DNA of 64,000 nt from Prevotella nigrescens (GTDB lineage Bacteria; Bacteroidota; Bacteroidia; Bacteroidales; Bacteroidaceae): positions 64,501 through 128,500 of the forward strand of contig NZ_CP133465.1 in assembly GCF_031191185.1 (NCBI RefSeq). The letters run 5' to 3'. Position 1 is the stretch's first letter. Each line of letters starts with the position of its first letter. The translations under genes and the position numbers were made by a program. The notes below the pieces were generated by a model. That model was not told the origin of the DNA. It was given only the letters and a program-made list of their open reading frames with translations, and ran no database searches. Positions 1 to 64,000 of this stretch are shown in pieces.

Positions 1-323
1 ACGAGCGAAAACTCAAGAATGCCTTTTTTGCGTTCCACTACCATTTGCTGTTGTATCTCGGGCAAAGTCGGAAGCGGTGCACCCGACAACGCATTGTAAT
101 GCGCAATGTCCGCAGAACTCATATCAAGAAACTCAGGATAGCGTATTTCTAATTGGTAAACGGAGTCCGCATAGTTTTCGCCGATAGGAATGGCATAGGT
201 GAAATGCGGAAGCAAAGAGTCTATCGTAACATCTTCAACCGTAAGATTGAAGAAACGTTGTTTTTGTGCGTGCGCCGAAACAGCAAGCAACAAAAGCAAA
301 AAACCTAATATTTTACGTTTCAT
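1..323 (-). CDS. secreted protein of unknown function, 3' end outside window
   Basis: The first 107 residues of a protein are visible. It starts at the ATG at 323 with a clear signal peptide (MKRKILG, a leucine run, then a cut near AHAQ). The mature part begins KQRFFNLTVEDVTID and contains FTYAIPIGENYADSVYQLEIRYPEFLDMS in two stretches. It reads open to the window edge, so length and C-terminus are unknown. It follows the FAH-family gene by 42 bp on the same strand and may share its transcript. I do not recognise a family; a periplasmic or cell-surface protein is the most that can be said. Confidence 0.75.
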   Translation of the reverse strand, partial: MKRKILGFLLLLLAVSAHAQKQRFFNLTVEDVTIDSLLPHFTYAIPIGENYADSVYQLEIRYPEFLDMSSADIAHYNALSGAPLPTLPEIQQQMVVERKKGILEFSL

Positions 324-365
324 TCGTGTCGTTGTTTGAGGTTGAAGATGGGTTCTCCAACGTCG

Positions 366-983
366 TTATTTACAATTAAAGTCGAGGACTTTCCTATCCT
401 CAACATAACCTTCCAAGTGGTCGTTTATAGCCACAGATGCACAACCAGCAGGGCAACCTGTGTAGATTATGTCGCCCGTCTTCAGCGTGAAGTACCTGCT
501 GATGTAGCTGACAATCTCGTCTACCTTATAAAGCATATCGCTCGTGCAGCCTTCCTGCACGGTCTTACCGTTGATGTCGAGGTGGAAATGAATACGCTGA
601 ATGTCCAAAAACTTATCTTTATCCACCCAACTGCCCAATGCTGCAGCACCATCGAAACTCTTTGAAAGCTCCCAAGGCAGTCCCTGTTCCTTCAGTTTCT
701 TCTGCAAATCGCGCGCTGTAAAGTCTATTCCAACCGTTACGGCATCGTAGTAACGGTGGGCAAATCGCTCGGGAATGGTTTTCCCTAACCGACAGATACG
801 CACCACCAATTCGGTTTCGTACTCTATTCGTCCTAAGTCATCGGGAATAAAGAAAGGTTTGCTGTCCTTCAATAACGACGAGTCAGCCTTCAAGAATACT
901 ACAGGTTGTTCTGTCTTATTCAACGTTCCGTGTAGCGATTTATTGTGCTCGGAATAGTTCATTCCTATTGCAAATATCTTCAT
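366..983 (-). CDS. fumarylacetoacetate hydrolase (FAH) family protein
   Basis: A 205-residue protein that is nearly all FAH fold, like the short YcgM/FAHD1-type members. The N-terminus MKIFAIGMNYSEHNKS is the usual start of this subfamily. The metal-binding acidic segment is IEYETELVVRI near residues 53-63, and the core GIDFTARDLQ and TGDIIYTGCPAG segments are present. Members cleave or decarboxylate acylpyruvate-like diketo acids in the cytoplasm with Mg2+ or Mn2+; the substrate here cannot be told from sequence. Family assignment is firm, activity is not. A possible -7 box, TAAGTTTG, lies at 1069-1076 on this strand without a good TTG partner. Confidence 0.88.
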   Translation of the reverse strand: MKIFAIGMNYSEHNKSLHGTLNKTEQPVVFLKADSSLLKDSKPFFIPDDLGRIEYETELVVRICRLGKTIPERFAHRYYDAVTVGIDFTARDLQKKLKEQGLPWELSKSFDGAAALGSWVDKDKFLDIQRIHFHLDINGKTVQEGCTSDMLYKVDEIVSYISRYFTLKTGDIIYTGCPAGCASVAINDHLEGYVEDRKVLDFNCK

Positions 984-1620
984 TTCTAATTCGTTTGCGA
1001 TTTTTTAACTTATATATAATAAACAAAGTGTAAAGCATTGGCACACCGATAGGCACCTCTTTATTTTGCAAACTTACATAAAATTTTCGTAACCGAACCG
1101 TGATAAGATAAAAAATACATACTCCCCTACTTCCTCTACCCCATATTTTTCTCTCACAAGTTTTCCTTTGGAAAGTTGCCAAGAAACTGTTCAGCAGAAC
1201 TCTTGACAGTGGTATTTTACTCCCATTCGCTCAAGGCTGATTTCTCCAAAAACTCCCTTCAATTTGTAAAGATAATTTTATTGAAAAGCTATGATTTCAA
1301 TTTGGCATTGCGAAAGCGGCTGTTTTTTATAGCAAAACCTACGCTTTTACTGTGCAAAACAGCCGCTTTTGGAACGCAAAACAATAGGTTTTGCAACGCA
1401 TTGATAATAAAGGGATTATGTGATAGTTATGCTTGTGAAAAATATTTACAGCTTTTCTTATCCCTTTCCGACTATAAAACAAGGAATAAAAGAGAAAAGA
1501 AAATAGCAGGTAAAGCATTCTTATGCTTAAAAAGATTTCAATATACAATGTGCTTTATTATATTTCTACCACTCCGAAGAAGCATCTTCAATAGAAATAA
1601 AGAACAGGCGCATAGATACG
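984..1620. other. intergenic region with crossing inverted repeats, no credible gene
   Basis: No reading frame here looks like a protein; the longest open stretches are low-complexity and rich in Lys, Phe, Leu and Cys. Two inverted repeats are seen: aaagcggctgtttt at 1313-1326 with its exact complement at 1356-1369, and gcaaaacct at 1332-1340 with its complement at 1386-1394. The second pair starts inside the loop of the first and ends outside it, so the two stems cross. Confidence 0.6.
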
Positions 1621-1664
1621 AAAAAAGGAATCGCAAGAGTAAAAACTTCTTGGATTCCTTTTCT
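1621..1664 (-). terminator. rho-independent terminator of the rplM-tsf operon
   Basis: Perfect 10-bp arms aaaaggaatc (1623-1632) and gattcctttt (1653-1662) with a further imperfect inner stem (aagaag against cttctt-like bases). Read on the minus strand, the stem ends in a run of six T. It lies about 36 bp beyond the tsf stop, as expected for the end of that operon. Confidence 0.85.
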
Positions 1665-1700
1665 ATATGTTTATAGAGGTATTACTTCTACATACTGTGC

Positions 1701-2699
1701 TTATTCGGCAGAGAGTGTGAAACGCTTGTAAGCAACCACTGCAAGATCTTTGTCTTGGCTCTTCAGCCAGTCAGCAACATTCATCTTGTCGCCATCTGAG
1801 AACTGGAATTCTTGATCTACAAGGCAGTTATCCTTGAAGAACTTGTTGAGACGACCCTTAGCAATGTTCTGAATCATATTCTCGTTCAGGTTTGCTGCTT
1901 TCTCTGCACCAACTGTCTTCTTAATCTCTATAGCCTTGTCTGCATCTTCGCGCGTAAGCCAACCCTTGTTAATATTAGACTCAATGTGTTCTTCGCTATC
2001 AACTAAGTTAGCGTTGATGCCTGCCTTCTTAATGGCAGCAACAACAGCTTTCTCAACCTGTTCCTCTTTTGTTTTCTGAATAGCGACCTTGTATTCTTCG
2101 TCCTTAACCTCTTGTGGAACAGATGCTTCGTCCAAAGCTACCGGCTTCATGGCAGCAACTTGCATTGCAACTTTGTGTCCGGCTTCTTCGTTTTTCTTAT
2201 TAAGCTGAACGATAGTAGCAAGAGTATGTTTGCCCATATGGTCGTAAACAGAGAGGTTTTCGCCTTCTATAAAGTTGTAACCATCAAGTTCCATCTTCTC
2301 ACCCGTGATGCCGGAACGTTGCTGAACAGTAGCAGCAGCATCTTCGCCGTTAGCCAACTTCAAGCCCTTAACTTCGTCAAGAGACTTAGCCTTTGCAGCG
2401 ACTGCAGCATCAAGAATCTCTTGTACCATAGCGATGAAGTCCTTACCGTTTGCAACAAAGTCGGTTTCACACTTCACAGCAATCATCGCAGCAAAGCCAT
2501 CAACAGCCTTTACAAGCACGCAACCATTTGAAGTTTCACGGTCTGAACGCTTTGCAGCAATAGCCAATCCACGTTCGCGAAGTATTTCTTTTGCTTTATC
2601 GAAATTGCCTTCAGCCTCGTTGAGTGCATTCTTCACGTCAGCAAGACCTGCGCCAGTCATGGCACGCAGCTTCTTTATATCTTCAATTGATACAGCCAT
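1701..2699 (-). CDS. tsf: translation elongation factor Ts
   Basis: EF-Ts is the guanine nucleotide exchange factor that recycles EF-Tu from GDP to GTP form in the cytoplasm. The N-terminal UBA-like domain (MAVSIEDIKKLRAMTGAGLADVK, in two parts) and the signature CETDFVANG near residues 79-87 are both present. The protein has 332 residues, longer than the E. coli form, because of an inserted second dimerisation-like segment that is usual in Bacteroidetes. It is the last gene of the operon after rplM, rpsI and rpsB and is followed by a strong terminator. Confidence 0.98.
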   Translation of the reverse strand: MAVSIEDIKKLRAMTGAGLADVKNALNEAEGNFDKAKEILRERGLAIAAKRSDRETSNGCVLVKAVDGFAAMIAVKCETDFVANGKDFIAMVQEILDAAVAAKAKSLDEVKGLKLANGEDAAATVQQRSGITGEKMELDGYNFIEGENLSVYDHMGKHTLATIVQLNKKNEEAGHKVAMQVAAMKPVALDEASVPQEVKDEEYKVAIQKTKEEQVEKAVVAAIKKAGINANLVDSEEHIESNINKGWLTREDADKAIEIKKTVGAEKAANLNENMIQNIAKGRLNKFFKDNCLVDQEFQFSDGDKMNVADWLKSQDKDLAVVAYKRFTLSAE

Positions 2700-2811
2700 T
2701 TTTTCTTTTTCCTTTCAATTTATGGTTAAAAATATAGGCGTTGAGGAGCGTTAATGGACTAATATCAAGTCCACAAGCGTTCACCAACGCCCATCTTATA
2801 TAATCTAATAA

Positions 2812-3633
2812 TTATTCTGCAGCAGGAGCTTCTTCCTCTTTAGCTGGTGCTTGTTCGGTAGTAGCCTTGCGTGCAGCACGCTTTGGTTTTGCTTCGGCTG
2901 CCTCTTCAGCTTGTTCAGCAGCAGCCTTTTCATCGGCTTTCTCTATCTTGCGCTCTTCAAGACCTTCTGCAATAGCAGCACAGCAAGCACCAAGAATAAC
3001 CTCTACAGAGTCCTTTGCATCGTCGTTAGCAGGAATAACATAATCAATATTCTTCGGATCAGAGTTTGTATCAACGATACCAAACACTGGGATACCCAGA
3101 CGATTAGCTTCCTTAACGGCGATGTGCTCTTTCATAACATCTACTACAAAGAGCGCTGAAGGCAGACGAGTAAGGTCTGAGATAGAGCCCAAGTTCTTCT
3201 CTAACTTTGCGCGTTGGCGTGAAATCTGGAGAATTTCGCGCTTAGAAAGGTTAGAGAATGTACCATCATTCATCAATCTATCGATGTTCGCCATTTTCTT
3301 AATTGCCTTACGAATGGTAGGGAAGTTGGTAAGCATACCACCTGCCCAACGCTCGTTTACGTATGGCATATTAACCGATGCTGCTTTTTCTGCAACAACG
3401 TCCTTAGACTGTTTTTTAGTAGCAACGAACAAAATCTTCTTTCCGCTCTTGGCGATGCCTTTGAGAACCTCGGCAGCTTCGTCAATTTTAGCTACGGTTT
3501 TGTGAAGGTCGATGATGTGGATACCATTGCGTTCCATATAGATATATGGCTTCATAGCTGGGTTCCACTTACGATGGAGGTGTCCGAAGTGACAACCTGC
3601 CTGCAATAATTGGTCAAAATTTGTTCTTGACAT
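2812..3633 (-). CDS. rpsB: 30S ribosomal protein S2
   Basis: S2 sits on the back of the 30S subunit and is needed for S1 binding. The N-terminus MSRTNFDQLLQAGCHFGHL and the segments ERWAGGMLTNF and PVFGIVDTNSDP are diagnostic. The protein is 273 residues; the last 45 or so are an Ala/Glu/Lys-rich tail that is longer than in E. coli and probably disordered. It lies 112 bp upstream of tsf, the classic rpsB-tsf pairing, and 206 bp downstream of rpsI. Confidence 0.98.
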   Translation of the reverse strand: MSRTNFDQLLQAGCHFGHLHRKWNPAMKPYIYMERNGIHIIDLHKTVAKIDEAAEVLKGIAKSGKKILFVATKKQSKDVVAEKAASVNMPYVNERWAGGMLTNFPTIRKAIKKMANIDRLMNDGTFSNLSKREILQISRQRAKLEKNLGSISDLTRLPSALFVVDVMKEHIAVKEANRLGIPVFGIVDTNSDPKNIDYVIPANDDAKDSVEVILGACCAAIAEGLEERKIEKADEKAAAEQAEEAAEAKPKRAARKATTEQAPAKEEEAPAAE

Positions 3634-3839
3634 GTCTCTTTTCTTTTTGTTTTTGTTTACTTTCCTTTTAATTCTTTCTTAACGAATGAGCTTCGTCCGG
3701 CTCGTTAGAATCAACCAATGAGTAGTTCCCGATTTTGAAATCTCACTGATTTAGATACTAAACTCAAGCGCATTCCCATACTGCTGAAAACGCAGAACAA
3801 ACCTTTTGCCCACGTTCCACAATATGTATGGCAGTGTGA
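3634..3839 (-). other. rpsI-rpsB intergenic leader with hairpin
   Basis: This 206-bp gap separates rpsI from rpsB on the minus strand. It holds a hairpin at about 3680-3707 (taacga..gagc pairing with gctcgtta) some 50 bases before the rpsB start, then an A-rich stretch leading to the start codon. I find no convincing TAnnTTTG promoter. The length and placement fit a translational or attenuation leader for S2, but no known S2 leader consensus was checked. Confidence 0.35.
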
Positions 3840-4226
3840 TTAACGCTTGCTGAACTGGAAGTGAGCACGTGCCTTTGGCTGTCCTGGCTTCTTACGCTCA
3901 ACCGCACGGCTATCGCGTGTCAGGAATCCGTGGTCCTTCAAATTCTTCTTATCTTCAGGATTAATCTCAACAAGTGCGCGTGCAATAGCAAGGCGGAGTG
4001 CCTGACTCTGACCTGTGAAGCCACCACCGTAGAGATTTACCTTTATGTCGTACTGACCTTCTACACCGAGCAACTGCAATGGTTGTTTGACAACGTACTG
4101 CAAAATAGCTGATGGGAAATATTCAGTAATATCTTTCTTGTTGATTGTAATCTTGCCTGTACCTTCTGAAAGGTATATACGAGCAACAGCGCTCTTGCGG
4201 CGTCCAATTGTATTTATTACTTCCAT
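3840..4226 (-). CDS. rpsI: 30S ribosomal protein S9
   Basis: A 128-residue protein with the standard S9 features: TIGRRKSAVARIYL near the N-terminus, a GGGFTGQSQALRLAIARAL-type core, and the C-terminal KARAHFQFSKR whose last arginine reaches the P-site tRNA in known ribosomes. It follows rplM by 14 bp, the universal L13-S9 pairing, so the two are surely co-transcribed. Confidence 0.98.
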   Translation of the reverse strand: MEVINTIGRRKSAVARIYLSEGTGKITINKKDITEYFPSAILQYVVKQPLQLLGVEGQYDIKVNLYGGGFTGQSQALRLAIARALVEINPEDKKNLKDHGFLTRDSRAVERKKPGQPKARAHFQFSKR

Positions 4227-4240
4227 CTTTTTCGCCTATT

Positions 4241-4705
4241 CTATTTATACTGGTTAATGTCTATTGACTTTGGCTTCTGTGCCTCGAGTCCGTTCAGCTC
4301 TGAACCCTCAAATACATAAAGGTTGTTAAGTAAATGACGACCGAGAATACCTTTTGGCAACATGCCTTTAACAGCATGGCGCACTATTTTCTCTACACCA
4401 TTCTTCTTTGTACGAAGTTGCGCAGGTGTGTTGAAGCGTTGTCCACCTGGGTAACCAGTATAGTGCGTGTAAACCTTGTCAGTTTCTTTCTTGCCCGTAA
4501 ATCTTACTTTATCGGCATTGATAATGATTACATTGTCTCCGCAATCAACGTGTGGAGTAAAAGTTGGCTTATACTTTCCGCGAAGCAATTTAGCGACTTT
4601 AGAGCAGAAACGACCAACAACCTGGTCGGTAGCGTCTACTACTACCCACTCTTTCTTAGCTGTTTCCTTGTTTACGGAAATAGTCTTATAACTTAAAGTA
4701 TCCAT
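4241..4705 (-). CDS. rplM: 50S ribosomal protein L13
   Basis: L13 is an early-assembly protein of the 50S subunit. The start at 4705 gives MDTLSYKTISVNKETAKKEW, which matches the family N-terminus; a longer open frame to 4771 adds 22 residues that overlap the mRNA leader and are unlikely to be translated. Core motifs VVDATDQVVGRF and RGKYKPTFTPHVDCGDNV (in two parts) and the GMLPKGILGRH segment are present. Length 154 residues is normal. First gene of the rplM-rpsI-rpsB-tsf operon. Confidence 0.97.
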   Translation of the reverse strand: MDTLSYKTISVNKETAKKEWVVVDATDQVVGRFCSKVAKLLRGKYKPTFTPHVDCGDNVIIINADKVRFTGKKETDKVYTHYTGYPGGQRFNTPAQLRTKKNGVEKIVRHAVKGMLPKGILGRHLLNNLYVFEGSELNGLEAQKPKSIDINQYK

Positions 4706-4848
4706 TTTTAATTTTAAAATTTTACTACTAAAAAACGTTTTTAATGCTTGCCCGTCGGATTCACTAACCACGCAGCCTGGCCAAAAGCAGCGCTATTAAC
4801 ACACAACGTGCTGAGGGCTCTAAGTTCACCCTCGGAATAATCGGTCTG
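4706..4848 (-). ncRNA. candidate L13 mRNA leader (autoregulatory)
   Basis: About 140 transcribed bases lie between the promoter and the rplM start. They contain a GC-rich section with short complementary runs (gaggg and ccctc around 4812-4835 on the plus strand) and a gccaggctgcgtgg-type stretch nearer the start. An L13-Bacteroidia ribosomal-protein leader is a known class in this phylum, placed exactly here. The match to that class is inferred from position and length, not from an alignment. Confidence 0.5.
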
Positions 4849-4878
4849 CAAAATTACTCATTTTTTATTGGTTACAAA
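4849..4878 (-). promoter_or_regulatory. promoter of rplM operon
   Basis: On the minus strand a TTG (4875-4877) is followed after 18 bases by TAATTTTG (4849-4856), matching the Bacteroidetes TTG/TAnnTTTG primary sigma promoter with slightly short spacing. Confidence 0.65.
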
Positions 4879-4993
4879 GTGTATAACTCTGCGAAAGTCT
4901 GCTTATTAATTATTATTAACATAATAAACAATATATAACATAGTGTATGTTGCAATTATATTGGCAGCTTTACGCTTCTAAAGAGGAGAGTTC

Positions 4994-7624
4994 TCAGAAG
5001 TGATAGGTCAGGCCAAAATTCACTTCGAATGTCTCTGCGTGTACCTTTTTATATGCATAGTATCTTGTATTTCTTATATAATAAGACCCAGAAAGCATTA
5101 CGCTCATACGCTTATTGAAGTCGAATTCCCATATCGGATTTATCACGAGCAGGTCTGCATTTCCTTTATCTCCTTGTGCATTCAGGTATAGCGGGTCTAC
5201 AGCCTCGAGCTTTTCTTTATTGTATCCCTTCCATGTATAGAGGTGATAGAAGTCTGAATGTACGATGAAACGTCCGAATTTATGAAATTCCATAAGGGTT
5301 TTTGTTTTCACCGAAAACCCTGAACCCATACTATAATCACGGTCTATTACATTGTAATAATCGCTTTTGGTACCACCCAACAATATTCCTGAAAGGAAAA
5401 CACGTTGTTCCAATCGTGTTAAACCTCCCATGTTCTGAAACGAAATGAGCACACCAGGTCCAACACTGGCAGCTTCAGAAATTCTATAAGGTATTTGTTT
5501 GCTCCCTCGTTTCACCGGATCGGAATCGTAATAATTAAAGAACTGGAACAAGCCAAGTTGTGCCTTGAAGTTTTTCCCACTGAAAACAGGTGCTCCCCAC
5601 AGGCGTCCCAATATGTGAATGGCGTTTATCAATGGTTGCTCGCCCACCAATCCGAACATTGCTTCCAACGAAAAGAAATCGTAAGGCTTGGTAGTCAATT
5701 CGTTCAAAGGGTCGCCATATTCCAGGAAGATGTTAAGAAATGCGTTGTAATCTCCCCTGAACATTGCTCCGTTATCGGCTAAATAGCGTATTCCTGACGA
5801 TATAGACAGGTCTATGGGCAGTTTTTCATAATCATGATATTTATGATATTCGTTCCTCACGCGCCATGCCTTGCCGGTTATCAGCCTGTTGAAGCCGCCC
5901 ATCGGGTTGATGAGTGTGGCACCAAATTCTCTAAGAAATCTGCGAAAACCCCTGCTACTGTCGTTCAATAACAGGCTCGAGATGCGGTGCGTTAGCTCTC
6001 CGAAGCAGATACCGCCCATGGTTGTTGCCATGACATCGTTTATTGCGGGTGGCTCAACCTCGCCCATGAATTCCCACATTAGCGAGCCTCCTAAGGCGTA
6101 GGGAGCCGATTGCCAGAACGAAAGATTATTTGAGCGTGCTGCATTATAGTACAAGCTGCCATGATAAGGGTGAGCAAACAAATTGGTAGAAAACTTATCG
6201 TTGTCCCAAACAAAGCCATTCTTAAAATTGTTTATTATGCTCTTGAAGTTTACTTTTGCAAATTCATAGTGTAGGGCAAACCTGTCTATGCCATGTACAA
6301 AGGCATTTATCCCCGTTACTTCGGCTGCTGCAGTCCATGGTCTGCGCCGTTTTGTCGGGTCATTGCAGGCAAATTGAATGTTGTAGCGATACAATGCAGA
6401 ATCGTTTGCAAGCAATGTCTTGTAGCGTTCTGCCATTGTCTGTTCGGTTTTTCCTATTGTTCCTCCATATGACTGTGTTCTTTCTGGCTTAAAGCGCATC
6501 ACCAATCCCGCTTCCAAAAGTACCTTGTTCCTGTAGAGTCTATTGTGTCCGTAATAGCGAGTTGTACCCCAGCCGGTTGAAACAAAGGCTCCCAACTTCT
6601 TATGGATACGGAAATCTAAGTTTACACGTCCCTGTAACGAGTATAACCTGCTTGGCTTATTGGAGGTCTCTTTCTCGAATGATTCTATGTGCGAAAAGCC
6701 AACGTCGCTACTCAGCATCCATTTACGCGTTCGCTTTATATAGCGTCCTAACCTATAGGACAGCACTCCGGAAAAGTCGTTATCGAGCCCATGGTAGTGC
6801 GTGCCTACCGAAAACAACGAGTAGGTGTTCTTGTTTCTAAAGCGTAAAGCTGCGTTTAGCAGTGCAACATCGCTCCAATAAGCCAATATGTCAATCTTCG
6901 TTTCCGGACCGATGTTCACTAAACCAATCTTGTGCGCCACCGTGTCACGACTGTAATTAACTATGCCAAACTGCAAGCCCTTTGGTTGTTGTAATGCAAT
7001 ATTCACCAAACCAATCTGTAATCCTCGTAGCGTGTCAGCATAATTGTAGCTTCCCAACTGCATGCCTCGCATGGTCCGCGATGCTATATTAGCCAGTCCG
7101 CCTATCTGGACTCCCCCTTTCACTCCCATGGAAATGTTTGTAAAAGCACTTAATTGCAGCCCTCTAAATTTCGATTCAGCTATATTGACAAATCCCGAAA
7201 GCTGTACTCCGTGTATGTTTCGTGCAACATTAGAGATTCCAGCCAGCTGCAAACCACGCATCTTGCCGCCTATAATGTTCATTCCGAACGCTGCCTGCAC
7301 GCCATCAACACGCCCGCTGCCTGCCGTTAATAGTCCTGCAATGCTCACACCTTTCAGTTTTCTCTCCGTAATACTGCTGATTCCACCAATCTGTAGTCCG
7401 TGTAGTGTGTCTGTCGCGGCAAATATTCCAAGGTTAAAGCTTCGCCATCTCAGCGAATCCGGTGTACTATGCCCTATGCCTAAGCCCCAATTCTTAAAAT
7501 GGCGTTGGTATGTTTGCCCGTTTGTCTGTGCGTACGTAGAGAGTGTCGTTACCAAGAACAGAAGTGCAATTACCCATATTCTTTCACCCATTCTAATGCA
7601 ACGAGATTGTATATTTTGCCTCAT
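4994..7624 (-). CDS. outer-membrane protein: GLQ-type surface repeats plus DUF3943-like barrel
   Basis: An 876-residue exported protein. The signal peptide is clearest from the internal Met at 7591 (MGERIWVIALLFLVTTLSTYAQ, in two parts), so the true start may be 7591 rather than 7624. Residues about 57-235 are some eleven imperfect repeats of 14-17 residues with the pattern x-[KRH]-G-[LV]-Q-[LI]-x-G-x-x-N-[IV]-A, like LA_2272-type surface repeats. The C-terminal half, with FKNGFVWDNDKFSTNLFAHP and MWEFMGEVEPPAINDV, looks like the DUF3943 family, and the alternating aromatic pattern ending in LTYHF suggests an outer-membrane barrel. Function unknown. It has its own promoter and stands alone. 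Confidence 0.8.
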   Translation of the reverse strand: MRQNIQSRCIRMGERIWVIALLFLVTTLSTYAQTNGQTYQRHFKNWGLGIGHSTPDSLRWRSFNLGIFAATDTLHGLQIGGISSITERKLKGVSIAGLLTAGSGRVDGVQAAFGMNIIGGKMRGLQLAGISNVARNIHGVQLSGFVNIAESKFRGLQLSAFTNISMGVKGGVQIGGLANIASRTMRGMQLGSYNYADTLRGLQIGLVNIALQQPKGLQFGIVNYSRDTVAHKIGLVNIGPETKIDILAYWSDVALLNAALRFRNKNTYSLFSVGTHYHGLDNDFSGVLSYRLGRYIKRTRKWMLSSDVGFSHIESFEKETSNKPSRLYSLQGRVNLDFRIHKKLGAFVSTGWGTTRYYGHNRLYRNKVLLEAGLVMRFKPERTQSYGGTIGKTEQTMAERYKTLLANDSALYRYNIQFACNDPTKRRRPWTAAAEVTGINAFVHGIDRFALHYEFAKVNFKSIINNFKNGFVWDNDKFSTNLFAHPYHGSLYYNAARSNNLSFWQSAPYALGGSLMWEFMGEVEPPAINDVMATTMGGICFGELTHRISSLLLNDSSRGFRRFLREFGATLINPMGGFNRLITGKAWRVRNEYHKYHDYEKLPIDLSISSGIRYLADNGAMFRGDYNAFLNIFLEYGDPLNELTTKPYDFFSLEAMFGLVGEQPLINAIHILGRLWGAPVFSGKNFKAQLGLFQFFNYYDSDPVKRGSKQIPYRISEAASVGPGVLISFQNMGGLTRLEQRVFLSGILLGGTKSDYYNVIDRDYSMGSGFSVKTKTLMEFHKFGRFIVHSDFYHLYTWKGYNKEKLEAVDPLYLNAQGDKGNADLLVINPIWEFDFNKRMSVMLSGSYYIRNTRYYAYKKVHAETFEVNFGLTYHF

Positions 7625-7686
7625 ACATTAATAAACAATTTATAATGAGCTTACGATAGCAATACTTTTAGTTATAAACTTTTGTG

Positions 7687-7718
7687 CAAAGATAATGAAA
7701 GAAATGTAAAAAAACAAA
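7687..7718 (-). promoter_or_regulatory. promoter of the repeat/DUF3943 gene
   Basis: Minus strand TTG (7715-7717), 20 bases, then TATCTTTG (7687-7694) followed by CAC. This is a full match to the phylum consensus and lies about 60 bp before the start codon. Confidence 0.75.
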
Positions 7719-8181
7719 GTATGAATAGAACTTTGATGGAATAATATGAACTCTGACGAAATCAGGATTAGAGCAATTTTGTCAGCCCATAGTCTGCGAA
7801 GAGTAGGCTTGCAGCATGCAAATTGTGTAAGAAAATATCATGCTGATGTAACATCTTAGCTCTTAGCAATTTACAAAAGGTATGTTTTTACACGACAGAA
7901 CAGGCTCTTCTGCAGCTCCAAACCCACCCTTTTACAATCCAAAACAGTGGTTCTTGCAATCCAAAACAGTTTTTACCGTTTTGTTCTTGAAGTATTTTTA
8001 CAAAACAAGAGCTATACTGCGTTTTAGAAACCATGGGGGAATAGAAAGTCTATGGAGCATGGGAATTTTAGGAAACATGGAAGCAACAGAACTTCCCATG
8101 TACTACAGGGTTTCCATAGTACACAGGAATTCTATGGCTTCCATGCGTTCTATAGGTTCTATAAAACCTCGTTCAAGTAGG
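7719..8181. repeat. gene-free region with direct repeats and nested palindromes
   Basis: No protein-like frame is seen. A 14-bp direct repeat caatccaaaacagt occurs at 7935-7948 and 7957-7970, exactly 22 bp apart. From 8050 to 8145 there are three complementary pairs: ctatgga (8050-8056) with tccatag (8113-8119), catgggaa (8058-8065) with ttcccatg (8093-8100), and catggaagc (8076-8084) with gcttccatg (8137-8145). The first two nest; the third crosses them. The region lies between the transporter stop and the divergent-side OMP promoter and may serve as a terminator zone. Confidence 0.6.
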
Positions 8182-9519
8182 CTAAGCCTTTTGTTTGTCT
8201 TTAATAATAGTAACCGATAGTGCACCAGCAGCAAGGGCAACACCAGCCACAATCATCATGTTGCTCTGCACAGAACCTACAAGGTGCAAGATAGTCCCGC
8301 CAAGAGCAGCTGCAATAATCTGTGGAATACAGATGGTTCCGTTGAACAAACCAAGGTAGGCTCCCATGTGTCCGTAGCCTTCCAGCGCATTCGTTACGAA
8401 GGTAAAAGGCATAGCCAGAATGGCAGCCCAGGCGCAACCAATAAGCAAGAACGGGAAGAACATAATGTGTTGGTCGTAAACAAACGAAGTCATAACAAAT
8501 CCAACGCCACCCAACAGGAGCGAGAAGCCATACGCAAACTTACGGTTCTTGAACATAGGCAGCACCACAGCCCAGAGCACCGAGCCTATTGCCTGCACAG
8601 CAAACAATATTCCTACCCAGTCGCCGGCTTTCTGATAGTTTAGTGTTGCCGTGGCATTGGCTGCGTCCATGTCCACACCAAAGCAGTTGGCTGCTACTGT
8701 TCCAGGAGTGTAGGTCCACATAAACAAGAAAGCAAACCAGGAAAAGAACTGTGCCAGACCAACTTTCCAGAAAGTGGCAGGAGCATTTTTCAACAAATGT
8801 ATCCAGTTGCTTTTCGATTCTTTTTCGTTTGTATTCAGGTTGTGATACTCTGCATATTCCTTCGGAGGCATCTCTTTCACCTTTAGCGTAGTGTAGAGAA
8901 CGCAAAGAATAAGGATTGCAGCTCCGGCGTAGAAAGAGTAAATCACCGAGTCGGGAATAACTCCCTTAGGTGCTTCGATAGATATTCCGATGGCAGTAAG
9001 CAAGTACGGAAACACATAGCCAACCAGCGAACCTGCATTGCAAAGAAAACTTTGAATAGAGTAAGCCAGGCCTTTTTGCTTTTCGTTTACCTCGTCGCCC
9101 ACAAGCATTTTAAAGGGTTGCATCGCCATGTTGATGCTCGTATCGAGGAACATAAGCGAGATTAAGCCGAACGTCATGGCTGTAGACACAGCCATACCGA
9201 ACGAACCTGCATTGGGTAAAAGGCACATAACGATGACCGCAACAAGAGCACCTATAAATAAATAAGGTATACGGCGACCAAAGCGAGTCCATGTTCTGTC
9301 AGACAAAGTTCCTACAACCGGTTGCACGATAATACCCATCAGCGGTGGTAAAATCCAGAAATAGCTCAGGCTGTGTGGGTCTGCGCCTAATGTAGCGAAT
9401 ATGCGTGAGATGTTGGCACTCTGCAAAGAGTAGGCTATTTGCACGCCAAAAAAACCGAAACTGAGGTTCCATAGTTGCCAGAAGCTCTTGTCTGGGCGAG
9501 TCTTTAATTCATTATTCAT
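8182..9519 (-). CDS. GPH/SLC45-type MFS sugar transporter, probable maltose/maltodextrin
   Basis: A 445-residue hydrophobic protein of the MFS superfamily. The N-terminal KSFWQLWNLSFGFFGVQIAYSL and GTLSDRTWTRFGRRIPY (the MFS loop 2-3 signature D-R-x-x-x-R-x-G-R-R) are typical of the GPH:cation symporter/SLC45-like group that Bacteroidetes use to bring maltose and short maltodextrins across the inner membrane. It lies 52 bp downstream of the lacI-type regulator on the same strand, next to a starch-binding system, which supports an alpha-glucan sugar as substrate. The exact sugar and coupling ion are inferred. Confidence 0.85.
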   Translation of the reverse strand: MNNELKTRPDKSFWQLWNLSFGFFGVQIAYSLQSANISRIFATLGADPHSLSYFWILPPLMGIIVQPVVGTLSDRTWTRFGRRIPYLFIGALVAVIVMCLLPNAGSFGMAVSTAMTFGLISLMFLDTSINMAMQPFKMLVGDEVNEKQKGLAYSIQSFLCNAGSLVGYVFPYLLTAIGISIEAPKGVIPDSVIYSFYAGAAILILCVLYTTLKVKEMPPKEYAEYHNLNTNEKESKSNWIHLLKNAPATFWKVGLAQFFSWFAFLFMWTYTPGTVAANCFGVDMDAANATATLNYQKAGDWVGILFAVQAIGSVLWAVVLPMFKNRKFAYGFSLLLGGVGFVMTSFVYDQHIMFFPFLLIGCAWAAILAMPFTFVTNALEGYGHMGAYLGLFNGTICIPQIIAAALGGTILHLVGSVQSNMMIVAGVALAAGALSVTIIKDKQKA

Positions 9520-9571
9520 AGTTTAAAAAGTGTTAGTTGCAGTTTGTTTATAGTTGATCTGTATATTTAAC

Positions 9572-10600
9572 TTATCGTGTTGTTCCTCTAATAATAAGTC
9601 TTGTACGCACAATGCGCTTCTCTACCGAATTGAAAGGCAATGCTCCTTCCACCTTATCAATCAATATACTCGCAGCCTCTTCCCCCACGCGCAAGCCGCG
9701 CTGTTCTACGGTTGTCAGCATCGGATCGCACGATACGGCACGTATACCATTGGTGAAGCCACAGATAGATATGTCTTCAGGAATGCGATAGCCCAATCGT
9801 TTGCACGAATAAAGCACGCCAAGGGCAGTCTCATCGTTCACTGCAAAAAAAGCATCGGGTGGATTTTGAAGAATCAGGAGGTCGGGAGTAATCGATTCAG
9901 CATCGCTACGGTTATCGCACATCCGTATTAATTGCTCGTCGGGCTGTATGCCGTGCTTCAGCAAAGCATCGCGATAACCGTTGTAACGGTTCTTTCCTAT
10001 TTCCAAGTTCATCGACAATCCGTAATACGCAATGCGTTTACAGCCCGTATTAATAAGGTAGTTGACGGCAGAGAATGCTCCCATGTAATCGTCGATGACC
10101 ACACGGCTGGCATTCACGCCAATACTTACACGGTCGTAGAAAACAAGTGGAACATGCTGGTCTACAAGGAATTGGAAATGGTCGAACTTGGTTGTGCTCT
10201 TGGCTTGCGACACAATCACACCGCAAACCTTATTTTCGTAAAACGATTTACATATCTTTACTTCGCGCTCGTAGTTCTCGTTGCTTTGTGCAACCATTAG
10301 CTGATAACCACGCGCAGAAGCCTCTTCTTCAATCCCTGCTAATATAGACGAAAAATAGAAGTGCGTAAATTGTGGTACTATGACACCGATAACCTTCAAC
10401 GGTTGCACTTTACTTTTGCGCAAAGCCTCGGCTATAAGGTTCGGAGTAAAGTTCTGTTCACGTGCATAACGCTTTATTTCTTCCCGTTTCTCTGCCGAAA
10501 TACGAGGGCTATCCTTTAGTGCACGCGATACAGTAGCAACAGAAACACCCAATTCCCGTGCTATATCTTTCATCGTTACATTAGCCCTTTTCATTATCAT
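9572..10600 (-). CDS. LacI-family transcriptional regulator of the starch locus
   Basis: 342 residues. The N-terminal helix-turn-helix VTMKDIARELGVSVATVSRA is at about residues 8-27, followed by a hinge helix and a periplasmic-binding-like sensor domain (VIGVIVPQFTHFYFSSILAGIEE in two parts; GVIVSQAKS; GICGFTNG-like segments). Starts at 10600 or 10594 are both possible. It is divergent from susC and probably forms an operon with the transporter. The shared region contains a perfect LacI-type palindrome, and a second copy precedes the amylase gene, so this protein is the obvious regulator of all three units. Its inducer is likely a maltose-type sugar (inference). Confidence 0.92.
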   Translation of the reverse strand: MIMKRANVTMKDIARELGVSVATVSRALKDSPRISAEKREEIKRYAREQNFTPNLIAEALRKSKVQPLKVIGVIVPQFTHFYFSSILAGIEEEASARGYQLMVAQSNENYEREVKICKSFYENKVCGVIVSQAKSTTKFDHFQFLVDQHVPLVFYDRVSIGVNASRVVIDDYMGAFSAVNYLINTGCKRIAYYGLSMNLEIGKNRYNGYRDALLKHGIQPDEQLIRMCDNRSDAESITPDLLILQNPPDAFFAVNDETALGVLYSCKRLGYRIPEDISICGFTNGIRAVSCDPMLTTVEQRGLRVGEEAASILIDKVEGALPFNSVEKRIVRTRLIIRGTTR

Positions 10601-10638
10601 TTTGTGGGACTTGTTTTCTTCTTTTATTATTTCTATGG

Positions 10639-10646
10639 CAAAAATA
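10639..10646 (-). promoter_or_regulatory. -7 box of the lacI-transporter unit
   Basis: Minus-strand TATTTTTG matches TAnnTTTG. No TTG lies at the usual 19-21 bp upstream. Its 5' edge is 62.5 bp from the centre of the operator at 10702-10715. Confidence 0.5.
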
Positions 10647-10701
10647 CATATTTTTACATTGTTGCTTGATACAAGTCAAGAAATTATTTCCATATTAACA
10701 A

Positions 10702-10715
10702 TGCAAACGTTTGCA
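10702..10715. promoter_or_regulatory. LacI-type operator between lacI and susC
   Basis: A perfect 14-bp palindrome, tgcaaacgtttgca, with the central CG typical of LacI-family operators. It lies midway between two divergent -7 boxes (62.5 bp to the lacI side, 61.5 bp to the susC side). The same 12-bp core recurs before the amylase gene. Confidence 0.88.
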
Positions 10716-10769
10716 CATTTTAATTTATGTTTTTAACGACCAAAAAGTGCTAATACGAAATTAACAGAT

Positions 10770-10777
10770 TATCTTTG
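10770..10777 (+). promoter_or_regulatory. -7 box of susC operon
   Basis: TATCTTTG followed by CAG matches the consensus. There is no TTG 19-21 bp upstream, which suggests dependence on an activator. The start codon is about 117 bp downstream, leaving a leader of roughly 110 bases. Confidence 0.65.
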
Positions 10778-10893
10778 CAGTACTAATTTCTATATAAAAG
10801 GTAGAAAAGATGCCGTATTGGGGTATTACAAAGATAATTATTCAAGTTACATCAAGGATAAAATTTACTCAATATTAATACTTTAACAACAAA

Positions 10894-13800
10894 ATGATGA
10901 AGCAGGTAAAATGCAAAATCTCTGTCAGGATACTGACGCTTATCGTCGGTCTATTCCTGTCTGTCAGTGCCTTTGCACAATCAACAATCAAAGGTATTGT
11001 GAAAGATTCTTCCGGCGAACCAATCATTAGCGCATCGGTTCTTATCACAGGAACCCACGACGGTGTGCAGACTGACCTCGACGGAAACTTTGAATTGAAT
11101 GTAGCACCAGGCACTCAATTAACCATTTCCTACATCGGTTACATTAAGCAACAAGTAGCTGCAAAGAACGGTATGGTAGTTGTTCTGCAGCCAGAAGATG
11201 CACAACAGATGCAAGAAGTAGTTGTCATCGGTTACGGTTCGGTGAAGAAGAGCGACCTTACAGGCTCGGTTCTCGCAATGAAACCAGACTCAAAGAACAA
11301 AGGTCTCGTTGTAAACGCACAGGACATGATGCAAGGCAAGATGGCTGGTGTGAATGTAACGGGCGAGGGCGGTATCCCTGGCGGCGGTGCAAAAATTCGT
11401 ATTCGTGGTGGTTCTTCGCTGAACGCATCTAACGATCCGCTTATCGTTATTGATGGTGTGGCATTGGATAACACGGGTATAAAAGGTATGTCGAACCCAC
11501 TCTCTATGGTAAACCCACAAGACATTGAAAGCTTCAACGTCTTGAAAGATGCTTCTGCAACAGCTATTTACGGCTCTCGTGGTTCTAACGGTGTTATCAT
11601 CATCACCACAAAGAAAGGACATGTCAATCAACCGCTCGCAGTTTCATACGCCGGTAGCGTAACTGCAAGCGTCAAGAGAAAGACCATTGACGTGATGAAT
11701 GGCGACGAGTATAGAAAGTTTATTACTGATATGTTTGGTGCAGGAAGCAAGCAAGTGGCTGCACTTGGCAAGGCTAACACCAATTGGCAGAATGAAATTT
11801 ATCGCACGGCATGGGCACAAGACCACAACATAACCATTACCGGTTCTGTTGGCGACAAGGCTAATTCTATGCCTTTCCGTGTTTCTGCAGGTTACACAAA
11901 CAATCAAGGTATTGTGAAAACCTCAAGCTTTGAACGTTACACAGCAGCCGTAAACCTAAGCCCATCACTCTTGAACAATCACCTGAACATGAATTTGAAT
12001 GTGAAAGGAATGTTTGCAAAGAACCGTTTTGCTGATGGTGCTGCAATCGGTGCTGCCGTATCTTTCGACCCAACTCAAAGTGTTTACGACTATACATCGG
12101 CTGATGCCGCTAACTTTGGCAACTACTTTGAATGGCGTGGCATAGGTCTCGCCCCGAGCGAAGACCCAACATGGCCAACTACTTTGAATACTTTGGCAAC
12201 AAAGAACCCTGTAGCTATATTGAATTTGAAGAACGACCGCTCTCGCAGCCGCGACGTAATTGCAAATGCAGAATTTGACTATAAAGTCCACGGATTTGAA
12301 GATTTGCGCCTGCATGTTACTGCCGGTGCCGACATTGCACAAGGACAGCAGGACACAGACATTGCACCTACTTCTCCATTAGCATCTTATTATGGGTACA
12401 ATGGCTGGAGCAGACAGTTGAAGCGCAATCTCACTTTCAACACTTACGCACAGTATTATCACGACTTTAAGGACGCTGCAAAGAACCACTTCGATATTAT
12501 GGCAGGTTACGAGTGGCAACACTTCTGGAAAAAAGACAAGAGCCGCGCTATACAATACTATCCTTCTACCAACTCAAAGGCAGGACAGGTTTATAAAGAC
12601 AGTGGTAAAGACTACAACGGCGATGGCATTTTGGAAGATTTTGTATATCCTACAGAAAACTATCTTGTATCATTCTTCGGTCGTTCAAACTGGAGTTTGA
12701 TGGACCGTTACTATGTTACTGCAACCTTCCGTGCAGATGGTGCATCACGTTTCAAAAAGCATTGGGCTTACTTCCCTTCATTCGCCTTTGCTTGGAAAGT
12801 AAAGGACGAAAACAAATTCCGCGACATTAAATGGTTGAGCGACTTGAAACTCCGCTTAGGTTGGGGTATGACAGGTCAGCAGGAAGGTATCGGCGACTAC
12901 AACTACTTCGACATTTATCAGACAGGTAGTGGTTCAAACAACTTTTATCCAATAACAGACGACGGGACTGTAGTTCGTCCACAAGCTGTAAATAAAGATT
13001 TAACTTGGGAAACAACTACAACTTACAACGTTGGTCTCGACTGGGGTATCCTCAACCAACGCCTCACCGGTAGCGTTGACTGGTACTACCGTAAGACCAC
13101 AGACCTCTTGAATAACAGTGTAACTGTTTCTGCCGGTTCCAACTTCCGCAACCAAGTTCCTTCTAATATCGGTTCGTTAAAGAATACCGGTGTTGAAGTT
13201 GCCTTGCGCTGGAGAGCTATTGAGACCAAGGACTGGTATTGGACTATTGACTATAACTTCACATATAACAAGAACGAAATTACCGACCTTACAGGTGGTA
13301 AGGATCCTAACTTTGTTGTTGCAACAGGAGGAATATCAGCAGGTACTGGCGGCAATGCACAGGCACACGCTGTAGGGCACCCAGCTTCTTCTTTCTACGT
13401 TTATCAGCAAATTTATGATAAGAATGGCAAACCAATCGAAGGAGCAGTTGTAGACAGAAACGGTGATGGACAAATTACCCCTGCCGACAAGTACTTCTAC
13501 AAGAGTCCGATGGCTCCTGTTACAATGGGACTTGCTTCTCGTTTAGAGTATAAGAACTGGGACTTCGGTTTCTCTCTCCGTGCAAATATCGGCAACTACG
13601 TGTTCAACGATTTGATGGCTGGACAAGCTAATGTTTCTCCTGCTGCTGTATGGGCATCATCTGAATTCTTGTCAAACCGTCCAATAGAATCAATTAAAGA
13701 CAATTGGCAAACAGGTAATGATAAAACTGTTCTTTCAGACCGTTGGGTACAGAATGCCTCATTCTTGAAACTCGATAACATTACATTGGGTTATAGCTTT

Positions 13801-13980
13801 GCCGACCTCTTCAAGACTGGTGGCTGGCATGGTTTGAGCGGACGCGTGTATGGTACTGCTTCTAACATTCTCACCCTTACTAAATATAAAGGTATAGACC
13901 CTGAAGTATTCAGCGGTATCGACAAAAACCCCTACCCTCGCCCAATGTCATTCATTGTAGGTCTTAATCTAAACTTCTAA
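10894..13980 (+). CDS. susC: SusC/RagA-family TonB-linked outer-membrane transporter
   Basis: 1,028 residues. Signal peptide ends near SAFAQ (about residue 29). A carboxypeptidase-D-regulatory-like domain follows (STIKGIVKDSSGEPIISASV, about 31-110), then the plug beginning VVVIGYGSVKKSDLTGSV, the SusC signature DASATAIYGSRGSNGV near residues 219-234, and a 22-stranded barrel ending in LNLNF. SusC proteins import oligosaccharides with TonB energy and pair with a SusD lid. The adjacent susD, susE, susF-like genes and amylase point to maltodextrins. First gene of the operon; susD starts 23 bp after its stop. Confidence 0.96.
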   Translation: MMKQVKCKISVRILTLIVGLFLSVSAFAQSTIKGIVKDSSGEPIISASVLITGTHDGVQTDLDGNFELNVAPGTQLTISYIGYIKQQVAAKNGMVVVLQPEDAQQMQEVVVIGYGSVKKSDLTGSVLAMKPDSKNKGLVVNAQDMMQGKMAGVNVTGEGGIPGGGAKIRIRGGSSLNASNDPLIVIDGVALDNTGIKGMSNPLSMVNPQDIESFNVLKDASATAIYGSRGSNGVIIITTKKGHVNQPLAVSYAGSVTASVKRKTIDVMNGDEYRKFITDMFGAGSKQVAALGKANTNWQNEIYRTAWAQDHNITITGSVGDKANSMPFRVSAGYTNNQGIVKTSSFERYTAAVNLSPSLLNNHLNMNLNVKGMFAKNRFADGAAIGAAVSFDPTQSVYDYTSADAANFGNYFEWRGIGLAPSEDPTWPTTLNTLATKNPVAILNLKNDRSRSRDVIANAEFDYKVHGFEDLRLHVTAGADIAQGQQDTDIAPTSPLASYYGYNGWSRQLKRNLTFNTYAQYYHDFKDAAKNHFDIMAGYEWQHFWKKDKSRAIQYYPSTNSKAGQVYKDSGKDYNGDGILEDFVYPTENYLVSFFGRSNWSLMDRYYVTATFRADGASRFKKHWAYFPSFAFAWKVKDENKFRDIKWLSDLKLRLGWGMTGQQEGIGDYNYFDIYQTGSGSNNFYPITDDGTVVRPQAVNKDLTWETTTTYNVGLDWGILNQRLTGSVDWYYRKTTDLLNNSVTVSAGSNFRNQVPSNIGSLKNTGVEVALRWRAIETKDWYWTIDYNFTYNKNEITDLTGGKDPNFVVATGGISAGTGGNAQAHAVGHPASSFYVYQQIYDKNGKPIEGAVVDRNGDGQITPADKYFYKSPMAPVTMGLASRLEYKNWDFGFSLRANIGNYVFNDLMAGQANVSPAAVWASSEFLSNRPIESIKDNWQTGNDKTVLSDRWVQNASFLKLDNITLGYSFADLFKTGGWHGLSGRVYGTASNILTLTKYKGIDPEVFSGIDKNPYPRPMSFIVGLNLNF

Positions 13981-14003
13981 TTTATCACAAAAAGTCAATA
14001 ACA

Positions 14004-15647
14004 ATGAAACGATATATTAAGAAATTAGCTCCTGTAGCAGCATTGCTGCTTACACTGAGCATCACTTCTTGTGTAAAGGACTTGGACGTTACGCCAATCG
14101 ATCCAAACCTTCAAACAAAGATTAATCCAAACCATTTGTTCAACAAATGCTATGCAAACTTCGCATTGGCAGGGAACAAAGGTCCTGATGACCCTAACGG
14201 GGATTGTGATATTGATGGTCTTGACGGAGGTACAACAGGTTTCATCAGACAGTTATTCAATTCTAACGAACTCACAACTGACGAAGCCATCTGCAACTGG
14301 ACACAAGACGAAGGTGTCACGGATTTCAACTCTAATAGCTATGGTAGCTCTAACCCTATGCTTAAAGGTTTTTACTATCGCCTCTACTTCGGTGTAACCA
14401 TCTGCAACCAATACATCAACAACTTTGGCGATGTGGACAAGCAGAAGACGGCAGAGGTGCGCTTTATCCGTGCACTCGACTACTACTTCTTAATGGACGC
14501 ATTCGGCAATGTTCCTTTCACAGAAGTAATATCAGCCAAATCAGCTCCACAATATTCACGCAAGCAAGTATACGACTATATTGAAAAGGAACTCTTGGCT
14601 ATAGAACCAGACTTAATGGAACCAAAGGCTAAAACATCTTCCGACCCAAATTATGGTCGTGTAGACAAGGCTGCAGTATGGATGTTGCTCTCTCGCCTCT
14701 ACTTGAATGCAGAGGTTTATACTGGTACGGCACAATGGCAGAAGGCTGCCGACTATGCCAAGCGAGTAATCAATTCACCTTATCACCTCTACACTGGGGC
14801 TACAGTAAATGGCTGGACTGCTTACCAGCAGCTCTTCATGGGTGATAATGGCGAAAACGGTGCATCTGTTGAAGCTGTCTTCCCTGTTCTCCAAGATGGC
14901 AAGCGCACTGCAGCTTACGGTGGTACAGTATTCTTGATTAATGCTTGCTACGACAAGACCGCGACTGTAAATAGCAATGGTACTGCTGGCTGCAACCTCT
15001 ACGAGAATGCAAACTGGGCAGGTGTTCGTGCCCGCAAGGATCTTATCGACAAATTCTTCCCCAACAACAATGCACCTTCGGTTACCGGAGCTGTCATGCC
15101 GCATGAAGCGGGCGACGACCGCGCATTGTTCGACGGTGTAGGCAGAACGATTACACAGAACACTTCGGCAGACCTTTCTGTATTTACAAAGGGCTTCGCA
15201 GTAGTTAAGTACAACAACTTCTACTCAACCGGGGCAAGCGCAAAAGACCTCCGTTACGCCGACACTGACTTCTTCATGTTCCGTGTTGCAGAGGCTTATC
15301 TTACCTATGCAGAAGCTACTGCTCGCTTGAATGGTGGTCAGACTACCACGGAAGGTACAGACCTTATCAACAAACTCCACATTCGTGCTCATGCGGCACC
15401 AAGAACAACGGGTGCTTATACGCTCAACGACATTCTCAACGAGTGGTGCAAAGAGTTCTACTTTGAAGGTCGCCGCCGTGTAGACTTGATTCGTTTCAAC
15501 AAGTTTGGCGGTAACGTAAACTACAACTGGGCTTGGAAAGGTGGTGAACGCAACGGACGCAACTTTGCTGCAATACGCAACGTCTTCGCTATTCCAAACA
15601 GCGATATGATTGTAAACCATAACTTGAAACAGAACCCAGGCTATTAA
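14004..15647 (+). CDS. susD: SusD/RagB-family starch-binding surface lipoprotein
   Basis: 547 residues with a lipobox ending at Cys23 (LSITSC). The family features are visible: the N-terminal region LDVTPIDPNLQTK, helical TPR-like segments (VRFIRALDYYFLMDAFGNVP, VDKAAVWMLLSRLYLNAEVY) and the C-terminal EWCKEFYFEGRRRVDLIRF. SusD caps the SusC barrel at the cell surface and delivers glycans to it. Sequence similarity in overall plan is to the starch SusD type, in keeping with the neighbouring amylase. A hairpin follows in the gap before susE. Confidence 0.95.
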   Translation: MKRYIKKLAPVAALLLTLSITSCVKDLDVTPIDPNLQTKINPNHLFNKCYANFALAGNKGPDDPNGDCDIDGLDGGTTGFIRQLFNSNELTTDEAICNWTQDEGVTDFNSNSYGSSNPMLKGFYYRLYFGVTICNQYINNFGDVDKQKTAEVRFIRALDYYFLMDAFGNVPFTEVISAKSAPQYSRKQVYDYIEKELLAIEPDLMEPKAKTSSDPNYGRVDKAAVWMLLSRLYLNAEVYTGTAQWQKAADYAKRVINSPYHLYTGATVNGWTAYQQLFMGDNGENGASVEAVFPVLQDGKRTAAYGGTVFLINACYDKTATVNSNGTAGCNLYENANWAGVRARKDLIDKFFPNNNAPSVTGAVMPHEAGDDRALFDGVGRTITQNTSADLSVFTKGFAVVKYNNFYSTGASAKDLRYADTDFFMFRVAEAYLTYAEATARLNGGQTTTEGTDLINKLHIRAHAAPRTTGAYTLNDILNEWCKEFYFEGRRRVDLIRFNKFGGNVNYNWAWKGGERNGRNFAAIRNVFAIPNSDMIVNHNLKQNPGY

Positions 15648-15655
15648 GATTATAC

Positions 15656-15681
15656 AAGTTGAGGGGGCGACTCCTCAACTT
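15656..15681 (+). terminator. susD-susE intergenic hairpin (attenuator-like)
   Basis: Arms aagttgagg (15656-15664) and cctcaactt (15673-15681) are perfect complements around an 8-base loop. There is only a short T run after it, so it may act as partial terminator or as an RNA-stabilising end that raises susCD over susEF. Confidence 0.55.
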
Positions 15682-15704
15682 TCACAACTCAAAAGATAAG
15701 AATT

Positions 15705-16889
15705 ATGACAAAGATATTAAAGTCAGCATTGCTGCTTCTCTGCGCTGTTTGTTTCCTTACAGCGTGCAGCGATGACAACGACGAGAACCCAGTGGTAAAG
15801 ACGCCAACCACTTTCCACCTGAATACGCCTGCACTTGCGGCTAATGGTATTTACGACTTGGCAAATTCTAAAACCATAGAGCTTACTTGCTCGCAACCAG
15901 ACTATGGCTATCCTGCCGTAACAAAATATACGGTAGAGGTTGCAACCAGCGCAGACATGTCTGACGCAAGGACTATGGCAACAACCTTTACAACAGCCAA
16001 GATGGAAGTAGACGCTGCCGAACTGGCAAGCTTGCTTACCGAAATGTATGTTGCAAAAGGCATGAGCGAACATCAGTTCCCTCTCACAGCTCCTGTCTAT
16101 ATTCGTGCAAAGGCTGTCCAGACTACTGCCTACGGACAGGAAATCGAAGGTACGTCAATTGCATCTAACGTTATTACTTTAAACAAGGTGTACTTGCTCT
16201 TCTCGCTTCCTCCTGTGAAGACACCGGAGAAGCTATATCTTGTCGGCAACTTCAACAAGTGGTCGTGGGACAATGCGCTGGAGATGACACCTGTCAACGG
16301 CTCACCTAACATCTTCTGGCATCTTGTTTACATTGATGGACAGGGCAACAGTGCAGGTGTGAAGTTCAACAGCGACAAGGCATGGAACGGCAAAGAGGCT
16401 GGTTTCGAAAAGATTACGATTAACCCTGCAAGCGATAATGCTGCCGATATTACCAATGCCAATGGCAACATTGGCTCTTCCAAGGCAGGCTGGTACCTGA
16501 TGATTGTAGAGTGCACCGTAGTGGGTCGCGACATCAAGTACAACGTAACCTTCAACAAGCCTAACGTTTACTTGCAAGGTGCATGTACCGCATCAGGTGG
16601 CTGGGACCTTATCCCGGACAACCTGTTCTCTGTTCCTGCAACAGCCGACGGCGAGTTTGTTTCTCCAGCCATAGGCAATGCCGTGTCTGGTGGTCCTTCA
16701 GACGGCGACCCGGGTGTACGTATCTGCGTGAAGATACCTGGCATGGACTGGTGGAGGTCCGAGTTCATCGTCTACGACAAGAAGATTGCTTACCGCGGAA
16801 CAGGTGGCGACCAGACACCACGTGTTGCAGGTGCAGTAGGTCAGAAGGTTTACTTGAACTTCACAAAGGAAACCGGCGAAATAAAATAA
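15705..16889 (+). CDS. susE: SusE-like starch-binding outer-membrane lipoprotein
   Basis: 394 residues with a lipobox ending at Cys21 (FLTAC) followed by SDDND, an acidic stretch like the Bacteroides surface-export signal. An N-terminal SusE-type domain (about 30-140) is followed by two carbohydrate-binding beta-sandwich modules with exposed aromatic residues (LYLVGNFNKWSWDNALEM; VYLQGACTASGGWDL). SusE binds starch at the cell surface and is not catalytic. It lies in the same operon between susD and the susF-like gene. Confidence 0.88.
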   Translation: MTKILKSALLLLCAVCFLTACSDDNDENPVVKTPTTFHLNTPALAANGIYDLANSKTIELTCSQPDYGYPAVTKYTVEVATSADMSDARTMATTFTTAKMEVDAAELASLLTEMYVAKGMSEHQFPLTAPVYIRAKAVQTTAYGQEIEGTSIASNVITLNKVYLLFSLPPVKTPEKLYLVGNFNKWSWDNALEMTPVNGSPNIFWHLVYIDGQGNSAGVKFNSDKAWNGKEAGFEKITINPASDNAADITNANGNIGSSKAGWYLMIVECTVVGRDIKYNVTFNKPNVYLQGACTASGGWDLIPDNLFSVPATADGEFVSPAIGNAVSGGPSDGDPGVRICVKIPGMDWWRSEFIVYDKKIAYRGTGGDQTPRVAGAVGQKVYLNFTKETGEIK

Positions 16890-16914
16890 CAACTTATTAT
16901 CACAGAAAACAGTC

Positions 16915-17949
16915 ATGAAGAAATTATCATTATATATCACACTCGCACTCGTAAGCCTCGTTTTCGGGGCTTGCAGCGACGAGTACGAACCTTGGGGCAA
17001 TCCTCAGGCATACCCCGAGGAAGGTGCTGTTACTATTCCCGGCATGAAAGCAAATGCCGTAGCAACGCAAGACCTGGGCACTGCAGGCGAACAGGTTTCG
17101 CTGTTCACCCTCACTGCGGCTACTCTTCCTGAAGGCTACACCTTGCGGAACGCCCGCATGGAACTCCGCCCGGTGATGCTCGACGGTGCAACGCCTACCA
17201 CCATCAGCACCACGATTGACGGCAAGGCAAGCACGGCAGAAGTACAGGCAATGATTGAGAAGTACTATGGCAAGCGCGTGGAAGCACGCAATTTCTCGGC
17301 GCACGTATATGTCAATGCCGTAAAGGGCAGCCAGGCTGCGCTCATCGATGCCGGCACCATCGCTGTTACGGTGATACCAAAGGCCCCGGCCCTCACCGAA
17401 TACCTCTACATGGCGGGCGACGCAAACTCGTGGAACCACTCGGACATTCTCCACAGCCCGGCATTCGACGGCAAGTATCTTGGCTACATGTACCTCACGC
17501 AGAACGGATTCAAGTTCTGCACGCAGCCAAACTGGAACGGCACGAACTACGGCAAGGACTTCAGCACGGCAAGCGATGCCGCCAACATCACAATGACCGA
17601 ACCTGATGGCTTCTACAAGGTTGAAGTAAACTTGCTGACACTTTCCTACACCCTCACGCCGATTACAAGAATAGGCATCATCGGCGACGCCACGGGCAGC
17701 TGGGACAACGACATTGCCATGACCTACGACCCGACGGCTCACGGCTGGAGCGTGCAACACGTAACGCTTGTGAACGGCGAAATGAAGTTCCGTGCCAACA
17801 GCGAATGGAAGATTAGCTGGGGCGGCACAGACCTTGACCACCTCACATCGAACAACGGTGCCAACATCAAGGTTACGGCAGGCAAGTACACCATCAAGCT
17901 GAAACCATCGTACGACGGCAACACAAAGGCTGAACTCATAAAAGAGTAA
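16915..17949 (+). CDS. SusE/SusF-like surface lipoprotein with two glycan-binding modules
   Basis: 344 residues with lipobox FGAC (Cys20) and the acidic export-like stretch SDEYE after it. An N-terminal SusE-like domain is followed by two modules, EYLYMAGDANSWNHSDIL and IGIIGDATGSWDNDIAM, both of SusE/SusF starch-binding type. It is shorter than the B. thetaiotaomicron SusF, with one module fewer, so I leave the symbol blank. Codon third positions are visibly richer in C and G than in the flanking core genes. Last gene of the operon, followed by a terminator. Confidence 0.82.
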   Translation: MKKLSLYITLALVSLVFGACSDEYEPWGNPQAYPEEGAVTIPGMKANAVATQDLGTAGEQVSLFTLTAATLPEGYTLRNARMELRPVMLDGATPTTISTTIDGKASTAEVQAMIEKYYGKRVEARNFSAHVYVNAVKGSQAALIDAGTIAVTVIPKAPALTEYLYMAGDANSWNHSDILHSPAFDGKYLGYMYLTQNGFKFCTQPNWNGTNYGKDFSTASDAANITMTEPDGFYKVEVNLLTLSYTLTPITRIGIIGDATGSWDNDIAMTYDPTAHGWSVQHVTLVNGEMKFRANSEWKISWGGTDLDHLTSNNGANIKVTAGKYTIKLKPSYDGNTKAELIKE

Positions 17950-17988
17950 AGCCCACTTAAATAAACACTCTCAAGTTTATATCTCCAA

Positions 17989-18029
17989 AGAGGGGGCGTC
18001 AGAACACACAGTTCTGGCTGCCCCCTTTT
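17989..18029 (+). terminator. terminator of susCDEF operon
   Basis: Stem agggggc..cagaac pairing with gttctg..gcccccttt, loop acaca, followed by tttcctttt. It lies 40 bp after the last stop codon. Confidence 0.88.
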
Positions 18030-18083
18030 CCTTTTGCAGCATTTTCTCTTGTATCCTCACGCCTGCCGTCCATGGTATATAAC

Positions 18084-18152
18084 ACCTGCAGTTGTAGATA
18101 CACAACACCTGCAATCGCAGCTACACAGTACCTGCAATCAACGGTATTACGT
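18084..18152. repeat. 23-bp degenerate tandem repeat, three units
   Basis: Three consecutive units at 18084-18106, 18107-18129 and 18130-18152 each start with acctgca and drift after that; a further acctgcaagca occurs near 18271. The region is between the sus terminator and the amylase promoter and has no gene. Confidence 0.6.
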
Positions 18153-18162
18153 ACCTATTGCC

Positions 18163-18234
18163 AATACCCTTGTTAGGGTATCAGTCAATACCCTTGTTAG
18201 GGTGTTCGTCAATACCCTTGTTAGGGTATCAATC
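18163..18234. repeat. 24-bp tandem repeat of hairpin units, three copies
   Basis: Three end-to-end 24-bp copies at 18163-18186, 18187-18210 and 18211-18234. Each contains the identical 14-base hairpin accct-tgtt-agggt; the last 6-7 bases vary. No spacers, so this is not a CRISPR array. Confidence 0.85.
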
Positions 18235-18333
18235 ACTCTCCCGTAAGACCAATCATAAGCGATACTATATACCTGCAAGCAATGGTATGTCGTACCTCGG
18301 GTGCCCCCTCTCTGTCTGCTCAAAAGCAAGGCT

Positions 18334-18345
18334 GCAAACGTTTGC
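18334..18345. promoter_or_regulatory. second LacI-type operator, upstream of amylase
   Basis: Perfect 12-bp palindrome gcaaacgtttgc, the same core as the operator between lacI and susC. Its centre lies 61.5 bp upstream of the amylase -7 box, identical to the susC arrangement. Confidence 0.85.
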
Positions 18346-18400
18346 GCCCGCATTAACACTTATTCTATATCAAGCTGGCACGGGAAAAGGAAATAAGTTG

Positions 18401-18408
18401 TACATTTG
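18401..18408 (+). promoter_or_regulatory. -7 box of amylase gene
   Basis: TACATTTG followed by CG, 43 bp before the start codon. As at susC, no TTG is present at the normal upstream distance. Confidence 0.65.
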
Positions 18409-18450
18409 CGAACATAAACAATTAGGATAAGAACAAATCAAATCATCATT

Positions 18451-20469
18451 ATGAAACGAACCTCAACTCTGCTTGCAGTCTTGTGCCTCGCTGCAACAAT
18501 GCTCGCACAAGGCTGGAAAGCCAACTATGGCGGCGTAATGCTGCAAGGCTTCTACTGGGACTCTTACCAGGATACGAAGTGGACAAACCTCGAGGCGCAG
18601 GCAAAAGAACTCGCCGAATACTTCGACCTTGTATGGCTGCCGCAAAGCGCACAGGCACGCAATACGCCATCGATGGGCTACGACGACTACTATTGGTTCA
18701 GCAACTACAACAGCGCGTTCGGCACAGAGGCAGAACTCCTGAGCCTCATCGGCACATTCAGAGCCAGCGGCATCAAGACCATAGCCGACGTTGTCATCAA
18801 CCACCGTGCAACCACCGCAGGCTGGTTCGACTTCCCAACCGAAACCTACAACGGAGTAACGTACACCATGACATCGAAAGACGTTGCCAAGAACGACGAC
18901 GGCGGCAAGGCATTGACCGAAGCACAGAAAGAGGGCGTGCAGCTCAGCGACTTCATCGACTCGGGCGAAGACTGGGACGGCATGCGCGACCTCGACCACA
19001 ACAGTGCGAACGTACAGACCACGGTGAAGGCATACCTGCAGATGCTGAAAGACAAATTCGGCTATGCAGGCTTCCGTTACGACATGGTAAAGGGCTACGG
19101 AGGCAAGTTCACCGCACTCTACAACAATGCCTCACAACCAGAGTTCTCTGTCGGCGAATATTGGGACGGCAACATAGACAAAGTGAAGGCGTGGATTGAA
19201 AGCACCAAGTCGGACAATGTTCCTACAAGTGCAGCTTTCGACTTCCCTGTCCGTTACACCGTCCGCGATGCCGTGAACAACGGCAACTGGGCTGCACTCG
19301 ACGGTGTCGGCTTGGCAAAAGACCCCAACTATGCACGCTATGCCGTTACCTTCGTGGAGAACCACGACACCGAAGACCGCGGCGGCAACAGCCACCAAGA
19401 CCCCATAAAGAAAGACACACTGGCAGCAAACGCCTACATTCTCGCCATGCCGGGAACGCCATGCATCTTCCTGAAGCACTATCAGGCATACAAAAGCGAC
19501 ATCAAGAACATGATTAGCGTACGCAAGCTGATGGGCATCAACAACGAAAGCAAAGCCGTAAAATACAGCAACGGAACCGATTACTACGCATTTACCACCA
19601 CCGGAACGAACGGCGAAATGCTTACCGTGCTCGGTCCTGCAAAGAGTTTCTCCAGCACAAACCGTTGGATAAAGCTCACCGGCGGCTACCACTGGGCCTA
19701 CTACGTGGAGAAGAGCAAAGCCAACTTCGTATGGGCAAGCCTTGCAAGCGGCACCTATGATGGCGAGCAACACGCAACACTTACAGCCATCAGCAACGAC
19801 GCGAATGCGCAAATCGTGTACACCACCGACGGAAGCGAACCGACAGCAGGCAGTGCAAAGGCAGCCAACGGACAGCAGATAACCATTCCAGTGGGCACAA
19901 CCGTACTGAAAGCAGGATTGCTCGTAGGCGGCGTTGTCAAGAACGTCATCGTCCGCAACTACAACATCATCGACTTCAAGCCTTACAACATCAAGGTGTA
20001 TGTAAATGCCGACGAGGCTGATGCAGCCTGGGCAAGTGCGAAGATGGCAAGCACCCACCCTTCCATCAACTTCTGGATATGGGGCGGAACACACAAGACC
20101 GTGAAGGGTTCGTGGCCAGGCGACGCCGTAACAACAACCGAAACGGCAAACGGCAAGAAATGGCTTGTGAAGGAATTTACCATTACAAACTCTAACGACA
20201 TCGTGAACTTTGTATTCAGCGTAGGCACAGGTTCGCCACAGACGGTCGATATTCAGAACATAAAGGCAACCACCTTTATCAACATATCAAGCGAGAAAGA
20301 AGGTGGAAAGAACAAAGTAAACGTTGTTTCTACGGGCATCGACAACGTCGTTGCAGAACACAAGGGCAACAACGCCCCTTGCTACTACACACTTTCAGGA
20401 CAGCGCATAGCCAAACCAACCCAGCGTGGCATATATATCCACAACGGAAAGAAAGTACTGGTGAAGTAG
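18451..20469 (+). CDS. secreted GH13 alpha-amylase with starch-binding C-terminal modules
   Basis: 672 residues; signal peptide ending near MLAQ (residue 20). The GH13 barrel shows all four conserved regions: DVVINH (113-118), GFRYDMVKGY with nucleophile Asp211, GEYWDG with acid/base Glu236, and FVENHD with Asp306. After about residue 435 comes a chitobiase-C-like module (IVYTTDGSEPTAGSA), then a CBM-like beta domain (INFWIWGGTHKT, GSWPGDA) and a short tail YYTLSGQRIAKP...GIYIHNGKKVLVK that resembles type IX sorting tails of Prevotella. It cleaves alpha-1,4 bonds in starch outside the inner membrane, feeding SusCD. Own promoter and LacI operator. Confidence 0.94.
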   Translation: MKRTSTLLAVLCLAATMLAQGWKANYGGVMLQGFYWDSYQDTKWTNLEAQAKELAEYFDLVWLPQSAQARNTPSMGYDDYYWFSNYNSAFGTEAELLSLIGTFRASGIKTIADVVINHRATTAGWFDFPTETYNGVTYTMTSKDVAKNDDGGKALTEAQKEGVQLSDFIDSGEDWDGMRDLDHNSANVQTTVKAYLQMLKDKFGYAGFRYDMVKGYGGKFTALYNNASQPEFSVGEYWDGNIDKVKAWIESTKSDNVPTSAAFDFPVRYTVRDAVNNGNWAALDGVGLAKDPNYARYAVTFVENHDTEDRGGNSHQDPIKKDTLAANAYILAMPGTPCIFLKHYQAYKSDIKNMISVRKLMGINNESKAVKYSNGTDYYAFTTTGTNGEMLTVLGPAKSFSSTNRWIKLTGGYHWAYYVEKSKANFVWASLASGTYDGEQHATLTAISNDANAQIVYTTDGSEPTAGSAKAANGQQITIPVGTTVLKAGLLVGGVVKNVIVRNYNIIDFKPYNIKVYVNADEADAAWASAKMASTHPSINFWIWGGTHKTVKGSWPGDAVTTTETANGKKWLVKEFTITNSNDIVNFVFSVGTGSPQTVDIQNIKATTFINISSEKEGGKNKVNVVSTGIDNVVAEHKGNNAPCYYTLSGQRIAKPTQRGIYIHNGKKVLVK

Positions 20470-20489
20470 TCCTTTTCCATAATAACAAC

Positions 20490-20544
20490 GCGGCAGCTCT
20501 GTAATATATAATTTATATATAGCAAGGTTGCCGCTTTATTTTTA
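20490..20544 (+). terminator. terminator after amylase
   Basis: gcggca (20490-20495) pairs with tgccgc (20529-20534), with an inner AT stem (atatata/tatatat), followed by ttatttttat. It sits between convergent genes. Confidence 0.7.
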
Positions 20545-20565
20545 TCAAACGCTGTTGCAATGATT

Positions 20566-21879
20566 TTATCGCAGATTAAATCGGAGTCCAGCTTTTAGTT
20601 GGAAAGATACAGGGCGGTCGCTATAAATGGTTTGCAAGTCTGATTTGTTGTTGAAGTGGTAGCTTACTCCCGGTTCTAAATAGAAGCTGACACCCTTTGT
20701 AAGTTTATAGGCAGCACCGAAGCGGGCTGACAATGCCCATTGCAACTCTTTCATTCCTACTTTGTTCGTAACAGTGGCTTCGGTACCATCGTATCGCTCT
20801 TTCTGCTTTCCATAGACCATTTTCTCGACACTTCCGCCACCAGATACATATACAGAAGTGTTGTGTCGTTGCCACAACTGATAGTTCAGGTTGAGCGGAA
20901 TACCAACGAAATTCAGATGTTGTTTGATGTCGTGGTCTATGTTGCCCACTTCGTAAGTGAGCTCCGAGTAGTGGTGGCTGTACATCAAGCCTGTTTCCAC
21001 ACTCATCTTGCTGCTCAATGGCAAGGCTACGGAAACGCCCAAGGTGATAGGTTGGCGGTGATTGGCTTTTTTAACCATCTTGTTTTGCCCTGTTACTATC
21101 ATTCCGTTGTTTTCTTTCATTGCTGTCGATGCGATGGAGTAAAGGTCGTCTGACGAGTTTACCGTAGGCATGCCTGCAAGCAACACACCCAATTGGACGG
21201 AGTTTTTATTGCGCCGAGGGCGGTTGTTGGTGGTAGGAGTGGTGGGGCGTTGATGCTTTATTGGCTCTGAGCATTCCACTTTTTCGTTCGGTTTGAGTGC
21301 TTCGTTTACAGTTGTTTCTTGTATGTTGTCCGTCTTGTCCGTCGGCTCTGTGGTGGTAGTGGGTTGTTCTACCATTGCCAAAGTGGTCTTGTCGGTGGTA
21401 TTTTGAGGTAAAAACGTTGATGCAACAGCTTTGAAGGCAGTCTTTATAGAGGCAAATATTCTGCTCTTTGGATTTATTGTAGGAGTACTTTCGTTGCCGT
21501 TACTGCTTGTGTATGCGTTGTCGGAAGATGGCGTTTCTGTCTTTCCACCTTTGTTTTCTATTACATTTTTGTTGCTTTCTGCTAAGTTGCCAATTACGTT
21601 CGTGTTGTTCGCAACATCTACAACAGAATTGTTTACCAACAAAATCGTAACTATTGCAGCGGCAGAGAGAATGGCAGTGAGCCAAACAGCAGCCTTGACC
21701 TGCTTCTTTTTATTGGTGTTGGCAGTTGTAATCGGCGCTTCAATGGGTTTGTTCGGTGCCTTTTCGCCTTCCTCGAAAGATGGAATATGCTTTAAAATCT
21801 CGTCAAACAGTCCTTGAGGAGGAGTTGTTTCATAATCGTTTAGCTTATTATGAAATCCTTTTTTCCATTCTTCGTTCAT
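20566..21879 (-). CDS. predicted anti-sigma factor spanning inner and outer membranes (Dma-like)
   Basis: 437 residues with an unusual plan. Residues 1-60 are cytoplasmic and charged (MNEEWKKGFHNKLNDYETTPP) like anti-sigma domains. A single membrane helix lies at about 62-82. Residues 85-225 are a Thr/Pro/Asn/Lys-rich linker long enough to cross the periplasm, and 226-437 form a PorT-type outer-membrane beta-barrel (VQLGVLLAGMP; LGVSVALPLSSKMSVETGLMY in two parts; ending LKAGLRFNLR). The start overlaps the sigma-factor stop by 4 bases (ATGA), so the two are translationally coupled. The plan matches the dual membrane-spanning anti-sigma factors (Dma) described in Bacteroides thetaiotaomicron; role by analogy. 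Confidence 0.78.
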   Translation of the reverse strand: MNEEWKKGFHNKLNDYETTPPQGLFDEILKHIPSFEEGEKAPNKPIEAPITTANTNKKKQVKAAVWLTAILSAAAIVTILLVNNSVVDVANNTNVIGNLAESNKNVIENKGGKTETPSSDNAYTSSNGNESTPTINPKSRIFASIKTAFKAVASTFLPQNTTDKTTLAMVEQPTTTTEPTDKTDNIQETTVNEALKPNEKVECSEPIKHQRPTTPTTNNRPRRNKNSVQLGVLLAGMPTVNSSDDLYSIASTAMKENNGMIVTGQNKMVKKANHRQPITLGVSVALPLSSKMSVETGLMYSHHYSELTYEVGNIDHDIKQHLNFVGIPLNLNYQLWQRHNTSVYVSGGGSVEKMVYGKQKERYDGTEATVTNKVGMKELQWALSARFGAAYKLTKGVSFYLEPGVSYHFNNKSDLQTIYSDRPVSFQLKAGLRFNLR

Positions 21880-22439
21880 AGTTTCACTCCTTTCCTATAT
21901 GAGACAATTTGTTGTTTAAGTATGCTTTTTGCACGGGATAGCTGCGAGGCAGAGGACTTTGCCCTAATCCCAAGTATTTCTCCAATTTCTTTGTGCGACT
22001 TGTTTTCCAACACGTATAAGTTGAATACGGTTCTGTAACCATCGGGCAGCGACTGTACCATCTGCAGCAACGCCTCTTCAGGTATGTCGTCTACTGTTAT
22101 GTCTGCTTTGTCGTCTTGTTCCGGAAGTTGCTCTTCATGTACCAGTGGAAGAGTTCTTTTGTTGCGCAGGAAACCCAATGCCTCCATTACGACAACTTGT
22201 TTGCTCCATGCCAACAGCGATCCTCTGCCCCTATATTCAAAACTTTCAATCTTTGTAAATATCTTTATGAATGCATCTTGCAGCACATCTTTCGCATCGT
22301 CGCTATCTGCAATGTAGCGCAAACACACCGTCATGAATATTCCAGCATACAGATTGTAGAAAGTCCGCATCGCTGAAGTATCTCGTTTGTGGAGACCTTC
22401 AGCGATTCTTGTTTCTTCTTTCTCGTCCAACTTTATCAT
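21876..22439 (-). CDS. ECF-type RNA polymerase sigma factor
   Basis: 187 residues with sigma-70 region 2 (CLRYIADSDDAKDVLQDAFIKIF, in two parts) and region 4 (LPDGYRTVFNLYVLENKSHKEIGEILGI, in two parts). No region 3, as usual for ECF sigmas. Its stop overlaps the start of the dual-membrane anti-sigma gene, and a NigD-like lipoprotein gene lies 24 bp upstream. This three-gene order suggests an envelope-sensing unit. It probably transcribes its own operon from the promoter-like site at 23222-23251. Confidence 0.93.
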   Translation of the reverse strand: MIKLDEKEETRIAEGLHKRDTSAMRTFYNLYAGIFMTVCLRYIADSDDAKDVLQDAFIKIFTKIESFEYRGRGSLLAWSKQVVVMEALGFLRNKRTLPLVHEEQLPEQDDKADITVDDIPEEALLQMVQSLPDGYRTVFNLYVLENKSHKEIGEILGIRAKSSASQLSRAKSILKQQIVSYRKGVKL

Positions 22440-22463
22440 TCAGTGCGTATTGTCTCTTTACCT

Positions 22464-23168
22464 TTATTTACTATCATTTCTTACATGATACTTGAAAAAG
22501 GTATGCTTGTCACCTTGGTAAGATTTCCAATGGAGGTGTAAAGTTACATCTTTTTTCCCATTCTTTTGTGCTATCTTGTCAATTTCGGATAATCTGAATG
22601 CAATAAAGCCCGATGCAAAACGCCCTTTGTTATCGCCGTGGGCGTTGTAGGCAAGCACTAATTTGTAAGGTTCTTTTTCCGAGTGCTGGACAATTAAGTT
22701 TATGTCACGTTTGGCTTTGAGGTCGCGCATGGCAGTGCTGTATCGTAGAGTAAGGTAGCCATCTTCTACAACTGTGCCAAATCCATTCACGATTTCCAAT
22801 CTGTCTTCGCCATACTTTTTCAAGTCCATTTCGGTGTTCTTGAGTGCGATAGCCTGCTTTGTGCGTATGCTGTCCATCCAGTTGATGTATATTTTGGTCT
22901 TACCTTTGGCGTCTTTCTCTTCTTTTATGTTGGCAATAGCCCTTACTTCCTTATTTCCGTATGGCGATTTGGTAAGATTACTGGGTGGTCCTTGCACCTT
23001 TTCGCTTACCCAAACATTGAAACTCGCGCCACCGTTAATGGGTTTTATTGTAACAATAGCATTGGGATACCTTTTGACATTGTCGTTAGTGTCATTATCA
23101 CACGAGGTGAAAAGGCTGCACACGGTGAATATAGAAATAAGTCCTAAGAATATTTTACTTGTTTTCAT
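22464..23168 (-). CDS. NigD-like lipoprotein
   Basis: 234 residues from the ATG at 23168, which starts a proper lipoprotein signal (MKTSKIFLGL..LFTSC, Cys23); the open frame extends 28 codons further up without a signal-like start. After the Cys comes DNDTND, an acidic stretch like surface-lipoprotein export signals. The rest resembles the NigD family (N-terminal OB-like part, C-terminal beta-sandwich ending FFKYHV), first named from the nigrescin operon of Prevotella nigrescens. Function of the family is unclear; one member has been linked to vesicle formation under the Das1/Dma1 system. First gene of this operon. Confidence 0.82.
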   Translation of the reverse strand: MKTSKIFLGLISIFTVCSLFTSCDNDTNDNVKRYPNAIVTIKPINGGASFNVWVSEKVQGPPSNLTKSPYGNKEVRAIANIKEEKDAKGKTKIYINWMDSIRTKQAIALKNTEMDLKKYGEDRLEIVNGFGTVVEDGYLTLRYSTAMRDLKAKRDINLIVQHSEKEPYKLVLAYNAHGDNKGRFASGFIAFRLSEIDKIAQKNGKKDVTLHLHWKSYQGDKHTFFKYHVRNDSK

Positions 23169-23221
23169 TGTTCTTGTTATTGTATTAAACTTACATTTTA
23201 TTTCTCTCTGAGTACTCGTCA

Positions 23222-23251
23222 AATAAATGAGAAGATACGTAAAAGGTTGCA
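23222..23251 (-). promoter_or_regulatory. possible ECF-sigma promoter of the NigD-sigma-Dma operon
   Basis: Minus strand TGCAACCTTTT (23241-23251) is followed by ctcattt about 9 bases later. AAC-centred -35 elements like this are common before ECF-controlled genes in Bacteroidetes, and the site lies about 55-80 bp before the start codon. The -10 part is weak. Confidence 0.4.
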
Positions 23252-23302
23252 TCTTGTATCGTTAAAATATGTTTTGAGAAATAAAATCAAGATATATACC
23301 TT

Positions 23303-24028
23303 TTAGGAAAATACCTCGCGCAAGATATCGAAACTTTGAAGGTCGGGCATATTGGGTATGTGGAGACGATAGTAGTGCAACACAAGCTCGGTAATTCGGT
23401 TGCGTTCGTCGTGTGAGAGTTTGAAAAGTTTCATCGTTTCAAAGTTCATTCGCATCAACGTGTGCATGTGTCCGGCGTCTGTTGCATTTAGAAAATCGGA
23501 ATGTAAAGGTGCCGACAGCGTGAAGCAACCATTGCGAAGGTCGAAGAAACAGCCCTGAGTGAAATTGTCAAGAAAAGGGTGAAAGCCAAGAAACTTGCCC
23601 AGACGCATCATGAAAACAAGGTGGAAGTTGGCAAAACCATCGCAGGTGCTGTCGAACCATTCCAAACTTGTACTTATATAATTAAATAATGTGGAGTTCT
23701 CTTGCTCGTCGCGAGTAGTATAATATAGGAATTCCGCAAGGAAAAGCAAAATGCTCGATTTCAAAGGATTGTACGGAACAGACGAATAAGGTTGAGCTAT
23801 TCTTACATCTTTAATATGTTGCAAGCTGATTCGCTGCCTGAAATCGTATTCAAAGTCGAGCAAGGTCATGGGTTGGAAATATTGCTTCTTCACTCTTCCT
23901 TTTGATGTTTTGGGAATGTGCACAACAAAAGAAACACGCCCCGACAACTCCGTCAGTACGTCAATAATTAGCGATGATTCACCAAAACGAACACTTCGCA
24001 GTACTATTCCTCTTGTCTTTGTTATCAT
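23303..24028 (-). CDS. recO: DNA repair protein RecO
   Basis: 241 residues from the ATG at 24028 (MITKTRGIVLRSVRFGESSLI, in two parts), which is the standard RecO N-terminal OB fold; an upstream in-frame Met at 24100 would overlap promoter sequence. RecO acts with RecR and RecF in recombinational repair, loading RecA on SSB-coated DNA. The helical C-terminal part (FLAEFLYYTTRDE, FLGFHPFLDN) is normal for Bacteroidetes. Confidence 0.93.
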   Translation of the reverse strand: MITKTRGIVLRSVRFGESSLIIDVLTELSGRVSFVVHIPKTSKGRVKKQYFQPMTLLDFEYDFRQRISLQHIKDVRIAQPYSSVPYNPLKSSILLFLAEFLYYTTRDEQENSTLFNYISTSLEWFDSTCDGFANFHLVFMMRLGKFLGFHPFLDNFTQGCFFDLRNGCFTLSAPLHSDFLNATDAGHMHTLMRMNFETMKLFKLSHDERNRITELVLHYYRLHIPNMPDLQSFDILREVFS

Positions 24029-24091
24029 AAAACTTTTCCCAAGCACAAAGATACAAAAAATGTAATGGGGCAAAAAATATATTCGATAAAA

Positions 24092-24123
24092 TTTGGACAA
24101 TTGAAATAAAACTAATACCTTTG
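24092..24123 (+). promoter_or_regulatory. promoter of tRNA-Glu and rpsT
   Basis: TTTG (24092-24095), 20 bases, TACCTTTG (24116-24123), then CAC. A full consensus match 20 bp before the tRNA. Confidence 0.85.
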
Positions 24124-24142
24124 CACCCGCAAAACAACAGAT

Positions 24143-24214
24143 GGTCTCTTCGTCTATCGGCTAGGACACAAGATTTTCATTCTTGTAAGAGGGGTTCGAT
24201 TCCCCTAGAGACTA
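24143..24214 (+). tRNA. tRNA-Glu (anticodon TTC)
   Basis: A 72-base cloverleaf: acceptor ggtctct with agagact (first pair G-T, as usual for tRNA-Glu in this group), anticodon stem caaga/tcttg with loop ttttcat giving anticodon TTC, and T arm ggggttcgattcccc. CCA is not encoded. It is followed 22 bp later by rpsT and probably cut from a common transcript. Confidence 0.97.
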
Positions 24215-24236
24215 CAAACAAAAATTAAAAGTAAAG

Positions 24237-24491
24237 ATGGCAAATCATAAATCATCACTTAAAAGAATTCGCCAAGACAAGGTGAAGACTTTGCACAATA
24301 GATATTACGCAAAGACAATGCGTAACGCTGTTCGCAAGTTCCGTAACATCTCTGATAAGGAAGAGGCTGTTAAGTTGTATCCAACCCTGCAAAAGATGCT
24401 TGATAAACTTGCGAAAGTAAACATTATTCATAAGAATAAAGCGGCAAATTTAAAGTCTGGTCTTTGTCATCATATTGCTACGCTTGGGTAG
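24237..24491 (+). CDS. rpsT: 30S ribosomal protein S20
   Basis: 84 residues, highly basic, [20 protein letters not shown] and the C-terminal [21 protein letters not shown] segment are diagnostic of S20, which binds 16S rRNA early in assembly. It shares the tRNA-Glu promoter; no separate promoter is seen in the 22-bp gap. Confidence 0.97.
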
Positions 24492-24526
24492 AATGTAAGT
24501 AAGGTCATAGAGATAAAGAATAAGAG

Positions 24527-24562
24527 AAGGTTATAGTCTAATGATAGGCTGTAACCTTTTTC
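24527..24562 (+). terminator. terminator after rpsT
   Basis: aaggttatag (24527-24536) pairs with ctgtaacctt (24549-24558), one mismatch, followed by tttt. Confidence 0.82.
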
Positions 24563-26865
<2,303 letters not shown>

Positions 26866-26961
26866 CTGTAGACATTTGCCAGATTTAATTACTTAATCTA
26901 CGAACTCTCGCAATCTTTTGCGCTTGCAGAACAAGTGACGGTTCGGACAAAATAATGCTAT

Positions 26962-27828
26962 ATGAGAGAAATTAATAATGATTTCATTAAAGCTAAAAAC
27001 CCCTATGGTTTCAGTATAGATAGTGACTTGTTATTATACGACCAGACAACAGGATTACCCTCGCTTACCGAAACTTCTAAAATGAGGTGTCTCTTGTTGG
27101 CTATCTGTACAGAAGGTGAAGTAGAATATACAGTAGACACTGTGGTACATAAGGTTTCTACGAACGATATTCTAATCGTTAGCGAAGGGCAGGTTATGGG
27201 CGACTATAAGATGACGCCTGACACAAAAGGAGTTTGTTTGTTTCTGTCGTATGATTTTTTTCAAGAAGTGGTAAGTAACATCAGAGAATTTACAACGCTC
27301 TTTCTTTTTGCACGGCGTCACCCTGTTTTCCACACCGAGTCCCACATGGCGAAAGAATTACTTAACTACATTCAAGCTGTTAAGTTGAAAATACTCGATC
27401 TCGATCACGAATTCCGTCGCGAATTGGTAGCTACAATGCTGAAAGTACTTATATACGATATGTGCAATGTTATTTATCGTATACAACAAGTAGAGAAAAC
27501 TGGAAAGTCGAGAGGAGAAACCATATTTGCCGATTTTATACGATTGGTGGAAAAGGAATATCGTTCCGAACGTCGTGTAAGTTGGTATGCCGAGCAACTT
27601 TACATTTCTCCCAAGTATCTGTCGGAAACAATCAAGCATGTCAGTAAGCGCACACCAAGCGAATGGATAGATTATTATGTGATGATGGAGATACGGGTAT
27701 TATTGAAGAATAGTAAGATGAGCATTAAACAAATAGCTGAAGAGCTGCACTTCCCTAACCAAAGTTTCTTGGGAAAGTACTTCAAGGATCGTTATGGCAA
27801 GAGTCCATCACAGTTTAGAAAAAGTTAA
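26962..27828 (+). CDS. AraC-family transcriptional regulator
   Basis: 288 residues. The C-terminal 100 residues hold the two helix-turn-helix motifs of AraC proteins: VSWYAEQLYISPKYLSETIK (in the range 195-220) and SIKQIAEELHFPNQSFLGKYFK (in two parts) followed by GKSPSQFRKS. The N-terminal part is a cupin-like sensor (EGEVEYTVDTVVHKVSTNDI). The target and ligand are unknown; no obvious partner gene is adjacent. Followed by a strong terminator. Confidence 0.92.
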   Translation: MREINNDFIKAKNPYGFSIDSDLLLYDQTTGLPSLTETSKMRCLLLAICTEGEVEYTVDTVVHKVSTNDILIVSEGQVMGDYKMTPDTKGVCLFLSYDFFQEVVSNIREFTTLFLFARRHPVFHTESHMAKELLNYIQAVKLKILDLDHEFRRELVATMLKVLIYDMCNVIYRIQQVEKTGKSRGETIFADFIRLVEKEYRSERRVSWYAEQLYISPKYLSETIKHVSKRTPSEWIDYYVMMEIRVLLKNSKMSIKQIAEELHFPNQSFLGKYFKDRYGKSPSQFRKS

Positions 27829-27853
27829 AATGCAGACAAGTTATGGGAAATAT

Positions 27854-27891
27854 AAAAGGAGTTGAGTTCGTCGCAGTCTCAACTCCTTTTT
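27854..27891 (+). terminator. terminator after araC-type gene
   Basis: aaaaggagttgag (27854-27866) pairs perfectly with ctcaactcctttt (27878-27890), followed by T. The A run on the 5' side lets it work on both strands, so it may also end the leftward lipoprotein transcript. Confidence 0.92.
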
Positions 27892-27977
27892 GTATCTTCA
27901 TAAATGTGCTTTATTGCCATTGTGGGAGAACATTGGCACATTCCAAAGCGGACATTCCCCAAATGGTAAATTTTGGT

Positions 27978-29345
27978 TTAATCTGCATTGATTATAATAT
28001 TGGGGAAGTTTTTTGCTAATCCTCTTACATACGCTTCCTCTTCGCCAGTATCCACATGTATTCTATTTAGTTTTGGGTTATTGTATAGAATATCGTATTC
28101 GTGGTTGTCCATAAAACTGTCATTTTTTAGGTCGATGACTTCCAAGTTAGGCATTTGAAGTATTTCTATTTGCCCGATAAACTTATTTTTGCTGAAGTCA
28201 ATCTTTTTGAGAAGATTATTGCTGATATAGCAACGGAAGAGCATAGGCATCTTACTGAAGTCGGCTTGGCTGATTTCATTATCGTAAGCGGTAAGGAACA
28301 TCAGTTTAGGCAAATTGAAATCAATTTTGCTTATTTTATTTTCGTATGCAACAAGATGCTGCAATTTTGGCAAGTTATTGAGTTCAAGCCTGCTGATTTT
28401 ATTTTGCTCTATATATAATTTCTCAATTTGTGGCAGGTTGTTGGCAATGAATTCCTGTAGAATACCTTGACGGAGGTCAATGCCTGTAAGCTTTGGCATA
28501 TCTGTTAAGCGTATACTGGTGAGTTTTGTAGAACGCGCAACAATTGTTACAAGCTCTTTTAAAGGAGTAAAATCCAACTGCTTTATGTTTGTATTGTGAA
28601 TGTCTAATATCTGCAACTTGGAATTGTTGGCGAGGTTCAGTTTTTCTATTTCACATTTGAAAATGCGTAAATCTTTCAATTCTTTGAGGTGTGAAACATC
28701 AATCGACTTGATGGGGTTGCAGCCTATATGCAGTTGTGAAAGCTTATTTAAGTTGCTGATGGGAGTAGCATCGGTAACTCTATTGTAGTTTAAGGTAAGT
28801 GTGTCGAGGTTTTCAAAGTATTGTAAACCCTCCAAGCTCTTGATGGTATTCTCATCAGTGGTGGTCTCTCCTGCTGCATAACTGAAGTTCAGCTTGTGTA
28901 TAGTCTTTGCTTCTTTGATTGAGATGTTGCCATCCTTGTCAGCATCTAAGTCTGGAATATCTAACAACCGTTTCTTTAAATAAGCATCAGCAAACTTGAT
29001 AGTTTGGTTTTGAGGGTCTTCTTTAATTATTACTTCGCATTGTGCTTTAGAAGAAATATCGCCTTTCTTGGCAATAATCGTAATTTTGGCAGTTCCTTTT
29101 TCTAAAGCTTCTACCTTGCCATTATCAACTTTGGCAACTTTTTCGTCTGAGGATTTCCATATTACGTCTGCACCTTCAGGGACATCATTGACTGTTATAA
29201 ATGCTGTTTCTCCTACTTTAAGCATTAAAGTAGGAGGAGTAACAGTAATCTTAAATGAATTATCTATTTCTTCCTTGTCCGAACAAGCCGAGAAGAAGAA
29301 AATGCTGAAGAGCATTAAGATGAATGAAATTCTTTCTTTTTTCAT
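27978..29345 (-). CDS. surface lipoprotein: Ig-like domain, EF-hand-like loop, leucine-rich repeats
   Basis: 455 residues. Lipobox FFFSAC (Cys21) followed by SDKEEID, an acidic export-like stretch. Residues about 30-108 are a bacterial Ig-like (BIG2) domain (LMLKVGETAFITVN, VIWKSSDEKVAKVDNGKVEAL). Near residue 133 is DADKDGNISIKEA, a complete EF-hand calcium loop. From about 165 to 440 run leucine-rich repeats of roughly 21-23 residues (LDTLTLNYNRVTDATPISNL; LEKLYIEQNKISRLELNNL-type). Such proteins often bind host or bacterial surfaces. It starts 44 bp after ftsZ on the same strand with no clear terminator between, so it may ride on the division operon. Ligand unknown. Confidence 0.85.
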   Translation of the reverse strand: MKKERISFILMLFSIFFFSACSDKEEIDNSFKITVTPPTLMLKVGETAFITVNDVPEGADVIWKSSDEKVAKVDNGKVEALEKGTAKITIIAKKGDISSKAQCEVIIKEDPQNQTIKFADAYLKKRLLDIPDLDADKDGNISIKEAKTIHKLNFSYAAGETTTDENTIKSLEGLQYFENLDTLTLNYNRVTDATPISNLNKLSQLHIGCNPIKSIDVSHLKELKDLRIFKCEIEKLNLANNSKLQILDIHNTNIKQLDFTPLKELVTIVARSTKLTSIRLTDMPKLTGIDLRQGILQEFIANNLPQIEKLYIEQNKISRLELNNLPKLQHLVAYENKISKIDFNLPKLMFLTAYDNEISQADFSKMPMLFRCYISNNLLKKIDFSKNKFIGQIEILQMPNLEVIDLKNDSFMDNHEYDILYNNPKLNRIHVDTGEEEAYVRGLAKNFPNIIINAD

Positions 29346-29389
29346 AATCTTTCGTAGTTGGTTTATTGTTGAAAAGATTGAACTTGTTT

Positions 29390-30700
29390 TTATACAAAGC
29401 TGATGACACCCTGGACTTCTTCTTCCTGGACATCGTCTTTCTTCTCTGGCGTAGCCTTCAAATCCTTTATCATTTGCTTTGTGCGCTTGTATGTTGGTGT
29501 GTTTTCGATGGCGAGAATTATGTCCTCATTGTCCAAGTCTTCTTGCGAGAAGATGTAGATGTGTGGGCGACGTTTCGACTTTGTAGACTTGCTTCCACCA
29601 TAGAAGCGTCCTCTGCGGTCGTCTAATGTCATTTGGTGTTCTTCTTGTTCGGCAATGCGTGCTGCCTCTTCCAGCGAATGTTTTTTGATAAGACTATCCA
29701 TTCCCTCTACATCTTTGATGCCGAAACCTGTTGCAAGGATAGTTACTTTCACTTTCTTGTCAAGGTCTGGGTCAAGTGCCAATCCCCATTTCAGTTCGAA
29801 TCCGTTGCCAAAGTGACTCATAAATTCGTTAACATCGCTCATCTCTTCCATCGTCAAGCCAGGATTGTCATTGTTGTCGCTACTGAAATTGATAGAAAGA
29901 AGTATCTTCTTGGAGTTGTAGATGTCATTGTCGTTGAGCAACGGAGAGTTCAAAGCATCTTCGATAGCTTGCTTTACACGGCCTTCGCCTTCACCATAAC
30001 CAGTACTCATGATGGCAACGCCACCATCTTTCAGCACTGTTTTTACATCGTTGAAGTCGAGATTGATGAGTCCGTGCACGGTGATAATTTCTGCAATACT
30101 CTTGGCAGCAACACTTAGTGTATCGTCCGCCTTTCCGAAAGCATTGAGCACGCTCATCTCGGGATATATTTCGCGCAGACGCTCGTTGTTTATCACCAGC
30201 AGGGCGTCTACGTGCTTCGACATTTCTTCTACGCCATCGAGTGCCTGGTCTATCTTTTTGTTTCCTTCAAAACGGAATGGAATTGTTACGATGCCAACGG
30301 TAAGAATGCCCATGTCTTTGCTTACTTTCGCAATAACCGGAGCTGCACCGGTGCCAGTGCCGCCACCCATTCCAGCGGTTATAAATGCCATTCTGGTACC
30401 ATCGTTTAGCATATCTTTTATATCGTCGATAGTTTCTTCAGCTGCCTCTCTTGCCTTTTCGGGTTTGTTGCCGGCTCCTAATCCTTCTTTGCCAAGTTGT
30501 AGATGTATGGGGACAGGAGAGTCGTTGAGTGCTTGTGCGTCAGTATTGCACAAAACGAATGTTACGTCGTGTATGCCTTCACGATACATGTGGTTCACGG
30601 CATTGCCACCACCACCACCAACACCGATAACCTTGATGATGCTGTTTTGTTCAGCTTCACCAAAGTCGAGTATTTCTTTCTTCATATTGTTATCTGCCAT
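29390..30700 (-). CDS. ftsZ: cell division protein FtsZ
   Basis: 436 residues; the tubulin-like GTPase that forms the Z ring. The GTP-binding loop GGGTGTG is at residues 112-118, the N-terminal VIGVGGGGGNAVNHM is intact, and the NxDxxD-type catalytic loop LINLDFNDVKTVL is present. The C-terminal tail is charged (TPEKKDDVQEEEVQGVISFV), the partner-binding end. Last core gene of the dcw cluster, 54 bp after ftsA. Confidence 0.98.
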   Translation of the reverse strand: MADNNMKKEILDFGEAEQNSIIKVIGVGGGGGNAVNHMYREGIHDVTFVLCNTDAQALNDSPVPIHLQLGKEGLGAGNKPEKAREAAEETIDDIKDMLNDGTRMAFITAGMGGGTGTGAAPVIAKVSKDMGILTVGIVTIPFRFEGNKKIDQALDGVEEMSKHVDALLVINNERLREIYPEMSVLNAFGKADDTLSVAAKSIAEIITVHGLINLDFNDVKTVLKDGGVAIMSTGYGEGEGRVKQAIEDALNSPLLNDNDIYNSKKILLSINFSSDNNDNPGLTMEEMSDVNEFMSHFGNGFELKWGLALDPDLDKKVKVTILATGFGIKDVEGMDSLIKKHSLEEAARIAEQEEHQMTLDDRRGRFYGGSKSTKSKRRPHIYIFSQEDLDNEDIILAIENTPTYKRTKQMIKDLKATPEKKDDVQEEEVQGVISFV

Positions 30701-30754
30701 AACCTATTTCTTTGTCTTATTCTAAATTTCTATTCCTTAGAACACTTTCTTTTA

Positions 30755-32203
30755 CTATTCTTCTGGTTCTAAGATTGTACCACCAAATTCTTTAACTTTA
30801 CGAGTAAGTTTACCCCAAAAGCTATTCTTACGCTTCTCTTCTTCTTCACGTTTACGCTTTTCTTCTTCCTCTTCTCTGCGTTTGTGCTCCTCTTCCTCTA
30901 TGCGCCGACGTTCTGCTTCAGCCTTTTCCTTTTCTGCAGCAGTTAAAACAACCCCTTGTCCAATCTCGGGTGCCTTTCTTGGTTCTCTATGTAGGTCGCT
31001 TGTAGTTGAAGTCGTAGGCTTAGCAGCATCTTCAAAAAGCTTTTGATCAGGATTGATTGGAATACCTGCACAATTAATGTCCCCCTTTGCCAGCAAGCCG
31101 AGAATGGTGTTCATTGTACCATTCTTGGCATTGATGTCAGCATTGTTGGCGTTAATAGTCTGAGTAACAAATTTTGCTGTCCTGATTTTGTCTACGTGTG
31201 AATGGTTGCGGAAGGCACGTTCGATGTTCTTCATATTAGAACCGCCACCTGTAAGAATAAAGCCACCTAACAATTTGTCTGCATATTCAGCTGGAATTTG
31301 GTAAATGACATTCTCAATAATTTCTTCGATACGAGCCTCGATGATGTCAACAAGGGTTCTGCTTTCTACAGAGAAATCATCGGAAACGGTATACGATTGT
31401 TTGTTATCTATATCATTATCGTCGGTGTATGCACTGCCGTGTGTAAGCTTTAACTTCTCAGCATCTTTCTCTTCTATTTGTAAACTTGCAATATCTTTCG
31501 TGATATTTGCCCCACCAAGTGGTAACACGGCAAGGTGTCTCAGTATGCTTTTATAATAGACAGAGACGGTAGTCGTGCCAGCCCCAAGGTCGACAAGCAC
31601 ACACCCCCCGCGTTTTTCGTTATCGGTGAGAATACTATCAGCTAAAGCTAAAGGTGCCAAATACATTTCTGCAATAGCAATACCAGCCTTTTCAAAACAA
31701 CTATTGAGATTGTCGTAGAAAGATTTACGCCATAAAATATTTAGGAAGTTTCCTTCTAAATGACTTGCCTTAATTCCTACAGGATCAATAGATTCCTGGT
31801 TATCTACTTTATATTCTTGAGTGGCTGCATCGAGAATTTCTTGGTCCGGATAACTCATATCACGGTTTGCATCCATCAATTCGTTAATCATGTTGCTCGA
31901 AATGATAGTTCCTGCAGGCAAGTCTTTTACAATTACATTCTTTACACTGCGAATAGACTGACCTCCCACGCCCACATAAACATGTGTTATCTCGTATTTA
32001 AGTTGTTTCTTTAATTTATTTATGATATTGGTCAAGCATTGTCCTGTTTTGTCGATATTGTAGACTACACCCTTTCGGATACATTGCGATGCGTCTTCTT
32101 TAACGACAGCATTCACAGAAATGCTGCCATCAAGATTTTTCTTTCCAGCTATACCTATGATTTTCGATGAGCCCAGTTCAATGGCTACAATAAATTCTGC
32201 CAT
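30755..32203 (-). CDS. ftsA: cell division protein FtsA
   Basis: 482 residues; actin-like protein that tethers FtsZ to the membrane. Motifs include the N-terminal FIVAIELGSSKIIGIAG, the phosphate-2 loop CVLVDLGAGTTTVSVYY and the adenosine loop GFILTGGGSNMKNI. After the actin fold comes a long charged coiled coil (about 425-465, repeats of E, R and K) and then a short amphipathic end (SFWGKLTRKVKEFGGTILEP) that likely contacts the membrane. The coil is longer than in the E. coli protein, as in other Bacteroidales. Confidence 0.97.
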   Translation of the reverse strand: MAEFIVAIELGSSKIIGIAGKKNLDGSISVNAVVKEDASQCIRKGVVYNIDKTGQCLTNIINKLKKQLKYEITHVYVGVGGQSIRSVKNVIVKDLPAGTIISSNMINELMDANRDMSYPDQEILDAATQEYKVDNQESIDPVGIKASHLEGNFLNILWRKSFYDNLNSCFEKAGIAIAEMYLAPLALADSILTDNEKRGGCVLVDLGAGTTTVSVYYKSILRHLAVLPLGGANITKDIASLQIEEKDAEKLKLTHGSAYTDDNDIDNKQSYTVSDDFSVESRTLVDIIEARIEEIIENVIYQIPAEYADKLLGGFILTGGGSNMKNIERAFRNHSHVDKIRTAKFVTQTINANNADINAKNGTMNTILGLLAKGDINCAGIPINPDQKLFEDAAKPTTSTTSDLHREPRKAPEIGQGVVLTAAEKEKAEAERRRIEEEEHKRREEEEEKRKREEEEKRKNSFWGKLTRKVKEFGGTILEPEE

Positions 32204-32228
32204 ACACTAATTTCTTTATGATTTGTTT

Positions 32229-33086
32229 TTATTCTGTTACTTCCGTTTGTATTTTTTCCTCTTGCTTGGATTGTTGCTGTCCGCCATTCTGTTGTTGTAC
32301 AGCTTTTCTTTTGCAGATAATCTGGTTGTCGAACTCCACATTGATATAAGAGTATTTATTCCAGCCCGCTTGCGAAAGTCCGTAGCGATAGAACTTTTCG
32401 GTTCGTTCGAGTTTCTTCGTAACAAACTCGTCGATACCTTTATCATTTGCGGCTTTATTCCTTCTTATTGGCAGATATCCAATAAATATAATATGGTCGC
32501 CTATGCGCGGTACAAATTCTATGCCTTTATCTGGACGAACATTTATCTGTTCGATTTGGTTGAGCCAAAACTCAGATTTGTTTATAGCCTTTGCCATAGG
32601 AGTAATGGCGAAATGTGCAAACGGTCTGCTAATGTTCCCCGTAGCCACGATTAAATCGCTTGTGTATTTAGAGTTAGGAAGAATACCTCCATTATCGTCC
32701 AAATAGTAGTCTTCGCCTTTGTTGTTTTTGATACGAATGATAGGCATACGTTGCGAAATTCTAATGTTCACATGTCCATTCTCTGTTATGTAGCACTGTG
32801 CCGTATCTACAAATGGCCCCACTTTTAATGCCTCTTCTATCTTTCGAGGTACTATAGCATTAAGTTGTTTGTTAAGCGGATACAACCTATCTTTCTCAAG
32901 AATGGATTTGATTTCTTTAGCACTAAGAAAACCAGAGTTATTGGAGTCAGAGATATTTATATTTACTTTAGTACATACACGACGACTCTTGTCCGGTGTG
33001 TTCCACGAAGTTACAGCCATAACAAGGTAGAATGCCAAGACGACATCTAATACATAGAAAATAATCTTCTTCCAACTTGTATCCAT
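32229..33086 (-). CDS. ftsQ: cell division protein FtsQ
   Basis: 285 residues, one N-terminal membrane helix (about 8-26, IIFYVLDVVLAFYLVMAVTS) and a periplasmic POTRA-like part (VNINISDSNNSGFLSAKEI) followed by the beta domain (YITENGHVNIRISQRMPIIRI in two parts, YYLDDNGGILP). The last 25 residues are Gln-rich. FtsQ links FtsL/FtsB to the divisome. Its position between murC and ftsA supports the call. Confidence 0.92.
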   Translation of the reverse strand: MDTSWKKIIFYVLDVVLAFYLVMAVTSWNTPDKSRRVCTKVNINISDSNNSGFLSAKEIKSILEKDRLYPLNKQLNAIVPRKIEEALKVGPFVDTAQCYITENGHVNIRISQRMPIIRIKNNKGEDYYLDDNGGILPNSKYTSDLIVATGNISRPFAHFAITPMAKAINKSEFWLNQIEQINVRPDKGIEFVPRIGDHIIFIGYLPIRRNKAANDKGIDEFVTKKLERTEKFYRYGLSQAGWNKYSYINVEFDNQIICKRKAVQQQNGGQQQSKQEEKIQTEVTE

Positions 33087-33095
33087 TCTCCAAAC

Positions 33096-34475
33096 CTATT
33101 CTTTTTCTTTTATTATCTCTGCAAGTTGTTCTGTATAATTGTCGAGATTTCCAGCTCCGAGTATAACAAGGACATCGAAGTCTCTGCCTTTTGCAAATTT
33201 TAGTACGTCGTCTTTTTTAATCATTTGTTTCTCTACATTACTTTTCAGATTATCGTAGATAAGTGCTGATGTAACGCCCGATATAGTTTTTTCTCTGGCA
33301 GGATAGATTTCTGTGAGAATAACCTCGTCGAAATGACTGAGTGCTTCGGCAAAGTCCATGTAAAAGTCCTCCGTACGTGAGTAGAGATGCGGTTGAAAGA
33401 TTACTGTAATCTTTCTATTTGGATAAATCTCCTTCAGACTCTTGGCACTTTGTATAATCTCTTTTGGGTGATGTGCGTAGTCGGAAAGCAATACATGGCG
33501 ATTGCTCTTTATTTTGAAATCGAAACGACGGTCTACTCCGGCATAAGTTCTCATGCCATATCGAAGTTCATCGGCTGTACAACCGCAAAGTTGTGCCAAT
33601 GCCATAGCCGCTATTCCGTTTTCAATATTGATAGGAACAGGCTGACCTAACTCTATGTTTGTTACGTTTTCGATGGGCGAAACCATATCGAACACAATGG
33701 TACCATTTTGTATACGAACATTTTCGGCATGAAAGTCGCCAGCATCTCTACTATATTCGTACACTTTTACACCAGTCTGTACGTTTTGTTTCATCTCCAA
33801 ATCTTTATGAATAACAAGTGTCCCACCTGGCTGTATTAGTTCGGTGTAATGGCGGAAACTTTCTAAGTAGGCATCTTTTGTTCCGTAAATATCTAAATGG
33901 TCGGGGTCTGTAGATGTAATAACACTCATATAGGGGCGTAACCAATGGAAAGAACGATCGAACTCGTCGGCTTCAATAACTACATAATCGCTCTTTTGGG
34001 AGAAAATGTAGTTCGTGCCATAGTTCTTTGATATGCCACCAAGGAAAGCATTGCAATCCAAATGACTCTCGTGCATGATATGAGCACACATTGTAGATGT
34101 CGTAGTTTTTCCGTGCGTACCAGCAAAGCAAAGTCCTTTATGAGTTTGTGTAAGTCTGCCCAAAACTTGTGAACGTTTTTCTATTTCAAAGCCATTTTCA
34201 CGGAAATATGTTAGTTCTGTGTGCGTATTTGGTACGGCAGGTGTGTAGACTACCAATGTAGTAGATGGATCTTTACACGTTTCTGGAATCAAGTTTATGT
34301 TATCTTCGTAGTGCAATTGTATTCCTTCTTGCTCTAAGTGGTGAGTTAAGTCAGATGGTGTTTTATCGTAACCAGCAACCACAAGACCTTTATGATGGAA
34401 ATATCGTGCTAAGGCACTCATGCCAATGCCTCCGGCGCCTACGAAATAAACTGCTTGAATATCCCTTAATTTCAT
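33096..34475 (-). CDS. murC: UDP-N-acetylmuramate--L-alanine ligase
   Basis: Adds L-Ala to UDP-MurNAc in the cytoplasm with ATP. The start at 34475 (MKLRDIQAVYFVGAGGIGMS) matches the family N-terminus; an upstream ATG at 34505 would add ten residues and cannot be excluded. The Rossmann loop GAGGIGMSALA, ATP loop GTHGKTTTS (about 119-127) and C-terminal VIFQPHLYSRTEDF are present. 459 residues is normal. It lies between murG and ftsQ. Confidence 0.96.
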   Translation of the reverse strand: MKLRDIQAVYFVGAGGIGMSALARYFHHKGLVVAGYDKTPSDLTHHLEQEGIQLHYEDNINLIPETCKDPSTTLVVYTPAVPNTHTELTYFRENGFEIEKRSQVLGRLTQTHKGLCFAGTHGKTTTSTMCAHIMHESHLDCNAFLGGISKNYGTNYIFSQKSDYVVIEADEFDRSFHWLRPYMSVITSTDPDHLDIYGTKDAYLESFRHYTELIQPGGTLVIHKDLEMKQNVQTGVKVYEYSRDAGDFHAENVRIQNGTIVFDMVSPIENVTNIELGQPVPINIENGIAAMALAQLCGCTADELRYGMRTYAGVDRRFDFKIKSNRHVLLSDYAHHPKEIIQSAKSLKEIYPNRKITVIFQPHLYSRTEDFYMDFAEALSHFDEVILTEIYPAREKTISGVTSALIYDNLKSNVEKQMIKKDDVLKFAKGRDFDVLVILGAGNLDNYTEQLAEIIKEKE

Positions 34476-34522
34476 TTCTTTATATGATGTTAGAATGTCA
34501 GCCATTCCAAGTTGGCACTCTT

Positions 34523-35629
34523 TTATTGTTTTATTAGTTTTATCACCTCGTCAGCTATAACATCAGCCGAATTGTGTAGTCCCATTTTCTTTACATTTTG
34601 GCTTAAACTTTCAAGTTTCTGCTCATCGTTTACTGTTTTTATAGCCAATTGTAAAAGAGTGTTAGGTGCTTCAATATCTTTTACGAATAAAGCTGCACCT
34701 TTGTTTACCAACGCCATTGCATTTTTGGTTTGATGGTCTTCTGCTACATTTGGACTTGGGACAAGTATAACAGGTTTACCTATGAGCTGGAATTCACTAA
34801 TAGAGCTTGCGCCCGCACGACTAATAACTAAGTCGGCTGCTTTGTAGGCTGCACCCATATCGCCGATGAAGTCCATTATTTTCAAGTTAGGAAGTTCTTT
34901 TCCTTTTATCTGGTCGAGGATAGTCTGATGATAATACTTACCCGTCTGCCAAATAAACTGTGCATCAGAAACATCGATAAGGTCTAAATGTTCTAATACT
35001 GCACGATTGATGGTGCGTGCACCGAGACTGCCACCTACCAGTAGAATAGTTTTCTTTGTAGGGTTAAGTCCGAATTGTTTCCTGGCCTCTTCTTGTGAGA
35101 GCGGTGTTTCGAGAACATTTTGACGTACGGGGTTTCCTGTCATAATAATCTTGTCAGCAGGAAAGAAGCGTTCCATACCTTCGTAAGCTACACAAATTTT
35201 CTTAGCTCTTTTGGCAAGTATCTTGTTGGTTACACCAGCGTAAGAGTTTTGTTCTTGAATTAGACAAGGAATGCCCATCTTCGAACATTCATACAATGTT
35301 GCACCGCTGGCATAACCACCTACACCTACGGCTACTTGTGGGTTAAAGTCTTTTATAATCTTACGTGCCAAGCGCAGACTCTTCCAAAGCTTGCAGAGCA
35401 CGCTGATATTTTTCAGCTTGTTTGCACGGTTGAAACCTTTAATGGGCAAGCCTTTTATTTTGTAGCCTGCAGCAGGAACACGTTGCATTTCCATTCGCCC
35501 TTCTGCTCCAACAAATAATATTTTTGTCTTAGGATATTTAGTGCTGATGGCATTGGCAATAGACACAGCTGGAAAGATGTGTCCACCTGTTCCTCCACCA
35601 CTAATAATGACTCTAAACTCTTCGTTCAT
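34523..35629 (-). CDS. murG: UDP-N-acetylglucosamine--N-acetylmuramyl-(pentapeptide) pyrophosphoryl-undecaprenol GlcNAc transferase
   Basis: 368 residues; makes lipid II from lipid I at the inner face of the membrane. Motifs: ISGGGTGGHIFPAVSIA near the N-terminus, GVGGYASG, and the donor-site ISRAGASSISEF. It is the first gene after the break in the dcw cluster; a -7-like TAACTTTG at 35652-35659 on this strand lies just before it, between the gene and the insertion sequence, and may keep the distal part of the cluster transcribed. Confidence 0.96.
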   Translation of the reverse strand: MNEEFRVIISGGGTGGHIFPAVSIANAISTKYPKTKILFVGAEGRMEMQRVPAAGYKIKGLPIKGFNRANKLKNISVLCKLWKSLRLARKIIKDFNPQVAVGVGGYASGATLYECSKMGIPCLIQEQNSYAGVTNKILAKRAKKICVAYEGMERFFPADKIIMTGNPVRQNVLETPLSQEEARKQFGLNPTKKTILLVGGSLGARTINRAVLEHLDLIDVSDAQFIWQTGKYYHQTILDQIKGKELPNLKIMDFIGDMGAAYKAADLVISRAGASSISEFQLIGKPVILVPSPNVAEDHQTKNAMALVNKGAALFVKDIEAPNTLLQLAIKTVNDEQKLESLSQNVKKMGLHNSADVIADEVIKLIKQ

Positions 35630-35712
35630 AACAGCTCTATTTATTAGCTTACAAAGTTAATCATTTTTTCTATTTTGTCGTAATATAAACCACTTAAAAA
35701 TGTGAAATATGA

Positions 35713-35720
35713 TAAATGTA
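35713..35720. repeat. target-site duplication, left copy
   Basis: taaatgta directly before the insertion sequence; the same 8 bases recur at 36789-36796 after its other end. Confidence 0.9.
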
Positions 35721-36788
35721 GGCGTAATGGACATTTGGTAGGCTGAAACCTCTCAAATGTCCTTTATTTATTACCTTTGCAGCATTTGAAAGCTTATGAA
35801 TAAAAAAACTGTATATTCTGTAACAGTTCAAATGTTAAAAAGAATGGTCATCGGCGTAATGTCCAGATGTACTTTTGCAGGGATTGTGGCAGGCAATTTC
35901 AAAGTGGTCATCGTATAGACAATGTGTGTTTATGGAATGACTATCTGACCGAGAAACGAACTATTTCTGAGCTTTCCACTCTTCACAAATGTTCAGAAAG
36001 AACCATACGCCGTAGGCTAAGTTCAGTGGCAGACAGCTTCACTCCCATCTATCCTGAATCTGCAACAATAATACTGGACACGACCTACTTCTCCAAGACC
36101 TTTGGTGTGATGCTCTTTCAAGATGCCGCATCAGGCAGGATACTTCATCGCAGGTTTGTCAGGAACGAGACCAACCAGGAATACCTTGAGGGACTCAGAT
36201 GCATTGAGGAGGGTGGAACTCGGATAAAGGCAGTGGTGTGTGATGGACATATCGGGCTTTTACAAGCTGTAACATCCTGCCCTGTACAGATGTGTCAATT
36301 CCACCAGTTGCAGATAGTCAGAAGGCTTCTTACCAACAATCCGCATTTGCCCGCAGGCATCGAGCTGCTGGCATTAATGAGAGGCATGTTCTCTATCGGG
36401 AAAGAAGAATTCACATCAGGCTTTGATAAATGGTGTGATGAATGGAAAGAGTTCCTCGATGAACGAACTCTACTAATCTCAGGCAAGACAACCTATACAC
36501 ATAGAAGACTGAGAAGTGCAAGGCGTTCGGTGAAGACACACCTTAAATGGCTATATACCTATGAAGAATATCCTGAATTAGAGATACCCAATACAACAAA
36601 TCTATTGGAAGGATTCAACTCACAACTTAAAAGGGCATTGCGTAATCATAATGGAATGAAGGAGGTTAATAAAAAGAAGTTCATAGATGGGTTCCTGAAT
36701 ATAAAAAAGTAGGCTGGAATTACCAGCCTACCAAATGTCCATTACTAAAACACGAGAGGTTTTCAGCCTACCAAATGTCCATTACGCC
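35721..36788 (+). mobile_element. insertion sequence, IS256-like variant with zinc-binding transposase (1,068 bp)
   Basis: Bounded by inverted ends starting ggcgtaatggacatttggta and matching over about 34 bp, with one base of length difference in an A run (35721-35754 against 36755-36788). Flanked by 8-bp duplications of taaatgta. A further copy of the end sequence (agcctaccaaatgtccat..) lies just inside the right end at 36725-36745, and the left end can fold back through ggacatttg (35729-35737) and caaatgtcc (35754-35762). It carries one transposase frame and its own -7 box (TACCTTTG at 35772-35779). Inserted between ftsW and murG. Confidence 0.93.
35796..36712 (+). pseudogene. IS transposase, DDE type, reading frame shifted at an A run
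   Basis: The main frame runs from 35867 to 36712 (281 residues) with DDE residues Asp71 (TIILDTTYF), Asp126 (VVCDGHIG) and Glu248 (LLEGFNSQLK) and a CQFHQ motif. The zinc-ribbon start of this family lies upstream in the same frame (CIFCNSSNVKKNGH, from 35810), but that frame meets a stop at 35801. The natural ATG at 35796 is in another frame; one extra A in the 7-A run at 35802-35808 would join them as MNKKNCIFC. So either a 1-base loss has damaged the gene or slippage on the A run restores it. Confidence 0.75.
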
Positions 36789-37095
36789 TAAATGTAGTAT
36801 CGTATTATGAGAAGTGTTATTTTCCAGCTTGTTATAATTGTTGTATTGGGAGTTGTTTCTGTCAAATTTTGCATTAGACTACTATTCTGTTGTCTGCCTG
36901 AAAACAATTTTTACTTTACTCATTGGGTAACGAAAACGTTCTTTTGAAGTTGTATAATTCACAATACAACTTCAAAAGAGAATAAAAATCTACTTATTCA
37001 AAGATAAGAAGCTTACAATAGTAAATTCTTATATTTGTATAGAATAACTTTTTCCTGTAGATTGTCTTTGAACTAATTAAGTCTTTAATGAAGAC
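36789..37095. other. intergenic: target duplication, AT-rich DNA and a 15-bp-arm hairpin
   Basis: Starts with the right copy of taaatgta (36789-36796). A perfect inverted repeat has arms cttttgaagttgtat (36941-36955) and atacaacttcaaaag (36964-36978) around 8 bases. It lies about 120 bp after the stop of the leftward BspA-like gene and has no strong T run, so it may be a weak terminator. No gene seen. Confidence 0.6.
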
Positions 37096-38556
37096 TTACA
37101 AGAATATTTTATGTGTAGCATTTCCAACACGCACAATATAGACACCCTTTGAAGGCATTTTTATTATATAAGATTTTGTGAGACAACCTTGTTCTATCAT
37201 TGTTCCCTCTATACTGTAAATGGAATAATGAATAGGCGATGAGAGCAAATTAGGAATTTCTATTATTAGTTCGCTGTCTTTCCCATATACCTTACATAGT
37301 TCGTTATTGCCCATCTTAGGCGACATTATTCCGGTTGGGAACTTGTCCGTTTCAATGATGTTCGTGAAGTAGTTCCAGCCGAAAGCCTGACGATATTTTT
37401 CTCCTGAGCCGATGGGAACGTAGACGGGAATGTCATTGGGAGTGATACCATGAAATGTTTTATGCTTTCCTTCCTTATCAGCTGCACAACAAGGAGGGTT
37501 AGGAGAGAGGGAATATATCTTTTTGACATTTTCCCAATTTGCACAACTCCCTGCGCCTAAATATTCTAGTGAAGCTGGAAATATAATGGAATCAACTGCA
37601 CATTCCCAAAAAGCATCTTTCCCAATATGTCTTAATCCCTCGGGCAAGTCTATCGATTTGAGTTTTACATCGCTTCCGAAAGCATCATCCTCTATTACTG
37701 TAACACTCTTGGGGATATTCACTTTTTCCAATGATCGACACCAAGAAGCAAAGGCAAAGGGGATCTTGGTAATCCCTTCAGGAATTTTGATTTCTTGTAA
37801 TTTAGGGCACATGGAAAAGGTAAAATCAGACAGTTCTTTAAGAGTACTTGGCAATATTGCTTCCATCAAGTCGCACCCATCAAAAGCTGCAATTTTAATA
37901 AGCTCTAATCCCTCTGGAAAGTTTACTTCTTCCACTCTTGTGTTGTAGAAAGCAAATCCTTCAATTATCTTAATAGTAGAGGGTAGCATCAATTTCTTGA
38001 AGCATTGGCAATTTACAAAACATTGTGATGGAATAGACGTTACACCTTCCGGGATAATCAACGGGTCGGTACTTAACCAATGGCAGCTTGAAAAACTGAA
38101 ACGACCAAGCTTTCTCAAACTTTTGGGGAGGTTTATTTGTTCTAATTTCATCCTTGAGAAAGCAAAGTCTCCAATTTCCTGAATTCCCTCAGGAAGGATG
38201 ATGCGGCGGAGTGGGAGGTAAACCACGCCCTGATACGCTCTCGGGTCATCAACGGCTTGCTTTTCAACTTTATAAAGTGCACGCGTAGGTATCTTATTAT
38301 TTTCTATTTGCGCATGTTCCAAATTTAATACAGTTAGCTTCCCCTCAAAGCTGCATTCCCACATGGTTGTAAAGTCTGCTCCATTTATTGGACCGTGCAC
38401 AACTAAAGAATCTATTTTGTCCCATTTATCACCCAAAACTTGCTTCAACTCTCCGCACTTGCTCACATTAGCATCAAAAAAATGGACTTGTCCATACATC
38501 TTTTGTGAACAGGCAAATACAAGAGGTAGCAACAAAAGTATTATTTTTTTCTGCAT
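37096..38556 (-). CDS. secreted BspA-like leucine-rich repeat protein with sorting-type C-terminus
   Basis: 486 residues; signal peptide MQKKIILLLLPLVFACSQ..YGQ (possibly a lipobox at Cys16). From about 115 to 360 are LRR_5/BspA-type repeats of about 23 residues with the pattern I-x-x-x-A-F-x-x-C-x-x-L-x-x-I-x-I-P (for example LREIKIPEGIT-like and IEDDAFGSDVKLKSIDLPEG). The last 80 residues (VYGKDSELIIEIPN ... GVYIVRVGNATHKIFL) resemble type IX secretion C-terminal domains. Likely a surface adhesin. It sits between ftsW and the insertion sequence, inside the dcw cluster, with its own promoter. Confidence 0.87.
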   Translation of the reverse strand: MQKKIILLLLPLVFACSQKMYGQVHFFDANVSKCGELKQVLGDKWDKIDSLVVHGPINGADFTTMWECSFEGKLTVLNLEHAQIENNKIPTRALYKVEKQAVDDPRAYQGVVYLPLRRIILPEGIQEIGDFAFSRMKLEQINLPKSLRKLGRFSFSSCHWLSTDPLIIPEGVTSIPSQCFVNCQCFKKLMLPSTIKIIEGFAFYNTRVEEVNFPEGLELIKIAAFDGCDLMEAILPSTLKELSDFTFSMCPKLQEIKIPEGITKIPFAFASWCRSLEKVNIPKSVTVIEDDAFGSDVKLKSIDLPEGLRHIGKDAFWECAVDSIIFPASLEYLGAGSCANWENVKKIYSLSPNPPCCAADKEGKHKTFHGITPNDIPVYVPIGSGEKYRQAFGWNYFTNIIETDKFPTGIMSPKMGNNELCKVYGKDSELIIEIPNLLSSPIHYSIYSIEGTMIEQGCLTKSYIIKMPSKGVYIVRVGNATHKIFL

Positions 38557-38701
38557 AATTAAATTATTTGTGTTACTATTAATGATTCTTTTATACTTGC
38601 AGGTACAATATCCTTTGGAGACAAGGTATCTAAATGCAAGTTGTATATTGTTCTCTCTTCTTCAAATTACCTAATAGTAATAGCCCACTCACTTCTACTT
38701 G

Positions 38702-38731
38702 CAAATATATATAAAAAACAACAACATTCAA
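38702..38731 (-). promoter_or_regulatory. promoter of the BspA-like gene
   Basis: Minus strand TTG (38729-38731), 19 bases, TATATTTG (38702-38709). Leaves a leader of about 140 bases before the start codon. Confidence 0.55.
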
Positions 38732-38732
38732 A

Positions 38733-39190
38733 ATTTTTAGTTATTTTCTTTAATTTTATCATTTCTTTTTTGCGATTTTCTTAATTGAATTTATCCAAAT
38801 AGATTATTAAGCGTAAGAGAGTATCATAGTAGTCAGAACAGAAAAATAATCAAATTGCATGTGGGAAAAATTTATAATAAGAAATTATTTTTTTGTAATA
38901 ACAAAATAAAAATCTATAATAAAAAGAATGGGAAACTATAATAACAATATTTTAGGACATAACAATACAGAAGAACTACCTTTATTTTGAAAGGACTTGG
39001 GATAAAAACTTTATTCAGTTTTGGATACACCAAGAAAAATAACCTTTTCCAATAAACAATAACATCTAATCTACAAAATTCCAATCCGCGACACCTCGAT
39101 TTAATTTTCCAATAAGTATCTGGAATAATATATTGGTAATTAATGATGAGATGCCTATTTAGTCTTTAAATTGTTTATTGCTTATAGTGT
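38733..39190. other. AT-rich gap between BspA-like gene and ftsW
   Basis: About 460 bp of very AT-rich DNA without a protein-like frame, tRNA or clear hairpin terminator. It marks the left side of the break in the dcw cluster. Confidence 0.5.
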
Positions 39191-40462
39191 TTATTCGTCA
39201 GTGGAAACCGTTTGAACGGTTATGTCGTTATTACGTTTCTTTGCAAACCGACTGATGCTTAGCAACATGCCAATGTAGACGCAATTAATGATGGTTGAAG
39301 TTCCACCTTTACTAATAAGTGGTAGTGGCTGCCCGGTAACAGGAGCTAAGCCTACTGCTACTGCCATATTAAAGAGTGCCTGTGTAACCAACAGGAATGC
39401 TATGCCCATTGCAAGAAATGCAGGGAACGAATTTTCGCATCGGCTTGCAATCTTCCCAGCCCGCATTAGAATAACAATGTACAAGAAAGCAACGAAGACG
39501 GCACCTATGATGCCCATTTCCTCAATGATAATAGCATAAATAAAATCGGAGAAAGCCTGCGAAAGGAAATCGCGTTCGTTAGAATTGCCAGGACCTTTGC
39601 CCACTATGTTCGATGAAGCTATAGCAATGTTGGCGTGTCCAACTTGTCCATCTTTGTCGAGGTCGTAGTCTTTTGGTGCTACATATTTATTGTCTAAGAA
39701 CTTATTGATACGTGCCTTCCATGTATCGGCACGGTGGAACAGTTTAGCAAAGAAGCCTGTATCGGTATTCTCTTCCGTATCTATGGTTTGTTCGGTAAGA
39801 TTTTGTTTTGGTGGATTGTCTTCTTTGTCGGTACCTACAGCCATAACCAACACAAGTGCGAAGACCAATAACAGCGCACCAACTCCCAATAGTTTTCCAA
39901 TCTGCTTTAGCGGTACACGCCCCACAAACATCATTAAAAGAACGGTTAAAGCAGCCAGCATAGCCGTGGAGAGATTTTCGAAACTGATTGGAATGATGAT
40001 GATGGCAGATAAAATTAATATGTATTTGAAAGCCTTTCTGGCTGCTCCATTTTCTGTTTGCATTGCACTTAGAATCTGTGCGACGGCTAAGACCAAGGCG
40101 CCTTTACCCAGTTCGGACGGTTGAAACTGTATGCCCATAATCTCTATCCAGCGACTTGCACCATTAGTAACGCCACCAGTAAGCCACACCACTATTAAAA
40201 GAAAGAACGAAAAGCCTAACGCAGGTAATGTGGCTATCTTGAAATAGCGACACTTTGTGTTCATCACAAGAATCATTGTGAAGAACCCTAAAACAAGCAT
40301 TCCAACATGCTTTAATAGTGGTGCCCAATAGTTTCCACCTTTATATGAGAGTGTACTTGAGGCAGAATATACCTCAACAATGCTAACCATACAAAGGATA
40401 AAGAAAACCATCCAAATAACTTTGTCTCCTTTGAAGATATTGTTAAGGGACTTTAGGTTCAT
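39191..40462 (-). CDS. ftsW: septal peptidoglycan polymerase FtsW
   Basis: 423 residues of the SEDS family with about ten membrane segments. It shows GGVTNGASRWIEIMGIQFQPSE (in two parts), the conserved large-loop end NERDFLSQAFSDFIYAIIIEEMG (in two parts) and PLPLISKGGTSTI near the C-terminus. FtsW polymerises lipid II glycan strands at the septum with FtsI. An inserted acidic loop (about 210-250) is longer than in E. coli. Position after murD in the cluster supports FtsW rather than RodA. Confidence 0.94.
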   Translation of the reverse strand: MNLKSLNNIFKGDKVIWMVFFILCMVSIVEVYSASSTLSYKGGNYWAPLLKHVGMLVLGFFTMILVMNTKCRYFKIATLPALGFSFFLLIVVWLTGGVTNGASRWIEIMGIQFQPSELGKGALVLAVAQILSAMQTENGAARKAFKYILILSAIIIIPISFENLSTAMLAALTVLLMMFVGRVPLKQIGKLLGVGALLLVFALVLVMAVGTDKEDNPPKQNLTEQTIDTEENTDTGFFAKLFHRADTWKARINKFLDNKYVAPKDYDLDKDGQVGHANIAIASSNIVGKGPGNSNERDFLSQAFSDFIYAIIIEEMGIIGAVFVAFLYIVILMRAGKIASRCENSFPAFLAMGIAFLLVTQALFNMAVAVGLAPVTGQPLPLISKGGTSTIINCVYIGMLLSISRFAKKRNNDITVQTVSTDE

Positions 40463-40519
40463 TTCTAACGTTTTTGAAGTTGTAAAATATAAAGATTAAT
40501 GTGTAATGTTGTTGTGCAC

Positions 40520-41851
40520 TTATAAAGCATGGACGAGAGATTTGAATTGTTCGCCGCGGTCTTCCATGTTCTTAAACAAGTCGAAACTTGCGCAACATGG
40601 ACTTAACAGTACTGTGTCGCCAGGTTTTGCCATAGCGTAACAGGCCTTGACACAATCTTTCATTGAGTGAGTATCGTGTACAGGAATGCCCAATTCATCG
40701 AAATTATCGTGCAATTTCTTGTTGTCTGCGCCGAGATATACCAAACCTACGCATTTCTCTTTTATCAGGTCTTTTATTGGGTTATAATCGTTGCCCTTGT
40801 CTTTTCCACCGATAATAAGAATTGTTGGTGTCTTCATACTTTCTAACGCATACCAACAAGCATCTACATTAGTAGCCTTTGAATCGTTGATATATTGTAC
40901 ACCGGCAACCTTACATACTTTTTCTAAGCGATGTTCTACGCCGGGAAAATCGCTTAAACTTTTGCGAATATTCTCTTTTTTTATACCACTGATATTCGAT
41001 GCAATGCCGGCAGCCAAAGAGTTGTATATGTTGTGTTTACCCGTAAGCGACAATTCTTCTTGCTCCATATTGAACGGGGTAGGCTGTTCGAGTGTGTATT
41101 GTCCTTCTTCAATATATCCGATACTTCCTTTTTCTTTGAGTTCAGAGAAAGGATATTGTACTGCTTTTACATCAAACTTCTCCAGTTCTTTCTTGATTAC
41201 TGGGTCATCGTTCCAATAAATAAAGCTGTCTTCGTGCGTTTGATTTTGAATGATACGCATTTTTGCATCGGCATATTTCTCAAACTTATTGTCGTAACGG
41301 TCTAAATGGTCGGGGGTGATGTTCAGTAAAATAGCGATATTTGCGCGGAAATCATACATGTTGTCGAGCTGGAAACTACTGAGTTCTATTACATAATACT
41401 CATGTGGTTCTTCTGCAATTTGCAATGCCAAACTTCTACCTATATTTCCTGCTAAGCCGACATCGTATCCTGCATCTTTAAAAATGTGGTAAATAAGGCT
41501 TGTAGTGGTTGTCTTGCCATTACTCCCTGTTATACAAATCATTTTGGAATGGGTGTATCTGCCTGCAAATTCAATTTCACTTATAATGTGCGTACCCTGC
41601 TCGATTAGTTTTTTCACCATGGGAGCTTCTTTCGGAATGCCGGGACTTTTTACAACCTCGTCGGCATTCAGAATTTTGCTTTCCGTGTGTTGTCCCTCTT
41701 CCCATTCTATATTGTGGGCGTTGAGCAGTGTCTTGTATTTATTTTTGATGGCAGACATATCTGAAACAAAAACCTCGAAGCCTTTTGCTTTTGCCAATAC
41801 GGCTGCACCTGCGCCGCTTTCACCTGCTCCTAATACAACAATTCTTTTCAT
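40520..41851 (-). CDS. murD: UDP-N-acetylmuramoyl-L-alanine--D-glutamate ligase
   Basis: 443 residues; adds D-Glu to the cell-wall precursor. N-terminal nucleotide fold RIVVLGAGESGAGAAVLA, ATP loop GSNGKTTTT (109-117), and the conserved NDSKATNVDA and GGKDKGNDY segments are present. Upstream of ftsW and downstream of mraY by 75 bp on the same strand. Confidence 0.97.
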   Translation of the reverse strand: MKRIVVLGAGESGAGAAVLAKAKGFEVFVSDMSAIKNKYKTLLNAHNIEWEEGQHTESKILNADEVVKSPGIPKEAPMVKKLIEQGTHIISEIEFAGRYTHSKMICITGSNGKTTTTSLIYHIFKDAGYDVGLAGNIGRSLALQIAEEPHEYYVIELSSFQLDNMYDFRANIAILLNITPDHLDRYDNKFEKYADAKMRIIQNQTHEDSFIYWNDDPVIKKELEKFDVKAVQYPFSELKEKGSIGYIEEGQYTLEQPTPFNMEQEELSLTGKHNIYNSLAAGIASNISGIKKENIRKSLSDFPGVEHRLEKVCKVAGVQYINDSKATNVDACWYALESMKTPTILIIGGKDKGNDYNPIKDLIKEKCVGLVYLGADNKKLHDNFDELGIPVHDTHSMKDCVKACYAMAKPGDTVLLSPCCASFDLFKNMEDRGEQFKSLVHAL

Positions 41852-41926
41852 ATTATTCTTCTTTTATTGTCATTTGCAAGGATGTTGCCCTTGCGATTGT
41901 ATTGTTTTGGTTGTACTTTCTCGCCG

Positions 41927-43198
41927 TTATCTTATCTTCAGGGTAATGATGGTCAGTGCTGCTAAGATAATGGTTACTATCCAGAAACGAATAGTAATCT
42001 TGCTTTCGTGCACTGGCGTATGAGGAGTCTTGATGAGATATTTACATTCAGGATCTAATTGATTATCTTGTGTTCTAAAGCTGTCGTGAATGGGCGTACG
42101 TTTAAAGATGCGTTGTTTTACACCCTTGTGTTTGCCTAATTTGAAGTAATAGACCTGCATTATCACACTTAAACTCTCCATAAAGAAGATGCCACATAAG
42201 ATTGGTAACAGTAATTCTTTGTGAATGATAATGGCACCCACAGCAATGATACCACCGATGGTAAGACTCCCTGTATCGCCCATGAACACTTGTGCCGGAT
42301 AAGCATTGTACCAAAGAAAACCAATTAGAGCACCAATGAAAGCCATAAAGAAAACAACTAACTCCTCGGAGCCTGGAATATACATTATGTTTAAATAGGC
42401 TGCATATTCTATATGGCTGCTGACGTAAGCTAAAATTCCTAATGCCACACCTATAATGGCAGAGTTCCCGGCACACATTCCGTCCATTCCATCGTTCAAA
42501 TTGGCTCCGTTTGAAACGGCAGTTACTACGAAGATAGTCATAAAAACAAACAAAATCCAGCCTGCTGCCGTTTTGTATTTGTCGCAAAACGACATAATTT
42601 CGGAATAGTCAAGGTTATGGTTTTTAATGAATGGAATGGTAGTCTTAAGCGTCTTTTCTGCCTCTTTCCCATGTTTCACTACGATTTCCTTCCCATTATT
42701 GTTGTGCATTTCCAAGTTGATATTCGACTTAACATCTGGCGATGCCCATAGAACTAAGCCCACAATCAGGCCGATGGTAAATTGTCCAACAATCTTGTAT
42801 TTACCTTTCAGTCCATCTTTATTATGTCTGAAAATTTTAATGAAATCGTCCATTCCACCGAGAAATCCAAGCCAAATCGTAGTAATCACCATTAAGATGA
42901 GATAAATGTTACGTAAACGACCTAAAAGCAATACAGGAATAAGCAATGCGACAATAATAATTATACCGCCCATCGATGGAACACCTATCTTCTTTACACC
43001 GAATGGGTCGATACTTGCATCACGCTGCACCTCTGTAATCTGCTTTCTTTTCAGATACTTTATAAATCTCTCGCCAAACCATGCAGAGATTACCAAGGCA
43101 AAAATCATTGCCATTATTGCCCGAAAGCTAATATACCCCCAAAGATGGGAACCACTGATGCCGAACTGGTCGAGCCAACGAAAGATGTAGTATAACAT
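41927..43198 (-). CDS. mraY: phospho-N-acetylmuramoyl-pentapeptide-transferase
   Basis: 423 residues, about ten membrane helices; makes lipid I on the inner membrane. Motifs: PSMGGIIII, NDGMDGMCAGNSAI (the N/D-rich catalytic loop), and QVFMGDTGSLTIGG. The protein is longer than the E. coli one (360) because of a periplasmic or cytoplasmic insert (about 140-190) typical of Bacteroidetes MraY. Confidence 0.96.
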   Translation of the reverse strand: MLYYIFRWLDQFGISGSHLWGYISFRAIMAMIFALVISAWFGERFIKYLKRKQITEVQRDASIDPFGVKKIGVPSMGGIIIIVALLIPVLLLGRLRNIYLILMVITTIWLGFLGGMDDFIKIFRHNKDGLKGKYKIVGQFTIGLIVGLVLWASPDVKSNINLEMHNNNGKEIVVKHGKEAEKTLKTTIPFIKNHNLDYSEIMSFCDKYKTAAGWILFVFMTIFVVTAVSNGANLNDGMDGMCAGNSAIIGVALGILAYVSSHIEYAAYLNIMYIPGSEELVVFFMAFIGALIGFLWYNAYPAQVFMGDTGSLTIGGIIAVGAIIIHKELLLPILCGIFFMESLSVIMQVYYFKLGKHKGVKQRIFKRTPIHDSFRTQDNQLDPECKYLIKTPHTPVHESKITIRFWIVTIILAALTIITLKIR

Positions 43199-43235
43199 AA
43201 TGTATTTATTTTAAGATAGGCTTTTGTTCGCCCAA

Positions 43236-44705
43236 TTAACCATGTGTTTGTAATCCGAAAATCTCACGCACCACTTCGTGATCATCAAAATGATGTTTTA
43301 CACCGTTTATTTCTTGGTAAGTCTCATGTCCCTTGCCAGCAATAAGAATAACATCGCCTTTTTGTGCCATCATGCAAGCCGTGCGGATAGCTTCTTTTCT
43401 ATCTACAATAGAAATAACTTTCTTCTTTTGCGCACTATCGAGTCCTGCCAACATATCATCAATGATAGACTGAGGGTCTTCATTGCGTGGATTATCGCTT
43501 GTAAGAATAACTTTATCGCTATGTTTTACAGCTTCAAGTGCCATAAGTGGTCGTTTTCCCTTATCACGATTACCACCCGCACCACAAACTGTAATAACAT
43601 GTCCTCCTTTTCCTTCAAGAACTTCATGTATAGCCAGTAAAGTATTTTCTAAGGCATCGGGTGTATGCGCATAATCTACAATTGCTGTATAACCATCGGG
43701 CGAAGAAATAGGTTCTAATCGTCCGTTTACACTTTTCAATGTACTAAGTGCAACTAAAATATCCTCAGCTTTCTTTCCTAACATTATTGCGGTTCCGTAA
43801 ACTGCCAATAAATTGCTTACATTAAACTTGCCAATGAACTGTACGCCTACTTCTTTTCCGTCTATTTCAAGGTACATTCCTTCGAAATGGCATTCTAAAA
43901 TGTGAGCACGGAAGTCCGCCATACGCTTAATAGAATAAGTTTTTATTTGCGCCTTACAGTTCTGTACCATTATCATGCCGTTTTTATCATCGGCATTGGT
44001 AATGGCAAATGCGTCTTTATCCAAGTCGTCGAAGAACATCTTCTTTGCATTGCGATAATTCTCAAACGTTTTGTGATAATCTAAATGGTCGCGTGTTAGG
44101 TTTGTGAATATTCCGCCTGCAAATTTCAATCCTCCAATACGACGCTGATGAATAGCATGGCTCGAACATTCCATAAAAGCATATTCGCAACCTTCTGCAA
44201 CCATTCTTGCAAGTAATTCGTTTAATTCTATTGGATCTGGAGTTGTATGATCTGCCGGTATAGCTTTATCGTCAATGTAATTGCATACGGTAGAAAGCAG
44301 CCCGACTTTATATCCAAATTTGCGAAACATATTATATAATAAGGTGGCAACGGTTGTTTTTCCGTTTGTACCAGTTACTCCAACAAGTTTTAGATGACGA
44401 GATGGGTCTCCATAAAACATAGTTGCAACCTTACCAACCGAATCTTCTGTCGATTTAACTTTTATATAGGTAACATTGTCTCCAATAGGTTCTTCTGGCA
44501 TATCTTCCAATAAGATAGCAGTAGCACCTAACTCTATTGCTTTCTTTATGAATTTATGCCCGTCAGTTTGAGTACCTTTTATGGCAACAAACATTTGTCC
44601 TTGTTCTATTTTGCGACTATCGATATTGATACCTTTAATATCTATGTCTGTATTACCAGTTATGCTTAATGGCTTTACATATTTAAGCAAATCGTTTAAC
44701 CTCAT
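43236..44705 (-). CDS. murE: UDP-N-acetylmuramoyl-L-alanyl-D-glutamate--2,6-diaminopimelate ligase
   Basis: 489 residues. ATP loop GTNGKTTVA at 112-120. The residue-selecting motif DNPRNEDP (about 403-410) is the form that binds meso-diaminopimelate rather than lysine, so the peptidoglycan is predicted to be DAP-type, as known for the Bacteroidetes. GKGHETYQ near the C-terminus is also typical. Lies between ftsI and mraY. Confidence 0.97.
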
Positions 44706-44758
44706 ATATCTTGTTTCTTTTTTATTTATTTTTACTTATTGGCATATTCGTTAAGGGT

Positions 44759-46912
44759 TTATGCAAAACGAAGTTTACAAACCATACCTTGTTTTATTTT
44801 CTCACCTGGTACAAGCGATTGTTCTATCACTCTGCCACGTCCAGACATTATAACTTTTATACCACAGTTTTCTAACAAGTATATCGCATCGCGTGCTCCC
44901 ATATTGTGTACGTCAGGCACATGTCGTTTATTAATATTCTTTTCTTCCGAGAGTGTTATTCCGTTCTTACCTGTTTTTGCAAATCCCCAAATGTTATTGC
45001 CGAATGGATAGGCACCATTCCATCCGTTTTTAACATTAAAACCGAGAGAAGAAAGCACATAATCGGTTGCTAAAAGATTGCCACTCTTTACCAATGGAAT
45101 AAGCGATGCTGAAGAGTCTCTTGCATCAGACACATTCAGCTTTAAGTTCTGTGCCATTATACCTTCTGCGATATTATGAAAAACAACACCGCTCATTCCA
45201 CCTCCCGATGCAGGTAAGCCTGACTTTTGTATACATACAATGCAACTATATCGTGGTGCGTCGGCAGGAAAAAAACCTGCAAAACTCAATAAATAGTCAG
45301 TTACTCCAGTCTTGTATCCTGCTACACCTTTCGACATCTGTGCTGTACCAGTCTTACCTGCTACGGAAAATTTATCGGAACCAGCCTTTTTTCCTAACCC
45401 TTCTGATACTACTTCTGTCAGTATCCTACGTATCTGTGTAATGGTTGATCCCTTTGCAATTCGTTCGCGTTGTATTATCGGAGGATATTCAACTAATGCA
45501 GTTCCATCTTTCACAACTTTCTTAACAAAGCGCGGGCGCATCATTTTTCCACCATTTGCGATTGCATTGTAGAAAGTTAATGTAGAAATCGGAGGAACTT
45601 GCGTCTCATATCCAATACTCATCCACGGTAAAGCTGTATTGCTCCAGTTGATATATTGACCGTGTTTATTTTTCTTCGGCATACGAATCTTAGCAGGAGA
45701 ATAGCCCGTGATAGGAATTTGCAAGTCATCGGCTAAACCTAAATTGTAGATTCCTTGTACGAACTTCTCTGGATTTTTATGGTAGAAAGTGTCTATAATT
45801 CGGCTTACACCAATATTGGAACTATACTTCAGGCACCATGGTAATGTTAATGTTCCGTAGCCTCCACGTCTCCAGTTGTGGTCTTTCATATCTCGCCCGT
45901 ACATAGTCCATACACCACCACCAGTTTCTACAGTGTACATTGTGTCTACCACATTATCGTCGAGCGCAACCATCATAGATGCAGTTTTGAAAACAGACCC
46001 TGGTTCGAGCAAATCGCTTACGGCATGGTTCTTGATTTCTCGGTATTGCCCATCTTCGCATTTATCAAGATTTACGATAGCTTTGACGTCTCCTGTCGCA
46101 ACTTCCATAACAATGGCTACGCCTACGTTACCATTTATCTCTTGTAATTCGTTGAGCAACGCCCTTTCGGCTAAGTCTTGAATGCCAACATCTATGGTTG
46201 TAACAATATCAGAACCATCAACTGGTGGAATTTCTGTAATGCTAAGATATTTATTACGGATTTTCCGACGATTTTCTATACCATTTGTTCCTCGCAGAAT
46301 ACTGTCAAACGAAAGTTCCAATCCACATCGGGCTACATCTTTTGAACCATAAAGATCGCCAACAGTACGTTGCGCAAGAGAACCAAATGGACGTCTGCGT
46401 GCATTAAATTCTTCTTCGTGGAATCCACTTTTAAATTTATTGTACTTAAAGACAGGAAGTTTCTTAACCTCCTTATATGTGTTATAATCGATACGATTTT
46501 TCCAAATAGGGAAATGTCGTCTTTCTTCTTTTAATCCATTTAGCAGGTCTTGTTTAAACTTTCCTGCGGTCTTCTCTGGGAAAAGTTCATTTAAGCCTTT
46601 ACAAATGTAATTTATACTGTCAACAAAAGCAGTATCTTTCCCTGACTCTTTAAGTGTTTTAAAATCGATGTATATTTTAAATTCCGGCAACGAACTAGCC
46701 ATAAGTTCTCCATCAGAACTTAGTATGTTGCCACGTGTAGGCAAAATAGGTACATTATCTTTCTTCTGTTTTGCTGCGACTTCTAACCAGTAATTCTTTT
46801 GAACAATCATAATGTATACAGACTTCGCAACAACAGCTATGGCAATAAGGCTCATAACAAGTGCTATGAGCGAATATCGTGGCATAATATTTTTACTGTT
46901 AAACTTGCTCAT
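44759..46912 (-). CDS. ftsI: septal transpeptidase FtsI (PBP3) with PASTA domain
   Basis: 717 residues: one N-terminal membrane helix (about 13-37), a PBP dimerisation domain (to about 230), and a transpeptidase domain with SVFK (catalytic Ser306), SSN (364-366... S365-N366) and KTG (520-522). A C-terminal PASTA domain follows (about 650-717, DAIYLLENCGIKVIMSGRGRV in two parts). It crosslinks septal peptidoglycan with FtsW. Directly after ftsL (6 bp gap). Confidence 0.96.
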   Translation of the reverse strand: MSKFNSKNIMPRYSLIALVMSLIAIAVVAKSVYIMIVQKNYWLEVAAKQKKDNVPILPTRGNILSSDGELMASSLPEFKIYIDFKTLKESGKDTAFVDSINYICKGLNELFPEKTAGKFKQDLLNGLKEERRHFPIWKNRIDYNTYKEVKKLPVFKYNKFKSGFHEEEFNARRRPFGSLAQRTVGDLYGSKDVARCGLELSFDSILRGTNGIENRRKIRNKYLSITEIPPVDGSDIVTTIDVGIQDLAERALLNELQEINGNVGVAIVMEVATGDVKAIVNLDKCEDGQYREIKNHAVSDLLEPGSVFKTASMMVALDDNVVDTMYTVETGGGVWTMYGRDMKDHNWRRGGYGTLTLPWCLKYSSNIGVSRIIDTFYHKNPEKFVQGIYNLGLADDLQIPITGYSPAKIRMPKKNKHGQYINWSNTALPWMSIGYETQVPPISTLTFYNAIANGGKMMRPRFVKKVVKDGTALVEYPPIIQRERIAKGSTITQIRRILTEVVSEGLGKKAGSDKFSVAGKTGTAQMSKGVAGYKTGVTDYLLSFAGFFPADAPRYSCIVCIQKSGLPASGGGMSGVVFHNIAEGIMAQNLKLNVSDARDSSASLIPLVKSGNLLATDYVLSSLGFNVKNGWNGAYPFGNNIWGFAKTGKNGITLSEEKNINKRHVPDVHNMGARDAIYLLENCGIKVIMSGRGRVIEQSLVPGEKIKQGMVCKLRFA

Positions 46913-46918
46913 TATCTT

Positions 46919-47572
46919 TTATTTTGCTGGTACGTTAATGATAAATGGAGGACGTGATGGAATTTTTAAAATGCTGTCTTTGTTTGTTTTCAGAATTTCT
47001 AATACATGACTTTCCCGCGAACGTTCTGTTAGTTGACTGCTGCTCGATAAAGCTCTATATTTTGCATCTGACAGTTCTGTTTGAAGTCTATCTATCTCTA
47101 TTAAATCTTTCTGAACACTATAGCGATTTGATATATAGATAATAATGAAAAATACAATAAGCACAATGAGACCAATATTGTTTCTTAAGAAATGGGCAGA
47201 AAAAATATCTCCACCAAGTATTTTCTTTAAGGTGAAGTTGCTTGCAAGTGGTCGTTCGTCTTCTCGTGCTTGGTCTTCAATTGCATTTTTCAATATCTGC
47301 TCTTCCTCTTCTATTTTAGAATTTACAGCCTTTTCTTTTTTCTCAAAATTCTTTTTCCTTTTTGAGTCTTTATCATCTTTAATGTTCCTGTCGTATGAGT
47401 CTTTTGTAATTTCTAATTCTATCTCAGAGCCATTCATTGCTACAGAATCAGCAGTCTGATCAGATAATATCTTTATCTCATCAGTCTCGTCTTTCTGACG
47501 TTCTCTTATTGTGAAGATGGGTTTTGCCCCAACTTCTGGCGTCTCGTTATTTTCTGTAAGTTTGTCGTTCAT
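46919..47572 (-). CDS. ftsL: FtsL-like division protein with long charged N-terminal extension
   Basis: 217 residues. A membrane helix lies at about 134-151 (IGLIVLIVFFIIIYIS) followed by a coiled-coil-like periplasmic part (DLIEIDRLQTELSDAKYRAL) and a short tail ending INVPAK. The first 120 residues are cytoplasmic, rich in Glu, Lys and Asp, and without known domain; most FtsL proteins are about 100-120 residues in all. The start codon directly abuts the rsmH stop and ftsI follows after 6 bp, so the position leaves little doubt about identity. Confidence 0.88.
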   Translation of the reverse strand: MNDKLTENNETPEVGAKPIFTIRERQKDETDEIKILSDQTADSVAMNGSEIELEITKDSYDRNIKDDKDSKRKKNFEKKEKAVNSKIEEEEQILKNAIEDQAREDERPLASNFTLKKILGGDIFSAHFLRNNIGLIVLIVFFIIIYISNRYSVQKDLIEIDRLQTELSDAKYRALSSSSQLTERSRESHVLEILKTNKDSILKIPSRPPFIINVPAK

Positions 47573-48508
47573 TTATCTTTTTTCTGCTATTCTTAGTTTT
47601 GCGCTGCGACTTCGTGAATTTCTCTCTTGCTCTTCGTTGCTTGGTACTATCACCTTATTATTTATTAATTTAAATGGTGCATTGATATGTCCAAAAAAGT
47701 CTTGTTCTATCTTACCTTCAATATTTCCCGATTTCATCACATTCTTCACGAGCCGATCTTCTAATGAATGGTAAGTAATAATGGCAATTCTACCACCAGG
47801 CTTCAATACTTCTGACGCACTGTTTAGCATTTCTTTCAAGGCAATCATTTCTTGATTAACCTCTATGCGTAAAGCCTGAAATAGTTTAGCCATCTCTTTT
47901 TTCTCTCGCTCTCGCTTAAAAAGAGGTTCAACAACGGATTGAAGATCCCTTGTTGTAAGTATAGGTGCTTTCTCCCTGCTGTTTACAATCGCTGCAGCAA
48001 CCTTATACGAATTTTTAATTTCTCCATAAAGATAAAACATATCAGCAAGTTGCTGCTCGTCGTATTCTTGTAAAATGTCTGCCGCAGTCTTTTGTGCCCG
48101 TATGTTCATACGCATATCAAGTGGAGCATTAAAGCGGAAAGAAAATCCTCTGAATTCATCGTCGAGATGATGACTGCTAACTCCCAGGTCTCCTAATAAC
48201 CCATCTATTTGTTTTACGCCATAATAGCGTAGCCAATTAGCAAGATACCTGAAGTTAGAACGTACGAATGTAAAGTTTTCTGGTTTCTTGCCATCACTGT
48301 TCAGTTCGTAAATATTCCGTTCAGCATCGGCATCTTGGTCGAAGCTATATAAGTGTCCGTTCTTGCTTAGACGCGAAAGAATTTCTTTGCTATGTCCACC
48401 ACCACCAAAAGTAATGTCTACATAGATGCCATTTGGATTGATGTTCAAACCATTAACACTCTCGTAAAGCAAAACTGGAACATGATATGTCTCAGCGGTT
48501 TTAACCAT
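47573..48508 (-). CDS. rsmH: 16S rRNA (cytosine-1402-N4)-methyltransferase
   Basis: 311 residues; methylates C1402 of 16S rRNA with S-adenosylmethionine. N-terminal HVPVLLYESVNGL and SAM loop DITFGGGGHSKEIL (31-44), then GLLGDLGVSSHHLD and the C-terminal SLEDRLVKN are family signatures. Second gene of the dcw cluster, 11 bp after mraZ. Confidence 0.97.
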   Translation of the reverse strand: MVKTAETYHVPVLLYESVNGLNINPNGIYVDITFGGGGHSKEILSRLSKNGHLYSFDQDADAERNIYELNSDGKKPENFTFVRSNFRYLANWLRYYGVKQIDGLLGDLGVSSHHLDDEFRGFSFRFNAPLDMRMNIRAQKTAADILQEYDEQQLADMFYLYGEIKNSYKVAAAIVNSREKAPILTTRDLQSVVEPLFKREREKKEMAKLFQALRIEVNQEMIALKEMLNSASEVLKPGGRIAIITYHSLEDRLVKNVMKSGNIEGKIEQDFFGHINAPFKLINNKVIVPSNEEQERNSRSRSAKLRIAEKR

Positions 48509-48519
48509 CTCTTTCTAGA

Positions 48520-48993
48520 TTATTTTTCTGTGATGAGTGCCTTTGTTCTTCCCGAATCTCCCATAATAGTTTCTAATGCTTCGCTAAAATCGTCTGGGGC
48601 AAGGAACGCCCCTTCGTCTTCGTTGTTCCAAATCTCAATGCAGTCGTCCATGCCAATGAATTTGATTTGTTGGTTGATGTTAGCCATTTTTAAATATCGT
48701 TTTGGTATCAGGAAACGACCATTTCCATCAAGCACGATAGTTTCAACATCCGATACAAATTGACGATATACCATCTGGTCGCGTTTGTTCCAACGATTTA
48801 GATGATTACGGAGATTATCGAGCATTTTATTCCACACAGACTGAGGGTAGATAACCAGGCAAGGTTGGAAAACATCTTTCTTCATAATCAACGATTCTTC
48901 GCCAGATGTATTCAAAATCTTGCGGAAAGTGGCTGGTAAAAAGGCTCTCCCCTTAGTATCAGTCTTGGCTTCTATACTCCCTAAAAATCGCAT
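48520..48993 (-). CDS. mraZ: transcriptional regulator MraZ
   Basis: 157 residues with two SpoVT/AbrB-like halves (FLGSIEAKTDTKGRAFLPA and ETIVLDGNGRFLIPKRYL). MraZ binds repeats in front of its own operon and modulates the dcw cluster in other bacteria. It is the first gene of this cluster. A -7 box, TAACTTTG, is on the minus strand at 49022-49029, just 29 bp upstream; direct repeats of the MraZ-binding type are not evident to me. Confidence 0.95.
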   Translation of the reverse strand: MRFLGSIEAKTDTKGRAFLPATFRKILNTSGEESLIMKKDVFQPCLVIYPQSVWNKMLDNLRNHLNRWNKRDQMVYRQFVSDVETIVLDGNGRFLIPKRYLKMANINQQIKFIGMDDCIEIWNNEDEGAFLAPDDFSEALETIMGDSGRTKALITEK

Positions 48994-49021
48994 GCGTACT
49001 TTTTATATCTAAAATCCGCTC

Positions 49022-49029
49022 CAAAGTTA
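49022..49029 (-). promoter_or_regulatory. -7 box of the dcw cluster (mraZ)
   Basis: Minus-strand TAACTTTG followed by gagc; no TTG at the usual distance. Confidence 0.5.
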
Positions 49030-49220
49030 AGCAAAATTCCCCACATTCCACCCCTTTGCTCCACAAACTTTGTTTCATTCTCTTATTTTTAATATATTTA
49101 ACGTAAGTGTATTGTATCTGGAAAGCTGAGACGCAACCTGTTTGTCTGTATTTTAATACAGAAATTAATACTATAAGATATTTTTTTTATAAAAAAGTGG
49201 GCTATGTCAAAAGGTTTAAT

Positions 49221-49228
49221 TACATTTG
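49221..49228 (+). promoter_or_regulatory. -7 box of the glycine-lipid genes
   Basis: TACATTTG followed by CAT, 49 bp before the first gene; no clear TTG partner. Confidence 0.5.
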
Positions 49229-49277
49229 CATTCGATTTGAGAACTCGAAGAACTTAGGAAGCACATAGAGACACAGT

Positions 49278-50093
49278 ATGGAAAAGACCATTGATATCCA
49301 AAAGATATTGTACGGGAAGATGGGTTCAAAGGCAAAGTTTGTTCCTCGTTTTCTGATTAATTGGATTAGAAATCTTATCCACGAAGACGAGGTTAATCAA
49401 TTTCTATGGGAGAATAGAGATAAAACTGGTACAGAATGGCTTACCGAATGTGTACACTATCTGCAAATGACACTCGAAATAGAAGGCTTAGAGAATTTAC
49501 CCGATAAAGGCGATGGTAAACTTTATACTTTTGTCTCTAATCATCCTCTTGGCGGACAAGATGGGGTTGCATTAGGTTCTATCATTGGTAAGCATTACGA
49601 TGGAAAATTTCGTTATCTTGTTAACGACCTTCTGTTGAATTTACCAGGTCTTCAACCTGTTAGCATTGGAATAAACAAGACGGGCAAACAAAGTAGAGAC
49701 TTTCCGCGCATGGTAGAAGCGGGATTTAGTAGCAACAACCACATGTTAATGTTCCCTGCGGGATTGAATAGTAGAAAGCAAAATGGTGTGATTTCTGATT
49801 TGCCTTGGAAAAAAACATTTATAACGAAGAGTGTAGAGTACCACAGAGATGTAGTGCCTATCCATTTTAGTGGGCAGAACTCTGAACGATTTTATAGAAT
49901 AGCCCATTTCAGCGATAAATACATAAAGAAAGTAAATCTTGCAATGTTCTTTTTAGTCGATGAAATGTATAAGAATGTTGGTAAAACCTTTCGAGTTAGT
50001 TTTGGAAAACCTATTCCATGGCAAACTTTCGATGATAGGAAAACACCAATAGAATGGGCACAATTCGTAAGAAACAAAGTATATGAACTTTAA
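49278..50093 (+). CDS. glsA: acyltransferase of the PlsC type, probable glycine-lipid O-acyltransferase
   Basis: 271 residues. The acyltransferase core has NHPLGGQDG (about 88-96; the NHxxxxD motif) and FPAGLNSRK (about 158-166). The gene directly precedes a GNAT/hemolysin-like N-acyltransferase (54 bp gap). In Bacteroides thetaiotaomicron the pair GlsB and GlsA makes glycine lipids: GlsB acylates the glycine nitrogen and GlsA adds the second acyl chain by an ester bond. The symbol is given by this pairing and could be too specific. Confidence 0.78.
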   Translation: MEKTIDIQKILYGKMGSKAKFVPRFLINWIRNLIHEDEVNQFLWENRDKTGTEWLTECVHYLQMTLEIEGLENLPDKGDGKLYTFVSNHPLGGQDGVALGSIIGKHYDGKFRYLVNDLLLNLPGLQPVSIGINKTGKQSRDFPRMVEAGFSSNNHMLMFPAGLNSRKQNGVISDLPWKKTFITKSVEYHRDVVPIHFSGQNSERFYRIAHFSDKYIKKVNLAMFFLVDEMYKNVGKTFRVSFGKPIPWQTFDDRKTPIEWAQFVRNKVYEL

Positions 50094-50147
50094 AAGTCCA
50101 TTTGTTCTAAAATAGTGCGAAATGAGCGATGCTACAAAAGCAATGAT

Positions 50148-51164
50148 ATGAAGGAAGAAGAAATTATCCAGCCAGTCAGTAAAGAACTTTTAAAAAGCGA
50201 ACTTACTCCCGACAGATTACTGAGAGTTACAAATAAAAGTCATAATGACATATATGTGTTCTCGGCAATCGATGCGCCAAATTTAATGGACGAAGTAGGA
50301 AGGTTGCGCGAAGAAGCTTTTCGGAATGCCGGTGGAGGTACAGGAAAAGCTAAGGATATCGATGAATTTGATTTAATGCCAGATTGTTGCAAACAACTTA
50401 TAGTCTGGAATCCTGATAATGAAGAGATTATTGGTGGTTATCGATATGTATTTGGTGCTGATTGGAAACTTGGAAAAGACGGGCAGCCTATTCTTGCTAC
50501 CAGCCACATGTTTCATTTTTCTGATAAGTTCCTGAAAGAATATGCTCCTTATACCGTTGAACTGGGGCGTTCTTTTGTATCTTTGGGTTACCAGAATGTT
50601 CGTGAAAACTCTAAAAGTATTTTCGCTCTCGATAATCTTTGGGACGGATTAGGTGCACTTACCGTCTTAAATCCAAATTGTAAATACTTCTTTGGAAAAG
50701 TAACTATGTATCCATCGTATATTCGTAGAGGACGTGATATGATACTTTACTTTCTAAAAAAGTTTTTCGATGATAAGGAAAATCTTATTATTCCGATAAA
50801 ACCGCTTAAAATAGAAACTCCATCTTCCGAATTCGAGTCATTGTTTAATGCTTCCTCTTTCAAAGAAAACTATCGCATATTAAACAGAGAAATTCGTAAG
50901 TTAGGTTTCAATATTCCTCCTTTGGTAAATGCCTATATGAATCTTTCTCCTACAATGAAACTTTTTGGAACAGGCATAAATAATGGGTTTGGAGATGTAG
51001 AAGAGACAGGTATTCTTATTGCCGTTGACGAAATATTCGAGGAAAAACGTGTACGGCATATTGAAAGTTTTGTAAACGCTCACCCCGAAGCTCTCAATAT
51101 AACCAGTGGAGCAAATAATCTAATCTATAAAGAAAAGGATAGTAACTCTGATTTCGATAAATAA
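50148..51164 (+). CDS. glsB: N-acyltransferase for glycine (amino-acid) lipids
   Basis: 338 residues from the ATG at 50148 (MKEEEIIQPVSKELLKSELT); an earlier ATG at 50115 adds eleven residues that look untranslated. The GNAT-like hemolysin/OlsB fold is shown by LMDEVGRLREEAFRNAGGG (in two parts), IDEFDLMPDCCKQLIVWNP and YTVELGRSFVSLGYQ. It uses acyl-ACP to acylate an amino acid, giving the first step of glycine or ornithine lipid synthesis at the membrane. In operon with the PlsC-type gene. Confidence 0.8.
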   Translation: MKEEEIIQPVSKELLKSELTPDRLLRVTNKSHNDIYVFSAIDAPNLMDEVGRLREEAFRNAGGGTGKAKDIDEFDLMPDCCKQLIVWNPDNEEIIGGYRYVFGADWKLGKDGQPILATSHMFHFSDKFLKEYAPYTVELGRSFVSLGYQNVRENSKSIFALDNLWDGLGALTVLNPNCKYFFGKVTMYPSYIRRGRDMILYFLKKFFDDKENLIIPIKPLKIETPSSEFESLFNASSFKENYRILNREIRKLGFNIPPLVNAYMNLSPTMKLFGTGINNGFGDVEETGILIAVDEIFEEKRVRHIESFVNAHPEALNITSGANNLIYKEKDSNSDFDK

Positions 51165-51577
51165 AAATTAGGAATTTATCGTTTCGCTCATTTATATTTT
51201 ATTCAGCGAGAAAATAGAATTGCGTTTTTATTCGGCTGACGGTGATTAATAAGTACAGGAAACCATGTCTTTTTTCCTCATCTTGTTATATACATTTTTT
51301 CTTGCGGAAGAATGTTTTATTATCTTTATGACAAGAGCATTCAGTGCGAATTATATAGTCCTAAAAACTTTAATTACAAATCCCCGAAATTCTAATTATA
51401 ATTTTTGATTTTATAATTAAAATTTCGGGGATTTGTAATAAGAACTTTTCTTCCACTTCCTCGATGATGTTTTCCTTTGTTGTTTGTTTTGTTTTTCGTG
51501 AATATTTTGTTCCGAAAACTTCAAGGGAAAACTCCTTTCAGTTTATCTTCTTTGGGGAAGGATTATTTAGTGCGGTT
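51165..51577. repeat. intergenic region with a very long near-perfect hairpin
   Basis: Between convergent glsB and glnN. Arms at 51373-51401 and 51411-51439 pair over 29 bp with one mismatch (c392/a420 positions), loop of 9 bases. The outer 19 bp (attacaaatccccgaaatt) are perfect. No strong T run follows on either side. A diverged relative of the inner half (ctaattataaaa..aattaaaattttcg) is at 57190-57226. Confidence 0.88.
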
Positions 51578-53770
51578 TTATCGAATAAATAAGAGCTCTC
51601 TATATTTGGGCAACGTCCACATTTCGTCGCTTACAATCAGCTCGAGTTTATCTATCTGATAACGTATTTCCTCCATCTGTGGAACAATGTCATCGTGATA
51701 AGCAATGGCTTTCTCTCGCTGACTATCTATCTTGTTTGCAACTTTTCTTGCCTCGATAAGTTCATCAACTCCTGTCTCTATGGTCTGAATGCGTTCTGCT
51801 ATTTCTTTTAAAATCTTAATATTACGTTTGGTTATGCGTTCGCCTTCCTCTTTTCCAAAGATGTTTATCATGGAGCTTACGTTCTTTGCCAATCTGCTTT
51901 GGTAGTGAGTAACAACAGGAATGATGTGGTTCATTGCCAAATCGCCCATGACGCGTGCTTCTATCTGTATTTTCTTTGTATAGGTTTCCCATTTTACTTC
52001 GTTGCGCGCCTCTAATTCGCTACGAGTCATTACGTTCATTTGCTCGAACATTCGTACGGAATCATCGTGTAAATAGGCATCGAAACATACAGGGCAACTT
52101 GCTTCACAATCCAAACCTCTTTTTGCTGCTTCTTCTTTCCATTCTTCACTATAACCATTTCCATCGAAATGTATAGGTTTGCAAATCTTAATATCTTCGC
52201 GAACAACTTCTATAATAGCACTTGTCTGGTCTTCTCCCCGACTGATTAGTGCATCTACACGTTGTTTAAAGTTTGTCAGAGCTTCTGCAACAGCAGTATT
52301 CAAGACAATAAGTGCCGACGCACAATTGGCTTCTGAACCTACAGCACGCAGCTCGAACCTATTTCCGGTGAAAGCAAATGGCGAAGTACGGTTGCGGTCG
52401 GTATTATCTATCAACAATTCTGGAATTTCAGGAATGTCGAGTTGCATTCCTTGTTTTCCTTTCATGCTGAACAAATTCTTTTTATCGGCTTTTTCTATAT
52501 GTTCCAACAAATCGGAAATTTGCTTACCAAGGAATGATGATATAATGGCTGGTGGTGCTTCATTCGCTCCCAAACGATGGTCGTTTGTAGCACTCATGAC
52601 CGATGCCTTTAATACACCATTATGTTTATAAACTCCCATTAAAGTCTCTACAACGAATACGACGAAGCGTAGATTATCGTTTGCATTTTTGCCATTTTTG
52701 TGTAATAAAATTCCTGTATCGGTAGATAAGCTCCAGTTATTATGTTTTCCTGAGCCATTAATACCGGCAAAAGGTTTCTCGTGCAGTAGCACGCGGAAAC
52801 CATGGCGATGTGCAACTTTCTTCATGACTGCCATTAATAGCATGTTATGGTCTACGGCCAAGTTGCACTCTTCAAAGATAGGTGCAAGCTCAAATTGTCC
52901 CGGTGCAACCTCGTTATGGCGAGTTTTAACAGGAATTCCGAGTTCCAATGCACGTATTTCGAGTTCTTTCATGAATGCTTGCACACGTTCAGGGATAGTC
53001 CCGAAGTAATGGTCTTCCATTTGCTGGTTTTTAGCAGAATCGTGTCCCATTAATGTCCTGCCAGTCAGCATAAGATCAGGACGGGCAAAATAAAGATCCT
53101 CATCGACCAAGAAGTATTCTTGTTCCCAACCTAAATTTGTATGGACCTTTTTTACATCGGAATAGAAATACTGGCAGACTTCTTTGGCTGCATTATCTAC
53201 CGCACGTAAAGAACGTAGCAATGGTGCTTTATAGTCGAGCGATTCTCCTGTGTATGAAATAAAAATTGTAGGGATACAAAGGGTGTCGTCTATGATGAAA
53301 ACCGGACTTGTTGGATCCCAAGCCGAATAACCTCGTGCTTCAAATGTGTTGCGAATACCACCAGATGGAAAAGAGCTGGCGTCAGGTTCTTGTTGTACAA
53401 GTAATTTTCCTGAAAATTCTTCAATCATTCCGCCTTTACCATCAGGTTCTATAAACGAATCATGTTTTTCTGCGGTCCCTTCTGTTAATGGTTGAAACCA
53501 ATGCGTATAATGTGTGACACCATTATCTTCCGCCCATTTTTTCATTCCGTTGGCTACGCCATCAGCAATGGAACGGTCAAGACGTTCGCCATTTTCCATA
53601 ACATCCATCATTTTGTTGAAAATGTCTATCGGAAGATATTTAAACATCTTTTCGCGGTTAAACACATATTTTCCGAATAATCCTGATGGACGCTGCTCTT
53701 TTGGAATTTCTAACTCTACGGGACGTTTTCTAAAAGCCTCTTTTACTACCTCAAATCTTAAGTTATCCAT
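51578..53770 (-). CDS. glnN: glutamine synthetase type III
   Basis: 730 residues, the large GSIII form known from Bacteroides and Prevotella. It joins ammonia and glutamate with ATP. Signature segments: NLGWEQEYFLVDEDLY, KTRHNEVAPGQFELAPIFE, NGSGKHNNWSLST and NRTSPFAFTGNRFELRAVGS. The C-terminal helical part (about 560-730) is the GSIII-specific extension. It has its own promoter (53803-53833). Confidence 0.97.
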   Translation of the reverse strand: MDNLRFEVVKEAFRKRPVELEIPKEQRPSGLFGKYVFNREKMFKYLPIDIFNKMMDVMENGERLDRSIADGVANGMKKWAEDNGVTHYTHWFQPLTEGTAEKHDSFIEPDGKGGMIEEFSGKLLVQQEPDASSFPSGGIRNTFEARGYSAWDPTSPVFIIDDTLCIPTIFISYTGESLDYKAPLLRSLRAVDNAAKEVCQYFYSDVKKVHTNLGWEQEYFLVDEDLYFARPDLMLTGRTLMGHDSAKNQQMEDHYFGTIPERVQAFMKELEIRALELGIPVKTRHNEVAPGQFELAPIFEECNLAVDHNMLLMAVMKKVAHRHGFRVLLHEKPFAGINGSGKHNNWSLSTDTGILLHKNGKNANDNLRFVVFVVETLMGVYKHNGVLKASVMSATNDHRLGANEAPPAIISSFLGKQISDLLEHIEKADKKNLFSMKGKQGMQLDIPEIPELLIDNTDRNRTSPFAFTGNRFELRAVGSEANCASALIVLNTAVAEALTNFKQRVDALISRGEDQTSAIIEVVREDIKICKPIHFDGNGYSEEWKEEAAKRGLDCEASCPVCFDAYLHDDSVRMFEQMNVMTRSELEARNEVKWETYTKKIQIEARVMGDLAMNHIIPVVTHYQSRLAKNVSSMINIFGKEEGERITKRNIKILKEIAERIQTIETGVDELIEARKVANKIDSQREKAIAYHDDIVPQMEEIRYQIDKLELIVSDEMWTLPKYRELLFIR

Positions 53771-53802
53771 ACTTATTTTTCTTTTAGCAAGTCATTATGA
53801 TG

Positions 53803-53833
53803 CAAAAATAACCATTTAGTCGGAGTTTGCAAA
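53803..53833 (-). promoter_or_regulatory. promoter of glnN
   Basis: Minus strand TTTTG with TTG at 53830-53832, 19 bases, TATTTTTG (53803-53810), then CATCAT. Consensus match 33 bp before the start codon. Confidence 0.75.
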
Positions 53834-54087
53834 ATAATTATAATATTTTGATGGCTTTTTATAATAGAAAATAAGATAGGTCATTTTTATTTATTGTTCT
53901 TTGTATAAAAGAGGCGGTAGTTATATAATCTTTAAGAGTGTTCCTGCAATATGGGGTAAGGCTATATTTCGTTTTGGTTGGAGTGTGTTGTATATGTAAT
54001 TCTGCTTCTACAAAATCTATATGATTTTCCATTATATATATTAATGTGTATTACTCTTCATTCTATTTTCTGAATTATAATTTTGAA

Positions 54088-54275
54088 TAAAAAAATAGCC
54101 TATATTTACTCACGCAAACATAGGCCTTGCCACTTAACTAAATAACTCAAAAAATTACTTGACTCAATTCTCATCAGTGCATCTTCTCACGAAGACATAC
54201 TAACTAACATTTGTTTGACTATTAACTTACTAATAACTATTTTGTATATTTGTAATCAAGATTTATCTCATAAGA
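54088..54275 (-). ncRNA. candidate small transcript with own promoter and terminator
   Basis: Starting about 6 bases after the TACCTTTG box and ending at a rho-independent terminator (stem gcctat/ataggc with inner ttt/aaa at 54098-54125, then a run of seven T on the minus strand at about 54090-54096). Length about 185 bases. It includes a tight hairpin tcttc-gtga-gaaga near the middle. It carries a 22-codon frame (see next entry), so it could be a regulatory RNA, a leader-peptide attenuator or both. It reads toward glnN, but glnN has its own promoter 250 bp further on. Confidence 0.6.
54106..54174 (-). CDS. 22-residue open frame ending inside the terminator hairpin
   Basis: ATG at 54174, stop TAA at 54106-54108. 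The translated product has 22 residues, beginning MRIESSNFLS, followed by YLVKWQGL and CLRE. Its last codons form the 5' arm and loop of the terminator, so translation to the stop would disturb the stem. This could be a leader peptide or chance; no family is recognised. Confidence 0.3.
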   Translation of the reverse strand: MRIESSNFLSYLVKWQGLCLRE

Positions 54276-54280
54276 TGGTG

Positions 54281-54311
54281 CAAAGGTATAGATAAAAAAA
54301 AGTATTACCAA
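54281..54311 (-). promoter_or_regulatory. promoter of the small transcript
   Basis: Minus strand TTG (54309-54311), 20 bases, TACCTTTG (54281-54288), then CACC. A complete match, the same extended form as the tRNA-Glu promoter. Confidence 0.8.
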
Positions 54312-54580
54312 CTATTTAGACGTCTTTTTTTTATGGAATTATGAAATTTTATGACTATAATTTTGACTCAAACGATGTTTTTGTTCTCTATTTCTAATAA
54401 ATATAGCTGCATTTACCATTATTTACTATCTTCTAATGCTGATATGTTCTCTTTTTCTTGTAACCTTTGTGGAATATCTATGACAAAAGTATTATTATAT
54501 GAAGGCTTTTTAGATGTTTCGAGACGTTTACGTGTAGATGATTTCACCTTGTTACAAGGACTTTTAAGTACAAAAGACAA
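54312..54580. other. gap beside helicase gene, no credible gene
   Basis: AT-rich. A 92-codon plus-strand frame at 54351-54629 runs into the helicase gene and looks random in composition. Confidence 0.4.
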
Positions 54581-56743
54581 TTATTTTGTCTTTTCTTTCT
54601 CCGCCAAAACTAAAGTAATATCGTTGTAAGTTACATCGGGCGGGCATGCATCTTTAATATATTTTATACCTTCGTTGGGCGGAAGATTATTTGCTATGTG
54701 CCGAATGGTTGTTATTTTCTTTTCTTCTACAAAGTCGGTGGCTTGTAAATCACCACTTCTGACATACTTTGCAATATGATTTACGATAGTCTGCAGCGTT
54801 AGACCGCGTTCTTTAGCAATGGCTTTTAGGTTCATTCCTGCCTTATAAAGTTTGTAGCTTATGGTATGTGTGGCTTCTTTTTCCTTTTTATCAGCCTTTG
54901 TTTTACGTTTTTTATTGCGTTGTTTTGCTACATTTTCATCGCCCATTGATATTAAAATAGCCTCTTGTTTGCATTTAAGATAATGACTTGTGCTAAAGTC
55001 TTCCGTCATCATATCTTCCAACAACAATAATTTTGCTATTCTATTTTGTTCAAGATCAGCAATATTGTTGTCTATGCGTTTAATTGCTTCTTTGTTTTTA
55101 CTTTCAATTCCTTTGGTTTGTTCTATCTGTTCTGGAAATATATTCGAAAGCTCATTGTAAAAATATTGTGCACTGTTCTTTATTCTATTTAGAAATTCTG
55201 GATTATGTAGTTCTGCTGTTGGAATACCTTTTATGAATAGTGTCCATTTCGTAGAAACGTTGAGAATGCGTTTTTGTAAATCTGTAAGTGTTGTTTGATG
55301 AAGTGCAATTAGTTTGGCGTGCTTATGAAAATATTCTACTAAAGTTCTAAAAAGAGCTGATTCGGCAGTAAATATTTCGTTAAAGTTGAATAATTCCAGC
55401 AGCATCAACCTGTAATATTCTTCTTTTAGCAATGGTAAATTCTTGATGCTTTCAACAGCCCGCATATTTTGTTGAGCAATATAGCTATCTACTCTTGCAT
55501 CGTTGATAACTGCATTTTTGTTTAGTGTTGAAGCTAACACTAAACCTTCTAACGAACGGCATCTACTTAATGCAACATAAACTTGTCCAGATGCAAAAGC
55601 TTGTTGTGCATCTATTATTGCATGTTCAAAAGTAAGTCCTTGGCTTTTATGAATGGTGATAGCCCATGCCAATCGTAATGGATATTGTGTGAAAGTTCCT
55701 AATACTTCGCCTTCTATTTGTTTCGTTTGTTCGTTGAGCGTGTAACGCGTGTTTTCCCAAGTTTGTGGTTCAACTTCTATTGCTTCGTCCTCGTTTGGAC
55801 AAGTTACTACGATTTTCTCTTTATCAATATAAGTAATTCTCCCAATTTTGCCGTTATAATATCTTTCGGAACGGTCGTTATGTATAAACATTACTTGTGC
55901 GCCACACTTTAATGTCAATTCATAGTCGGCTGGATAACTATTTTCGGGAAACTGTCCTTCTGTTCGTGCGCAAAATTTATATGCTTTCTCTTTAATCTGT
56001 TCTAATTGTCTATCGTTTATATTATCGGCAATGCGATTGTGAGTTGTCAGATGTATGTAATCGCTATTTTTGCCGGGATTGAAATTTGCTTGATAACGTT
56101 TATTTAAAATTTCAAAATCGTTGTCGGTTACATTGCCATTTCTAAAATGGTTCAATATGTTTATAAAAACTTCGTCTTGTTGTCTGAAAACTTTTGTCAG
56201 TTCTATTGTTACATATTGTGTACTTTGCAGTGCTTTGGAATCGAAGAAATAAGGTGTATTGTAATAGCGACTTAATAGTTTTTCTTCTTCCGGTTTCACT
56301 ATAGGTGTAAGTTGTTGTAAATCTCCAATCATTAAAAGTTGCACTCCGCCAAATGGTTTGTTATGTTCTCTGAAGCGACGAAGTATTGAATCGATAGCAT
56401 CGAGAATGTCAGCGCGAACCATACTTATCTCATCAATAATGAGCAAATCGAGCGTTCGCATAATTTGTCGCTTCTGTTTGCTATATTCAAAGCGTGGTTT
56501 TACCATACTTTCGGGAACGAAAGGCGACAGGGGGAGCTGGAAAAAGGAATGAATGGTTACACCATTCGCATTAATGGCAGCAACTCCAGTAGGTGCTACC
56601 ACTATCATTCGTTTCGTGCTGTGTTGTTTTATTGCACGTAGAAAGGTTGTTTTTCCCGTGCCTGCCTTTCCTGTTAGGAAAATGCTGATGCCTGTGTGTT
56701 CTACAAAATCCCATGCATTGCGCAATTCGGTGTTCTTTTCCAT
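54581..56743 (-). CDS. Pif1-like superfamily 1 helicase with C-terminal helix-turn-helix
   Basis: 720 residues. Walker A GKAGTGKTTF (about 25-34), Walker B LLIIDEISMV (about 100-109), GDLQQLTPIV (motif III) and the C-terminal helicase part YPLRLAWAITIHKSQGLTFE (about 350-372) and YVALSRCRSLEGL are those of the Pif1/RecD group. The last 120 residues include a Lys-rich linker and an HTH_40-type helix-turn-helix (YKAGMNLKAIAKERGLTLQT) as in RQC-like tails. Likely unwinds DNA in repair or replication restart; substrate not known. No partner gene is adjacent. Confidence 0.87.
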   Translation of the reverse strand: MEKNTELRNAWDFVEHTGISIFLTGKAGTGKTTFLRAIKQHSTKRMIVVAPTGVAAINANGVTIHSFFQLPLSPFVPESMVKPRFEYSKQKRQIMRTLDLLIIDEISMVRADILDAIDSILRRFREHNKPFGGVQLLMIGDLQQLTPIVKPEEEKLLSRYYNTPYFFDSKALQSTQYVTIELTKVFRQQDEVFINILNHFRNGNVTDNDFEILNKRYQANFNPGKNSDYIHLTTHNRIADNINDRQLEQIKEKAYKFCARTEGQFPENSYPADYELTLKCGAQVMFIHNDRSERYYNGKIGRITYIDKEKIVVTCPNEDEAIEVEPQTWENTRYTLNEQTKQIEGEVLGTFTQYPLRLAWAITIHKSQGLTFEHAIIDAQQAFASGQVYVALSRCRSLEGLVLASTLNKNAVINDARVDSYIAQQNMRAVESIKNLPLLKEEYYRLMLLELFNFNEIFTAESALFRTLVEYFHKHAKLIALHQTTLTDLQKRILNVSTKWTLFIKGIPTAELHNPEFLNRIKNSAQYFYNELSNIFPEQIEQTKGIESKNKEAIKRIDNNIADLEQNRIAKLLLLEDMMTEDFSTSHYLKCKQEAILISMGDENVAKQRNKKRKTKADKKEKEATHTISYKLYKAGMNLKAIAKERGLTLQTIVNHIAKYVRSGDLQATDFVEEKKITTIRHIANNLPPNEGIKYIKDACPPDVTYNDITLVLAEKEKTK

Positions 56744-56877
56744 TATTTTGTGGTATGGATATTATTCAGCAAATTTAAGAAAAAAGTATAAGAACAGCAA
56801 ATTTGTATTGACGAAAATCAATTAAATTGATGAATGATAATAAAACAGCTAATATTGTTTATTCTCATCTTTATTTC

Positions 56878-56908
56878 TTGTCTAAAATGCGATATGCTTG
56901 TACCTTTG
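56878..56908 (+). promoter_or_regulatory. promoter of a second candidate small RNA
   Basis: TTG (56878-56880), 20 bases, TACCTTTG (56901-56908), then CAC. Perfect consensus with no protein gene downstream on this strand. Confidence 0.8.
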
Positions 56909-56913
56909 CACAC

Positions 56914-57152
56914 GTAATAGGAAATAAGAACAGACCAAAGCATTCAAGATAATTCAATAGGTAAAAGGAAGAGGTAAAAGAGATTTTCAGGATTACATAA
57001 TTTGGAATTGACTGGATAACAGGTCTGGAGAGGTAAAAAAGATAGTTGATTAGTTATTATTATAGAGTAAATAGTTTTAGTTAGTTGATGATTTGAGAAA
57101 GTAGAAAGGTGGTGTTTCGTGAAGCGAGGCGCCACCTTTCTGCATGTAAATT
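56914..57152 (+). ncRNA. candidate small RNA, about 240 bases
   Basis: Runs from the promoter above to a strong hairpin at 57113-57142 (agaaaggtgg pairing with ccacctttct, inner stem gtttc/gaagc). The body is rich in purines with several ggtaaaa motifs (near 56961, 56973 and 57026) and no start codon opens a frame of note. The 3' end lacks a long T run, so the true end is uncertain. The helicase gene lies on the other strand and upp is convergent, so this is an independent unit. Confidence 0.5.
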
Positions 57153-57324
57153 GCGAGTCGAAGAAATAATAATAATAAATTTTATTTTTCTAATTATAAA
57201 ATTTTATCTTTTAATTAAAATTTTCGACGATTCTTATTAAAAAAGATTGATGGTTATAAAGAGTGGAGCAGAAGTTAATTACATTGATTTTTTAGCGTAA
57301 CCAGTAGTAGTGAATATATTTTAA
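57153..57324. other. AT-rich gap with diverged copy of the long hairpin's inner half
   Basis: gtcgaa at 57157-57162 and ttcgac at 57223-57228 flank an AT-rich stretch whose ctaattataaaa and aattaaaattttcg parts resemble the hairpin at 51373-51439. No gene. Confidence 0.45.
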
Positions 57325-57373
57325 AAAAACGGACTTGCAATAGTTTATAGAACCTAATTGCAAGTTCGTTTTT
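57325..57373 (-). terminator. terminator of upp
   Basis: aaaaacggacttgcaa pairs with ttgcaagttcgttttt with one mismatch; on the minus strand it ends in a T run 10 bp beyond the upp stop. Confidence 0.88.
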
Positions 57374-57382
57374 AGTTAGCTT

Positions 57383-58042
57383 TCATAGCTTTTCTCCATA
57401 ACATAAGTCACCGGCATCGCCAAAACCGGGAACAATATATTTGTGTTCGTTCAAGCCTTCGTCTATTGCACCGCACCAAATAGTAGTATTACTATCAGGA
57501 AAAGTCTTTTTTATATGTTCTATTCCTTCTGGAGATGCTATTACGCAAGCAACGTGAACATGCCGTGGCGTACCTTTAGACAGTATTGCCTTGTAGCCAA
57601 GTTCCATTGAACCACCTGTTGCCAACATTGGGTCGGCTATAATTAAAGTTTTACCATCTATATTAGGAGTTGCCAAATATTCTACGTGAATGCCCACTTC
57701 GTGGTGTTCCTTATCTTTATATTCCCTGTATGCACTTACGAAAGCATTGCCTGCATGGTCGAAGATATTGAGGAAGCCATTGTGGAAAGGAAGTCCTGCG
57801 CGGAAGATAGTGGCGAGCACAATCTTGTCGGTAGGCACGTTTATTTTTGAAATGCCCAGCGGAGTCTGTATTTCCTTCGTTTCGTACTGAAGTGTTTTAG
57901 AGATTTCGAATGCTTCGAACTCTCCTATTCGCATTACGTTGTTGCGGAAGAGGAGACGGTTTCTCTGGTAGTCCTTGTCGCGGATTTCTGCCATGTACTG
58001 GTTTACAATGGAGTTCTGTTCCGAGAAGTTAATGATTTCCAT
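57383..58042 (-). CDS. upp: uracil phosphoribosyltransferase
   Basis: 219 residues; makes UMP from uracil and PRPP (pyrimidine salvage, cytoplasm). The PRPP loop DPMLATGGSMELGYKAIL and the uracil-binding end YIVPGFGDAGDLCYG are present. The N-terminus MEIINFSEQNSIVNQYMAEI is the Bacteroidetes form. Single gene with its own terminator. Confidence 0.96.
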   Translation of the reverse strand: MEIINFSEQNSIVNQYMAEIRDKDYQRNRLLFRNNVMRIGEFEAFEISKTLQYETKEIQTPLGISKINVPTDKIVLATIFRAGLPFHNGFLNIFDHAGNAFVSAYREYKDKEHHEVGIHVEYLATPNIDGKTLIIADPMLATGGSMELGYKAILSKGTPRHVHVACVIASPEGIEHIKKTFPDSNTTIWCGAIDEGLNEHKYIVPGFGDAGDLCYGEKL

Positions 58043-58225
58043 TTTTTCTTTATTATAGTCGGGTTATACAGGACGATAGTTTTTCATACGTCCAAAATTT
58101 CGGCAAAATTAAGAAATAAGTTTAGCATTTGCAACGTCTGAATAGCAAATATCTTTCAGTAATAATATTTTTTATATTCTTTAACCTTATAGCAATGTTA
58201 TCGTTGCATTTTTTATATTTATGAT

Positions 58226-58256
58226 TTTGCATTGCATCATAAAATTATTACCTTTG
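58226..58256 (+). promoter_or_regulatory. promoter of pckA
   Basis: TTTG with TTG at 58227-58229, 19 bases, TACCTTTG (58249-58256). About 65 bases of leader before the start codon. Confidence 0.78.
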
Positions 58257-58327
58257 CGGTGTGTTTTTAAGGTAAAATTGTTACAAGATACGGATATTAA
58301 TTTCAACATAATTTTATATTATAACAA

Positions 58328-59941
58328 ATGGCAAAATTTGATAAGAGCGTACTTGCGAAGTACGGCATTACAGGTACAACAGAAGTACTTTACAATCCTT
58401 CTTACGAAGTATTGTTCAATGAAGAAACAAAAGAAGGTCTGAAAGGTTACGAGGTTGGTCAGGAAACAGAACTTGGTGCTATCAACGTAATGACGGGTAT
58501 TTATACCGGTCGTTCTCCTAAGGATAAGTTCATCGTTGATGATGAAACTTCTCACGATACAGTATGGTGGGATTCAGAAGAATACCACAACGACAACCAC
58601 CGCGCTACAAAAGAAGCATGGGCAGCTGTAAAGGACATCGCCAAGAAAGAACTTTCAAACAAGCGTTTGTTTGTAGTTGATGGTTTCTGCGGAACTCACA
58701 AGGACACACGTATGAAGATTCGCTTCATCATGGAGGTTGCCTGGCAGGCTCATTTCGTAACAAATATGTTCATTCGTCCAAAGAACGAGGCTGACTTCGA
58801 TCAGGAACCAGACTTCGTTGTTTACAACGCTTCCAAGGCAAAAGTTGAGAACTGGAAAGAACTTGGCTTGCATTCAGAAACTGCTGTTGTGTTCAACGTA
58901 ACTTCTAAGGAGCAGGTTATCATCAACACTTGGTACGGTGGCGAAATGAAGAAGGGTATGTTCTCTATGATGAACTACTTCCTGCCATTGAAGGGTATAG
59001 CTGCCATGCACTGCTCAGCAAATACCGATATGAACGGCGAGAACACGGCAATCTTCTTCGGTCTTTCTGGTACAGGCAAGACCACACTGTCTACCGACCC
59101 TAAGCGTAAGCTTATTGGTGACGACGAACACGGCTGGGACGACAAGGGTGTATTCAATTTCGAAGGTGGTTGCTATGCGAAAGTAATCAACCTCGACAAG
59201 GAATCAGAGCCTGACATTTACGGTGCCATCACACGCGACGCTCTCCTTGAGAACGTAACAGTAGACAAGAATGGCAAGATAGATTTCGCTGACAAGAGCG
59301 TAACCGAGAACACTCGCGTTTCTTATCCTATCTACCACATCAAGAACATTCAGCGTCCAGAGTCTCAGGGTCCGGCTGCAAAGCAGGTAATCTTCCTTTC
59401 TGCTGATGCTTTCGGTGTACTTCCTCCAGTATCAATCCTCGATTCTGAACAGACAAAGTACTACTTCCTTTCTGGATTTACAGCTAAGTTGGCAGGTACG
59501 GAACGCGGCATCACAGAGCCTACTCCTACATTCTCTGCTTGCTTCGGTCAGGCTTTCTTGGAACTTCACCCAACAAAGTATGCTGAAGAACTGGTTAAGA
59601 AGATGCAGAAGAGCGGTGCCAAGGCTTACTTGGTGAACACGGGCTGGAACGGAACAGGCAAGCGTATCTCTATCAAGGATACACGCGGTATCATCGATGC
59701 TATTCTGAACCACTCTATCGACGCAGCTCCTACAAAGCAGATACCTTACTTCAACTTCACTGTTCCTACGAAGTTGGAAGGCGTTGCGACTGAAATCCTC
59801 GACCCACGCGATACATACGCTGATGCAGCACAGTGGGAAGAGAAGGCCAAAGACCTTGCTGGTCGCTTCATAAAGAACTTCAAGAAGTACGAAACGAACG
59901 AAGCCGGCAAGAAGCTCGTAGCAGCTGGTCCACAGCTCTAA
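58328..59941 (+). CDS. pckA: phosphoenolpyruvate carboxykinase (ATP)
   Basis: 537 residues. Interconverts oxaloacetate and PEP; in succinate-forming Bacteroidales it mainly fixes CO2 in the PEP to oxaloacetate direction. Signature [15 protein letters not shown] (about 242-256), [21 protein letters not shown] (in two parts) and the R-x-S/T region TGRSPKDKF near residue 57. The codons are of the highly expressed type, and strong promoter and terminator frame the gene. Confidence 0.97.
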
Positions 59942-60006
59942 TATATATAAGGTGTAACGAACGGACATATATTAAGATGTAACGAAGGCACCTTATTAAA
60001 ACTTTT

Positions 60007-60043
60007 AAACTCACCTTTGCGTATCGCGGAGGTGAGTTTTTTT
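60007..60043 (+). terminator. terminator of pckA
   Basis: aaactcacct (60007-60016) pairs with aggtgagttt (60030-60039), followed by seven T. An additional outer pair taaggtg (59948-59954) and cacctta (59989-59995) precedes it. Confidence 0.92.
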
Positions 60044-60338
60044 GTGTCCAAAAGAATGCATTGCAACGAAAGCATTAGTTAGCGTGAGTCGGGCGAATTA
60101 TCAATGCACGGGGTCATCGTGTTTCAATCTTCAGAATACCGTTATTCACGGGGTCAGAGAACAGCTGTGTCTATGTGCTCCGAAACGCCATTCGTCGTAA
60201 CCCTGTTGCGACGATTGCCGTAACTCCGTTGCAATTTTAGGAGCTGTTCAGAAGCGGGTTGCCTTCGAACCCACATCATTTTAATTTCATCGAACTGACA
60301 TTATTTTTGTTAGAGTTTTGCAGAGGTCTCGGAACAGA
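60044..60338. other. gene-free region with short direct repeats
   Basis: Contains two copies of cacggggtca (about 60108 and 60148), and gtaac..gttgc repeated within 60195-60231, plus the palindrome cgtcg/cgacg at 60193-60213. No credible protein frame or tRNA. Composition is less AT-rich than other gaps. Confidence 0.4.
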
Positions 60339-60374
60339 AAAAGCCCACGATTGCAACGGCAATCGTGGGCTTTT
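60339..60374. terminator. bidirectional terminator (M16 peptidase side)
   Basis: Perfect 16-bp arms aaaagcccacgattgc and gcaatcgtgggctttt with loop aacg. A and T runs at both ends let it work on both strands; it lies 58 bp after the leftward peptidase gene. Confidence 0.93.
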
Positions 60375-60432
60375 GTATGATTGAATGTGTTATAGCACAA
60401 GTCTTACGCTTGCAAGACTTGCGCAACGGGTT

Positions 60433-63249
60433 TTATTTTGCCGGTGTCATCACCACTTCTACGTGGTTGCCGGCAGCGAGCAAGCCTTTCAGGAATGCTG
60501 CAATCTTCTCCGGAGTCAGGGCCTCAACGGCAGCCTTGTAGCCGGTTTGAATATCTACACCCAATGTGATATACTCGTTGAGAACATTTATCCAGTGATC
60601 ATTGCTCTTTGCGCTGATGTCAGCCTGCTTGAGCATAAAGTCTTTAACCTTCTGTAATTTGTCAGCATCAACCTTTACACTGTTGTTCTTAATACCTTCG
60701 TTGAGAAGCTTAACAGCAATTTCAGCCTTCTTAGGATCCATCGGGCACTGTGCCTGAACAATGGCAAAGGTCTTGTCGGCTGCCTGATTCAAACCGCCAC
60801 TTGCACCTACCGAATAGGCTGCTCCTTGGTCTTCGCGAATGTCCTTCAAGTAAACCATAGACAATACTTGGGCTGCAGCGTCTACAAGTACAGAGTTCTC
60901 TAAAGTGTACTTCATTGGCTGATGCCAGAACTCGAAGCTCATTGCCTTTGGAGTCTCTGACTTGAAGGTGAAATGGTTCTCAACTTTGCCCTTAGCGAGG
61001 CCTGGAATTTCCTTCCAGTTCTCTGCCTTGCCCTTTGGCAGACAGCCGATATACTTCTCGATAAGTGGGCGGAGAGTAGCCTCGTCGTAGTTTCCAACGA
61101 AGTAGTAAACGAACTGACCAGGGTTGGCATAGCGTTCTTTCCATATCTGGATTATGCGGTCGTAATTCACGCCTTTGAGTGTGTTCACTGAAAGAGGGGC
61201 ATTGCGAAGCTCGTGATTGTAGAGCGTAACCGTTGCAGAGTCGCCAAATACACTTTCAGGAGAAAGGTTTTTATGCTTCAAAAACTCTTCGTACTGCTTC
61301 ATGAGTGCGTTGAAAGCCTGCTCGTCTTTTGTTACATTGGTTAATTTGAGATAAACCAACTGCATCATGGTTTCAATATCCTTCGGTATGGACTGGCCGT
61401 CTATATATTGATAGTATGTACCGAGCGACAAGTTTGCACTTGCCTGTTTGCCATAAAGAGCCTTTATTAAGTCTTGTTTAGAGAAGTTTCCAAGACCACT
61501 ATTGGCTATTACAGAATTGAACAACTTAAGATTGTCGAAGTCTGCCTTGCCATACAAGCTGCTTCCGCCCTTGGCTGTAGCGTAGAAACTTATGTCGTTG
61601 GCTTGGAAGTCGGTCTTCTTTAAGATAACGCGAGCACCGTTGCTCAATGTAAGTTCCTTGTAGCCGAGCTTCTTGTTCTCTGTTTCCTTCACTATCTTGC
61701 CAGCTTTTGGCAACTTCTTAACGTCCAGCAATGGTTCACTCTTTACATTATCAACGTATGGAGTAATCTTTTCTGCACGCACTTCCTTGATGACTTGTGC
61801 CATCTGTGCTTCTGTAATGTTTGCCTTTCCAGGCTTGTCCTGTGCGAAGATGTAGACAACGAGGTTGCTGTCCTTGTCCGAAATAAGCTCTTTGGCATAC
61901 TCGTTCACTACCTGATAGTTCAGTGCAGGCATCTCAACGAGCTGCTTCATAATCTTGTATTCGTCTTCCTTGCTTGGTATTGGCTCGTTCTTCAGGAAGT
62001 GGTCGCGCAGTTCGTCGCCGTATTCGCTGTTGGTTGTCTTGTCGCGATTGGTATAATCAGACTCGATTTGTGAGAGATACTCCTGCTTTGTACGTTCAAA
62101 TTCAGTTGGCGTAAATCCGTATTGGCGTACACGTTGAGCCTCGCGATAGATGGCTTTTAATGCTTCCAAGTCCTTGCCTTCCTTGGCAGAGCCCCCCAAG
62201 TTGAATGCTTCTTTTGTGCTTGAAAGCATATAGTTGCCGTCATAACAATATGCCATGGTGAAAGGACAGTCGGCTTTCTGCTTCATTTCGCTGAAACGTT
62301 GGTTTAGCATCATGGTTATCATGGTCTTCATATAGCTGTCAATGTAATATGCCTGACTTGTTTTCATTTCGTCAGGGAATACGTCGTGCTTCATCATGAT
62401 GCCGATAGTAGTGTTCTGCATCTCCTTATCCTTGTCGAAGACATAGATGGCTTGTGCGTTGTCTTGCACCGGAAGCTTCGTTACCTGGGCTGCGTTGGCA
62501 GGAACTTTAGCATTAGCCCACAGCTTCTTAATCTGTGCTTCGATGTGGTCTACGTCTACATCGCCCACAACGATGATACATTGATTGTCCGGACGATACC
62601 ATTTGTGATAGTAATCACGGAGAGCTTGATACTTGAAGTTGTCTACCACGCTCATCAAACCGATAGGCAAGCGAAGTCCGTACTTGTTGTTAGGATAGAG
62701 CTTTGGCAACGAACGGTCGTAGATACGCATCATAGCATTCTGTCCTAACTGCCATTCTTGGTGAATGACACCACGTTCCTTGTCTATTTCCTTGTCGTCG
62801 AGTGTCAGACCGTTCGACCAGTCTTTCAAAACCAACAAGCAAGAATCGAGTGCTGTCTGACGCTTTGTCGGAACGTTGCTGATGCGGTAAACAGTCTCTT
62901 CGATAGAGGTGTAAGCGTTCAAATCGCTGCCAAACTGCACGCCGAGTGAGCGTGTAAACTCCAACAGAGTAGAGTCTGGAAAGTGTTCGGAACCATTGAA
63001 TGCCATGTGTTCAAGGAAGTGAGCCAAGCCACGTTGTGGTTCTTCTTCCTGAATAGAGCCGACACGCTGTGCAATATAAAAGTTTGCTACGTGTTCTGGC
63101 CAGTTGTTGTGCAAGATGTAATAAGTCAGCCCATTGCTGAGTTTACCCTGCCTCACGTTCTTATTCATAGGAATAGACCCAAACTGCTGTGCGTTTGCCA
63201 TTCCTGCAACAAAGAACAAGGCTGCAAAAAGGAAATGTTTTAGTTTCAT
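60433..63249 (-). CDS. M16-family zinc metallopeptidase, exported, two-domain
   Basis: 938 residues from the ATG at 63249, which begins a clear signal peptide (MKLKHFLFAALFFVAGMANA); the open frame upstream adds 14 residues that do not fit. The inverted zinc motif HFLEH is at 77-81 with the downstream Glu in KERGVIHQEW. A second M16-like half (from about 500, LTLSNGARVILKKTDFQANDI in two parts) lacks the motif, as expected for pitrilysin-type enzymes. Periplasmic or surface peptidase, likely degrading peptides of about 10-40 residues. A -7 box TACCTTTG lies on the minus strand at 63289-63296. Confidence 0.93.
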   Translation of the reverse strand: MKLKHFLFAALFFVAGMANAQQFGSIPMNKNVRQGKLSNGLTYYILHNNWPEHVANFYIAQRVGSIQEEEPQRGLAHFLEHMAFNGSEHFPDSTLLEFTRSLGVQFGSDLNAYTSIEETVYRISNVPTKRQTALDSCLLVLKDWSNGLTLDDKEIDKERGVIHQEWQLGQNAMMRIYDRSLPKLYPNNKYGLRLPIGLMSVVDNFKYQALRDYYHKWYRPDNQCIIVVGDVDVDHIEAQIKKLWANAKVPANAAQVTKLPVQDNAQAIYVFDKDKEMQNTTIGIMMKHDVFPDEMKTSQAYYIDSYMKTMITMMLNQRFSEMKQKADCPFTMAYCYDGNYMLSSTKEAFNLGGSAKEGKDLEALKAIYREAQRVRQYGFTPTEFERTKQEYLSQIESDYTNRDKTTNSEYGDELRDHFLKNEPIPSKEDEYKIMKQLVEMPALNYQVVNEYAKELISDKDSNLVVYIFAQDKPGKANITEAQMAQVIKEVRAEKITPYVDNVKSEPLLDVKKLPKAGKIVKETENKKLGYKELTLSNGARVILKKTDFQANDISFYATAKGGSSLYGKADFDNLKLFNSVIANSGLGNFSKQDLIKALYGKQASANLSLGTYYQYIDGQSIPKDIETMMQLVYLKLTNVTKDEQAFNALMKQYEEFLKHKNLSPESVFGDSATVTLYNHELRNAPLSVNTLKGVNYDRIIQIWKERYANPGQFVYYFVGNYDEATLRPLIEKYIGCLPKGKAENWKEIPGLAKGKVENHFTFKSETPKAMSFEFWHQPMKYTLENSVLVDAAAQVLSMVYLKDIREDQGAAYSVGASGGLNQAADKTFAIVQAQCPMDPKKAEIAVKLLNEGIKNNSVKVDADKLQKVKDFMLKQADISAKSNDHWINVLNEYITLGVDIQTGYKAAVEALTPEKIAAFLKGLLAAGNHVEVVMTPAK

Positions 63250-63288
63250 TTTATAAGTTAGATTAAAAATATTGTTTACTAAGTTGCA

Positions 63289-63296
63289 CAAAGGTA
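63289..63296 (-). promoter_or_regulatory. -7 box of the M16 peptidase gene
   Basis: Minus-strand TACCTTTG, followed by TGC, 40 bp before the start codon; no TTG at the normal spacing. Confidence 0.55.
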
Positions 63297-63557
63297 CTTA
63301 TTTTCCTATAATAATTCAGCATTTTTCTTATATTTCTATGGTTGTCTTGTTAAATATAGAGAAAGTCATTGCTATTTTGTCTTTCTTTTATGTTTCCCAC
63401 TTCATCGGTAACTAATAAAATCTTTGTACAGCACAGAATATTTATCATTAGTAAGGATTTTGTCTGATGGAACGAGCCGATTACTTTATACATTCCGCTC
63501 TTATAGTTCTATTTATACCTGTATATAATACGACTTTCAACGGACTTTTGCAAATTA

Positions 63558-63623
63558 TCTAAGCTTAGATAGAAGTTTCTCTAAGCTTAGATACAAATCT
63601 ACTAAAGCTTAGATACAAATTTA
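63558..63623. repeat. 22-bp tandem repeat with aagcttagat core, three copies
   Basis: Copies at 63558-63579, 63580-63601 and 63602-63623; aagcttagat recurs exactly at 63561, 63583 and 63605. The first two hold the palindrome ctaagcttag; the third has ctaaagcttag. Spacing equals about two helical turns. It lies roughly 240-310 bp upstream of the next promoter. Confidence 0.85.
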
Positions 63624-63864
63624 TCAAAGTTTTGAGAAATTAACTTGATGCCTATATAACGAATATGGGGCATAGAGAAAATAAAACGGAACTGGTAAAT
63701 AATTATGATTTCATCGGTATATTAGTCGCAAATTGCACAAGGTATTGATTTCTAACTATAGTTATTCCACCTTATTATATATATGGGTAAAGGAAACAGA
63801 GATAATGGTAAAACTCATGGGAACTGATACTGCAAACATAAAGCAGATAATTAATTGCTAAAAC

Positions 63865-63895
63865 TTGATTAATCTTTTTTTTTGCCGTACCTTTG
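63865..63895 (+). promoter_or_regulatory. promoter of the gene running off the right edge
   Basis: TTG (63865-63867), 20 bases, TACCTTTG (63888-63895), then CCAC. Full match. Confidence 0.78.
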
Positions 63896-63911
63896 CCACA
63901 AAGTATAGAAG

Positions 63912-64000
63912 ATGACTGTTTTAAAAGTTATAGCCAAAGTTTTAGAGGAAGTAAGTCTGCCTATTAGGAACAATTTTTGCTTTTTCTTCTTTATGTATCT
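63912..64000 (+). CDS. start of a protein gene, cut by window edge
   Basis: ATG at 63912 opens a frame that continues to the edge: MTVLKVIAKVLEEVSLPIR then NNFCFFFFMY. The Phe-rich end looks like the start of a membrane helix. Only 29 residues are visible, so the function cannot be named. The good promoter 17 bp upstream supports a real gene. Confidence 0.45.
   Translation, partial: MTVLKVIAKVLEEVSLPIRNNFCFFFFMY

Follow-up and report, generated by a model that had tools for sequence, protein, structure and literature searches.

Does the LacI-family protein encoded beside the starch utilization genes of Prevotella nigrescens repress these genes or activate them? Repression is the best-known mode of action in the LacI family, and genes of this kind are easily taken for repressors by annotators. 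If activation is true, predictions of starch use, designs of knock-out experiments and regulon models would have to be inverted for Prevotella and for those Bacteroides with a LacI-type regulator.

The lacI-sus locus of P. nigrescens

The window, i.e., the whole stretch of DNA that was analysed, comprises 64,000 nucleotides and contains the following features.

8182..9519 (-): sugar transporter of the MFS/GPH type, encoded behind lacI in the same orientation (Pfam MFS_1, MFS_2)
9572..10600 (-): LacI-family regulator, 342 aa (PF00356, LacI; PF13377, Peripla_BP_3)
10639..10646 (-), first base 10646: -7 box of lacI, TATTTTTG, 62.5 bp from the centre of operator 1
10703..10714: operator 1, GCAAACGTTTGC, centre 10708.5, common to the lacI and susC promoters
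10770..10777 (+): -7 box of susC, TATCTTTG, 61.5 bp from the centre of operator 1
10894..13980 (+): susC-like TonB-dependent receptor (TIGR04056, 743 bits, cut-off 368)
14004..15647 (+): susD-like starch-binding lipoprotein (PF07980; NF033071 SusD, 503 bits, below the cut-off of 725)
15705..16889 (+): susE/susF-like lipoprotein (PF16411, PF14292)
16915..17949 (+): second susE/susF-like lipoprotein (PF16411)
18334..18345: operator 2, GCAAACGTTTGC, centre 18339.5, ahead of the amylase gene
18401..18408 (+): -7 box of the amylase gene, TACATTTG, 61.5 bp from the centre of operator 2
18451..20469 (+): alpha-amylase (PF00128) with a possible CBM26-like module (PF16738, 23.5 bits, below the cut-off of 28.1)

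The regulator belongs to the LacI/GalR family, as judged from PF00356 (52.8 bits, cut-off 27) and PF13377 (104.1 bits, cut-off 26.5). The solved structures closest to it in sequence are those of CcpA, and its TIGR01481 score of 146 bits against a cut-off of 442 does not identify it as a CcpA orthologue. Nor does it have the domain make-up of a SusR-like or HTCS regulator, because Pfam shows a LacI-type protein devoid of a membrane domain.

The initial annotation had described an identical palindrome ahead of susC and the amylase gene, which proved correct to the base, and re-measuring the distances to the boxes of susC, the amylase gene and lacI returned the same values. Exact copies of GCAAACGTTTGC occur only at these two places in the whole window. 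By itself, the operator is unremarkable: four sites with up to two mismatches were found in the window, where 4.26 are expected. As the window holds 89 -7 boxes on both strands, the chance of meeting one in a given 3-base slot on one side of an operator is about 0.002; it is the combination of operator and spacing that goes beyond chance. The operator-linked promoters possess the -7 element TAnnTTTG of housekeeping Bacteroides promoters, and they lack the -33 TTTG or TTG at 19-21 bp that belongs to this promoter type. The absence of a correctly spaced TTG from all three promoters of the window, also noted before, was borne out: the trinucleotide is present at spacers of 0 (amylase gene) and of 25 and 30 (lacI).

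Operator spacing in related genomes

Constancy of the spacing in related genomes had been set beforehand as a test of the initial annotation. We examined 75 stretches with an orthologue of the LacI protein, taken from 399 genomes of the family, and 78 further named loci of the Prevotella group. Among named loci, that of Prevotella aurantiaca comes closest to the P. nigrescens locus, at 91%. Strict operators (GCAAWCGWTTGC) were paired with boxes (TAnnTTTG), and distances up to 250 bp were binned by 10 bp. In the set of 75, 107 strict operators gave 145 boxes in the 60-70 bp bin from the operator centre, 127 of them exactly at 61.5 or 62.5, while the other 24 bins held 57 boxes in total and at most 16 in any single one. 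In the set of 78, the same bin contained 175 boxes for 114 operators, every one at 61.5-63.5, compared with 18 boxes in the other 24 bins together. The spacing is thus kept and not variable across both sets. Such a site, upstream of the core promoter and in constant helical phase in the 75 and 78 loci, is what characterizes an activator of the class I type.

The palindromic operator GCAAWCGWTTGC with its central CG was found beside lacI, with at most one mismatch, in 71/75 and 76/78 loci. Among these, an exact box at 60.5-65.5 bp is present on the lacI side in 66 of 71 loci of the first set and on the divergent susC side in 48 of 52; the corresponding figures for the second set are 76/76 and 75/75. 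No operator within one mismatch was detected near lacI in 4/75 and 2/78 loci. In one of the latter two (L206) the sequence breaks off at a distance of 73 bases from lacI; in the other (L202) the site is half preserved and lies 61.5 bp from the box on the susC side and 64.5 bp from that on the lacI side. A relative of the transporter is located near lacI in all 75 stretches, in opposite orientation in one of them (L107).

If lacI and susC are located apart from each other, a separate operator precedes each of the two genes at the same spacing. Five loci (L057, L076, L077, L079, L097) carry two operators upstream of lacI, one per promoter, the one 61.5-62.5 bp from the lacI box and the other 61.5-62.5 bp from the divergent box. 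For operators distant from lacI, a box without mismatch stands at this distance in 32 of 39 cases and, in a second count, in 27 of 40; 16 of the 20 distal operators without an exact box have a -7 box with one mismatch at 61.5-63.5 bp.

The spaced operator is also tied to the gene for the regulator. It is present in 71 of 76 genomes with a LacI orthologue versus 4 of 323 genomes without one (Fisher p 2.9e-67, a figure uncorrected for relatedness), leaving as exceptions five orthologue-containing genomes without a spaced operator and four orthologue-free genomes with one.

The missing -33 element and the spacer DNA

TTG at a spacer of 19-21 bp occurs in 8 of 150 operator promoters, and a window shifted by 20 bp also yields 8/150, i.e., the background level. 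Among control promoters of the same loci, the element is present in 56 of 216, compared with 10/216 in the shifted window. Weakness of the targets in the upstream core element (8/150 versus 56/216) is a further property of class I type activation. The susC promoters have a conserved A-rich spacer motif in common. A second activator motif shared by all spacers was considered and rejected because the spacer consensus differs among the lacI, divergent and distal promoters, AT-richness alone being shared; the elements common to all promoter groups are the operator, AT-rich DNA and the -7 box.

Further sites in the genome and target genes

The genome of P. nigrescens itself was scanned with a looser operator (10-bp core CAAWCGWTTG) and a box distance of 60.5-64.5 bp. 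Six pairs of operator and box were retrieved, versus none with the reversed pattern. Besides the three promoters named in the initial annotation, at least one more in the same genome, that of a GH77-GH97 operon, fits the spacing rule. Two pairs (C1:131782 and C2:1499234) do not reside next to starch genes and were left out of the regulon, and one lone exact operator (G000:C2:1128836) lacks a box at this distance. Fourteen of 20 distal sites elsewhere are situated upstream of GH97, GH77, amylase or susC genes, eight of these representing one GH97 target across related genomes; the remaining six are not located ahead of starch genes.

Proposed mode of action and alternatives

The two-sided fixed spacing, the missing -33 element, the separate operators for genes lying apart and the co-occurrence with lacI all argue for an activator and not for a repressor. 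On the basis of these sequence features, the LacI-family protein very probably activates a maltose/starch regulon from a site at about -73, serving two divergent promoters including its own. The activator reading of the initial annotation thereby gains support, with the step from geometry to activation being one that we infer. The protein would bind GCAAWCGWTTGC as a dimer, at a distance of approximately 61.5-62.5 bp ahead of the -7 box. This places the operator centre at about -73 from the transcription start if the box sits at the Bacteroides consensus position. Once bound, it would recruit RNA polymerase with the housekeeping sigma factor to -7-only promoters devoid of a -33 element, probably by contacting the C-terminal domain of the alpha subunit across the AT-rich spacer that separates operator and promoter. 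Given the symmetry of both the operator and the dimer, a single site could drive two divergent promoters, as had been suggested earlier and as the helix-phased spacing on both sides supports; the regulator would then also activate its own gene and the transporter gene behind it. Its activity is presumably set by a maltose-type ligand.

In principle, a classical LacI-type repressor could be bound upstream by chance and prevent transcription through DNA looping or the exclusion of another factor until sugar lifts the block. The reputation of the family speaks for this, and so do four relatives (L213, L218, L226, L249) in which one operator each has no box at the spacing and lies either within 36 bp of a gene start or just within the gene, a placement that would suit repression. 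However, an operator centred at about -73 overlaps no promoter element, fixed spacing on both sides is not needed by a repressor, nor would its site have to stand at each promoter when genes are apart, and the loss of the -33 element would be left without a reason. We regard repression as quite improbable. It is very unlikely as well that another or additional regulator, either CRP-like or a further activator acting from the spacer, is responsible for activation while the LacI protein acts as a helper or anti-activator. The A-rich motif of the susC promoters would be compatible with such a factor, and a global sugar regulon of the CRP-like kind has been predicted for Bacteroides (PMC3878776), but the motif is not shared by the lacI and distal promoters and the spaced operator tracks the lacI gene genome by genome. 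Finally, the constant spacing might reflect mere shared ancestry of one promoter region, given that the orthologous lacI-susC region supplies most sites. This is scarcely credible in the face of a spacer consensus that differs among promoter groups and of operators that are single or paired according to gene layout while the spacing is kept.

Comparison with known regulators

The activator proposed here has a counterpart in CcpA of Bacillus, a LacI/GalR family member and the nearest solved relative, for which PMC3463425 describes activation from cre sites that lie upstream of -35, with an effect that depends on the face of the helix. Unlike the Prevotella protein, CcpA is a global catabolite regulator that mostly represses and works with a corepressor, whereas the former has one activating distance at nearly every site and most of its targets in one pathway. 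Cra/FruR of enteric bacteria and PckR of Rhizobiales are likewise LacI-family proteins that activate some genes, and for PckR the sign of regulation has been predicted from site position (PMC4052901). They differ as dual regulators of central carbon metabolism in Proteobacteria, for which the portions of the sources at hand describe no fixed two-sided geometry.

Within Bacteroides, SusR resembles the Prevotella protein as an activator of sus genes that responds to maltose or starch (PMC3878776, PMC11633381, accessible sections); SusR and HTCS differ in their periplasmic sensing. In B. fragilis and B. uniformis, sus loci without SusR have a predicted LacI-type regulator and an MFS transporter, as reported in the accessible sections of PMC11633381. 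These regulators probably belong to the same family as the Prevotella protein, although they are predictions for which those sections give neither operator, promoter geometry nor sign. Only three kinds of control for polysaccharide loci, namely SusR, HTCS and ECF sigma systems, are named in the part of PMC10316084 available. It appears rather likely that a further kind exists beside them, a LacI-type activator that senses intracellular sugar, works from one helix face on both sides of a symmetric site, drives its own gene and replaces the -33 element, and this may be one instance of a more general trait among the LacI proteins of Bacteroidota; the sister paralogues and the Flavobacteriaceae-type relatives described below point the same way. 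A search of the accessible literature, including few subscription journals, yielded no published description of this operator or of an activating LacI protein in Bacteroidota; MalR of B. thetaiotaomicron could be prior art. The geometry provides a rule for finding activator promoters of Bacteroidota from sequence alone and a testable case for the activation mechanism of Bacteroides-type RNA polymerase; it also offers a compact two-way inducible promoter.

Paralogues and more distant relatives

Fifty further loci were scanned among the matches listed: 23 LacI loci of sister paralogues in the family (35-41% identity) and 27 loci of more distant relatives from a search of the phylum. One of the 50, L119, is itself an orthologue. 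The sister group adjoins an aldo/keto-reductase-like gene. On its divergent side, 13 of 23 loci have their best palindrome at a distance of 51.5 or 52.5 bp to the -7 box, and no other single distance accounts for more than three; L168 and L169 show the 51.5 spacing with a weaker site. The -33 TTG is present in 4 of the 13 promoters. On the lacI side, no distance between palindrome and box is common to the 23 loci. None of the 27 distant relatives among the matches listed has an exact box 60-66 bp from a near-operator, and L125 has one at 52.5. Boxes with one mismatch in these 27 loci may not exceed what scanning 45 positions would yield. In a family that we take to be of the Flavobacteriaceae type, the order transporter-lacI-susC is kept in 6 of 22 loci, four of which have a one-mismatch box at 52.5 and two of which do not. 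The spacing in the sister and Flavobacteriaceae-type loci is about one helical turn nearer than 61.5-62.5 bp.

Operators and promoters of the locus

The genes concerned are arranged in the window as follows:
8182–9519, minus strand: MFS sugar transporter, behind the regulator gene
9572–10600, minus strand: LacI-family regulator (lacI), a LacI/GalR member by its domains
plus strand: susC, susD, two genes for susE/F-type lipoproteins, then the gene for an alpha-amylase, which has its own upstream region

The palindromic operator GCAAACGTTTGC occurs exactly twice in the window, once between lacI and susC and once before the amylase gene. Renewed reading of the sequence confirmed the initial annotation in that the -7 boxes (TAnnTTTG) start 62.5 bp (lacI), 61.5 bp (susC) and 61.5 bp (amylase) from the operator centres and that none of the three promoters carries a TTG at a spacer of 19–21 bp. 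Just upstream of the amylase operator lies a tandem array of 3.1 copies of a partly palindromic 24-bp unit (18162–18235, CCCTTGTTAGGG), and further upstream one of 2.6 copies of a 23-bp unit (18081–18139). An Rfam search of bases 1–30000 also returned an L13-Bacteroidia ribosomal leader (4758–4833, minus strand) and a tRNA gene (24143–24214, plus strand).

The whole 2.68-Mb genome contains four exact operators. The third, outside the window (G000:C2:24893), has a TACCTTTG box 61.5 bp downstream, behind which follow genes for a GH77 4-alpha-glucanotransferase with a CBM20 module and a GH97 glycosidase. No box is present at this distance from the fourth (G000:C2:1128836, L112); here, a box was noticed 25.5 bp off on the other side. 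The 10-bp operator core combined with a box at 60.5–64.5 bp was found at six places in the genome, the reversed control pattern at none. The six comprise the three promoters of the window, that of the GH77–GH97 operon, and C1:131782 and C2:1499234 (L170, L171), which show operator and box at the usual distance and no adjoining starch gene. One of these last two is found about 470 bp ahead of a gene that, by eye, encodes a transglycosylase-like protein and itself lies upstream of what looks like a UvrD/PcrA-type helicase gene. The other lies behind a rho-like gene, and no gene of 150 aa on the same strand follows closely.

Co-occurrence of regulator and spaced operator

Of 399 family genomes searched for the LacI protein, 76 encode an orthologue (E ≤ 1.3e-104; paralogues start at E 6.6e-69), among them that of P. 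nigrescens itself. The pattern GCAAWCGWTTGC-N54-57-TAnnTTTG is contained in 75 of these 399, compared with one for the reversed form. The forward pattern occurs in 71 of the 76 genomes with an orthologue versus 4 of the 323 without (Fisher p 2.9e-67, with genomes treated as independent though they are related). The four genomes with the pattern and no orthologue (G018, G065, G083, G207) are listed as 72–84% complete; the five with an orthologue and no pattern are G023, G049, G291, G307 and G354.

Among the matches listed for the spaced pattern, 20 sites distant from lacI were picked by hand, and 14 of these fit one pathway. Eight precede GH97 genes, constituting one target in related genomes (identified by Pfam in three cases, by length and protein start in the others), three precede GH77 genes (Pfam in one case), two amylase genes and one susC. 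The remaining six precede non-starch genes or no clear gene. In one relative, a beta-lactamase family gene (L290:232–1194, Pfam) lies behind a spaced operator that is probably a chance site.

Conservation of the spacing in relatives

Two sets of loci were examined. The first comprised the surroundings of lacI, at most 20 kb each, from all 75 other genomes with an orthologue; a relative of the transporter gene lies near lacI in every one, in opposite orientation in one case. The second came from a scan of named species genomes, from which the best 80 of 489 loci, all from Prevotella, Segatella, Hoylesella or uncultured Prevotellaceae, were taken and reduced to 78 by removing two duplicates of the first set. 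Boxes pointing away from the operator were counted in 10-bp bins up to 250 bp. With GCAAWCGWTTGC, 107 operators were found in the first set, and 145 boxes fell into the 60–70 bp bin versus 57 in the remaining 24 bins combined, 16 of these in the 120–130 bp bin. For the 114 strict operators of the second set, the corresponding numbers were 175 and 18. Fixed spacing in related genomes, as the initial annotation had predicted, is thus evident in both sets. Individual positions in the first set were 60.5 (2 boxes), 61.5 (70), 62.5 (57), 63.5 (10), 64.5 (4) and 65.5 bp (2), and in the second 61.5 (60), 62.5 (103) and 63.5 bp (12). Note that all these counts stem from related organisms and are inflated by relatedness, as they are not independent events: in the lacI region, L231 of the second set shares 96% identity with a locus of the first, and each set contains one pair of loci at least 97% identical. 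Moreover, the box is a Bacteroides consensus, and promoters of another type would escape the counts. In 15 loci among L077–L103, a further TAnnTTTG is present on the lacI side, 123.5–127.5 bp from the operator and thus about one promoter distance further away, perhaps as a second lacI promoter.

Close to lacI, no operator within one mismatch was found in 4 of the 75 first-set stretches (L052, L054, L058, L104), and L058 has a divergent susC, too. An exact lacI-side box at 60.5–65.5 bp is present in 66 of the other 71. Divergent susC lies within 1.1 kb in 52 of these 71, with an exact susC-side box in 48 and a one-mismatch box at 61.5 or 62.5 bp in three; in the last, L110, the susC operator lies beyond the stretch scanned for that count and has its box at 61.5 bp. 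The operator is missing in two second-set loci: the L206 stretch breaks off 73 bases from lacI; L202 has kept one half-site with boxes at 61.5 bp (susC side) and 64.5 bp (lacI side). In the rest of that set, the box is present in 76/76 cases for lacI and in 75/75 for susC.

Five loci (L057, L076, L077, L079, L097) have two operators upstream of lacI, each 61.5–62.5 bp from one box, that of lacI or the divergent one, and where susC is several kb from lacI it has its own operator at the same distance (e.g., L082, L083, L085, L087, L094, L098, L100). It is the distance between operator and promoter that is constant and not the layout of the region. For operators away from lacI, an exact box at this spacing is present in 32/39 cases in the first set and 27/40 in the second. 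Sixteen of the 20 misses have a one-mismatch box at 61.5–63.5 bp, and 12 of these 16 precede a gene for a protein that, by eye, starts like the GH77 protein.

Absence of the -33 element

The Bacteroides consensus promoter consists of a -7 TAnnTTTG and a -33 TTTG, according to passages of PMC7366714. We compared 150 first-set promoters with a strict or close-variant operator 60–66 bp upstream with 216 control boxes from the same set, located outside reading frames of at least 200 aa, 15–300 bp before one and without an upstream operator. TTG at a spacer of 19–21 bp was found in 56/216 controls, with peaks at spacers 19 (23) and 20 (28), versus 8/150 operator promoters. With windows shifted by 20 bp, the numbers were 10/216 and 8/150. 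Operator promoters are thus at background for the -33 TTG. The controls probably include boxes that are not promoters, in which case the true difference would be larger.

Proposed mode of action

With the box centred near -7, the operator centre would lie near -73, where it would cover no core element. Since the distance is constant and keeps to one face of the helix, the promoters lack the upstream core element and each promoter has a separate site, the LacI-family protein is, judging from sequence, most likely an activator that recruits RNA polymerase. Repression would suit the operator position in the four remaining distal misses (L213, L218, L226, L249), where the gene starts at most 36 bp from the operator or overlaps it and no box is found at the usual distance; three of these genes have a GH77-like protein start by eye. 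For the proposed activation, the alpha C-terminal domain could bind the AT-rich spacer between operator and box: the block 15–20 bp past the operator has an A+T content of 0.79–0.98 in every promoter group of at least 20, and other spacer blocks are equally AT-rich in some groups. Owing to the symmetry of the operator, a single dimer could serve both lacI and susC, and lacI would be positively autoregulated. The targets suggest an intracellular maltose-type sugar as ligand.

Activation by LacI-family proteins is already known: CcpA acts in this way on genes whose cre boxes lie upstream of -35, depending on the face of the helix (excerpt of PMC3463425), and PckR is predicted to be dual from the position of its site (excerpt of PMC4052901). 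The nearest solved relatives of the protein studied here are CcpA chains, and its score falls well short of the cut-off for the CcpA model. What seems to be new is a LacI protein of Bacteroidota that is specific for one pathway and has a single activating geometry at almost all of its sites. In the consulted sections of the respective sources, LacI regulators of B. thetaiotaomicron are listed for uronates and related sugars only (PMC3878776), the three kinds of polysaccharide-locus control named do not include LacI (PMC10316084), and predicted LacI-type regulators of the B. fragilis and B. uniformis sus loci are mentioned without further work (PMC11633381). MalR, cited beside SusR in B. thetaiotaomicron in part of a review (PMC12632263), may be prior art.

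A sister group with a shorter spacing

Among the matches listed, 23 paralogue loci (L147–L169, 35–41% identity) form a sister group, for which the best 16-bp palindrome of each lacI upstream region was taken, ties included, in this single set. On the divergent side, 13 of the 23 loci have a box at 51.5 (nine) or 52.5 bp (four), and any other distance occurs at most three times; on the lacI side, the 23 loci share no common palindrome–box distance. The sites resemble ACGCAAANNTTTGCGT or ACGTAAACCRTTACGT and precede a gene for a 310-aa protein, aldo/keto reductase-like by eye, L167 being different. TTG at -33 is present in 4 of the 13 promoters. In this second LacI group, the spacing on the target side would thus appear to be fixed as well, with the site closer by roughly one helical turn and no two-sided design. 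Beyond the 13, L168 and L169 show 51.5 bp with a weaker site. L181, L182, L191 and L192, presumably from Flavobacteriaceae, show the order transporter–lacI–susC; their operator reads CGMAAACGTTTTCG, and a -7 box with one mismatch stands exactly 52.5 bp away.
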